Source: a virus. Taken from it: a stretch of DNA of 30,892 nucleotides. Positions 1-30,892 of the stretch are shown here, one piece after another (the first letter of the stretch is position 1; each line of letters opens with the position of its first letter). A model generated the notes under the pieces. It was not told the origin of the DNA. It did no database searches and saw only the letters and a list, made by a program, of their open reading frames with translations. A program made the translations under genes and the position numbers. The DNA is taken from positions 1-30,892 of IMG/VR virus record IMGVR_UViG_3300048790_000108, one strand, 5' to 3'.

Positions 1-15
1 TATGCTCTTTAACAT
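1..15 (-). CDS. Possible start of a further leftward gene (partial)
   Basis: An ATG at 15-13 lies directly after the TAA stop of the gene ending at 16 and opens a frame reading M-L-K-S-I to the window edge. Immediate stop-start coupling is the rule in this operon, which is the only support. Only five codons are visible, so nothing can be said about function. Confidence 0.25.
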
Positions 16-273
16 TTAGCCCTCATCAACTCCATCTGTATCCAAGCGCTCTTTGTCGACACAACCGCCCTCAACTGAATCTGCTTCTATTTGCGCAGCG
101 AACGCCAAAACGATACCTTCAAACCGCGGAGCGTACCTATCTAAAGCAGCTTCCGCACAATCTTTGTCCGCCCACGATTCGTCACTGATCATTCGATCTC
201 CGTCCGGGTAGGTTATGACAAGCACGAATCTCCCGTTTTCACGTTCAACTTTAAAACTAAAATCGTAATCCAT
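16..273 (-). CDS. Hypothetical protein, 85 aa, downstream of terminase
   Basis: This is an unrecognised acidic 85-residue protein. I chose the ATG at 273, not the longer open frame reaching 354, because it has a good GGAGG ribosome site about 7 bases upstream and because the longer frame would run into the neighbouring gene. The N-terminal half (MDYDFSFKVERENGRFVLVI) alternates charged and hydrophobic residues in a beta-strand-like pattern. It is the last complete gene of the leftward operon in the window. No motif points to a function. Confidence 0.6.
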   Translation of the reverse strand: MDYDFSFKVERENGRFVLVITYPDGDRMISDESWADKDCAEAALDRYAPRFEGIVLAFAAQIEADSVEGGCVDKERLDTDGVDEG

Positions 274-293
274 GGCTAACCTCCGATTTCCTT

Positions 294-518
294 TCACTTC
301 CCGCGCATCTGATCCATCACCCCTTTCCAACCAGGGCTTTCTTCCGCCTTCCAATTAGACCAGTCCTCCTCTTGCCACTCCATAAGATTTTTGAAACCAT
401 TTGACTTCCTGCCGCCACGAAGATTAACTTCCTGTGCCTTATCCAGAGCTTCTCTTTCTGACTCAGCTTCGACTAAAACTGCTTGAGTAATTTGCCTACT
501 CACTTTGTATGTAGCCAT
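294..518 (-). CDS. Hypothetical protein, 74 aa
   Basis: An unrecognised small soluble protein beginning MATYKVSRQITQAVLVEAES. The ATG at 518 is preceded by a strong GGAGG site. The N-terminus reads as a beta-strand followed by an acidic helix containing EREALDKAQEV, a layout common in small phage proteins of unknown role. The C-terminal third is rich in tryptophan, glutamate and lysine. It lies 20 bases upstream of the next gene and 44 bases downstream of the previous one, in the same transcription direction as terminase. Confidence 0.65.
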   Translation of the reverse strand: MATYKVSRQITQAVLVEAESEREALDKAQEVNLRGGRKSNGFKNLMEWQEEDWSNWKAEESPGWKGVMDQMRGK

Positions 519-562
519 CAGTCCCTCCTACATCCACTGCAACCTGTCAGCCTTTGCGATGC

Positions 563-829
563 TTACGTGTGGTTTTGGTCATCTTCGACCTCCAACACTT
601 CTAGGATCGTCGCTGGTTTCTCCAAGCCAATAAACGCTCCTGCTACCGACTCCACGGGACGCACCCATCGGTCGTCTTCGTATCGATCGTTCTCAGAACA
701 TATTTGCCTGTTGCCCCACTTGTCGATGTGAATGAAATACCAGTGTGGCCCGTTGCCTCCGCTCCATGTGACGCGGACCTTCTCCCCATCGGTGAGAACT
801 TCAGCTTCTTGTTGAGTGAGTCGTCTCAT
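563..829 (-). CDS. Hypothetical protein, 88 aa, coupled to TerL
   Basis: The ATG at 829 overlaps the TGA of the terminase gene (ATGA), which sets the start and implies translational coupling; the longer open frame to 949 lies inside terminase and is not used. The protein starts MRRLTQQEAEVLTDGEKVRV. A central segment (VTWSGGNGPHWYFIHIDKWG) looks like a small beta-rich domain with aromatic residues. The family is unknown. Its position directly after TerL may mean co-expression with packaging, but nothing in the residues shows that. Confidence 0.65.
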   Translation of the reverse strand: MRRLTQQEAEVLTDGEKVRVTWSGGNGPHWYFIHIDKWGNRQICSENDRYEDDRWVRPVESVAGAFIGLEKPATILEVLEVEDDQNHT

Positions 830-2637
830 ATCCACGCCAATCTGTTTGCTTTCTGTTTCTGCTTCGAGTAAATTTCCAATTTTCTGAGATGATCGTTGCC
901 GGTTGTCACGAGTACGCCCATGCCGCTCACCGAGGGATCTTTGACCCACTGGGGCATCTGCCCACGGGTGTTTTCAAAGCCGGCGTTCTCCAATTCCTCC
1001 TTGGTCATGAGGACGTTTTTGGATGCGCGATGCTGGCAAGCGGTGGGGTGATTTTGCTCTTTCGCAATCCAACCGAGAAATCCTGCCATTAAAATATCGT
1101 CGTGGCCCACAGCCACATTCCAACGCCAGCCCATTTCCAGTTTGGCCTTCTTCATCTGATCCGTGAACAATCTGTCTTTCGGCACGACTTCCTTTTTGTA
1201 CAAAGACAAACGAAACATTGAAAACATCATACGACGATACCGATCACTCGTTTCAAATCCGTAAGCCACGCCTTGTTTAGAAGAGATGATTTTATCGTCA
1301 CGGCCCTTCCAAATATATTGGTTAGGATAGAACAAACGATCGCGAAGTTCACGCATAGTTACATACCCGATGTTATTCAGCTCAACATTGAGCATCGCGC
1401 CATTGAAGTAATAACCCAGCGCCGCGGCGTTGAGAGCAAGTTCTTCTGGAGACACTCGGGAGTTGTACCGGGCAGCCATGTCGCCAGTCTCTGCATTCCA
1501 GCAGACCATGGCTGCGTAATCGCCTGGTGCTACAGTAGACTCTTCGCCACGCGCTGAATCTACGCCCACGAAATAGTGATGCTTAACTTGTGGCGTCTCA
1601 TAAAGAGCGAGCGGGCCGTCCATGCTCTTAATTAACTCCCCGCGCTTGCCGTCTGGAGTCAATACACAGCGGCCCCGCCATGGTGGATTTCTCACCACGC
1701 AGTTCTCGGCAAACTGCATCTCCTCCACCGTAAACGCAGGGTTACCTGTAGCTACAAAGGCTTCTTCTGGAGTTGACGGGTATTCTGCTCTCCATTTCTC
1801 AAGGATGCCCTCGCACTTCGTAGAGAGCGTCTCTCGGAACCAAGCTATCTGCGACTTAGTGAGCTTTACTTTTTTCCCTGTCTTCCAGTGTTTGATTCCA
1901 GTCATCAAGAATTTTTCATACTCGTCACGCGGAGCATCTAGTGCAAACTCTTCTGGAAGCTGATATGCTGGATCATCCCACCAAGGGAGGAAGATCGGCA
2001 AGAATTCATTGTCCCCCGCAACAGCCGCTTCCCACGCCTGATAGTACGCCTCGCCAGGGCCTTCCATGCCGTTTGCGGTACTTTCAATTATGATCACGTT
2101 GTTCGGGTCTTTACTCACTGTGTTCATGAGCGAAGTGAAGACACCTTCATACGGGTAGAACCCTGCTTCTGTAAGGTGCAAGAAGCTCGACGTTAACCCA
2201 CGCTGACCGTGTACAGTCGCCGCCGTGTGATGGGTGAACTGTGAATCGGGACCATCGCTGTGAGGCCATACAAGAGTCTTCTTAGTAGGCTTCGCCGCGC
2301 CAACGTACAGGTCTCTACAGTCCTCACGGAAACTACAGGCCATCGCGAAGTTAGCTGCCGCGACCTCCGCATTCTGTGCAATGCAACGCGCAAGTGCGCC
2401 TGGGTGGGCTATGCAATGCGCTTGCCCAAGGCCTGTAGCTAGCGTAGAGAGCCCAACACGTCTAGCTTTACAAAATATGCCAAAGAGCCGCCGCTTGCGA
2501 GCGAGGTGTTCTTTGAATTGCTCGAACACCTGAATCTGCTGCTCGCGGAGGTGAAAACGGTGAAAGGTTCCCTCATCGCGATCTCGAATGTGGAGATTGC
2601 TGAAGAACCGCTGTACGTGATCGAGATTGAGCGCGAT
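826..2637 (-). CDS. terL: Phage terminase large subunit (TerL)
   Basis: TerL is the ATP-driven DNA-packaging motor and headful/site nuclease acting at the procapsid portal. Counting from the start chosen here: a Walker A-like KARRVGLST near residues 57-65, a Walker B-like LHLTEA near 153-158, the coupling motif ESTANG near 185-190, a PSTPEEAF segment near 287-294, then an RNase H-like nuclease with acidic residues at D360 (GVDSARG), E419 (NVELNN) and D513/D514 (VGHDDI). The first canonical start is GTG at 2529, but the frame stays open 42 codons upstream and encodes a typical TerL N-terminus (DHVQRFF, RDRDEGTFHRF, REQQIQVFEQF). No ATG, GTG or TTG exists there. An ATC at 2637 sits 7 bases after an AGGAG, so I place the start there provisionally, giving 603 aa. 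The function is secure; the exact start is not. Confidence 0.93.
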   Translation of the reverse strand: MALNLDHVQRFFSNLHIRDRDEGTFHRFHLREQQIQVFEQFKEHLARKRRLFGIFCKARRVGLSTLATGLGQAHCIAHPGALARCIAQNAEVAAANFAMACSFREDCRDLYVGAAKPTKKTLVWPHSDGPDSQFTHHTAATVHGQRGLTSSFLHLTEAGFYPYEGVFTSLMNTVSKDPNNVIIIESTANGMEGPGEAYYQAWEAAVAGDNEFLPIFLPWWDDPAYQLPEEFALDAPRDEYEKFLMTGIKHWKTGKKVKLTKSQIAWFRETLSTKCEGILEKWRAEYPSTPEEAFVATGNPAFTVEEMQFAENCVVRNPPWRGRCVLTPDGKRGELIKSMDGPLALYETPQVKHHYFVGVDSARGEESTVAPGDYAAMVCWNAETGDMAARYNSRVSPEELALNAAALGYYFNGAMLNVELNNIGYVTMRELRDRLFYPNQYIWKGRDDKIISSKQGVAYGFETSDRYRRMMFSMFRLSLYKKEVVPKDRLFTDQMKKAKLEMGWRWNVAVGHDDILMAGFLGWIAKEQNHPTACQHRASKNVLMTKEELENAGFENTRGQMPQWVKDPSVSGMGVLVTTGNDHLRKLEIYSKQKQKANRLAWI

Positions 2638-2651
2638 GAGGGTTCTCCTAG

Positions 2652-2816
2652 TTACTCAGTTCTTCCGCATTCCCCGTGGAACCTGCGTGAACCTTCAGCA
2701 TACAACTCCTTCGCCACTTCCTTTATTTTTGAACTCCCCAGATAAACGTGTACACCTTCATAAGTTATAGACGCCCTATACGAATCCGAGCGCTTAGGTA
2801 ACTGAACTCCCTTAAT
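2652..2816 (-). pseudogene. AP2-like DNA-binding domain remnant
   Basis: About 54 codons in this frame match the AP2/ERF-like fold found at the ends of phage HNH homing endonucleases: KGVQLPKR, then YRASITYEGVHVYLG, then KEVAKELYAEGSRRFHGE. These correspond to the family pattern G-V, R-A-x-I, Y-L-G, A-x-x-Y, G-E. No HNH catalytic part precedes it and no ATG, GTG or TTG lies near the domain start. An ATT at 2816 overlaps the upstream stop, and a CTG lies at 2846. Most likely it is the C-terminal leftover of a homing endonuclease beside terL; a tiny stand-alone AP2 protein with a rare start is the alternative. Confidence 0.6.
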
Positions 2817-3114
2817 CCCCGCTGAAAGCGTCGATGATGTCCACAGCCCAGGCGCCGATCTCGCTATCGCCGGCTGCCTGGCCGCGCAACTGATCCGCCA
2901 TCTCATCGACCAGCGCTTTCTGGATCGCATTGGCGAATGCTGCGGAGGCGCCGCCGGGGCCGAGGGAGCGGGGAGTGCCGGCGAGGAGACGCTGATCGAG
3001 CGCGGCGAGCCTGGAGATGCGTGTGGGCGGCGCGGCCGATGGGTGGGCAGGCTCGACTATGTCCGCGATATACAGATCAAGCGGGCGATGGATGGGGCTA
3101 AGCGGTCTGGTCAC
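2812..3114 (-). CDS. Hypothetical protein, 100 aa
   Basis: An unrecognised protein starting with GTG at 3114 behind an AAAGGAGA ribosome site. The first half is rich in proline, alanine and arginine and probably disordered (HPSAAPPTRISRLAALDQR). The second half is predicted helical and acidic (AIQKALVDEMADQLRGQ) and ends DIIDAFSGD. It lies two genes upstream of TerL. A small-terminase role is conceivable from position and helical content, but there is no visible HTH, so I do not call it TerS. Confidence 0.55.
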   Translation of the reverse strand: MTRPLSPIHRPLDLYIADIVEPAHPSAAPPTRISRLAALDQRLLAGTPRSLGPGGASAAFANAIQKALVDEMADQLRGQAAGDSEIGAWAVDIIDAFSGD

Positions 3115-3298
3115 TGGTGCTCTCCTTTGCCGCCGGCTCAGGCGGCGCGTTGACGATGCTGTGCCCGCCGGGGAACCCTGTAACGCTCTCGTCTGCGTGA
3201 CCGCGCTCGCGCATACAGTAGGTGCTGACTCGACCGTTGCCGTCCAGATAAATCGTCGCGTGACAAGGAACGAACGGGTTGAGAACGGAATTGGTCAT
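3098..3298 (-). CDS. Hypothetical Cys/His-containing protein, 66 aa
   Basis: A small protein starting MTNSVLNPFVPCHATIYLDG. The spacing PCH...YCMRERGH supplies two cysteines and two histidines that could hold a metal ion. The ATG at 3298 overlaps the TGA of the upstream gene, and an AGAGGGTCC sequence precedes it; the same sequence precedes the start at 3519. The 3' end overlaps the next gene by 17 bases. The family is unknown. Confidence 0.55.
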   Translation of the reverse strand: MTNSVLNPFVPCHATIYLDGNGRVSTYCMRERGHADESVTGFPGGHSIVNAPPEPAAKESTSDQTA

Positions 3299-3519
3299 CG
3301 GACCCTCTTCAAAACTGATGCATTTAACAGTGGCATTCTGAATCCTTTACAGTCGTCGCAATCCAAGCATCGATCCGTAAGAACAATTGTGCGAACTTCA
3401 GCGTAATGAGGATTAGCATGACGGGATAGTTTGTGGGTACATGCGCAAATTTCATTGCGCCCCTCGCCCAGCCATTCAAATTCCTGTGGCTTTTGTTCTA
3501 TCGTTAACCGGATCGTCAT
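3295..3519 (-). CDS. Small zinc-ribbon-like protein, 74 aa
   Basis: Cysteine-rich: CACTHKLSRH in the middle and CLDCDDC further on give four to five metal-ligand candidates in a compact protein, suggesting a zinc knuckle (inference). The ATG at 3519 follows AGAGGGTCC and overlaps the preceding stop (ATGA); the 3' end is coupled to the next gene in the same way. It belongs to the group of small Cys-pair proteins filling this operon. Confidence 0.6.
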   Translation of the reverse strand: MTIRLTIEQKPQEFEWLGEGRNEICACTHKLSRHANPHYAEVRTIVLTDRCLDCDDCKGFRMPLLNASVLKRVR

Positions 3520-3830
3520 TGGACCCTCTTGATCATCGGACCGGACAGGTCCGTGATGATTCTACTTATCTGGTCTTCGCTCTTTCCTATCTGCGCCTCT
3601 TGCTCATCGAGAATGCGAATCGCATCGAGCAAGTCATCCTTCGTGGCTTTCTCCAGCCCGCCTGGAACGAGCAGGATCGGGTTGGCATACTGCGAGAAGC
3701 CCACGCCCTGCTGCGTCATCTCCAGGAAGGTTGACATTGCCTCCGGGGATTTTACGATGATGACATCCTTGGGGCCGAGGGACAACTTCTCGACAGACTC
3801 GCGGAGAATTTGTTCGTACTTTTGGCTCAT
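3516..3830 (-). CDS. Hypothetical helical protein, 104 aa
   Basis: Starts MSQKYEQILRESVEKLSLGP. The KDVIIVKSPEAMSTFLEMTQ stretch looks like a strand followed by an amphipathic helix, and the C-terminal 40 residues are strongly helical and acidic (DDLLDAIRILDEQEAQIG). No family is recognised. The ATG overlaps the TGA of the upstream gene, so it is translationally coupled on both sides. Confidence 0.6.
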   Translation of the reverse strand: MSQKYEQILRESVEKLSLGPKDVIIVKSPEAMSTFLEMTQQGVGFSQYANPILLVPGGLEKATKDDLLDAIRILDEQEAQIGKSEDQISRIITDLSGPMIKRVQ

Positions 3831-4387
3831 CGAATATCGCCCTCTTCCTGGCCGTCGAACCTGTATTTCTTTCGCTGCTCGGGAGGTAGCATTTTTTCAC
3901 GATTGACCTCGCGAACGCACAACGCGTTGCAATAGTGGTAGCACATTGCCGTACCGGTTTCCGGATCAAGCACGTTGCTGTTAAACAGCCATTGCGTCTT
4001 TCTTGCTTCCTCCAACGTCTTCCCGCAGCCGTGGCACCGCTCAGTATTCCCGTCGTCCATCCGCTGCTGCAATGTCTGCGCGGCAAGATCGCACTGCTTG
4101 CGCATCTTCGCCAGTGCTTCAAGTCCGCTCTGCACCTCGATCGCGCGGAAGTAGTTCCGCACTTCAAGCTCGGTCGCCGAGAGCGACAGCCAGGCCGCCG
4201 TCAGAGTCGCCGCGGCAGCGGAATGCGCCGAACGGGGATTGATCGTGGGTGGAGGCGCGTTCAAAGCAGCAAGCTCCTTGTCGAGGTCTTCGACAGTGCG
4301 AGTGGGCGCGGCCTTGGTTTTACCGTTGGGAACGGAATTTACCCCTTGTGTTGGCTGACTGGTGTGGACTGCTGCGAGACGTGACAT
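3827..4387 (-). CDS. Zinc-finger-containing hypothetical protein, 186 aa
   Basis: Residues 1-70 are low-complexity (alanine, proline, threonine) and probably a linker. Residues 75-110 form a likely helix (EVRNYFRAIEVQSGLEALAK). The C-terminal part holds a cysteine set: CHGCGKT near 118, then CYHYCNALC near 148, enough for one zinc site. A basic, acidic-tailed end follows. The ATG at 4387 has an AAGGA site upstream. The role is unknown; the metal site is inferred from spacing only. Confidence 0.6.
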   Translation of the reverse strand: MSRLAAVHTSQPTQGVNSVPNGKTKAAPTRTVEDLDKELAALNAPPPTINPRSAHSAAAATLTAAWLSLSATELEVRNYFRAIEVQSGLEALAKMRKQCDLAAQTLQQRMDDGNTERCHGCGKTLEEARKTQWLFNSNVLDPETGTAMCYHYCNALCVREVNREKMLPPEQRKKYRFDGQEEGDIR

Positions 4388-4408
4388 GGTGGTCCTTTCG
4401 AGTTCCGA

Positions 4409-4744
4409 TTAAACTGCCTGCGCTACTATCTCTCGACCGAGGCGTTTCAGCATATCTACTTCAAAATCCCGGTCAAATTCTTCTTCCGTAAACTGCTTCA
4501 GCACCATGGAGCGTGGAACACTGTGCTCGGCCTTCAGCTCATTACACTTTGCAAAAACATTTGCACGCCAGGGCGCATATTCGCCGGTGTTCGCGCATAA
4601 AGTTCCAAACATCTCGACATGAGCGAGCCCGTCGTTGCGCAGATAATACCGATAATAGTTGGTAGCCTGCTCGCCATCCCTATGCTTTCGCTTGGAAGGC
4701 GCCTCGAAGACTCGCACTTTTACCCAACGCAACGATTCGTCCAT
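4409..4744 (-). CDS. Hypothetical protein, 111 aa
   Basis: Starts MDESLRWVKVRVFEAPSKRK directly after the stop of the upstream gene (stop-start abutting at 4744/4745). It is a mixed alpha/beta protein with a tyrosine cluster (TNYYRYYLRNDG), a central helix and an acidic C-terminal segment (TEEEFDRDFEVDMLKRLG). No motif is recognised. It lies 21 bases upstream of the next gene. Confidence 0.6.
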   Translation of the reverse strand: MDESLRWVKVRVFEAPSKRKHRDGEQATNYYRYYLRNDGLAHVEMFGTLCANTGEYAPWRANVFAKCNELKAEHSVPRSMVLKQFTEEEFDRDFEVDMLKRLGREIVAQAV

Positions 4745-5347
4745 CTAGTAAGCCTCCTGTTCCCGCAAAGCCGACTCTTCCGGAGTCAACGGATTCCTGG
4801 GATCGCCGTAGAGGTGAAGCATCAACTCGCTGCCGCGCGCCACGCGAGTCCAGTACGCTTCCTCGGTCCTGAACTCTTCCCGGCTGGCTACGTGATCATC
4901 CATCTGAGGACAAAGCTTGCCGCCGATCGCCATCTGGATCTGGAGCGCTCCACCACCGAGTTCACGATACTCGACCAGTTCGTATTTACCGTCCTTCGAT
5001 CTGCGGTGGTCCGAATCCCACTGAATCGATTTCGAGGCCTCCCTCGCACGTGCCGCGTCCAAGCTCATCTCCCGCATGAGCCCGAGTTCGAACGGGGACC
5101 GCTTGCGCTTCTGCATTGGGCCTCTGAGGAGCTGGCCCTGGCTTGCGAGAGTCTTTCTGACTTCCCGTTTGAAGAACTGGTCGGTCATCACCCGGACGGA
5201 GAGCTTGCGGTTCACGTCCTTGCACGCCTGGCAGCCAAACACATGCGCGTGGTCCTTGGTCTGCAAATAGATCATACGGGTGGGCAAGCCCCTCGGGTGC
5301 TGGGGGTTCGTGCAATGGGGAAGCGCGCTGTCGGGTAGAGTGGCCAT
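4745..5347 (-). CDS. Hypothetical Cys-pair protein, 200 aa
   Basis: The ATG at 5347 overlaps the TGA of the 56-residue gene upstream (TGATG); the TTG three bases earlier is not needed. The N-terminal region has CTNPQHPRG and CQACKD, a plausible zinc site (C-x4-H ... C-x2-C). The middle is basic and helical (RKTLASQGQLLRGPMQKRKR) and the C-terminal part acidic (TPEESALREQEAY). Unknown family. The N-terminal zinc site plus basic patch would suit nucleic-acid binding, but that is inference. Confidence 0.6.
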   Translation of the reverse strand: MATLPDSALPHCTNPQHPRGLPTRMIYLQTKDHAHVFGCQACKDVNRKLSVRVMTDQFFKREVRKTLASQGQLLRGPMQKRKRSPFELGLMREMSLDAARAREASKSIQWDSDHRRSKDGKYELVEYRELGGGALQIQMAIGGKLCPQMDDHVASREEFRTEEAYWTRVARGSELMLHLYGDPRNPLTPEESALREQEAY

Positions 5348-5517
5348 CAATCTTCCTTCTCCCGCGCCTGCTTCTCGGCCCAGACCAATCTGTCGGCCGT
5401 AACCAGATCGGACAGCACGCCATCGTAATCGTGTCGCGCCGAGGCAACCAGACCGTAGAGAAACATCGGCTCAGGATGAGTTTGCATGGCTGCGGCGATC
5501 TCTTCAACTCGGTTCAT
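5347..5517 (-). CDS. Small hypothetical protein, 56 aa
   Basis: This short gene fills what would otherwise be a gap between two operon members. It reads MNRVEEIAAAMQTHPEPMFL and ends AEKQAREKED. It is almost entirely helical with an acidic C-terminus. Its TGA overlaps the ATG of the next gene by one base, matching the coupling used elsewhere here. The ribosome site is modest (AAGG about 12 bases upstream). Function unknown. Confidence 0.6.
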   Translation of the reverse strand: MNRVEEIAAAMQTHPEPMFLYGLVASARHDYDGVLSDLVTADRLVWAEKQAREKED

Positions 5518-5538
5518 GTTGGTTGCAACCTTACTGTA

Positions 5539-5928
5539 CTACAACCCAAGTATGCTCCGTGCATTCTCCGATGTGTGTTCTCCAAAAGCCGCATCTCTCT
5601 GCTCCTGAGTAGATTGCCCCGCACCATGCAGCCCACTCCAAAGCACTTGAGCCGCCGGCCTACTATACCTATCAGTGAGTGCCCGCGCCCACTGGCTAAA
5701 AACACCCAACTCCGGCATCACTTGTATACGGCACTCGGGAGACATACACTCCAACTGCTCCCGCGCAATCCCAGTCAACATCCACTGGAGATCGACAACG
5801 TTGCAATCGGGGTAGAAGTCGCGTGCGTAAGCGAGTACGTTGTTCCCCCACGCGGGTCTACGAAACAAACACAGGAGATTCTGCGGGGCTGGTTGCAAAA
5901 TGTAATCGGTCCACTCAATTCCGTTCAC
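5539..5928 (-). CDS. Hypothetical protein, 129 aa
   Basis: Starts with GTG at 5928 (read as MNGIEWTDYILQPAPQN), 14 bases downstream of the previous stop, with a GGTAGAAGG stretch as ribosome site. It has an internal helical part (LQWMLTGIAREQLECM) and a C-terminal half rich in glutamine, alanine and arginine (QSTQEQRDAAFGEHTSENAR) that resembles mobile tails of small structural proteins. No recognised family. Confidence 0.55.
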   Translation of the reverse strand: MNGIEWTDYILQPAPQNLLCLFRRPAWGNNVLAYARDFYPDCNVVDLQWMLTGIAREQLECMSPECRIQVMPELGVFSQWARALTDRYSRPAAQVLWSGLHGAGQSTQEQRDAAFGEHTSENARSILGL

Positions 5929-5942
5929 CTTCTACCTCACCT

Positions 5943-6740
5943 TCACCTTGATCTTACCCATGCCTTGATCTGGCCGGCGCCCATGCAGACGGGGCAGGCG
6001 CCTGTGTGCCCGCTGTCGCCCATGATCTGACCGCCGCCGCCGCAGCGGCCGCAGGCCTTGCCTGTGGTGGCCAGGTTGCGCGGCTCGCGCTTGCGCGTAG
6101 CGGGCTTGGCTGTTTCAGTTAGGGTGTCGGGATCAGTCTGGTCCTGGCCGTCCTGCACCGCCTGCTGGCGCTGGAAGCGCATGTCCTCGGCAGCCTTGAC
6201 GGCATCGCGCTCGGCCTGCGCAGCCTCCTGCAGAAGCCGATCCATCTCGGCCTCGGCCAGCTCCGGCGCCGGGGGAGCCGCGGCATCCTGGAAGATTTGT
6301 GGCTTCCTGCGGGCGGGAATCTTCACCGGATCACTGGGGCCAGGTGTGGGGGCTGGGGCTTCTCCGGTAGCGATCTCCCCGGTGCGGCCAGCTTCGAGGT
6401 CCGCAGCGAACTGATCCTGAATGTCAAGCTCTCCAGCGTAAGCCTTAACCTTGGCAGACTGATGGGATGCCAATCCGTAATCGAGCGCGTGAGTGTTGGG
6501 ATCTCCGAGAGGAGGCTTGACAGCTCCAGCGGGAGCGCCCTTCGCAGGCCAATCACCGTTCCGCTTCATCACCTTCATTTCGCCGTCAGTGATAATTGTG
6601 ACTTTGCGCGCCGCCGCAGCCGCAGGGAGAATAGCCTGAGCCATGAGCTTACCGATCGGGCCGGTGGAGTTGATGATAAAGTCGCCGTCGTCAAGAATCA
6701 CGGTGAGAGCGGGTTTTACAGATTCGATTTCTTGGGTCAT
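5943..6740 (-). CDS. Hypothetical protein with C-terminal DnaJ-type zinc motif, 265 aa
   Basis: Start at 6740 (MTQEIESVKPALTVILDDGD) overlaps the previous TGA (ATGA). Residues 10-60 look like a compact alpha/beta domain. Residues 110-200 are long, charged and probably coiled (EAEMDRLLQEAAQAERDAVK), with proline-rich linkers. The last 30 residues contain CGRCGGGG and CPVCMGAG, the paired C-x2-C-x-G-x-G repeats of DnaJ/HSP40 cysteine-rich domains, one zinc site here instead of two. The first 11 residues equal those of the upstream gene (see duplication). The zinc motif is visible; its role is unknown. Confidence 0.7.
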   Translation of the reverse strand: MTQEIESVKPALTVILDDGDFIINSTGPIGKLMAQAILPAAAAARKVTIITDGEMKVMKRNGDWPAKGAPAGAVKPPLGDPNTHALDYGLASHQSAKVKAYAGELDIQDQFAADLEAGRTGEIATGEAPAPTPGPSDPVKIPARRKPQIFQDAAAPPAPELAEAEMDRLLQEAAQAERDAVKAAEDMRFQRQQAVQDGQDQTDPDTLTETAKPATRKREPRNLATTGKACGRCGGGGQIMGDSGHTGACPVCMGAGQIKAWVRSR

Positions 6741-7021
6741 ATCAGCCTTGTACGTCCAGATTTTAGTGGTTCCGAAAATGGCGATGTTTTGAAGGCCGAA
6801 TCCTTGATTCGTATCCCCCAGCAAAGCGGTCGTGAATGGTCACAACCAGGGCGCTCGCAATTCTGATTGTGAAACTCCGCGCAAGGACATACGCCGCCAC
6901 GCAAGGAACAAAACTCAGGCTTAACGTGATCCGCGTGCGGGCCTGTATCTCCAGCGTGGTCGTCAAACCAGCGGGCCATGTCGTCAGCGGCGGGTTTTAC
7001 GGATTCGATTTCTTGGGTCAT
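6737..7021 (-). CDS. Cysteine-rich hypothetical protein, 94 aa
   Basis: Starts at 7021 with MTQEIESVKPA, the same N-terminus as the next gene. A middle region (CSLRGGVCPCAEFHNQNC, then CDHSRPLC) has seven cysteines and several histidines, suggesting metal binding. The C-terminus is basic. It begins two bases after the previous stop and is coupled to the next gene by ATGA. I read it as one product of the local duplication at 6708-7530, with a different body fused to a shared start. Confidence 0.6.
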   Translation of the reverse strand: MTQEIESVKPAADDMARWFDDHAGDTGPHADHVKPEFCSLRGGVCPCAEFHNQNCERPGCDHSRPLCWGIRIKDSAFKTSPFSEPLKSGRTRLI

Positions 7022-7023
7022 CG

Positions 7024-7233
7024 TTATCCAATCTGGTCTGAAAAGAACTCGTCCGGTAACAAATCGCATTTCGTAAGTGGAACTTCAAAAGCCTTATGCG
7101 AGAACGAACAAGATGGGCGAGTCGGGTGCGACACTACCACTTTCCCGTTTTTCTGTTCTGTCCAACACATGCACCCGCACTCAGTGCAGATACACCCGTT
7201 CTGAGGAAATTGATAAACGCCAGTAATGTTCAT
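7024..7233 (-). CDS. Small zinc-ribbon-like protein, paralogue of the gene at 7280
   Basis: A 69-residue protein, MNITGVYQFPQNGCICTECG..., with CICTECGCMCW as probable metal ligands and a tail containing SHKAFEVPLTKC. The layout (aromatic lead-in, C-T-x-C, histidine, single cysteine, K-x-F-E-hydrophobic) also appears in the gene at 7280-7510, so I read the two as diverged paralogues. Its ATG overlaps the TGA of the 17-codon ORF. Function unknown. Confidence 0.6.
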   Translation of the reverse strand: MNITGVYQFPQNGCICTECGCMCWTEQKNGKVVVSHPTRPSCSFSHKAFEVPLTKCDLLPDEFFSDQIG

Positions 7234-7283
7234 CTCCGACTCCGTTCCATGGCAATTTTTACGGATTCGATTTCTTGATTCAC
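7230..7283 (-). CDS. 17-codon hybrid mini-ORF at a duplication junction
   Basis: GTG at 7283 overlaps the upstream TGA (GTGA) and the frame runs MNQEIESVKIAMERSRR to a TGA that overlaps the next ATG. The first nine residues copy the start shared by the genes at 7021 and 6740; the last residues copy the end (ERSRR) of the gene at 7507-7731. It is therefore a fusion scar. It may still be translated, keeping ribosomes coupled along the operon, but a peptide function is unlikely. Confidence 0.5.
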   Translation of the reverse strand: MNQEIESVKIAMERSRR

Positions 7284-7510
7284 TTAGCTTCGACCTCTCT
7301 TGCTGCCGGAAAAACTTCTGTTACGTCGATCTCGAATACCTTACCGACCAAGGGACAATCGAACGGGAAACGCTCAACCTTGTGGTGAATAGCCCTCCAT
7401 CGGACTGACCAGTCGGGCAAACGAGATCGATCCAACTCCGGATGGAAATAGTAATCGCATCTGGTGCAATAAAACCCGGTCGGTGTGAAAAGCATTTTCG
7501 GTTCTGTCAT
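7280..7510 (-). CDS. Small zinc-ribbon-like protein, 76 aa
   Basis: Reads MTEPKMLFTPTGFYCTRCDY..., with CTRC, a histidine pair (AIHHK) and a later FDCPLVGKVFEIDV. The metal-ligand pattern and the GKVFEI segment parallel those of the paralogue at 7024-7233. The ATG at 7510 overlaps the upstream stop. Length and composition fit a single zinc knuckle. Function unknown. Confidence 0.6.
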   Translation of the reverse strand: MTEPKMLFTPTGFYCTRCDYYFHPELDRSRLPDWSVRWRAIHHKVERFPFDCPLVGKVFEIDVTEVFPAAREVEAK

Positions 7511-7731
7511 CTCCGACTCCGTTCCGTGGCCTTCACCATATCCGCCAACTCTTCACCAAACCTTGCTCCTGGGCTCATACGCATCCTTGCGCGCCGCGCC
7601 TGCTGCCGCTGGTAATCGCCATCCATCTCAGCGATCCTCTGCTCGCGCCACTGGTGGCAATCCACACAGAGGGAGTCGATCTGCGTCGCGCAGAACTCGT
7701 TGCAGTCGGGACATTGGAAGGGTTCAGCCAC
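7507..7731 (-). CDS. Zinc-ribbon protein with helical basic tail, 74 aa
   Basis: MAEPFQCPDCNEFCATQID followed by CVDCHQW gives two C-x2-C knuckles about 12 residues apart, a classic zinc-ribbon layout. The rest is a basic helix (RQQARRARMRMSPGARFG) that could contact nucleic acid. The ORF ends VKATERSRR, a tail also found at the end of the 17-codon mini-ORF. It starts two bases after the upstream gene. Confidence 0.65.
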   Translation of the reverse strand: MAEPFQCPDCNEFCATQIDSLCVDCHQWREQRIAEMDGDYQRQQARRARMRMSPGARFGEELADMVKATERSRR

Positions 7732-7733
7732 GG

Positions 7734-8279
7734 CTACTTTCCTCTCTTCAAATACTCCTGCAACGCTGAGTCCACTTCCTCGTCGGAAGTGCCGGACAGT
7801 TCGAGATCCGGCGCCTGCTGGGAAGCTGAGCCGTGGGAGACTTTTTCAGCTTGTGTATAGTTGGCGGAATCGCGGTTGAGGTCTCTGAGTTCATCTTCGA
7901 TGTGTTTTCCATCCTCGGAGACTTCGAGAATCTCGAAAGCAGTATCGGAACGATTCCAATTTTGCTCGGCAATTTCCTTCGGCTCTTGTTTGCGCTTGCC
8001 AATCGCAAAACCGCCGGGCTTACCATCCTTGCCGGTACCGGCAAAGAGAACTTTGTCGACCTTGTTGCCTTGGGCATCGTAGTAGTGCGCGTTCCCCTCG
8101 TCGTCGAAACGAGTCTCAAGAGGGGCTCCTGTTTCGTCAACAGGGCCGGGGAGTCCTTCACGCTTACGTAGAGCAACGAGAGCCTGGGCTCTGTACTGCT
8201 TGCGCTGGCCCTGCCAGTCTGTGACTTGCTGCACCTGACGGGCGGGACTGAAGAGATCGTTGTCTTCAAACATGGGCAT
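7734..8279 (-). CDS. Hypothetical acidic protein, 181 aa
   Basis: Starts MPMFEDNDLFSPARQVQQVT at 8279; the GGAGG site lies 6 bases upstream of the first ATG, which favours it over the second. Middle residues DDEGNAHYYDAQGNKVDKVL look like a beta-hairpin repeat. The C-terminal half is acidic and probably flexible, ending DSALQEYLKRGK. The start overlaps the upstream gene by 14 bases. No recognised family. Confidence 0.6.
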   Translation of the reverse strand: MPMFEDNDLFSPARQVQQVTDWQGQRKQYRAQALVALRKREGLPGPVDETGAPLETRFDDEGNAHYYDAQGNKVDKVLFAGTGKDGKPGGFAIGKRKQEPKEIAEQNWNRSDTAFEILEVSEDGKHIEDELRDLNRDSANYTQAEKVSHGSASQQAPDLELSGTSDEEVDSALQEYLKRGK

Positions 8280-8607
8280 CCTGGTCCTCCACGGGCTCTA
8301 GGCGAATACCATCCAATGATTTCAGCCACTTCAGAAGCTCCTCGCGGAACCAGGAGGCCACTTCGAGGTCTTTGCAGTGAATCGTCGCGCTCTCGCCGAG
8401 GAGCCAAAAATATCTGGCCTTGGGCTTAGTCTCCGTGCCGGGGCCGTAGCAGCCCAGCATGAGCCTGAACTTCACGGCGTTGAGTTCACCTAAGCAAGCC
8501 TCGAAAACCTTCTGGTTTTCCGGCTCGTCGGTGAGGCCCGCAGCCTTGACCTCCACGCGAATGCTGTCGTCGTTCCACATCGTTTTGGGCAGTCTAGGCC
8601 TGGGCAT
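8266..8607 (-). CDS. Hypothetical protein, 113 aa
   Basis: Begins MPRPRLPKTMWNDDSIRVEV at 8607, overlapping the previous gene by 14 bases. It looks like a compact alpha/beta protein with a tryptophan-rich helix near the C-terminus (VASWFREELLKWLKSLDG). A cysteine near residue 40 and another near 80 are isolated. The second methionine is an alternative start. Function unknown. Confidence 0.6.
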   Translation of the reverse strand: MPRPRLPKTMWNDDSIRVEVKAAGLTDEPENQKVFEACLGELNAVKFRLMLGCYGPGTETKPKARYFWLLGESATIHCKDLEVASWFREELLKWLKSLDGIRLEPVEDQDAHV

Positions 8608-8749
8608 TTTCCCTCTTCTTCAAAATTTCGTTCTTCACTTTGACCGCGTACCGGGCGAGAGCCTTTTTGCCGAGAACAGGGCCGTGCTTGAGCCGGCGCA
8701 GGAGAGTCTGACGCTCGGTGGGGGTGAGAGTTGATGTGGGTGTGGTCAA
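8594..8749 (-). CDS. Small basic helical protein, 51 aa
   Basis: Starts with TTG at 8749, 8 bases after a GGAGG and overlapping the upstream TGA (TTGA). It reads MTTPTSTLTPTERQTLLRRL and ends KKRENAQA. A strongly basic helical core (LGKKALARYAVKVKNEILKK) suggests nucleic-acid contact, though no known motif is present. It overlaps the next gene by 14 bases. The coupled start, good ribosome site and filled gap make it likely to be real. Confidence 0.6.
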   Translation of the reverse strand: MTTPTSTLTPTERQTLLRRLKHGPVLGKKALARYAVKVKNEILKKRENAQA

Positions 8750-9117
8750 GCTAACCACCTCCGCCCGGATTGTTTTTCCTGCTGCTCGCGCTGCTGTTTG
8801 GTGGCTTGGCGCTCGCCGCTCTTGACCATGCGCTTGGATTTGTGCGGCATCACGATCTGGCTCCAGGCGCGGCCGGAGGAGAAGTCGTAAGTTGCATCCG
8901 GCTGCATAATTTTTCTAGCTTCTTCCTCACTGACTGGAAATGCTTCCCACTCGACTCCGGTCGTTCTGTAACGGACTCTGAGAGAAGGACCGGCGGGCTG
9001 AATCGTGCGGCCCCGCTCATCTAAGACCGCAGGGGCGTCCGGGTTCCACTCGATCCAGGAGAAGACCTTAGACGGCGCGGGATCGAGCCGGAGAATCTTG
9101 GGGGAGGAGTCGGTCAC
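8746..9117 (-). CDS. KTSC-like domain protein, 123 aa
   Basis: Residues 15-85 resemble the KTSC fold: FSWIEWNPDAPAVLDERG, then SLRVRYRTTGVEWEAFPVSEEEARKIMQ, then FSSGRAWSQIV. In KTSC proteins a strand pair with a Y-x-Y-F-like part is followed by a helix and a conserved small/aromatic stretch, often at lysyl-tRNA synthetase ends or as small phage proteins of unknown role. The last 35 residues are basic and glutamine-rich. The match is by eye. Confidence 0.55.
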   Translation of the reverse strand: MTDSSPKILRLDPAPSKVFSWIEWNPDAPAVLDERGRTIQPAGPSLRVRYRTTGVEWEAFPVSEEEARKIMQPDATYDFSSGRAWSQIVMPHKSKRMVKSGERQATKQQREQQEKQSGRRWLA

Positions 9118-9527
9118 TCGGCAGCCTTTCTCAATCTCTCGAACACGGGACTGGGGCGGAAAAAAGCATCCATATACCTCGCCAAGGCTTCTTCGGAAGG
9201 AGACTCAGGAGCAGCCTCGACCCGCGTTTCATCGAACGGCCCGGTCTTCAAAACCTTAGCCGACTCGCCGACCGGCAGGATATTCCCGCTGACCACCCGA
9301 CCCCCGTTGTCGCTGAGGTCGCTCACCAAGCCGTACTCAGCCAAGAGTGCGATCGCCTCCGCATGGACGCCGATGAATCCGGAGAAAACCGGAGTGGGGT
9401 CGTCGTAGCCGAGACTAGAACCCTTGGGAACGTCAGTACAGGACTGAATCACAAGGCCGCGGATCACCCAGAGAAGACGCTTCTCAGTGGGGGTATTGGG
9501 GGCGAGAGTGGGGGAGGGATCGGTCAT
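9114..9527 (-). CDS. Hypothetical protein, 137 aa, with C-terminal PSPVF motif
   Basis: Starts MTDPSPTLAPNTPTEKRLLW and is coupled to its neighbours by ATGA overlaps. The middle has FSGFIGVHAEAIALLAEYGL and a glycine-rich VSDLSDNGGRVVSGNI. The end, MDAFFRPSPVFERLRKAAE, resembles the C-terminal MDNVFQPSPVFTRI of the next gene downstream, suggesting a shared short interaction peptide or a partial duplication. Unknown function. Confidence 0.6.
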   Translation of the reverse strand: MTDPSPTLAPNTPTEKRLLWVIRGLVIQSCTDVPKGSSLGYDDPTPVFSGFIGVHAEAIALLAEYGLVSDLSDNGGRVVSGNILPVGESAKVLKTGPFDETRVEAAPESPSEEALARYMDAFFRPSPVFERLRKAAE

Positions 9528-9856
9528 GCAATCAATACCCTCGATCCATCGTTGTGCTTGAATATCCTGGTGAATACCGGACTCGGCTGGAACACGTTAT
9601 CCATGAGCGCTGGGACAATCAACTGAGCCCTGCGAGTGTACTCGCTCAACGAAATAAGTTCCGGCTGCCTGTATGGAACCCATTCCACCGCAACCCGAGG
9701 CCAGCCGCCGGCCGGAGCAAGGAAATGGGTCGGCTGGATCACGCCGACCGCTGCGGCTCCGCCCAAGAGGCGCAGGAACCCACGGCGACTCGGATCGTGC
9801 TCGTCCGGTATATCGCCATCTTTGATCCCGAAAAGGTTCCAGAGGAATTTGTTCAT
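9524..9856 (-). CDS. Small protein with twin-arginine-like signal, 110 aa
   Basis: Residues 23-40 read SRRGFLRLLGGAAAVGVI, a good match to the Tat signal pattern S/T-R-R-x-F-L followed by a hydrophobic stretch. The signal is preceded by an acidic 22-residue leader (MNKFLWNLFGIKDGDIPDEH). The remaining about 70 residues end in MDNVFQPSPVFTRI plus a short tail. If exported, the product would act in the envelope. Alternatively RRGFL is just a basic patch before a membrane helix. Tat-like starts are known on occasional phage proteins, but function is not assigned. Confidence 0.6.
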   Translation of the reverse strand: MNKFLWNLFGIKDGDIPDEHDPSRRGFLRLLGGAAAVGVIQPTHFLAPAGGWPRVAVEWVPYRQPELISLSEYTRRAQLIVPALMDNVFQPSPVFTRIFKHNDGSRVLIA

Positions 9857-9858
9857 CG

Positions 9859-10128
9859 TTACTTTCCTGTCAGCGGAATCACGTTGCCCGCTGTATCACG
9901 CTTCGGGGAGGCGGCTGGCCTTGGGTGACACTCTTTCTCGTATGTCCGATAGTGCTCCCAGCCACGGTCCGCGTTGATGTGTATGATAGGCTCGCCGCAG
10001 TGCTCGCAAGTTGAATCTTCGCTGCGGTGCGGCCTGATTGGATCGATTCGGCCTGGTTGCAATCTGGCGGCCAAACTATTAAGAACTTTGACCGCCGCCG
10101 GATTGTCCACGCTACCAAAACTGATCAT
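9859..10128 (-). CDS. Small Cys/His protein, 89 aa
   Basis: The ATG at 10128 overlaps the TGA of the 31-residue gene upstream, so this start is chosen over the longer frame. Starts MISFGSVDNPAAVKVLNSLA. The middle has CEHCGEPIIHINADRGWEH and a later ECH, a C-x2-C...H...C/H arrangement suited to zinc. Ends in basic proline-rich and hydrophobic residues. Family unrecognised. Confidence 0.6.
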   Translation of the reverse strand: MISFGSVDNPAAVKVLNSLAARLQPGRIDPIRPHRSEDSTCEHCGEPIIHINADRGWEHYRTYEKECHPRPAASPKRDTAGNVIPLTGK

Positions 10129-10220
10129 TTGTTGATCCCTTTCAAAACACAACGCCGACACCGCTTTTTAACGGTACCGCTCTTTCCTTTAAGGTCGATC
10201 CATCTACCACATTTGCACAT
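10125..10220 (-). CDS. Tiny zinc-knuckle protein, 31 aa
   Basis: Reads MCKCGRWIDLKGKSGTVKKR and then CRRC, with a lysine-rich end. C-x-C and C-x2-C in a very basic 31-residue protein suggest a metal-stabilised nucleic-acid-binding peptide (inference). A GTG at 10232 would add four residues. The stop overlaps the ATG of the next gene. The ribosome site is weak, so the start is uncertain. Confidence 0.45.
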   Translation of the reverse strand: MCKCGRWIDLKGKSGTVKKRCRRCVLKGINK

Positions 10221-10278
10221 CTTGGTTGTCACGAAACGGAGAATAACAGGTTCGTTGCAAACATTCAAGAGGAAAGTT

Positions 10279-10512
10279 TCAGAGGACGACAAAAGTCCAG
10301 AGTGGCTCGGCATCGCCTGGGATGAACTCCGGGCGACATTCAAAAGAATGCCTGTACTTAGCCCAAGCACCGCAAGGAAGAAGCCGAAATTCGCCTCGTT
10401 GGTAAGTCACGTAATGTGGACCTCGGAATGTGAGGGAAGCGCAAGAGTTGTACCCAGCTTCTTCATACTGGCGCAGGATCGCGCGGGCTGCATTGGCAAT
10501 GTCTGGGGTCAT
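10279..10512 (-). CDS. Hypothetical protein, 77 aa
   Basis: MTPDIANAARAILRQYEEAG starts at 10512 in an ATGA overlap. A helical N-terminal third is followed by a beta-like region with three cysteines (SCASL, LLPCGAW, FECRPEF). No known family. It ends at 10279, leaving about 58 bases to the next start, one of the larger gaps in the operon. Confidence 0.6.
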   Translation of the reverse strand: MTPDIANAARAILRQYEEAGYNSCASLTFRGPHYVTYQRGEFRLLPCGAWAKYRHSFECRPEFIPGDAEPLWTFVVL

Positions 10513-10772
10513 TGACGCGCCTTCCTCTTCTCCTCGCGCTCCGCCCAGTAGGGGTGGAACCTCCCATACCTCCCACCGATGAACGGTGGAGCCCAGGTTT
10601 CTTCGACGTGTTGAAAGAGTTGACGAGCATTGATGGGAATGCCTCGGTCTTCTGGGTAGTGGAATCTGGCCTGGTGGTCGGCAGAGTAGGCGCGGTCGTA
10701 TACGCCGAAATCGTCGATCAGAAGGACTTCGACATTAGTTCCGTTGCCTACGGTTTGGAATTCGATTTTCAT
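10509..10772 (-). CDS. Hypothetical protein, 87 aa
   Basis: MKIEFQTVGNGTNVEVLLID starts at 10772, inside the end of the HTH gene (38-base overlap). The N-terminal half looks like a beta-sheet; the C-terminal half contains FIGGRYGRFHPYWAEREE and a basic tail. No motif is recognised. Its coupling to the HTH gene suggests the two are made together. Confidence 0.55.
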   Translation of the reverse strand: MKIEFQTVGNGTNVEVLLIDDFGVYDRAYSADHQARFHYPEDRGIPINARQLFQHVEETWAPPFIGGRYGRFHPYWAEREEKRKARQ

Positions 10773-11358
10773 AAACGCTCCTCGAAATTCTGGACACAGC
10801 GCCTTGGCTGATACCGACTAGCCTTGCGATCTCCGCTTGGGTCAACCTGCTGCCGGTGAATGGGTCGCGCCAGGCCGCCCAATCGAATACTTCCCTTTTC
10901 TTGACATCGTCGGCGCGAGGCCCACGGGAGAGGGCGACGCCGATGGCTCTGCGGCAGCGCCAGCAGTTGCAGTGACGGGCTCGGTCAGAGGTTCCGTGGG
11001 CGGGGGCGCGAAGAGGGCGGGACCGGAAGCCGAGCTTGATCGCCGCGGTGAGGGAGATTTGGAGCTGAGCGGCGGCGCGCTCGGTGGAGAGACCCTTCGC
11101 GACCAGGGCGGCAAGTTCGGGAAGGCGGGCTTTAGCCTCTTCAGTTTTGAGGGAGAGGTGCATAAAGAGAGGGTTCGCTATGTTGGGCCGATTCAAAGGG
11201 CCGACAATTTGAGAGATACGCTGCCGGGAAGTCCCAAGGCGCGTGGCCACCTGCTCCAGCGTGAGACTCGGATTCTTGAGCATGATCGAGCGCAGACGGG
11301 CGCGGAACTCTTCCATTGAAAGAGTGGATCTGGCCTGCGTGAGGGAGAGAGGCGTCAT
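10735..11358 (-). CDS. Multi-HTH DNA-binding protein, 207 aa
   Basis: Three helix-turn-helix-like segments are visible: LTLEQVATRLGTSRQRISQI near residues 33-52, LSTERAAAQLQISLTAAIKL near 89-109, and LTQAEIARLVGISQGAVSRI near 173-192. Between the last two lies CNCWRCRRA, a possible metal knuckle. This is a DNA-binding protein, probably a regulator; a small terminase is possible since TerS proteins carry HTHs, but it lies 8 kb from terL and has three. It starts a new transcription unit just after a terminator; a TTGACA at 11394-11389 (minus) could be its -35, with no convincing -10. The ribosome site is weak. Confidence 0.7.
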   Translation of the reverse strand: MTPLSLTQARSTLSMEEFRARLRSIMLKNPSLTLEQVATRLGTSRQRISQIVGPLNRPNIANPLFMHLSLKTEEAKARLPELAALVAKGLSTERAAAQLQISLTAAIKLGFRSRPLRAPAHGTSDRARHCNCWRCRRAIGVALSRGPRADDVKKREVFDWAAWRDPFTGSRLTQAEIARLVGISQGAVSRISRSVYENRIPNRRQRN

Positions 11359-11395
11359 TGAGTAACCATGTCACAGAATGTGTGGGTGTGTCAAT

Positions 11396-11426
11396 GGAAA
11401 AAGGCCCCGGATTTCTCCGAGGCCTT
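11396..11426 (-). terminator. Rho-independent terminator (leftward)
   Basis: On the minus strand the 26 bases from 11426 to 11401 form a GC-rich hairpin (11-base arms of AAGGCCTCGGA type around a GAAA loop, one mismatch) followed by a run of five T. It lies between the end of the Ig-like gene and the HTH gene and would end leftward transcription from the promoter region upstream. Confidence 0.8.
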
Positions 11427-11448
11427 CGATTTATTCAGTGTCATCTGG

Positions 11449-12012
11449 CTAGGGAAGAGGTGTTGAAAAAACATTCGCCACCGATTGTGTCAACTGCGCA
11501 GGCGGGGGAGCAACCGCACTGGTGGTGACGGTGAACGCCTGGGTCCAGGTGCTCACGACTCCATCTGTGTCGGTGACAGTGCAGGAGACCGAGCCTGAGA
11601 TCGCACCAGTCGAGGGGGCTACTCCAGTGAACAGGATCGTGTTGGCGCCGCTGACTGCCGCGGTAGCCGAGGGATCGCTGAAGGTTACGGCCAGATTACT
11701 GACCACGCCGCCGGAGGGGGTAACCCCGTCGGCGAGCAGAGGAGTGACGGTGTCGGTCGAGGTCTGACCGACATTGAAAACAAGAGCGTTGTTTGCCACG
11801 GTGACATCTCCGGAGAACAGATTGGTGATAGAAGCGGTTGAGGTTGGTGGGCACGGTTCAAGAGAGCGGCGGATTTCTTTGAGTTCGTGGAGCATCAGGC
11901 GGAGAGTTTCAATATCCTCGCGGTTCGCCTGCTCGATCCGATGAGCCTGGCGCTCGATAGTGCGCGCGGTTGTGTCGAGAAGCTCAAGAAGGTAACGGAC
12001 GTTTTCGTGCAT
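11449..12012 (-). CDS. Coiled-coil plus Ig-like domain protein, 187 aa
   Basis: Residues 1-53 form a heptad-rich helix (YLLELLDTTARTIERQAHRI, then EDIETLRLMLHELKEIRRSL). Residues 60-170 are threonine/valine/serine-rich with alternating strands (SNLAVTFSDPSATAAVSGAN, SVSCTVTDTDGVVSTWTQAF), resembling bacterial Ig-like or cadherin-like folds in phage decoration and fibre proteins. It is probably a virion surface or adhesion component (inference). An ATG at 12012 follows a GGAGCCC site. It appears to be a one-gene unit: its own upstream region faces a divergent plus-strand gene and a terminator follows. Confidence 0.7.
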   Translation of the reverse strand: MHENVRYLLELLDTTARTIERQAHRIEQANREDIETLRLMLHELKEIRRSLEPCPPTSTASITNLFSGDVTVANNALVFNVGQTSTDTVTPLLADGVTPSGGVVSNLAVTFSDPSATAAVSGANTILFTGVAPSTGAISGSVSCTVTDTDGVVSTWTQAFTVTTSAVAPPPAQLTQSVANVFSTPLP

Positions 12013-12094
12013 CGGAGGGCTCCATTTGGAATAGTAAACCAGGATGAGGACTCTGGATGATCAATCCGCATCAGATACTGGAGAGGTACTTGCC

Positions 12095-12265
12095 ATGCTC
12101 ATCCTGATTCTCATCATCCTTCTGCTGGTCGTCGGCTTCGGAGGCTATCGCCTCGGTCCCGGACCCGGATACTACGGGGGCGGCGTACTGGGCCTTCTGA
12201 TCCTGCTGCTTATTGCGTATCTGCTGCTGTTCGCCGGCGGCCAGGTTCATGGGTTGTCGCGCTGA
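12095..12265 (+). CDS. DUF3309-type small membrane protein, 56 aa
   Basis: Reads MLILILIILLLVVGFGGYRL, a glycine/proline/tyrosine-rich turn (GPGPGYYGGG), then VLGLLILLLIAYLLLFAGG: two transmembrane helices joined by a glycine-rich hairpin. This matches the DUF3309 family of very short inner-membrane proteins of unknown function, common in proteobacteria. An ATG at 12095 lies 8 bases after a GGAGAGG site. It is the only plus-strand gene inside the leftward block and its end overlaps the converging neighbour by 19 bases. Looks like an acquired host-type gene (moron). Confidence 0.75.
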   Translation: MLILILIILLLVVGFGGYRLGPGPGYYGGGVLGLLILLLIAYLLLFAGGQVHGLSR

Positions 12266-12951
12266 CCTGTCCCCACGTTTTTCAAGATCGTCGGCCCATC
12301 CCACTGATGCAGCCGGATCTCTCCTGGTGGAACACGATCGTCAATCTCGAATATCCCAAACGGGGTACTGAAGGACCGCTGCCCATCGCAAGGCTCAGAC
12401 TCGACCTCGGGACTCGTACACCTCCGCACAGCGTCCATAAGCTCCACGGCATCGCCAGCGGTGAGGGTTGAGCCGGCGAGAGCCCGCTTGACTTTGTCGA
12501 CGACTGGGCTGGGCCGCGGGGCTTCGAGGAACATGATTCGCTGCCACTCGACGATGATTTGAAACACGTGCGGAAATATCGTTCCAGTCCTGCCGTAATC
12601 CATACCGAGGCCATCGAAGACCGCGCGCATCTGAGCGTGACTGGGGCATGCAGGCTCTCTGTGTGCGTTCTCGCTTAGCCAGAGGAGAACGGCTTCGACA
12701 ATCTTCTCTGTGAGAAACACGCCTGGCTCGGTACCCTCATATTTGATGTGAGCGCGCCGCGCCGCTTCCAGCATTCCTTCTGGAACTTTGATTTTCTTTT
12801 CCACTGCTGCTGCCTCCCTCAATTTCTTCCGTTCGCAACTTGGGCACCCAGACCCATCCTTCAGCAGACCAATAAGCCCGCCGCACTTCTCGCAAGTTGG
12901 AAGCGGAGGACCCCCGCTGTGCCAACGCATATCCCTTGAATGACGGCTCAT
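12247..12951 (-). CDS. Hypothetical protein with N-terminal zinc ribbon, 234 aa
   Basis: The N-terminus has CEKCGGLIG and CPSCERKK about 16 residues later, a zinc ribbon. Residues 50-150 are helical (EGMLEAARRAHIKYEGTEPG) with hydrophobic-aromatic patches (FPHVFQIIVEWQRIMFLE). The last 60 residues look like strands. An ATG at 12951 overlaps the upstream TGA. The role is unknown; the ribbon may bind DNA, RNA or protein. Confidence 0.65.
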   Translation of the reverse strand: MSRHSRDMRWHSGGPPLPTCEKCGGLIGLLKDGSGCPSCERKKLREAAAVEKKIKVPEGMLEAARRAHIKYEGTEPGVFLTEKIVEAVLLWLSENAHREPACPSHAQMRAVFDGLGMDYGRTGTIFPHVFQIIVEWQRIMFLEAPRPSPVVDKVKRALAGSTLTAGDAVELMDAVRRCTSPEVESEPCDGQRSFSTPFGIFEIDDRVPPGEIRLHQWDGPTILKNVGTGQRDNP

Positions 12952-13142
12952 CCTTGTTCTCCATTCCAGGTTCCGCTCAGCACTTGCCGAGTCAACGCCG
13001 CGTCGTCGGGGTGAACCGACATACGGCGCGCCGCTGGGGTTTTAGCGCTTTCGTGCTCCCTGGCGACGTGCTGGTGGAACTCGTGCCAGGTTGTGAGGAC
13101 CCGGCCACAGAGGGGACATGCGTGTTCGTGTTCAGCCAGCAT
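12948..13142 (-). CDS. C2H2 zinc-finger protein, 64 aa
   Basis: CPLCGRVLTTWHEFHQHVAR followed by EH fits a classic C2H2 finger: C-x2-C, 12 residues, then H-x4-H. A flexible tail of about 35 residues follows. C2H2 fingers exist in bacterial (Ros/MucR-like) and phage proteins but are unusual in such a tiny single-finger form. A DNA or RNA contact is likely, with no known target. The start at 13142 lies within the end of the upstream gene. Confidence 0.7.
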   Translation of the reverse strand: MLAEHEHACPLCGRVLTTWHEFHQHVAREHESAKTPAARRMSVHPDDAALTRQVLSGTWNGEQG

Positions 13143-13461
13143 TGTTGGGGTCCTTCTTTTTCCGGTCGGCGATCAGGAACTCTTCGCAGCGGGCGTTGTG
13201 GGCTTCTATGGCCCGCTCGTCGAGAACAGATTGAGGTAAGGTTGCTTCGGTCAGAAACCCGATCACTGTCACGGCAACTTGTTGGTCCGTGGGGCGAGGC
13301 TCCCTCAGCCGAGCCAGCCGCCGGGCGCAATCCATACATGCCGCCGCGTACTCCTTGGGGTAAACGTGCGGAGGAATAGCCAAGGATTGCATGACGACCT
13401 CCTTGATCGCTGTGTCGATGGTAGCGTTCCATGTGAGTTCGTCGATCTCGTCTTCGGTCAT
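13132..13461 (-). CDS. Hypothetical protein, 109 aa
   Basis: The ATG at 13461 overlaps the upstream stop (ATGA), so this start is taken over the longer frame to 13488. Begins MTEDEIDELTWNATIDTAIK. Cysteines at CMDCARR and at NARCEE could bind a metal but are not spaced as a standard finger. Largely helical. No recognised family. Confidence 0.6.
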   Translation of the reverse strand: MTEDEIDELTWNATIDTAIKEVVMQSLAIPPHVYPKEYAAACMDCARRLARLREPRPTDQQVAVTVIGFLTEATLPQSVLDERAIEAHNARCEEFLIADRKKKDPNNAG

Positions 13462-13784
13462 GGCTTTGACTTCTCTTCCTGAGTCCAAAGCATTCGCTCA
13501 AACTTGCCGGAATCTGCGCTTGCTTCGTTCACATTCATAATCATCAGTGGGTTGCCGATCATTCGGATCGCCTGGCCGATTGTCTTCCGGTCTTCGGCTT
13601 CGAGGATATCGTATTTTTCGAGGAAGAGACGGAGGATGTTGACGAGGTTGGGGTCGGGAGGAATGACGGTGGCGCGGGAACGATCGAATGTGACCACCGC
13701 TCCAGGCCAGTTGGGCTCGTCGGTGTAAGCCCCTCCAGGGGGACGACCACCTGAGATGTCGCTGGGTTTGTGTGGATCAGTCAC
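13458..13784 (-). CDS. Hypothetical protein, 108 aa
   Basis: Starts with GTG at 13784 in a GTGA overlap with the 37-residue gene, reading MTDPHKPSDISGGRPPGG. The first 45 residues look disordered; the rest is helical (LVNILRLFLEKYDILEAEDR and FERMLWTQEEKSKP) and leucine-rich. Unknown function; probably forms a helical bundle or oligomer. Confidence 0.6.
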   Translation of the reverse strand: MTDPHKPSDISGGRPPGGAYTDEPNWPGAVVTFDRSRATVIPPDPNLVNILRLFLEKYDILEAEDRKTIGQAIRMIGNPLMIMNVNEASADSGKFERMLWTQEEKSKP

Positions 13785-13894
13785 TTCTTCCCGTTTCCTT
13801 TCCGCTCAGCCTGATGCGCAATCCGCGTAGCCTCCCGCCAAGATGAGCCGCGCTTCAAGGCTCGAATGAATGCCGCGTACCCGATTCGGGTCAT
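13781..13894 (-). CDS. Tiny basic helical protein, 37 aa
   Basis: A 37-residue frame MTRIGYAAFIRALKRGSSWR ending AERKGNGKK, with a good GGAG upstream site and stop-start overlaps on both sides (ATGA at 13894, GTGA at 13784). Its basic amphipathic helix suggests RNA or DNA contact. Coupled position makes it likely to be real despite its length. Confidence 0.55.
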   Translation of the reverse strand: MTRIGYAAFIRALKRGSSWREATRIAHQAERKGNGKK

Positions 13895-14157
13895 AACTTT
13901 CTCCAGCCGCCGCGAGGGCCTCGGACTTGAATCTGCCGGGACAAAGGCATCTTTACGAAAGCTCTACCCACCGCAGTGTAACCGCATATGGTGTCCTCGG
14001 CACATGCAGCATCCTCCGCAGAAGCAAAATACTGCCAATGCTTCGTGCCATGCAGATATCGAAACTCAACCCGGTAAGGAGTGTCCTTGCCGCGCACGCT
14101 ATCCGCCTGATCGCGACGGCGCTGAAGCTCTGCTTCGATAAGAATACTGTCGTTCAT
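13891..14157 (-). CDS. Hypothetical protein, 88 aa
   Basis: MNDSILIEAELQRRRDQADS starts at 14157, overlapping the upstream stop. The N-terminal third is a charged helix; the middle has strands with EFRYLHGTKHWQYFASAEDA and a cysteine pair (CAEDTICGY). The C-terminus is basic (SRQIQVRGPRGGWRKL). Unknown family, possibly nucleic-acid-associated. Confidence 0.6.
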   Translation of the reverse strand: MNDSILIEAELQRRRDQADSVRGKDTPYRVEFRYLHGTKHWQYFASAEDAACAEDTICGYTAVGRAFVKMPLSRQIQVRGPRGGWRKL

Positions 14158-14315
14158 TCGTACTTCTCCGGCGCCTCAAAGATACTTTTGTCAAACTCGT
14201 AAATGGGGCTGACCCAGCCGAAGCAGACTACAGTCCCGTCGGGAGCCAAATGGAGCAAGGGGATGAGGTCGGGGTGGGCGATGAGATCGTCGGCTAGGGT
14301 GGAAGAGTGGGCCAT
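14154..14315 (-). CDS. Hypothetical protein, 53 aa
   Basis: I take the ATG at 14315 because an AGGAGG lies 9 bases upstream, and not the longer frame from 14339. Reads MAHSSTLADDLIAHPDLIPL, with CFGWVSPIYEFDKS in the middle. Small beta-rich protein, function unknown. Coupled to the next gene by ATGA. Confidence 0.55.
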   Translation of the reverse strand: MAHSSTLADDLIAHPDLIPLLHLAPDGTVVCFGWVSPIYEFDKSIFEAPEKYE

Positions 14316-14329
14316 CTGGTGGGGCCTCC

Positions 14330-14542
14330 TTACTGCCATACATCTTGTGGGTCGGCCAAATAAGCGAACGGGGCCACCCTGACTTCCCCTTCAAGATCAA
14401 ACGGATTCGTCTTGCAGTGCTCTTTGAACTTCTCTACGGCTTCCTGACCAGAATCCGCGATAACCCGCATTGCACAAAGACGGGCGCCATCGCCTGGAGG
14501 CTGAATCGTAAAGCTGACGCGGTAATAATGCGCCTTGACCAT
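14330..14542 (-). CDS. Hypothetical protein, 70 aa, first gene of the leftward operon
   Basis: MVKAHYYRVSFTIQPPGDGA starts at 14542 behind an AAGGAG site 8 bases upstream; the longer frame to 14650 would run through the tRNA-like element and is rejected. Beta-strand-like N-terminus then a helix (IADSGQEAVEKFKEHCKTNP). Position suggests an early-translated gene, but no family is recognised. The mRNA leader before it carries the tRNA-like structure. Confidence 0.65.
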   Translation of the reverse strand: MVKAHYYRVSFTIQPPGDGARLCAMRVIADSGQEAVEKFKEHCKTNPFDLEGEVRVAPFAYLADPQDVWQ

Positions 14543-14561
14543 TATGCGACTCCTTCTTTGC

Positions 14562-14688
14562 TGCGCGGACCGTGGCAGGAATTCGAACCGACGACCCTCT
14601 CCGTATCTGGGTCCCTCCTTCGGGTAGCGACCCCCAAGAAGATTTTCCAACGGAGCCGCTCTACCACTGAGCTACACTGGCCCGCGCA
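14562..14688 (-). ncRNA. tRNA-like element with expanded anticodon arm
   Basis: The minus strand has a canonical D-arm (GCTC...AGTGGTA...GAGC), a T-loop TTCGAAT and, at the ends, a 13-base-pair helix pairing 14688-14675 with 14574-14562 (one bulged A). The middle is not a normal anticodon arm: CTCCG (14655-14651) pairs with CGGAG (14603-14599), enclosing about 47 bases. If a 40-base segment (14644-14605) were removed, a 7-base loop TTGGAAA would remain. The T-stem has a mismatch, the acceptor end is irregular and no CCA is encoded. So it is either a tRNA-derived pseudogene, a tRNA with an unusual insertion or a structured leader; amino-acid identity cannot be assigned. Confidence 0.55.
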
Positions 14689-14695
14689 TATTGGG

Positions 14696-14723
14696 ATAGT
14701 AGCATGAGTGGGTTTGTTTGCAA
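14696..14723 (-). promoter_or_regulatory. Candidate leftward promoter for the whole operon
   Basis: On the minus strand a TTGCAA (14723-14718) is followed by 16 bases and TACTAT (14701-14696). The expected start is near 14689, one base before the terminal helix of the tRNA-like element, so the transcript would begin almost flush with that structure. Sigma-70-like scoring is by eye. Confidence 0.5.
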
Positions 14724-15128
14724 CCATCATTTTTGGAAATATTTTGTATGCGCTCTTAGACGAATGCGCGAGGCCCGGACCTGGCCGGCTGGCCGGGGGC
14801 TCGACCGTCTGGCGCTATGGAACCTCAGGGGGTCAAAGAGGTTCCAGTTTAATCGGAGCTGGCCGAATAGTCTTAAATGTAAAGATAGAGTCTTAGACCA
14901 TCCGACCGTCTGTCTAACTAGAGAGAAAAGGAACCTACCTTACCGATAATTGTCCACTTGAGAGTATGTTAACTGGACTGTAGCCTTGATTGACAAGGCT
15001 TTGCGCGGTCTCAGAAAGAAAGTCAAAATAAATTCAAAGAATCTACTTGACAAGAGAAAGAGAGTGTGAGAAGGTAGAGAAGTCGCAAGGGAATCGCAAC
15101 TAATCCAAGGTGAGAGAGGTATCCGCCA
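14701..15128. promoter_or_regulatory. Divergent control region (428 bases, no gene)
   Basis: No ORF is convincing here. It holds the leftward promoter near 14,700, an inverted repeat (GGAACCTC 14819-14826 with GAGGTTCC 14838-14845), a perfect palindrome AGCCTTG/CAAGGCT at 14982-15000, TTGACA sequences at 14990-14995 and 15047-15052, and repeated words TCTTAGAC and ACCGTCTG. Together these suit divergent promoters with operators separating the leftward and rightward arms. Confidence 0.6.
15047..15075 (+). promoter_or_regulatory. Candidate early promoter (TTGACAAG class)
   Basis: TTGACAAGAGAAAGAGAGTG followed by TGAGAAGGT closely parallels the sequence at 17532-17561, so it looks like a phage-specific early promoter. 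The -35 is perfect TTGACA; no TATAAT-like -10 lies 16-18 bases on, so a host sigma-70 reading is incomplete. The first rightward gene starts 54 bases downstream. Confidence 0.4.
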
Positions 15129-15464
15129 GTGAAAACTAATCCAACGCCGCGCGCTGCTAACTTCTACGGTATGCGCTCAACTGCTCACGTCAACGTCGAC
15201 GGATCTTGGCTTGAACCCGAAGAGCTTTGCTACCCAAACGGGGGAATGACTCGCAGAGCTTTCATAGTTTTTCCAGATGGGAAAATGCGCGTCGCAATAT
15301 GCGGCATCCCCGACACTTACTTTTCAATCCCTGCCCGCATTCGAATTAAGAAGACTACTATCCATGGGTATGTAACAGGCACAGAAGACTCTAACGGCAA
15401 TTCCAGCTTAGAGTTCCGTGTTTATGACTCCTCCGCTGCAGCGTTCACGGAGGTGTCAAAGTGA
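15129..15464 (+). CDS. Hypothetical early protein, 111 aa
   Basis: First gene of the rightward arm, starting with GTG at 15129 (MKTNPTPRAANFYGMRSTAH) after a GAGAGG site. The middle reads like a beta-barrel: AHVNVDGSW, RRAFIVFPDGKMRVAICGIP, ARIRIKKTTIHGYVTG. No family is recognised. Overlaps the next GTG by four bases. Confidence 0.65.
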   Translation: MKTNPTPRAANFYGMRSTAHVNVDGSWLEPEELCYPNGGMTRRAFIVFPDGKMRVAICGIPDTYFSIPARIRIKKTTIHGYVTGTEDSNGNSSLEFRVYDSSAAAFTEVSK

Positions 15465-15829
15465 AAACTGCAAAACAACAGGCCTATCTGTTCTTTCTTC
15501 GCAATGCGGGCTATTCCTACGATCCGCAAACCCAAACCAAACAGGCCGGCCGGTCCGAATGCGCGCGTATGCTTGCCAAAGCGGAACGAGACGCGCGGGC
15601 ACTCGGGTATACGTTCGAGTGGGAATACGACGTAGACGGCTGCATCGGCTGCGAATGTGACTCGCCGGATTGCGCCTGCAGCACGGGTGAGTCGCACGAA
15701 TGCCTAGTCTGCCTGATGCGTGATTCGAACGGCAAAGTAGTTCAATCGCTCGGAAGTGTCTGCGAACCATCCCACTCATACGGTCGTGTAATCGAGGCCG
15801 AGCTTGCCTTGGAAGAGGTGGGCGCATGA
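15461..15829 (+). CDS. Cysteine-rich hypothetical early protein, 122 aa
   Basis: Starts with GTG at 15461 (MKTAKQQAYLFFLRNAGYSY). A dense cysteine cluster (CIGCECDSPDCACSTGES, then ECLVCLM) with eight cysteines within about 25 residues suggests two bound metal ions. N-terminal helix and acidic C-terminal helix flank it. Unknown family; coupled at both ends to its neighbours. Confidence 0.65.
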   Translation: MKTAKQQAYLFFLRNAGYSYDPQTQTKQAGRSECARMLAKAERDARALGYTFEWEYDVDGCIGCECDSPDCACSTGESHECLVCLMRDSNGKVVQSLGSVCEPSHSYGRVIEAELALEEVGA

Positions 15830-16221
15830 TTACCAGTCACATCCAAGGCGCGAACATTCTCAAGCGGGCAATCGAGTATATGTGCTCCGGTCCGTTTGAC
15901 TCTGACCGTGAAGACGCACTGAACATCCTGAACATTGCGATCGAGCAATGCTTCGAGTCTGAGACAATCGCTTACGAATCCGGCGCCTATTGGGTAGCGC
16001 GCCGGATATCGACTAACGCGAAGATTGCGCCCATCGGCTCAGTCTATTACCAGATATTCAAAACTGGGATCTGCGCGAGCGAATCTACCAGTTTCGTTAC
16101 CGCGAACCTTGAGCGGGCAAAGACAACCTGCGAAAATCTGGCGCGCGTGACTTCGGATGCGTATCGGCGCGCTGAGCGTGGGATTGCTCGGAAAGAGAAA
16201 GCGATTCGAACGAAAGTCTAA
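15826..16221 (+). CDS. Hypothetical early protein, 131 aa
   Basis: MITSHIQGANILKRAIEYMC starts at 15826 (ATGA overlap). Mostly helical with a basic C-terminus (SDAYRRAERGIARKEKAIRT). No motif found. It is the last of three coupled early genes; the parS-like palindrome lies just after its stop. Confidence 0.6.
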   Translation: MITSHIQGANILKRAIEYMCSGPFDSDREDALNILNIAIEQCFESETIAYESGAYWVARRISTNAKIAPIGSVYYQIFKTGICASESTSFVTANLERAKTTCENLARVTSDAYRRAERGIARKEKAIRTKV

Positions 16222-16222
16222 C

Positions 16223-16238
16223 CGTTCCACGTGGAACA
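16223..16238. promoter_or_regulatory. parS-like 16-base palindrome
   Basis: The 16 bases read C-GTTCCACGTGGAAC-A: a perfect 14-base palindrome differing only at the first base from the ParB-binding parS consensus TGTTNCACGTGNAACA. It lies in the 33-base gap between two early genes. The palindrome is directly visible; recruitment of a host or phage ParB is inferred. It could instead be an operator for the following gene. Confidence 0.6.
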
Positions 16239-16254
16239 TTGAGGAAAAAAGACA

Positions 16255-16434
16255 ATGCGCAAGATGCCCACTAACCCGCGGCCGCCAGTACCTGAATTCG
16301 TTACCGCAGACTTCGAACGATTCACCGCGTATGGCTGGAAATGCCTCAAGCATGGAATCCAAGCCTTTGGGGATACAAAGGCTGAGGCTATCTCCCTTTG
16401 GTTTGAAGCGTACCGTTCCGAGTACGGCGTCTAG
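16255..16434 (+). CDS. Small hypothetical protein, 59 aa
   Basis: Begins MRKMPTNPRPPVPEFVTADF and ends SLWFEAYRSEYGV; the ATG at 16255 follows an AGGAAAAA site. It is rich in proline at the front and in aromatic residues in a probable C-terminal helix. Unknown function. It fills the space after the parS-like palindrome. Confidence 0.6.
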   Translation: MRKMPTNPRPPVPEFVTADFERFTAYGWKCLKHGIQAFGDTKAEAISLWFEAYRSEYGV

Positions 16435-16523
16435 TCCGGCCAAACCTGGCAGTCCAACGAATCACAAGCCAGCCGGCTCTTTTGGGGAGCTGGCCGGTAA
16501 GCGACTCTCAGACTGGCCGAAAA

Positions 16524-16551
16524 TTTAACGCCATTTGGCCGATTCGTTAAA
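16524..16551. repeat. Inverted repeat upstream of the gene at 16586
   Basis: TTTAACG at 16524-16530 pairs with CGTTAAA at 16545-16551 (7-base perfect arms). Two nearby copies of TGGCCGA-type words (around 16515 and 16537) form a direct repeat. Probably an operator or a short hairpin upstream of the next gene. A further hairpin (GCCAGC/GCTGGC) lies around 16471-16497. Confidence 0.4.
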
Positions 16552-16585
16552 ACGGGTTTAGCCAAACGATCAAAAAGGAGACCGT

Positions 16586-16942
16586 ATGCACACTATTGAT
16601 GCCCTTCCACTGTCAACAGAGCAGCGCTTAGGCTATGAAGTCTTCGCGCTGGTCTATCAGGCCGGCATCGCAAACGTCTTCGCCTGCAGAACTGCCAATT
16701 ATGGCACGTTCGGACGCGAAGCTAAACGACTCTATCAGGGAGACTTCCGCGGCGCTGAAATGTTCGCACGCGGAATCGTAGCAGAAAACGAGAAAGCTCT
16801 CATCTTTACCGGACACTGCAACAAAGCTGGAGACATCGCAGAGCAGCCATGGAGCGAAGACTTGGACGAAGCCCCGTTCTCCGACAAATTCCACCCAATT
16901 TTCAAGGGATACAAACCGATCAAATCTCAACCTGGCAATTAA
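16586..16942 (+). CDS. Hypothetical protein, 118 aa
   Basis: ATG at 16586 behind a strong AAGGAG. Reads MHTIDALPLSTEQRLGYEVF, continues as a mixed alpha/beta protein (AGIANVFACRTANYGTFGRE) and ends in a hydrophilic tail. Two isolated cysteines. No family recognised. It converges on the minus-strand gene at 16939 with a four-base overlap. Confidence 0.65.
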   Translation: MHTIDALPLSTEQRLGYEVFALVYQAGIANVFACRTANYGTFGREAKRLYQGDFRGAEMFARGIVAENEKALIFTGHCNKAGDIAEQPWSEDLDEAPFSDKFHPIFKGYKPIKSQPGN

Positions 16943-17298
16943 GCAGGGAGACTCAAGCCTCGAGCGGCCAGCATTGCGACGATCCTGGGATGCGGCCGCC
17001 CTTCCAACCGGCACTTACGAGCCAAACCTTGACCACTACGGACCCTAAGCATACTCAAACCCCAACCGGGGGGCGGAGGCGAGCAAGCTAAACGACGAGC
17101 CACTCCAATCAAGATCGCACGGCGCCAATTCGGCAAGTTGCCTTCCCAGCGCTTGCAGAACTTCCATAGCCATTGCTCTGCGGCACGTTGCTGCTCCCAC
17201 GTCAAATTCGCAAACGGGCCGCCTTCAGTCCGCGGGGACTTGACGGCCTTCAACTTAACAGCTCGCTCGGGATGGAGTCTTTCAGGAGTCCTGGCCAT
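16939..17298 (-). CDS. Opposing, possibly leaderless basic protein, 119 aa
   Basis: The only convincing minus-strand gene in the rightward arm. Reads MARTPERLHPERAVKLKAVK, then NLTWEQQRAAEQWLWKFCKR and a basic end. A TTGATC (17335-17330) and TACACT (17311-17306), 18 bases apart, place the expected transcript start at about the ATG (17298), so it may be leaderless. No ribosome site is visible. The plus strand has no gene over its 394-base span, which supports it. Tryptophan-rich basic composition suits nucleic-acid binding; a repressor role is possible but no HTH is obvious. Confidence 0.6.
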   Translation of the reverse strand: MARTPERLHPERAVKLKAVKSPRTEGGPFANLTWEQQRAAEQWLWKFCKRWEGNLPNWRRAILIGVARRLACSPPPPGWGLSMLRVRSGQGLARKCRLEGRPHPRIVAMLAARGLSLPA

Positions 17299-17336
17299 GC
17301 CGATGAGTGTAACAGAAAAAGAGAGGAAAGATCAAA

Positions 17337-17495
17337 ATGCACTACACCTACGATGGTTATACCTTGACGGCAAAAACCGACACTGGCGCGCGACGACTGG
17401 CACGCAAACTTATTGCTAAAGGTCTCGCGCGACCGGCTTGCAAAATCGAATTCTTCCGCGACTCAGACCACTGCCACGGCTGGTTTGATCTGTAG
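17337..17495 (+). CDS. Small hypothetical protein, 52 aa
   Basis: MHYTYDGYTLTAKTDTGARR begins at 17337 with a GAGAGGAAAG site 9 bases upstream, like that before 18811. It ends CHGWFDL, with cysteine and histidine near the end (SDHCHGW). Probably a tiny alpha/beta protein. Function unknown. Confidence 0.6.
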   Translation: MHYTYDGYTLTAKTDTGARRLARKLIAKGLARPACKIEFFRDSDHCHGWFDL

Positions 17496-17515
17496 CGCGG
17501 CCCTGTCCATCTAAA

Positions 17516-17561
17516 CTTGTCAAAATAACTATTGACAAGGAAAAAGAAACTGTGACAAGAT
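17516..17561 (+). promoter_or_regulatory. TTGACAAG promoter/operator
   Basis: CTTGTCAA (17516-17523) and TTGACAAG (17532-17539) form an 8-base inverted repeat; a further TGACAAG lies at 17553-17559. The segment from 17532 closely parallels that at 15047 (TTGACAAGRRAAAGARA pattern). Best read as an operator overlapping the -35 of a phage early promoter for the gene at 17584. Confidence 0.5.
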
Positions 17562-17583
17562 TCTCGAATCGAGGTGAAACAAA

Positions 17584-17739
17584 ATGGCCCATCAAGCTTG
17601 GAATGTGTACCTGAACGGGAAGAAAATCGATACGGTTTTCTGCAGCCGTGGCGATAGCGCCTCGGACGTTCGGCGCAGTCTCATCAATCACGACGGATAC
17701 GACGCCGGCATCACTGTGCGCCGTTCGAACCGATACTAG
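17584..17739 (+). CDS. Small hypothetical protein, 51 aa
   Basis: MAHQAWNVYLNGKKIDTVFC starts at 17584, 23 bases after the TTGACAAG promoter, with a GAGGTGAAA site. Looks like a beta-rich single domain (VYLNGKKIDTVF, then ITVRRSNRY). First gene of the unit driven by that promoter. Function unknown. Confidence 0.6.
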   Translation: MAHQAWNVYLNGKKIDTVFCSRGDSASDVRRSLINHDGYDAGITVRRSNRY

Positions 17740-17777
17740 AAACCGAGCTGGCCGCAGCCCAGCAGAAGGATCCTAAA

Positions 17778-18104
17778 GTGGAACCTCTCAAGTACAGCAA
17801 TCCCAGGCTATCCGCAACAATTCCAGACTGGCCAAGCGGCAGCAAGCGAGTAACAGCCGTCTTCGAGATCGAACAAAACCCCAAGCGTGGCGAGCGCGCC
17901 GTGCGCACAACAACAGGCGAACCGAAAAAACTAACCTTTGCCAAGCTGGCACGGATCGTCGACGGCAGTGATGGCCGAACCTACATCGCAGAGTTTACGA
18001 GCTACGGATTCATTTCAATCATGCGCGGCGACATGAAGTTCCAGCATGAAACCATCCACGACAGAGACCCGCGCTACGCTGAAGCGCTGGAGATATTCGC
18101 ATGA
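17778..18104 (+). CDS. Hypothetical early protein, 108 aa
   Basis: Starts with GTG at 17778 (MEPLKYSNPRLSATIPDWPS) after an AAGGAT site. Beta-rich core (KRVTAVFEIEQNPKRGERAV and RTYIAEFTSYGFISIMRGDM). Coupled to the following gene. Unrecognised. Confidence 0.6.
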   Translation: MEPLKYSNPRLSATIPDWPSGSKRVTAVFEIEQNPKRGERAVRTTTGEPKKLTFAKLARIVDGSDGRTYIAEFTSYGFISIMRGDMKFQHETIHDRDPRYAEALEIFA

Positions 18105-18358
18105 CCGCTCTCGACGCAGCCCGCAAAGTTGTAGCGGAAAAGCAGTGCGCCTTGATCCGTCCACGGAAAGACGCGCCCAACGAATATGACTTCAAGGAAG
18201 CTTTTCAGGGCAAAAAGAAAGGCTGGTTTTACTTGGACCTATTCAGCGCCTCAGCTATCGCCAAAGTCTACGACGCCATCAACGAAAGCAACCAAGCCAA
18301 ACTTGCAGCGCTGCCAATTCAGCGCATCGCCTCAATCTGCTTTCAGATGGTGAAATGA
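18101..18358 (+). CDS. Hypothetical early protein, 85 aa
   Basis: MTALDAARKVVAEKQCALIR starts at 18101 (ATGA overlap). A lysine-rich stretch (FQGKKKGWFYLDLFSASAIA) precedes a helical C-terminus (IQRIASICFQMVK). It overlaps the next gene's ATGATG start. No family recognised. Confidence 0.6.
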   Translation: MTALDAARKVVAEKQCALIRPRKDAPNEYDFKEAFQGKKKGWFYLDLFSASAIAKVYDAINESNQAKLAALPIQRIASICFQMVK

Positions 18359-18555
18359 TGACCCACACTCAAATCGTTACCAACCGCATACTCGACAAAA
18401 TCAAAACCGATGAAGTCGAGACACTCGGCAACCTGGCGGCCGCCTGCGAACTCTACGCGCAGGATTGGAACAACACCCTGGGCGAGCGATATGATCTGCT
18501 GGCCAGGGCGGATCGATACCGCGATTTACAGATGACTGCTTTGATGAATTCCTGA
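18355..18555 (+). CDS. Hypothetical early protein, 66 aa
   Basis: Reads MMTHTQIVTNRILDKIKTDE; either of two adjacent ATGs could be used. The product is acidic and almost wholly helical (VETLGNLAAACELYAQDWNN, then RADRYRDLQMTALMNS). Unknown role. Last gene before the hairpin-rich region. Confidence 0.6.
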   Translation: MMTHTQIVTNRILDKIKTDEVETLGNLAAACELYAQDWNNTLGERYDLLARADRYRDLQMTALMNS

Positions 18556-18810
18556 TATTGAAACCGTAAGGGGGTGATTCCAGTGGATTGTTAGGTGGTG
18601 GCTACTAGCCACATTTTGAGGTGGAAACACAAAACGGAGTCCACCGAATTGGATAGCGTCAAAGGGTCCAGGTGATCCTCTACAAAACTCTTCCCAACGT
18701 TGGAGGTGGTTATGCAAACCGGCCGAGGAAAGCTCGGCCACATGAAGCCAAAGGCAAACCTTCCCGTGGTGGCTTCGAGCGTCTACCAATTGCCTGAGAG
18801 AGGAAACAAA
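18556..18810 (+). other. Hairpin-rich non-coding stretch upstream of the recombinase
   Basis: No convincing ORF. It contains a perfect palindrome GTGGCTA-C-TAGCCAC (18598-18612), GGTGGA/TCCACC (18620-18645) and GGCCGAG-GAAAG-CTCGGCC (18721-18739). Base composition and lack of codon structure differ from the neighbours. It could be a structured mRNA leader, a small RNA or a recombination site for the serine recombinase that follows. A longer frame from 18700 exists, but the better ribosome site belongs to 18811. Confidence 0.5.
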
Positions 18811-19026
18811 ATGCCATTCCAAGAAACAATACATGGCCCAGACGAAGACGGCATCGCAACGTTTGTGGAGATCACAGCCGATCGGTATTTTATTCGCATC
18901 GATACTGGCGGTGTGGACGAGTGTGTACAAGTGTCGACTGCTACTGCAGAAACGCTGCTGCCCGCCCTGCAAAAAGCAATCAAATATAGCCGCTCCTTAA
19001 ATAAGGAGGAATCGCCGTGCGCATAG
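18811..19026 (+). CDS. Hypothetical protein, 71 aa
   Basis: Start chosen at ATG 18811 behind GAGAGGAAAC. Begins MPFQETIHGPDEDGIATFVE, with a beta-like IATFVEITADRYFIRIDTGG and a helical end (AETLLPALQKAIKYSRSLNK). Overlaps the recombinase start by ten bases, so probably co-expressed. Unknown function. Confidence 0.65.
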   Translation: MPFQETIHGPDEDGIATFVEITADRYFIRIDTGGVDECVQVSTATAETLLPALQKAIKYSRSLNKEESPCA

Positions 19027-19586
19027 GTTATCGCAGAGTTTCAACCCTCGACCAGTCCACCGCTCGCCAGCTCGACGGCGTGCCCCTCGATAAAATCTTT
19101 GAGGACCATCTATCTGGCAAAGATACCCAAAGACCCCAACTTCAGGCCGCTCTCGAATGGGCTCGGGAAGGAGATTGGCTCATCGTCCACTCTATCGACC
19201 GGCTTGCGCGCAATTTCGTTCAACTTCGCCAAATCATCGATGAACAAACGAAAAAAGGCGTAACGGTTCAATTTATCAAAGAAAATCTGATCCTGACCGG
19301 AAACGATTCAAGCACCAGCAAACTCATCCTCGGATTCTTCGGCCTGGTAGCGGAATGCGAACGTGATTGGATCAGAGAACGCCAGCGGGAAGGCGTGGCC
19401 CTGGCGAAAGCCAAAGGCATCTACAAAGGCCGCTCCCCGGCCATCCGCACCGGCAACGGCAAACTGGCGGAGCTTCAAAACCTGATTGCCAACCGCACGC
19501 CTGTAGCGGAGATGGCGCGACAACTTGGAGTGTCCAGGCAGACGATCTACTCTGCGCTGAAACAATCTCAGGAGGTGGCGGCGTGA
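19017..19586 (+). CDS. Serine recombinase, resolvase/invertase type
   Basis: Cuts and rejoins DNA through a 5'-phosphoserine link, resolving multimers or inverting segments at paired sites. Visible: catalytic Ser9 in YRRVSTLDQS with Arg7, the DRLARN motif (D61, R62, R65), a long E-helix (ECERDWIRERQREGVALAKA) and a C-terminal HTH (TPVAEMARQLGVSRQTIYSA). At 189 aa it is the usual length of TnpR/Hin proteins and lacks the large C-terminal part of serine integrases, so it is not a phage integrase. GTG start after a perfect AAGGAGG. Target sites unknown; the palindromes just upstream are candidates. Confidence 0.93.
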   Translation: MRIGYRRVSTLDQSTARQLDGVPLDKIFEDHLSGKDTQRPQLQAALEWAREGDWLIVHSIDRLARNFVQLRQIIDEQTKKGVTVQFIKENLILTGNDSSTSKLILGFFGLVAECERDWIRERQREGVALAKAKGIYKGRSPAIRTGNGKLAELQNLIANRTPVAEMARQLGVSRQTIYSALKQSQEVAA

Positions 19587-19795
19587 TCAGAGCAATTCAA
19601 CCAGACTCGGGCAAACTCTACCGGGAGAAAGCCTTCCCAAACGCGGCGCCTCTAACCGAGAACGACAACTGGCGCAGCATCGATCCTCGCGACCAGGCGC
19701 GAATCGACTGTGATCGCCTCATTCTCTTCCGCGCCCTCGGCTGGCTTCTCCTGGCTCTGGTCCTCGGCCTCCTGGCTCTCGCTGTAGATGGTTAG
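19583..19795 (+). CDS. Small putative membrane protein, 70 aa
   Basis: Starts with GTG at 19583 in a GTGA overlap with the recombinase, behind GGAGG. Reads MIRAIQPDSGKLYREKAFPN with a C-terminal transmembrane helix (ILFRALGWLLLALVLGLLAL). Probable tail-anchored topology. Function unknown; immediate coupling suggests joint expression with the recombinase. Confidence 0.65.
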   Translation: MIRAIQPDSGKLYREKAFPNAAPLTENDNWRSIDPRDQARIDCDRLILFRALGWLLLALVLGLLALAVDG

Positions 19796-19872
19796 GCTGA
19801 CGATCCTAGTCCCGCGGCGGAGTTTCTAAATAAATGTTCGCTAACCTCTCAACTCAAAACCGAAAGGAAGCC

Positions 19873-19953
19873 GTGCATATCCACTTTCCACTTTTCCACA
19901 TCGTTTTCCACATCGCCAAAGTGTGGCTGCATTCACGCATCTGGATTTTCTAA
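19873..19953 (+). CDS. Possible 26-residue peptide overlapping DnaA-like boxes
   Basis: GTG at 19873 follows AAAGGAAGCC and the frame reads MHIHFPLFHIVFHIAKVWLH to TAA at 19953. The repeat HFPLFHIVFHI arises from the tandem 12-base repeat that also creates two DnaA-box-like words. It may be a translated peptide or only a by-product of the repeats. Low confidence as a gene. Confidence 0.3.
   Translation: MHIHFPLFHIVFHIAKVWLHSRIWIF
19892..19912 (+). promoter_or_regulatory. Two DnaA-box-like sequences in tandem
   Basis: TTTTCCACA occurs at 19892-19900 and again at 19904-19912, exactly 12 bases apart, each matching the relaxed DnaA box TTWTNCACA. A weaker ATATCCACT lies just upstream. Such doublets near a phage origin or promoter could bind host DnaA. 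Chance is possible, and a peptide may be encoded over them. Confidence 0.4.
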
Positions 19954-19988
19954 CCGCTGGCCTGCCAGCCTGAAAGGATCAACCCTCG

Positions 19989-20222
19989 ATGACCCCTGAT
20001 CAAAAAGTCTACGCAGCCCACAACCCGGACCAAACCCAACCCGCTCTGCCTCGGGTTCCGCCCGATCCTTTCTTCGCTCCAGTCGAAGACCTGGACCCCT
20101 GGGAGCCGGTCACCCCAACCGCGGACATCATCTTCCTGATCGTGGCTGTGGCGATCGTTGCCGCTGAGGTCGGCGCCATCTGGTTTATCTACCGCCTCCT
20201 GCACGCGAAAGGCTTACTGTGA
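19989..20222 (+). CDS. Small membrane protein, 77 aa
   Basis: MTPDQKVYAAHNPDQTQPAL begins at 19989 after a GAAAGGATC site. The N-terminal half is proline-rich and acidic; residues 45-70 are a single transmembrane helix (DIIFLIVAVAIVAAEVGAIW) followed by a basic tail. Similar in layout to small phage membrane proteins (holin-like, exclusion or anchoring), but no family can be named. Overlaps the next gene by four bases. Confidence 0.65.
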   Translation: MTPDQKVYAAHNPDQTQPALPRVPPDPFFAPVEDLDPWEPVTPTADIIFLIVAVAIVAAEVGAIWFIYRLLHAKGLL

Positions 20223-20578
20223 AAATCAAACTCTCTACAATTCTCCGGGGAGAAGCCTACGGCTTCCTGGCCGGCTTCCTGCCCCGGCGGTACGCCAAGG
20301 TGGAAGCGATAGCGACATCGGCCAAGTGGTACCTGATCCAGCAATTCGCTGAGGTCGCAATCGTGCGGGAAGGCGGCAAACTTCTTCCCCACCAGGCGGA
20401 AGCGATCGAACTGCTGGCTGCGGCTGAGGAGCGGGCTCAGTATGGCGCCGCAGTGCAGAGAGCGGATGTGGGACCGGGACCGCTGACTGGACTCCTGCTC
20501 GTACTCCAACGCAGATACCGGTCGATCGTTAACTCGCATGACAGCGAGTACGTGAAAGAGGAGTCGAAGACGTGGTAG
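20219..20578 (+). CDS. Hypothetical protein, 119 aa
   Basis: Starts with GTG at 20219 (MKIKLSTILRGEAYGFLAGF). Mostly helical, with an amphipathic N-terminal part and HQAEAIELLAAAEERAQYGA in the middle; the C-terminus is basic. No membrane helix is clear. Coupled to its neighbours. Unknown function. Confidence 0.6.
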   Translation: MKIKLSTILRGEAYGFLAGFLPRRYAKVEAIATSAKWYLIQQFAEVAIVREGGKLLPHQAEAIELLAAAEERAQYGAAVQRADVGPGPLTGLLLVLQRRYRSIVNSHDSEYVKEESKTW

Positions 20579-20829
20579 ATCATCCCGACTGGAAAGAAAT
20601 CGATGCTCGAACCCGTATGGCCGGGGAACTGGAACCTGTAGCTGCGGGGCCGGGACTGGGACCTGTGGCTACGGGATTGGGACCCGTAGGAGAGGCCGCG
20701 TACTCCCTGGCCAAGGCCGAGTCAGAACTGGAACTCAATCGCCGCAGGCTCCGGTTCTGGACCGATACAGGCTGGTGGTTGAAGAAGGTATTAATTGGTG
20801 CATTGGGGTTTTGGCTGATGAGGTGGTGA
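20572..20829 (+). CDS. Small protein with Gly/Pro repeat and C-terminal membrane helix, 85 aa
   Basis: GTG at 20572 (MVDHPDWKEIDARTRMAGEL). A short tandem repeat in the middle (GLGPVATGLGPVGE) comes from a repeated 18-base unit in the DNA. A charged helix (LAKAESELELNRRRLRFW) leads into a C-terminal hydrophobic helix (GWWLKKVLIGALGFWLMRW). Probably membrane-associated. Third membrane-type protein in this stretch. Function unknown. Confidence 0.6.
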   Translation: MVDHPDWKEIDARTRMAGELEPVAAGPGLGPVATGLGPVGEAAYSLAKAESELELNRRRLRFWTDTGWWLKKVLIGALGFWLMRW

Positions 20830-21577
20830 CAGAGTTGGTTTGATGGCCGCGGGGTCCGGGCTCCACGGCCAACGGGGGGAGGCGATTGGATTCTGGATGA
20901 GGTTAGAATAGAAAATTTCACATGGAATAAAATGACGTTGAAAATAAACGGTTTATCTACTAATCTATATATTCTATGAGAAAAGATCAATCACTACTAA
21001 GAATATATGATATTTTATCCTTTCACACTTTGCCGCTGAGTAACGGCTCGGTATGCTTTTCAGATTTTCCATGGGAGAACTCGTGACGGCGCCTCTCACC
21101 TGCCTTTTTGGGCGTATCTCTTAGAGAATCAACAACATGCACATAGTATTGTCACTTAGAATGACCTGGAATATCACCAAATGACTTGGAAAAATTCTAA
21201 GTGACTTGTCCTCGGTGTATGTTTTACACCCAACTTTTAACAACACGACTCTAGTGTGTGTTAAGTTAGCATTAGTACGCGGCACACCAACATGCATACT
21301 TAAAGTATTATGTTAAGCACGTTACACGCATATGTTATGCACCTGCGCAGCACCCACTACAAACTTGCGGCGCGTACTCGCGACACGCTCTCCGTACTAA
21401 TAGCGCGTGAGCATGAAGTGTATGCACCCGCAGTTACGCGGCTACACGCACACTTCATGTAGGCTGCCGCGAGTCTTTCCACACGTCAGTCGGAACTATA
21501 TTTGTTATATGAAATTAAATAAGAAAAAAGTCTTCAGCAACTCTTGAACTGTGGTATTTTGTCTATGGAGGAACTAC
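20830..21577. other. Repeat-rich non-coding region; candidate replication origin/control block
   Basis: 748 bases without a gene. The first part (20880-21030) is AT-rich, with ATATATTC (20967-20974) facing GAATATAT (21001-21008). Then come a 12-base inverted repeat GTCACTTAGAAT/ATTCTAAGTGAC (21151-21162 and 21194-21205), direct repeats AATGACYTGGAA 20 bases apart, ATTAGTACG/CGTACTAAT (21271-21279, 21393-21401), TATGTTANGCAC twice 22 bases apart (21309, 21331), and ATGAAGTGT/ACACTTCAT (21413-21421, 21450-21458). A CTTTCCACA at 21475-21483 is one base off a DnaA box. AT-rich DNA, dyads and repeats are typical of origins; a control or packaging site is the alternative. Confidence 0.55.
20844..20871 (+). 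terminator. Hairpin after the small membrane-protein genes
   Basis: TGGCCG (20844-20849) and CGGCCA (20866-20871) pair around a GC-rich loop just after the stop at 20829, where rightward transcription could end. No T-run follows, so it is only a weak intrinsic terminator candidate. Confidence 0.3.
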
Positions 21578-21865
21578 ATGACAGATGTATCTTACGACTA
21601 CGACATACCTGATGCTGGCCGCGACCGCAAAGGGTTCACTCAAACCCTCCGTGAGATGCGTAAAGGGGGTAGTGTTGAGGTACCTTTAGCGAAGAAGCCC
21701 AGTATCTACTCTGCGGCTAAAGCCGCCGGCGCGAAGGTCCGTATCCGCGCTACCGACCACAACACCGTGCGAGTGTGGCGCCTTGACGGTGAGGAGCCTC
21801 CCAAGCCGTTCAACGACGGACTGAACATCTTTGGTCAGCCGCTCAAGCCGGAGCCTCTTAGATGA
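21578..21865 (+). CDS. Hypothetical phage protein, 95 aa
   Basis: The ATG at 21578 follows GGAGG by 6 bases, so I reject the longer frame from 21551. Reads MTDVSYDYDIPDAGRDRKGF, then MRKGGSVEVPLAKKPSIYSA and VRIRATDHNTVRVWRLDGEE. The S-I-Y-S-A-A-K-A-A-G core looks like an HTH-like or Arc-type helix pair, and similar small proteins occur in phages; no named family. A TATTTT near 21557 may be its -10. Confidence 0.65.
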   Translation: MTDVSYDYDIPDAGRDRKGFTQTLREMRKGGSVEVPLAKKPSIYSAAKAAGAKVRIRATDHNTVRVWRLDGEEPPKPFNDGLNIFGQPLKPEPLR

Positions 21866-22248
21866 AGCGCCCGTTGGTGTTGCTCTTGTATTCAGAGGTC
21901 TGGGGCCTGGAGCCTCAACCACTCCCATACCCGCAGATTGCGCTTTTCAAAAATGGTAAAGTAAATCTGCCGGTAACGTTCGCCGGCATGACCGTGGGCC
22001 AGATGATCCCAATTCGCTTGGGTGTGAAAGAACACAGGGCCAGGGTGAGGGCGACCGCGCGCAAAGTAAATATCCGAATCAAAATAGAGGATTGGTCGAT
22101 GGACACGATTCTGGTCACATCTCTCGGCCCTCAGAGTAAACATAAGACAAAGACTACCGCGCTTTCGGCACTTTTGCCGCGGAAGCGGTGTTTCCGTCCG
22201 CTACCGAGCACCCAGCCCGGTAACCAGATCCCGGACATCTTCTCATGA
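21862..22248 (+). CDS. Hypothetical protein, 128 aa
   Basis: MKRPLVLLLYSEVWGLEPQP starts at 21862 (ATGA overlap). N-terminal alpha/beta region with KNGKVNLPVTFAGMTVGQMI, a basic middle (KEHRARVRATARKVNIRIKI) and a proline-rich C-terminus. Possibly nucleic-acid binding given the basic patch; unrecognised. Coupled to the RuvC-like gene. Confidence 0.55.
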   Translation: MKRPLVLLLYSEVWGLEPQPLPYPQIALFKNGKVNLPVTFAGMTVGQMIPIRLGVKEHRARVRATARKVNIRIKIEDWSMDTILVTSLGPQSKHKTKTTALSALLPRKRCFRPLPSTQPGNQIPDIFS

Positions 22249-22745
22249 CCCGGCCGTCTCATGTTCTCGCGATCGATCCTGGCATGAAAGGGGCTCTTGC
22301 GGTCCTTTGCCTCTCTGACAAGTCTCTCCAGGTCTACGACACGCCCACGAAGGATGGCGGCGTCGACGGTGTCAAACTTGCTTTCCTTCTCAATCAGATC
22401 GATTTCCAGGCCGGTCGTAGCCTTCAGGCCGTGATCGAGCAAGTGGGCTCACTCCCGCGGCAGCAAGGGGCATTTGCTTTTGGGCTCTCAACCGGCAAGA
22501 TCCACGGAGTTCTTGATGCGCTCGGCGTTCCTTACTCCCTGGCGCCGCCGAGCCAATGGAAACCAGCCATGGGTCTGCGGAAGCTCCCAAATGAAACCAC
22601 GGCTCAGAACAAAACACGAGCCCGCGAACTGGCGACCCACCTCTGGTCCGAGCGAGCCAAAGACTTCGCCCGTGTAAAAGACGACGGAAGAGCCGAGGCA
22701 TGTTTACTCTCCCGTTGGTTCGCAACGAAGAATGGGTGGTTATGA
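22245..22745 (+). CDS. RuvC-like Holliday junction resolvase
   Basis: Cuts four-way DNA junctions or branched intermediates in phage recombination and packaging. RNase H-like fold residues: D11 in LAIDPGMKGAL, E65 in AVIEQVGSLPRQ, and an acidic cluster DDGRAEACLL (D146/D147, E151), with K106 in PSQWKPAMG, the usual RuvC pattern. The length of 166 aa is typical. ATGA overlaps join it to both neighbours, inside the replication/recombination block. Confidence 0.9.
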   Translation: MTRPSHVLAIDPGMKGALAVLCLSDKSLQVYDTPTKDGGVDGVKLAFLLNQIDFQAGRSLQAVIEQVGSLPRQQGAFAFGLSTGKIHGVLDALGVPYSLAPPSQWKPAMGLRKLPNETTAQNKTRARELATHLWSERAKDFARVKDDGRAEACLLSRWFATKNGWL

Positions 22746-22978
22746 AACCTCGCCGTTTTGTCCAGCTACCTAATGTCGAGTTGGTCATCAGATTGACCCC
22801 TGCGCAGGTCCGGGATCACTTGCTTGCGATCGCTGAGGCGGCCCTCTACAACTCCACCAACAGTGAAGATTTAGGCTTTCCTCAGCAACGCGATCAGGAA
22901 GCAATCGCGCGGATTTGCAAACACGCGGCGCAGGACATCGAAGCTGCTGGTCGTGAGAATTGGAAAGGACAAGACTGA
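22742..22978 (+). CDS. Hypothetical protein, 78 aa
   Basis: MKPRRFVQLPNVELVIRLTP starts at 22742, overlapping the RuvC-like stop; the earlier in-frame start at 22700 is inside that gene. N-terminal strand followed by helices (AQVRDHLLAIAEAALYNSTN, AIARICKHAAQDIEAAGREN). Unknown family. Confidence 0.6.
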   Translation: MKPRRFVQLPNVELVIRLTPAQVRDHLLAIAEAALYNSTNSEDLGFPQQRDQEAIARICKHAAQDIEAAGRENWKGQD

Positions 22979-23154
22979 TGCCTAATCTCCACAAACTCGA
23001 CGCAGAGAAGGTTCGCATCGCCGGACTCAAGATGAGCAACTGGTTGTACAACATAGGTCAAAGTGACCGATTCACGTCCGTCGAAAAGAAGGCCATGCGC
23101 GAGATGGTCGACGAGTGGGATCGTGAGTCGAAGTTGCTGAGGAAGAAGGATTGA
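22978..23154 (+). CDS. Hypothetical helical protein, 58 aa
   Basis: MPNLHKLDAEKVRIAGLKMS begins at 22978 in a TGATG overlap. Almost entirely helical with charged ends (EKKAMREMVDEWDRESKLLR). Unrecognised; reminiscent of small phage adaptor or replication-accessory proteins only in its layout. Confidence 0.6.
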   Translation: MPNLHKLDAEKVRIAGLKMSNWLYNIGQSDRFTSVEKKAMREMVDEWDRESKLLRKKD

Positions 23155-23155
23155 T

Positions 23156-23389
23156 ATGGGTGACATGGCGGAGGACGCCCTGCAGCAGGGCTTGGACGCT
23201 TGGGTAGACGGTGACGCAGATTGGGACTATGCCGGCGAGAGCGGCTACGGCCCACGACCCAGAACCTGTCGGCGCTGCCACGCCCAAAATTTGTGGTGGA
23301 GCTTGTCGGGCGGCAAGTGGCGCTTGATTGACTCCGCCGGCAACCGGCACGTATGCCCAAACCCAAAAGCGAAGGACGTGTTCAAATGA
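23156..23389 (+). CDS. Small zinc-finger protein, 77 aa
   Basis: MGDMAEDALQQGLDAWVDGD, then CRRCHAQNLWWSLSGGKWRL and a later HVCP give a C-x2-C...H-x-C set, a pattern seen in small phage proteins with the GGKWRLxDxxGxxHxCP tail. Probably a zinc-stabilised fold. It begins one base after the previous stop and overlaps the next gene. Function unknown. Confidence 0.7.
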   Translation: MGDMAEDALQQGLDAWVDGDADWDYAGESGYGPRPRTCRRCHAQNLWWSLSGGKWRLIDSAGNRHVCPNPKAKDVFK

Positions 23390-23598
23390 CCGACAAAGAA
23401 GCAGTCCTCGCTCTCGAACCGCGCGCCTTGGCCACGCGGCTTGAAGACGACACCTGGATCGTGTGCAGATCTCCTGTCGGTGTGATCCTGGGCTGCGGGC
23501 TGAAGCAGGCGCGTGCCTGGCACGAAGCGCGCATGAGGCTGTTCGCGGAGAGCATTGGGAATATAATTTCTGAGATTCCAGCGGTAAACCGACCATGA
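23386..23598 (+). CDS. Hypothetical protein, 70 aa
   Basis: The ATG at 23386 overlaps the previous TGA, so it is preferred to 23353. Reads MTDKEAVLALEPRALATRLE. Alpha/beta layout with TWIVCRSPVGVILGCGLKQA and a C-terminal helix (QARAWHEARMRLFAESIGNI). Unknown; coupled to the next gene. Confidence 0.6.
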   Translation: MTDKEAVLALEPRALATRLEDDTWIVCRSPVGVILGCGLKQARAWHEARMRLFAESIGNIISEIPAVNRP

Positions 23599-23963
23599 TG
23601 AAGAAAGCCCCATCCAGTTACAACATGCCGAGAAACAGGCATAAGCAGGCGCCTATGTTTTGGCAGGGGGAGACCATCAAGGTTGACGCCGGCTTAGGGC
23701 CTCTGTTGACTGCTTTCAACAAGATCCCCGGCATCGCCACCGTAGCATCCTGCGTTGGAGACCCGGAAAACTTAGGCTACGTCGCTTTTGCTGGCGACAA
23801 CATCCGCACGGTGAAGTTGTGGCTGCGGAAGTTGAGAGAATCTGAAGATCGAGGCGCGCTTCAGGAAGTCTCTTACACGGCGCACACACGTTACGGCTGC
23901 GTCCGTTTCAAGTGCACCGAACTGGACGCTGTTTGCGGTCTTGTTTCAGGACTTATCTCGTGA
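23595..23963 (+). CDS. Hypothetical protein, 122 aa
   Basis: Starts MMKKAPSSYNMPRNRHKQAP at 23595 (ATGATG). Middle region has AGLGPLLTAFNKIPGIATVA and SCVGDPENLGYVAFAGDNIR, an alpha/beta fold with isolated cysteines. Similar small proteins often sit in front of helicase genes in phages, but no family is recognised. Coupled to the helicase gene by GTGA. Confidence 0.6.
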   Translation: MMKKAPSSYNMPRNRHKQAPMFWQGETIKVDAGLGPLLTAFNKIPGIATVASCVGDPENLGYVAFAGDNIRTVKLWLRKLRESEDRGALQEVSYTAHTRYGCVRFKCTELDAVCGLVSGLIS

Positions 23964-25321
23964 CATATCATGCGCCGTTGATTCCTGTTTTCCCTTATCA
24001 GGCTGAAGATGCAGCGTGGCTCGCCGCCCGCTCACAATCTCTTTTAGGACATCCCATGGGTGTTGGAAAAACGGGATCTGCGATCCGGACTTGCGACATT
24101 ACCGGCGCCACGAATATTTTGGTGGTGGCGCCCGCCTCAACCAGAGTTCAATGGGGCCGTGAGTTTGAGCGGTTCAGTCCGATGGACCGGCCGATGCAAG
24201 TCTGTATGCCGTCCGACGTGCCAAATACTTCCGGAGTTGTGATCCTTTTTTATGATCAAGCGGTCAAGTATCTTGAGCGGTTGATGTCGGTCCGCTGGAA
24301 TTGTTTGATCCTGGATGAGTGCCACATGCTGAAGGAGCGATACAAAGTTGGAAAAAAGACTACCGGCTACCGCACCAAAGCGATTTATGGATTTGGGCGT
24401 CGATTCCCTGGGCTCATCACGGTCTGCGATCGTGTAATCCGCATATCTGGAACGCCTGCTCCGAACCACGCCGGAGAACTATTCACACACCTCAAATCTG
24501 CCGGCATCATCGATACGCCTTATTGGGATTATCTCGCGAAATTCTGTAACGGCTTTGACAGTGAGCACGGATTCAGATTTACATCTCACAAAAACATTCC
24601 TGAGCTACAGGCACTTCTCAAACCATTCATGCGTAGAAAATCCAAGTTTGAACTTCAGCCTAACCTCAAAGAGCCCATGTTCGAGACCATCACGGTCCCA
24701 CGCTCCGATGCAGCCCTTCCCCCTGAACTCGCAGCCCTTATCCCTCAAATTACCCAGGCCGACGCCCAGCTTCAGGAGGCGCTCAGCGGCGACGATGGAG
24801 ACCAGTTGCAAACCCTGGAGTCCATGGCGAGTAGCCTGGCCACTCTACGCCGTTACACTCTGATGGCGAAACTTCCTGCGATCGCCGAGCAGATCGAAAC
24901 CGACCTCACAACTAACCAGATCCCCAAGCTCGTCGTCTTCGGAATTCACAAAATTGGTATCCGATGGCTCGCCGAAAAGCTCATCCAGTTCAACCCTCTC
25001 ACTATCACAGGCGATACTCTAGCCCACATGCGCCAACCTAACATTGACAGGTTTCAAACCGACCCCACATGCAGACTCATCCTGGGTAACATTGCGGCTA
25101 TGGGCACCGGCGTCGATGGCCTGCAGAACGTTTGCGACGAAGCAATTTTTATTGAGCAGGATTGGGTTCCGTCGAGTAATGCTCAAGCGATCATGAGACT
25201 ATGCCGCATAGGTCAAAAGAACCCTGTACGAGCGAGAATTTTCAGCCTCTATGGCTCAGTCGACGAGCATGTCCAGGACACTCTAACAAAGAAGATGAAG
25301 GAGTTGGCTAAGATACTTTAG
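23960..25321 (+). CDS. SNF2-family DNA helicase/ATPase
   Basis: An ATP-driven DNA translocase or helicase of superfamily 2, acting in replication or recombination. GTG at 23960 overlaps the previous stop (GTGA); the longer frame from 23912 lies inside that gene. Counting from this start: Walker A GVGKT near 34-38, DECH box near 119-122, SGTP motif near 163-166, and a C-terminal RecA domain with GTGVDGLQN and QAIMRLCRIGQ near 408-418, the SNF2 motif VI. 453 aa, minimal for SNF2 proteins, as in phage versions. Sits between small accessory genes and the replication block. Confidence 0.95.
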   Translation: MTYHAPLIPVFPYQAEDAAWLAARSQSLLGHPMGVGKTGSAIRTCDITGATNILVVAPASTRVQWGREFERFSPMDRPMQVCMPSDVPNTSGVVILFYDQAVKYLERLMSVRWNCLILDECHMLKERYKVGKKTTGYRTKAIYGFGRRFPGLITVCDRVIRISGTPAPNHAGELFTHLKSAGIIDTPYWDYLAKFCNGFDSEHGFRFTSHKNIPELQALLKPFMRRKSKFELQPNLKEPMFETITVPRSDAALPPELAALIPQITQADAQLQEALSGDDGDQLQTLESMASSLATLRRYTLMAKLPAIAEQIETDLTTNQIPKLVVFGIHKIGIRWLAEKLIQFNPLTITGDTLAHMRQPNIDRFQTDPTCRLILGNIAAMGTGVDGLQNVCDEAIFIEQDWVPSSNAQAIMRLCRIGQKNPVRARIFSLYGSVDEHVQDTLTKKMKELAKIL

Positions 25322-25339
25322 CCTCTTAAAATTTTCTCC

Positions 25340-25368
25340 TTGACTTCTCAACCAACGTTATCTACAGT
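25340..25368 (+). promoter_or_regulatory. Rightward promoter candidate
   Basis: TTGACT (25340-25345), 17 bases, TACAGT (25363-25368): near-consensus sigma-70 spacing in the 89-base gap after the helicase gene. It would start transcription near 25,375, ahead of the gene at 25411 and the replication block. Confidence 0.6.
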
Positions 25369-25410
25369 GATGTGGAATCGTTCTAACAACACAACCCACG
25401 AAAGGCAAAA

Positions 25411-25953
25411 ATGAACATCCAATTCGACTCAAACATTTCCCAATCCGAGGCGCAAGGGATCATTCTACTCCTCCAGTCCCTGTTCCCCTCCCTGAACAAT
25501 TCCCAACCGGTCAATTCAGCCCAAACCCAACTCTCCGATCCGGCTCCGGCTCCGACTCCCGCCCCCGCCACGGAAGCTCTCCAACAGACAGAGACCCGAA
25601 CCGGCGGCCCCACCCTCGTTCAATCCGACCCAACCGCCGCAACTGAGCTCACAACCCGCAAGCGCCGGACCAAGGCGGAGATCGCAGCCGACGAAGCGCA
25701 GGCAAAAGCTCAAGCCGCTCTCGATGCCGGCACACCGATAGCGGAGGCTCCCGAAGCTCAACCCGCAACCGAGCCCACCATCACGCCCATCACCAAAGAG
25801 GAGCTGACCTCCCTGGCCAATGGCTTCATTCAACGACACTCGATGGAAGACGCCTTCGCAGCCATCAACGCCTTTGGGTGCAGCCGCATCAACGAAGCCA
25901 TGGCCCTCCCTCCCGAGAAGCTCGCCGCCCTCGCGGAGAAGCTCCGTGGGTAG
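25411..25953 (+). CDS. Hypothetical protein of the replication block, 180 aa
   Basis: MNIQFDSNISQSEAQGIILL starts at 25411, with an AAAGGC site. Residues 40-80 are proline/alanine/threonine-rich linker. KRRTKAEIAADEAQAKAQAA is a basic helix typical of phage accessory proteins. The C-terminal 50 residues (TSLANGFIQRHSMEDAFAAI, then MALPPEKLAALAEKLRG) form a helical domain. Probably an accessory replication or single-strand DNA-associated protein by neighbourhood; not assignable by motif. Confidence 0.65.
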   Translation: MNIQFDSNISQSEAQGIILLLQSLFPSLNNSQPVNSAQTQLSDPAPAPTPAPATEALQQTETRTGGPTLVQSDPTAATELTTRKRRTKAEIAADEAQAKAQAALDAGTPIAEAPEAQPATEPTITPITKEELTSLANGFIQRHSMEDAFAAINAFGCSRINEAMALPPEKLAALAEKLRG

Positions 25954-26161
25954 CGCGACGGATAGATGTTCTCGTTGCGGCGTCGGCGTGGATGACGACG
26001 GTGATGGCGACTGCGCAGTGTGCGCGTCAGCCACCAATAGTCTGATCAGGGCATTGCAGCACGAGCGCTACCTACGTGAGCGAGCCGAGCGGGGACTGCA
26101 CGATTTGATAGTCGCCACACAACTCGACGCCTGCCTCGGAAAGGAGCCCGTCGGTGCCTGA
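25946..26161 (+). CDS. Small zinc-ribbon protein, 71 aa
   Basis: GTG at 25946 overlaps the previous gene's end. CSRCGVGVDDDGDGDCAVCA gives two C-x2-C knuckles, then a long amphipathic helix (IRALQHERYLRERAERGLHD). Probably a zinc-stabilised helical protein. Unknown function. Confidence 0.6.
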   Translation: MGSATDRCSRCGVGVDDDGDGDCAVCASATNSLIRALQHERYLRERAERGLHDLIVATQLDACLGKEPVGA

Positions 26162-26492
26162 CAACGAACGCTCCAAACCCCATACAGCAGGGCCGTGGAC
26201 GGCGCGCTGGATATGCAACAACGATTGGAATGTAGACGGCCCAGAGCCCCCGAGCTACGGCAATGAGAATTTTATCGAAGCAGACGCCCGTCTGCTGGCG
26301 GCGGCGCCGGAACTCTTTGCGGCTCTGAAAGCAGTTCTAGGTTTCTTTGACAGCGGAGAATTTGTTCGAGATACGAGCCACGATTATGAGCAGGGGTGGC
26401 ACTTGAAAATGATTCCCGTAGTGAAATCACTTTCGGATGCGAACACCGCTATTGCCAAAGCAGAAGGAAAGTCGGTCCCAGATGCCCAATAA
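26154..26492 (+). CDS. Hypothetical phage protein, 112 aa
   Basis: Starts with GTG at 26154 (MPDNERSKPHTAGPWTARWI). The HTAGPW opening and the EADARLLAAAPELFAALKAV helix match a very common, uncharacterised class of small phage proteins. Function unknown. It overlaps the DUF2800 gene's start. Confidence 0.65.
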   Translation: MPDNERSKPHTAGPWTARWICNNDWNVDGPEPPSYGNENFIEADARLLAAAPELFAALKAVLGFFDSGEFVRDTSHDYEQGWHLKMIPVVKSLSDANTAIAKAEGKSVPDAQ

Positions 26493-27768
26493 CGGACACT
26501 CCAAACTCCCGCCATCCGGGGCAGAACGCTGGATGACTTGCCCAGGCTCGGTTGTCCTGTCCGCCGACATGCCCGGCCAGGACTCCGAGTATGCCGAAGA
26601 GGGGACTCGTGCCCACGCCTTCGCGGAGCGCTGGCTGTTCCAGCACTTCGCCCAGCATGGGTCGAAGCCCACTCCCAACCCCTCGAATGCAGAGGAAGTC
26701 GAGATTGCTAAAAACGTCAAAATTTATGTTGACGAGTGTATTGCCTTGGCCCTCTTTCTCGGCGTCAAGATTTATGTCGAGCACAAGGTTTCCATCAACG
26801 AGGACGTTTACGGAACTGCCGACTTCATCTGTTGGAACCCCTCAACTCACACTCTCTACATTCGTGACCTCAAGTACGGCGCCGGCATCCCGGTCCCCGT
26901 AGAACGCAACATCCAACTCCGCATCTACGCCCTGGCCGCGCTCCTGACGATGAAACTGCCCGCCAAGACGATCAACATCGGAATCGTCCAGCCCAGGTAC
27001 GACCACCCTGACGGATTCGTGCGGAGCATCGACTTTGACGCAGCGGATTTGCTGGACCTCTACGCTGATGTGCTTGACGGCACAAAACGCACAGAGGACG
27101 CAGAACTGGCGGCATTGCTCTGCAACCCAATGAAAGACATCGGCTGGCAAAACGGTTTCCTCAAACCTTCAGAAAAAGGCTGCCGCTGGTGCCTCGCCGC
27201 CCCCAAGTGCCCCGCGATCAAGAACAAGGCCCAGGCCCTGGCGAAGATCGCATTCTCCACCCCAACCGCAGGCCCCATTGGCGAAGTCCTGCCTCCGGTC
27301 GCCAATGGCGTCTCCACAGCCGTCGTTACCAAGCCGCCATACGACCCGCTCCAACTCGCGCGCGCTCTCGACTTCATGCCTATCCTTGAATCCTGGATCA
27401 AGTCCACCCGCGAGTTTGCGTACAACGAAGCCGAGCGCGGAGTCGAGATCCCCGATTACAAGCTGGTGGAGAAGCAGGCCGTCAGGAAGTTCAAGCCTGA
27501 CATCAACACACTTGATCTGGTTAAGGCTCTCGGCTGCAAAGGCTCCGAAATCTGGAAGCCGGCCGAACTGATCAACATCGGCGACGCCGAGAAACTCGCC
27601 CCCGGCAACAATACCAAAGAGCGCGCCCTGGTCCTCGAACCGTTCGTCGAGAAGAAATCCAGCGGTCACACCCTGGTCCACACCAGCGACAAGCGCGATC
27701 CCGTGCGAATCGACGCGAAGGCCGCATTCGCGGAGTTGCCGGTCTCGGCGGGAGGGATATTCGATTGA
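26482..27768 (+). CDS. DUF2800 PD-(D/E)XK nuclease, Cas4-like
   Basis: Start at 26482 (MPNNGHSKLPPSGAERWMTC); the longer frame from 26437 is inside the previous gene. A RecB/Cas4-type exonuclease core is visible: E40-G41 with H45 (EEGTRAHAF), E100 (YVEHK), D114 (GTADF), D129-x-K131 (RDLKYG) and Q145-x3-Y149 (QLRIYA). Cys20 plus CRWCLAAPKC (C-x2-C-x5-C) match the four cysteines that hold an iron-sulphur cluster in Cas4/AddB. 428 aa. It probably acts on DNA ends in phage replication or recombination together with the DUF2815 protein nearby. Confidence 0.88.
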   Translation: MPNNGHSKLPPSGAERWMTCPGSVVLSADMPGQDSEYAEEGTRAHAFAERWLFQHFAQHGSKPTPNPSNAEEVEIAKNVKIYVDECIALALFLGVKIYVEHKVSINEDVYGTADFICWNPSTHTLYIRDLKYGAGIPVPVERNIQLRIYALAALLTMKLPAKTINIGIVQPRYDHPDGFVRSIDFDAADLLDLYADVLDGTKRTEDAELAALLCNPMKDIGWQNGFLKPSEKGCRWCLAAPKCPAIKNKAQALAKIAFSTPTAGPIGEVLPPVANGVSTAVVTKPPYDPLQLARALDFMPILESWIKSTREFAYNEAERGVEIPDYKLVEKQAVRKFKPDINTLDLVKALGCKGSEIWKPAELINIGDAEKLAPGNNTKERALVLEPFVEKKSSGHTLVHTSDKRDPVRIDAKAAFAELPVSAGGIFD

Positions 27769-27935
27769 GCGAAACAATGAGAATGCTTCTTGAAAAAGCG
27801 AATTTGGTGGTCGAGTTTTTGAACGCCCACCCGGAGAGGTTTCACCCTCACATGGAAATTCGTATTTCCTGCGATCGGGTCGAGATTGTCGAGATCCAGG
27901 AATCTGCTCACGTCTCTCAGTTCATCAAGGACTAA
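27765..27935 (+). CDS. Small hypothetical protein, 56 aa
   Basis: TTG at 27765 overlaps the nuclease stop (TTGA), 8 bases after GGAGGG. Reads MSETMRMLLEKANLVVEFLN and then a beta-rich part (MEIRISCDRVEIVEIQ). A short helix plus hairpin layout; function unknown. The coupled start and strong ribosome site support it. Confidence 0.6.
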   Translation: MSETMRMLLEKANLVVEFLNAHPERFHPHMEIRISCDRVEIVEIQESAHVSQFIKD

Positions 27936-27937
27936 CC

Positions 27938-28507
27938 ATGAAACCGCGCAAGAAATACGCCGCCATCGGCGAACAAGTCCGCATCGTCACCCCGAAGGAA
28001 TTCGTGCGCTGCGGCTACCCCCTCACGATCAAGCTGGTGATGGAACAGCAGTTCGAAGAGATCGAGAAGGACTGCGCTCGAATGTTTGCGGCGTTGGAGA
28101 AGAAGCCTCTACCAGCGGAGCCTGCATCCGAAGTAGAATCTCCTTTCAGTTTCACTGCTGTCTCTATCAACGGAGGGCCTTTAATGTCCGCCACCGTCCA
28201 CGGAATGCTCTGCGCAGCAATCGCAGCGTATCGCCTGGAGCAGCAGAACTATGGCGGCAACGTTCGTTCGATCACCGAGAGGGACGGAGTTTGCGAGCCC
28301 GGTGCGCTTGTCACTGTCGTCAAAAAGAGCACAGTGAAGACCGGAAAAAGATTTCCTTTTTCCGGTTACCACCTGAACTATAACGGGGAATACGACTACG
28401 AACCCGGCGGCCTGGAGAACGAGCAGACGCATTGTGTGTACACGGTTCAAAAGAACAATTTCAAATTCAAGATTCTCGCGGCTCACTGCGAGATGCTCTC
28501 TTCGTAA
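27938..28507 (+). CDS. Hypothetical protein, 189 aa
   Basis: MKPRKKYAAIGEQVRIVTPK starts at 27938, two bases after the previous stop. A basic N-terminus is followed by strands and helices (EQQFEEIEKDCARMFAALEK), then a beta-rich C-terminal half (VTVVKKSTVKTGKRFPFSGY, YDYEPGGLENEQTHCVYTVQ). No family is recognised. Lies between the DUF2800 nuclease and the DUF2815 protein, so a replication-related role is possible. Confidence 0.6.
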   Translation: MKPRKKYAAIGEQVRIVTPKEFVRCGYPLTIKLVMEQQFEEIEKDCARMFAALEKKPLPAEPASEVESPFSFTAVSINGGPLMSATVHGMLCAAIAAYRLEQQNYGGNVRSITERDGVCEPGALVTVVKKSTVKTGKRFPFSGYHLNYNGEYDYEPGGLENEQTHCVYTVQKNNFKFKILAAHCEMLSS

Positions 28508-28582
28508 GGCCGCGCGCTCCTCGCGCTACAGCCGATAACCGACAACTCACAACAACCAACCGACAAAAAGGAGCACTCCCAA

Positions 28583-29155
28583 ATGGCAGACAACCTTGTG
28601 ACACCACATTTCCGTGCAGCGTTCATCAGCGTCTTCAAGGCCACCAGCATGAAGAATGCCGACGGCACCACGAACAAACCTAAGTTCTCTGTGCGCGCGG
28701 CGTTCCCGCCGGGCGCCAACCTGGCCCCGCTCAAGAAGGAAGCTGAGCTTGCGGCCAAAGAGAAGTGGGGAGACAAGATCCCCAAGACCCTGCGCAGTCC
28801 GTTCCGTACTAATGAGGAACTTGAAAACCCCATCGTCGGCATTGGCGACGACTGGGTCATCATGAGCTTCTCCGCGAACGAGGACCGGCGCCCCGGTATT
28901 GTGGACGCGAAGAACCAGGACATCATCGCGGACCACGAGGAGCAAGTTTACTCGGGGGCGTGGTTCCGTGCCCAGGTGCGCGCCTTTGCATACGAGACTG
29001 CCGGTAACAAGGGTGTCAGCTTCGGCCTGCAGAACGTCCAGAAGATCAAGGACGACGACCCGCTTGGCCATGGCCGCATCCCCGCCAGCAAGGCATTCGA
29101 GCCCGTCGAAGGCGCAACCGGCGACGCGAAGACTGCAACGTCGATTTTTGGATAA
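28583..29155 (+). CDS. DUF2815 single-stranded DNA-binding protein
   Basis: Family of phage single-strand DNA-binding proteins (T7 gp2.5-like OB folds) found beside DUF2800 nucleases and DNA polymerases. MADNLVTPHFRAAFISVFKA leads to the family's FSVRAAFPPGANLAPLKKEA and a core ending SGAWFRAQVRAFAYETAGNK, GVSFGLQNVQKIKDDDPLGH. The C-terminus (GDAKTATSIFG) is short and unusually not acidic. ATG follows a strong AAGGAG. 190 aa is typical. Confidence 0.88.
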   Translation: MADNLVTPHFRAAFISVFKATSMKNADGTTNKPKFSVRAAFPPGANLAPLKKEAELAAKEKWGDKIPKTLRSPFRTNEELENPIVGIGDDWVIMSFSANEDRRPGIVDAKNQDIIADHEEQVYSGAWFRAQVRAFAYETAGNKGVSFGLQNVQKIKDDDPLGHGRIPASKAFEPVEGATGDAKTATSIFG

Positions 29156-29177
29156 ACAAAGTGTTGCGGACCTTCCA

Positions 29178-30892
29178 ATGCAATCCTTGGGTTTGGACTT
29201 CGAGACGTTTTCCGAAATAGACCTGAAAAAATCAGGCCTGCACAACTACGCCACGCATCCCTCCACCGGCATTCACTGCTTCTCTTACGGCCCTGATTCC
29301 GCCCACGTCAAGACCTGGGTGGAAGGCGAGCCTTTCCCCCAAGACCTCGCAGATCACATTGACCAGGGTGGCATCATCACCGCATGGAACGCTCAATTTG
29401 AGCTTGCCATCTGGAACCTCTGCGCCGTCCACCGCTATGGATGGAAGCCTCTCCCGATTTCCCAGGTCCGCTGTTCCATGGTCAGAGCTTACGCGATGGC
29501 CCTGCCCGGCGCGCTGGAGGATGCTGCGCCGGCGCTTGGCGTAGACCAGCGCAAGGACGCCGAGGGCCATCGGATCATGCTGCAACTGTCCAAGCCGAAG
29601 AAGGACGGCACACTCTGGCGCCGCACTCCCGAATCGCTCGACAAGTTCCTTGCCCTCTACACTTATAACGCGCAGGACGTGCGCACGGAGCTGTCCTGCC
29701 TCGACAGGTTGATGGAACTGTCCCCGAGCGAATGCGCCCTCTGGGAACTGGACTACAAGATCAACAACCGCGGCGTCATGTGCGATCTCGGTAGCGTGGA
29801 CAAGGCCGATCTTATAATTCAGTCTGAGCAGAAGCGGTTGAACGCCGAGATGCTGAAGGTGACCGGCGGCGCGATCAGCTCCTGCAGTGAAGTGCAAATG
29901 TTGACAAAGTGGATCAGGTCTCAGGGTGTTGAGATTGACGGCCTGGCCAAAGCGGACGTGTTGAATGCGCTGGCCGGAAACGACTATTACGAGGTTATCG
30001 AGAACGAAGCTGGAGAAGCAATCGAAGTCATTCCTCCAGGGATGAAACTCCCGCCAGCAGTCCGTCGTGCTCTTGAGCTGCGCCAGGAGGCCGCCAAGAG
30101 CGGCACAGCGAAGTTGGTCGCCATGCGAGAGAAGGCATCTGAGGATGGCCGCATCCGCAACATGCACCAGTACCATGCCGCGTCTACCGGACGGTGGGGA
30201 GGCCGTGGAGTTCAGCCCCAGAATTTTTTCAGGGGCAGGCCGGGGACCACATTTGAGGATGTAGAGGCGATGTTCTCGATGCTGGACGATAAGGAAAGGC
30301 TTGACCTGTTCTATGGACCGGCTATGGATGCGATCTCCGACTGCCTCCGTGGAATGTTGGTTGCTGCCGAAGGAAATGAACTTGTTGCCAGCGACTTCTC
30401 GGCCATCGAGGCTCGCGCCCTGGCGTGGCTGGCCGGGCAGGAATCGGTTCTTGAAATATTTCGCACTCACGGCAAGATATACGAACATGCGGCGGCAAAT
30501 ATTTACCATATCCCGATCGAAGATGTCACGAAGGACCAGAGACAGCGAGGTAAGGTGATAATTTTGGCCTGTGGATTTGGAGGTTCTACTGGAGCCTTTC
30601 AATCTATGGCTCGAAACTACAACGTCAAAGTTTCCGATGAGGAAGCGTTGGAAATCGTGAAGGCATGGCGTGCGGCCAACAAGCACATCGAAAACTACTG
30701 GTATGCCCTTGAAGAAGCCGTCCTCGGCGCCATGCGCTCCGGCGGGGTCCATTACGCCGGTCCCGCAGGTCGCGCAGTGAAATTCCGCAAGTCCGGCTCC
30801 TTCCTGTGGGCTCTGCTCCCCAGCGGTCGCGCTCTCTGCTACCCCTATCCCGAACTCAGGATGGTCATGACTCCTTGGGGCGAGGAGAAGGA
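29178..30892 (+). CDS. Family A DNA polymerase (5' part, truncated by window edge)
   Basis: Replicative phage polymerase of the PolI type. ATG at 29178 starts MQSLGLDFETFSEIDLKKSG, where D7-F-E9 is the exonuclease DxE motif. Further on, SDFSAIEARALAW (catalytic D406) is polymerase motif A and RGKVIILACGFGG (K459) motif B. The gene continues past 30892, so motif C is not visible. About 571 residues are present. It is the last recognised gene of the replication block and starts 22 bases after the DUF2815 stop. A 506-codon open frame on the opposite strand here is only a shadow. Confidence 0.95.
   Translation, partial: MQSLGLDFETFSEIDLKKSGLHNYATHPSTGIHCFSYGPDSAHVKTWVEGEPFPQDLADHIDQGGIITAWNAQFELAIWNLCAVHRYGWKPLPISQVRCSMVRAYAMALPGALEDAAPALGVDQRKDAEGHRIMLQLSKPKKDGTLWRRTPESLDKFLALYTYNAQDVRTELSCLDRLMELSPSECALWELDYKINNRGVMCDLGSVDKADLIIQSEQKRLNAEMLKVTGGAISSCSEVQMLTKWIRSQGVEIDGLAKADVLNALAGNDYYEVIENEAGEAIEVIPPGMKLPPAVRRALELRQEAAKSGTAKLVAMREKASEDGRIRNMHQYHAASTGRWGGRGVQPQNFFRGRPGTTFEDVEAMFSMLDDKERLDLFYGPAMDAISDCLRGMLVAAEGNELVASDFSAIEARALAWLAGQESVLEIFRTHGKIYEHAAANIYHIPIEDVTKDQRQRGKVIILACGFGGSTGAFQSMARNYNVKVSDEEALEIVKAWRAANKHIENYWYALEEAVLGAMRSGGVHYAGPAGRAVKFRKSGSFLWALLPSGRALCYPYPELRMVMTPWGEEK

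Follow-up and report, generated by a model that had tools for sequence, protein, structure and literature searches.

Locus and structure of the element

The window, meaning the whole stretch of DNA analysed, is a virus record of 30,892 bases which carries the terminase and replication genes of a tailed phage (PHROG/Pfam). A tRNA-like element of 127 nt lies on its minus strand, followed by a block of genes that is plausibly one transcript. The features of the element and of its immediate surroundings are as follows.

14562-14688, minus strand: whole tRNA-like element (Rfam tRNA, 23.9 bits; homologues L027, L122 and L123-125; covariance model R1)
14675-14688, minus strand: 5' strand of the terminal helix, TGCGCGGGCC(A)GTG; outer GCG invariant in all four lineages
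14658-14672, minus strand: D arm GCTC-AGTGGTA-GAGC, invariant
14651-14655, minus strand: 5' strand of the lower anticodon stem, CTCCG; compensatory changes at four of five pairs
14614-14642, minus strand: hairpin within the expanded arm, loop GTCGCTA at 14631-14625 (MFE fold)
14599-14603, minus strand: 3' strand of the lower anticodon stem, CGGAG, pairing with CTCCG
14575-14598, minus strand: variable region AGGGTC and T arm GTCGG-TTCGAATT-CCTGC, invariant
14562-14574, minus strand: 3' strand of the terminal helix, ending in GCGCA, without CCA
14696-14723, minus strand: possible promoter TTGCAA-16 nt-TACTAT, placing the transcript start at the terminal helix; weak, 8 of 12
14550-14555, minus strand: Shine-Dalgarno sequence AAGGAG (from sequence)
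14330-14542, minus strand: 70-aa ORF without PHROG or Pfam match, ATG 19 nt after the element

The terminal helix (14688-14675 with 14574-14562) comprises 13 bp with a single bulged A, and the stem CTCCG/CGGAG encloses 47 bases, against about 23 to 52 in the homologues. These parts, the D arm and the T loop had been described in an earlier note made from the letters alone, and all are present in the minus-strand sequence. For the T arm this description stands only in part, as only 4 of the 5 stem pairs form, a C.U mismatch interrupting the stem in the middle, and the loop is 8 bases long.

The Rfam tRNA model spans the element end to end, leaving about 46 surplus bases in the anticodon loop, at 23.9 bits against a cut-off of 29 (cmscan; E value 0.012 for 501 bases and 4,227 families, about 1e-4 when converted to the tRNA model alone and the whole window). 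The original description, of an element that derives from a tRNA, has its anticodon arm enlarged and heads a gene block, is upheld. At the Rfam gathering score the element had no match, and no group I or II intron was found. Plain ARAGORN reported no tRNA at the element and no tmRNA with a tag reading frame. With introns allowed, it read the element as tRNA-Ser(GGA) with a 40-base insert; after deletion of 40 bases it called tRNA-Ser(GGA) without an intron.

A promoter had also been proposed, with its -10 at 14701-14696. The hexamer TACTAT does stand there, but the candidate matches the consensus at only 8 of 12 positions, which is equalled at 4.8% of the positions of the window.

Elsewhere in the window, three 32-base direct repeats (6709-6740, 6990-7021 and 7252-7283) are 78-97% alike and spaced by 281 and 262 bases. 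A 506-codon open frame without PHROG or Pfam match lies on the minus strand at 29232-30752, just past the plus-strand replication genes.

Homologues and covariation

Pattern scans of 2.9 million viral contigs yielded homologues in three further lineages, L027, L122 and L123-125. At least 119 stretches came from a scan for D and T arms with excessive spacing; one of them, L027, is plainly the same element, and L122 was added by a tighter pattern. Only five viral contigs (L027, L122, L123, L124 and L125) matched an 18-base T-arm pattern, and all five also have the D arm, the paired stem and the GCGC helix. L123, L124 and L125 are one phage lineage, and the family, with the element of the window, consists of four distinct sequences. 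No further member was found among the viral contigs by a looser T-arm pattern, none in 257 Gb of genomes from bacteria and archaea by two patterns, and none by an exact pattern of D arm plus insert. In blastn searches, annotated phages and plasmids gave only short matches, mostly to ordinary tRNA D arms, and contained no homologue; these negative results refer to exact patterns or blastn, and more divergent members may exist. Two unannotated blastn matches were rejected as normal-sized tRNAs. The adjacent 70-aa ORF led to a single hit, L002, which was rejected as a chance match of 14 residues, and a 234-aa ORF led to no relatives. No description of the element was found in the open-access literature, subscription papers lying outside the search.

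The phages concerned are not close. TerL, at about 23% identity, is the only protein that the window shares with L122 and L123-125; no shared protein is detectable with L027, and the relationship between L027 and L123-125 is a distant one. In spite of this, the four sequences agree letter for letter in D arm, variable region and T arm, and the GCGC-capped terminal helix is common to all four lineages. Every base needed for the tertiary contacts of a tRNA is retained (U8-A14, G15-C48, G18G19, C13-G22-G46 and U54-A58; alignment, by eye). The upper part of the arm differs in sequence and length, the elements measuring 104-133 nt and the arm of L124 being much shorter. Each homologue has a predicted hairpin in the expanded arm, again of differing sequence and length.

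The lower anticodon stems of the four sequences read CTCCG/CGGAG, CTGCA/TGCAG, CCAAG/CTTGG and CTCCG/CGGAG. All are 100% paired. The earlier note had named beforehand, as grounds for refuting it, relatives with the same insert whose stems lacked compensatory changes; double changes of this kind were found at four of the five pairs. The whole-structure covariation score was 0.262, compared with 0.109 for shuffled data (0 of 500 shuffles reached 0.262) and at most 0.093 for slid controls. Covariation, which with four sequences is suggestive rather than overwhelming, is seen only in the anticodon stem and a few terminal-helix pairs.

Unconstrained RNAalifold recovered the outer terminal, D and anticodon helices. 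The folding z-score was -2.9 for the element of the window; single-sequence z-scores were weak for L122 and L124, and the MFE fold of L027 does not retain the D arm. In constrained folds of all four sequences, the hairpin AGGGUCG/CGA..UCCU comes out about 3 kcal/mol more stable than the tRNA-like T arm, contrary to the fold first proposed. The T-arm stretch never varies, so that the comparison of sequences cannot decide between the two. The energy model leaves out tertiary contacts between the D and T loops; these could favour the tRNA-like T arm, and the bases required are present. The element may thus take an L-shaped fold.

Function of the element

The D arm, T loop and variable region of the family lie in tRNA register, in which 4/7, 5/7, 1/7 and 2/7 acceptor pairs form in the four sequences (scripted). 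A good acceptor stem is missing in three of the four, and that of L027 pairs fully when the register is shifted as in the covariation analysis. The terminal helix exceeds an acceptor stem in length and runs beyond position 73 into the GCGC clamp. No member encodes CCA, whereas the tRNAs neighbouring the L027 element do. A 7-base loop with U33 is absent and no version has a usable anticodon loop; the best junctions differ among the four members, and no single one gives a normal U33 loop in all of them. Poor acceptor pairing, a helix running past position 73, the lack of CCA and the lack of a common restoring junction argue against a working tRNA. A functional class I tRNA, with a 7-bp acceptor, CCA or a free end after position 73 and a 7-base anticodon loop, was accordingly rejected. 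Translation through the element was rejected as well, the frame being open in the window (by eye) and in the L124 record and stopped in L122 (by eye). The element appears to be a maintained structure, and neither an ordinary tRNA, nor an intron-bearing tRNA, nor a decaying pseudogene.

The surroundings differ among the lineages. In the window, L122 and L123-125 the terminal GCGCA stands exactly 19 nt before an ATG, and the short ORFs that follow (70, 71 and 94 aa) look unrelated. The L122 element heads a short minus-strand gene group flanked by plus-strand genes. In L123-125 a gene ends just upstream, so that a transcript need not begin at the element. The L027 element lies inside a cluster of 34 tRNAs, between tRNA-Asp and tRNA-Glu; no ORF stands behind it, and tRNA-Glu begins about 10 nt after it. 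The distance to terL is 12 kb in the window, about 54 kb in L027 and about 1-2 kb in L122 and L123-125. In the available sequence of the records, no partner gene common to the phages was seen.

Tentatively, and with a confidence a little below even, the element is interpreted as a phage-borne noncoding RNA that mimics the body of a tRNA. The parts that are fixed are those read by tRNA-binding host enzymes, and the parts that are lost are those needed for aminoacylation and decoding. The selected part would be the elbow formed by the D and T loops, since the elbow is what host enzymes such as RNase P and the T-loop modification enzymes recognise. The RNA would bind a host factor of this kind without entering translation, as a decoy or as a scaffold displaying the variable arm. 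The absence of a common phage gene beside the element fits a partner among host proteins, and a free RNA processed from different transcripts would cover all four contexts. In the window the element probably doubles as the 5' leader of the minus-strand mRNA, from which it may be cut or whose end it may protect. A more far-reaching version, which we regard as speculative and rather unlikely, is a phage-specific class of tRNA-scaffold noncoding RNAs. In these the fixed elbow would dock on a host tRNA enzyme in order to hijack or block it, the GCGC-clamped helix would replace the aminoacylated end, and a freely evolving hairpin payload would take the place of the anticodon arm.

The main rival, still on the unlikely side but a serious contender, is a cis-acting 5' leader, whose tRNA-like fold would cap the 5' end of the mRNA, stand in position for the ribosome binding site and stabilise the message, or control translation of the next ORF, through a tRNA-related protein, in the manner of ThrRS at the E. 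coli thrS operator. The constant 19 nt between GCGCA and ATG fits such a leader equally well, the weak promoter of the window would start a transcript at the terminal helix, and the element of L122 heads its gene group. A leader protecting or regulating the mRNA, as first suggested for the window, is thus possible in three of the four lineages, but not in general. A purely cis role does not cover L027, which has a tRNA gene and no ORF behind the element; the ORFs elsewhere look unrelated, and the gene ending just upstream in L123-125 is also unfavourable. The compact spacing may itself be ordinary, as other expanded phage tRNAs stand about 19-36 nt before ORFs.

It is improbable that the element is a tRNA gene whose short intron-like insert is removed to yield a working tRNA, even though ARAGORN reads tRNA-Ser(GGA) in the window once 40 bases are ignored and, in other phage tRNAs, leaving out an insert of 41-56 bases after position 28 gives back a perfect anticodon arm. 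The members have no common junction with a U33 loop, and their anticodons would differ or be absent. The acceptor is mismatched in three of the four and the T stem is mismatched, CCA is lacking, the arm of L124 is much shorter, and Rfam detects no group I or II intron.

A tRNA pseudogene in decay, which recombination may have spread, would account for the mismatched acceptor and T stems, the missing CCA and the unclear anticodon, and expanded tRNA-like genes of KVP40 have been deposited as pseudo-tRNAs. This reading, which the earlier note had entertained as a degraded tRNA, is largely refuted and very doubtful, since the relatives have different yet paired anticodon stems, with compensatory changes, and identical D and T arms across unrelated phages. 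Least probable of all is a DNA-level element (a cruciform for replication, packaging or recombination) borrowing a tRNA gene, for which the long GC-rich inverted terminal helix and the proximity to terL in L122 and L123-125 would speak, but which is at odds with the distances of 12 and about 54 kb in the window and L027 and leaves the conserved loop bases of tRNA tertiary folding unexplained.

Few tRNA mimics act outside translation. The present family is conserved among phages, its stems covary and its boundary is defined; it can be expressed and directly tested for what it binds. Structured RNAs are hidden in phage genomes by tRNA finders and by the label 'pseudo-tRNA'.

Comparison with known systems

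The earlier note knew of no phage tRNA with so short an insertion, which proved mistaken: dozens of phage tRNA-like genes carry inserts of 25-60 bases. Inserts of 41-56 bases between positions 28 and 29 occur in L028, L036, L037, L042, L050, L060, L072/L094/L152 (KVP40), L090, L103, L105, L107 and others; they resemble tiny introns or an additional arm. Nearly all tRNAs of this group would read ANN codons (U36, A37), and a hairpin with CAGCAA or CTGCAA after it recurs in many of the inserts. A second type of insert at 28/29 (L042, L047, L080 and L103) has GTTACT near its 3' end and lacks the CAGCAA motif. In 18 of 79 expanded tRNAs the anticodon arm becomes perfect once the insert is disregarded, where mixed halves would lead one to expect 3.2. 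The KVP40 example, deposited as tRNA-Pseudo-3, is kept in 30 Vibrio phage records. Inserts with GGTGAAGGACC or a close variant (L004, L021, L035, L038, L040, L098, L106, L111 and L118) mostly have no junction restoring the anticodon arm, yet pairing in the acceptor and T stems of these genes is perfect. L014, L065, L075, L089, L109 and L113 have in common a conserved, solitary element that is likewise tRNA-like: it is enlarged by about 48 bases, GGGGTCGCGCCCC or a close variant among them, its acceptor and T stems pair perfectly, it encodes no CCA and, in the loci checked, no tRNAs lie nearby.

YrlA (RF02553) belongs to the Y RNAs; it is noncoding and includes a domain resembling a tRNA (PMC7790460). 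In bacteria, Rsr binds the lower stem of Y RNAs (PMC4726728), and Y RNAs have been reported or proposed in phages (PMC12282133). The element resembles YrlA at the level of layout, both being noncoding with a tRNA-like domain. Identity with YrlA was rejected because the window has no match to RF02553 at its threshold of 69 bits, permissive scans of the element, L122 and L123 gave none, and no rsr gene (TROVE domain) was found in the six records of the family, which may be fragments. The tRNA-Other of Bacillus cereus is a non-translational pseudo-tRNA inside a larger RNA (PMC3399842). Compared by description, it resembles the element, which is likewise tRNA-like and would likewise not serve translation and lie within a larger RNA, but it is chromosomal and lies beside a genomic island.

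With class I tRNA (RF00005) the element shares the D arm, the variable region, the T-loop sequence and the order of the arms. It differs in the missing 7-base anticodon loop, the extended and mostly mismatched acceptor helix, the mismatched T stem, the 8-base T loop and the absence of CCA. The E. coli thrS operator is a tRNA-mimicking mRNA operator that binds ThrRS. In operators of this type, as in the element, a fold resembling a tRNA closely precedes a ribosome binding site; unlike these operators, the element adjoins no recognised synthetase gene, and one homologue has no ORF behind it. Like the element, tRNA-Pseudo-3/4/5 of KVP40 and the other expanded phage tRNAs have an anticodon arm enlarged by about 40-55 bases. 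Where they were examined, their acceptor and T stems are good, and in many the anticodon arm becomes normal once the insert is left out; neither holds for the present family.
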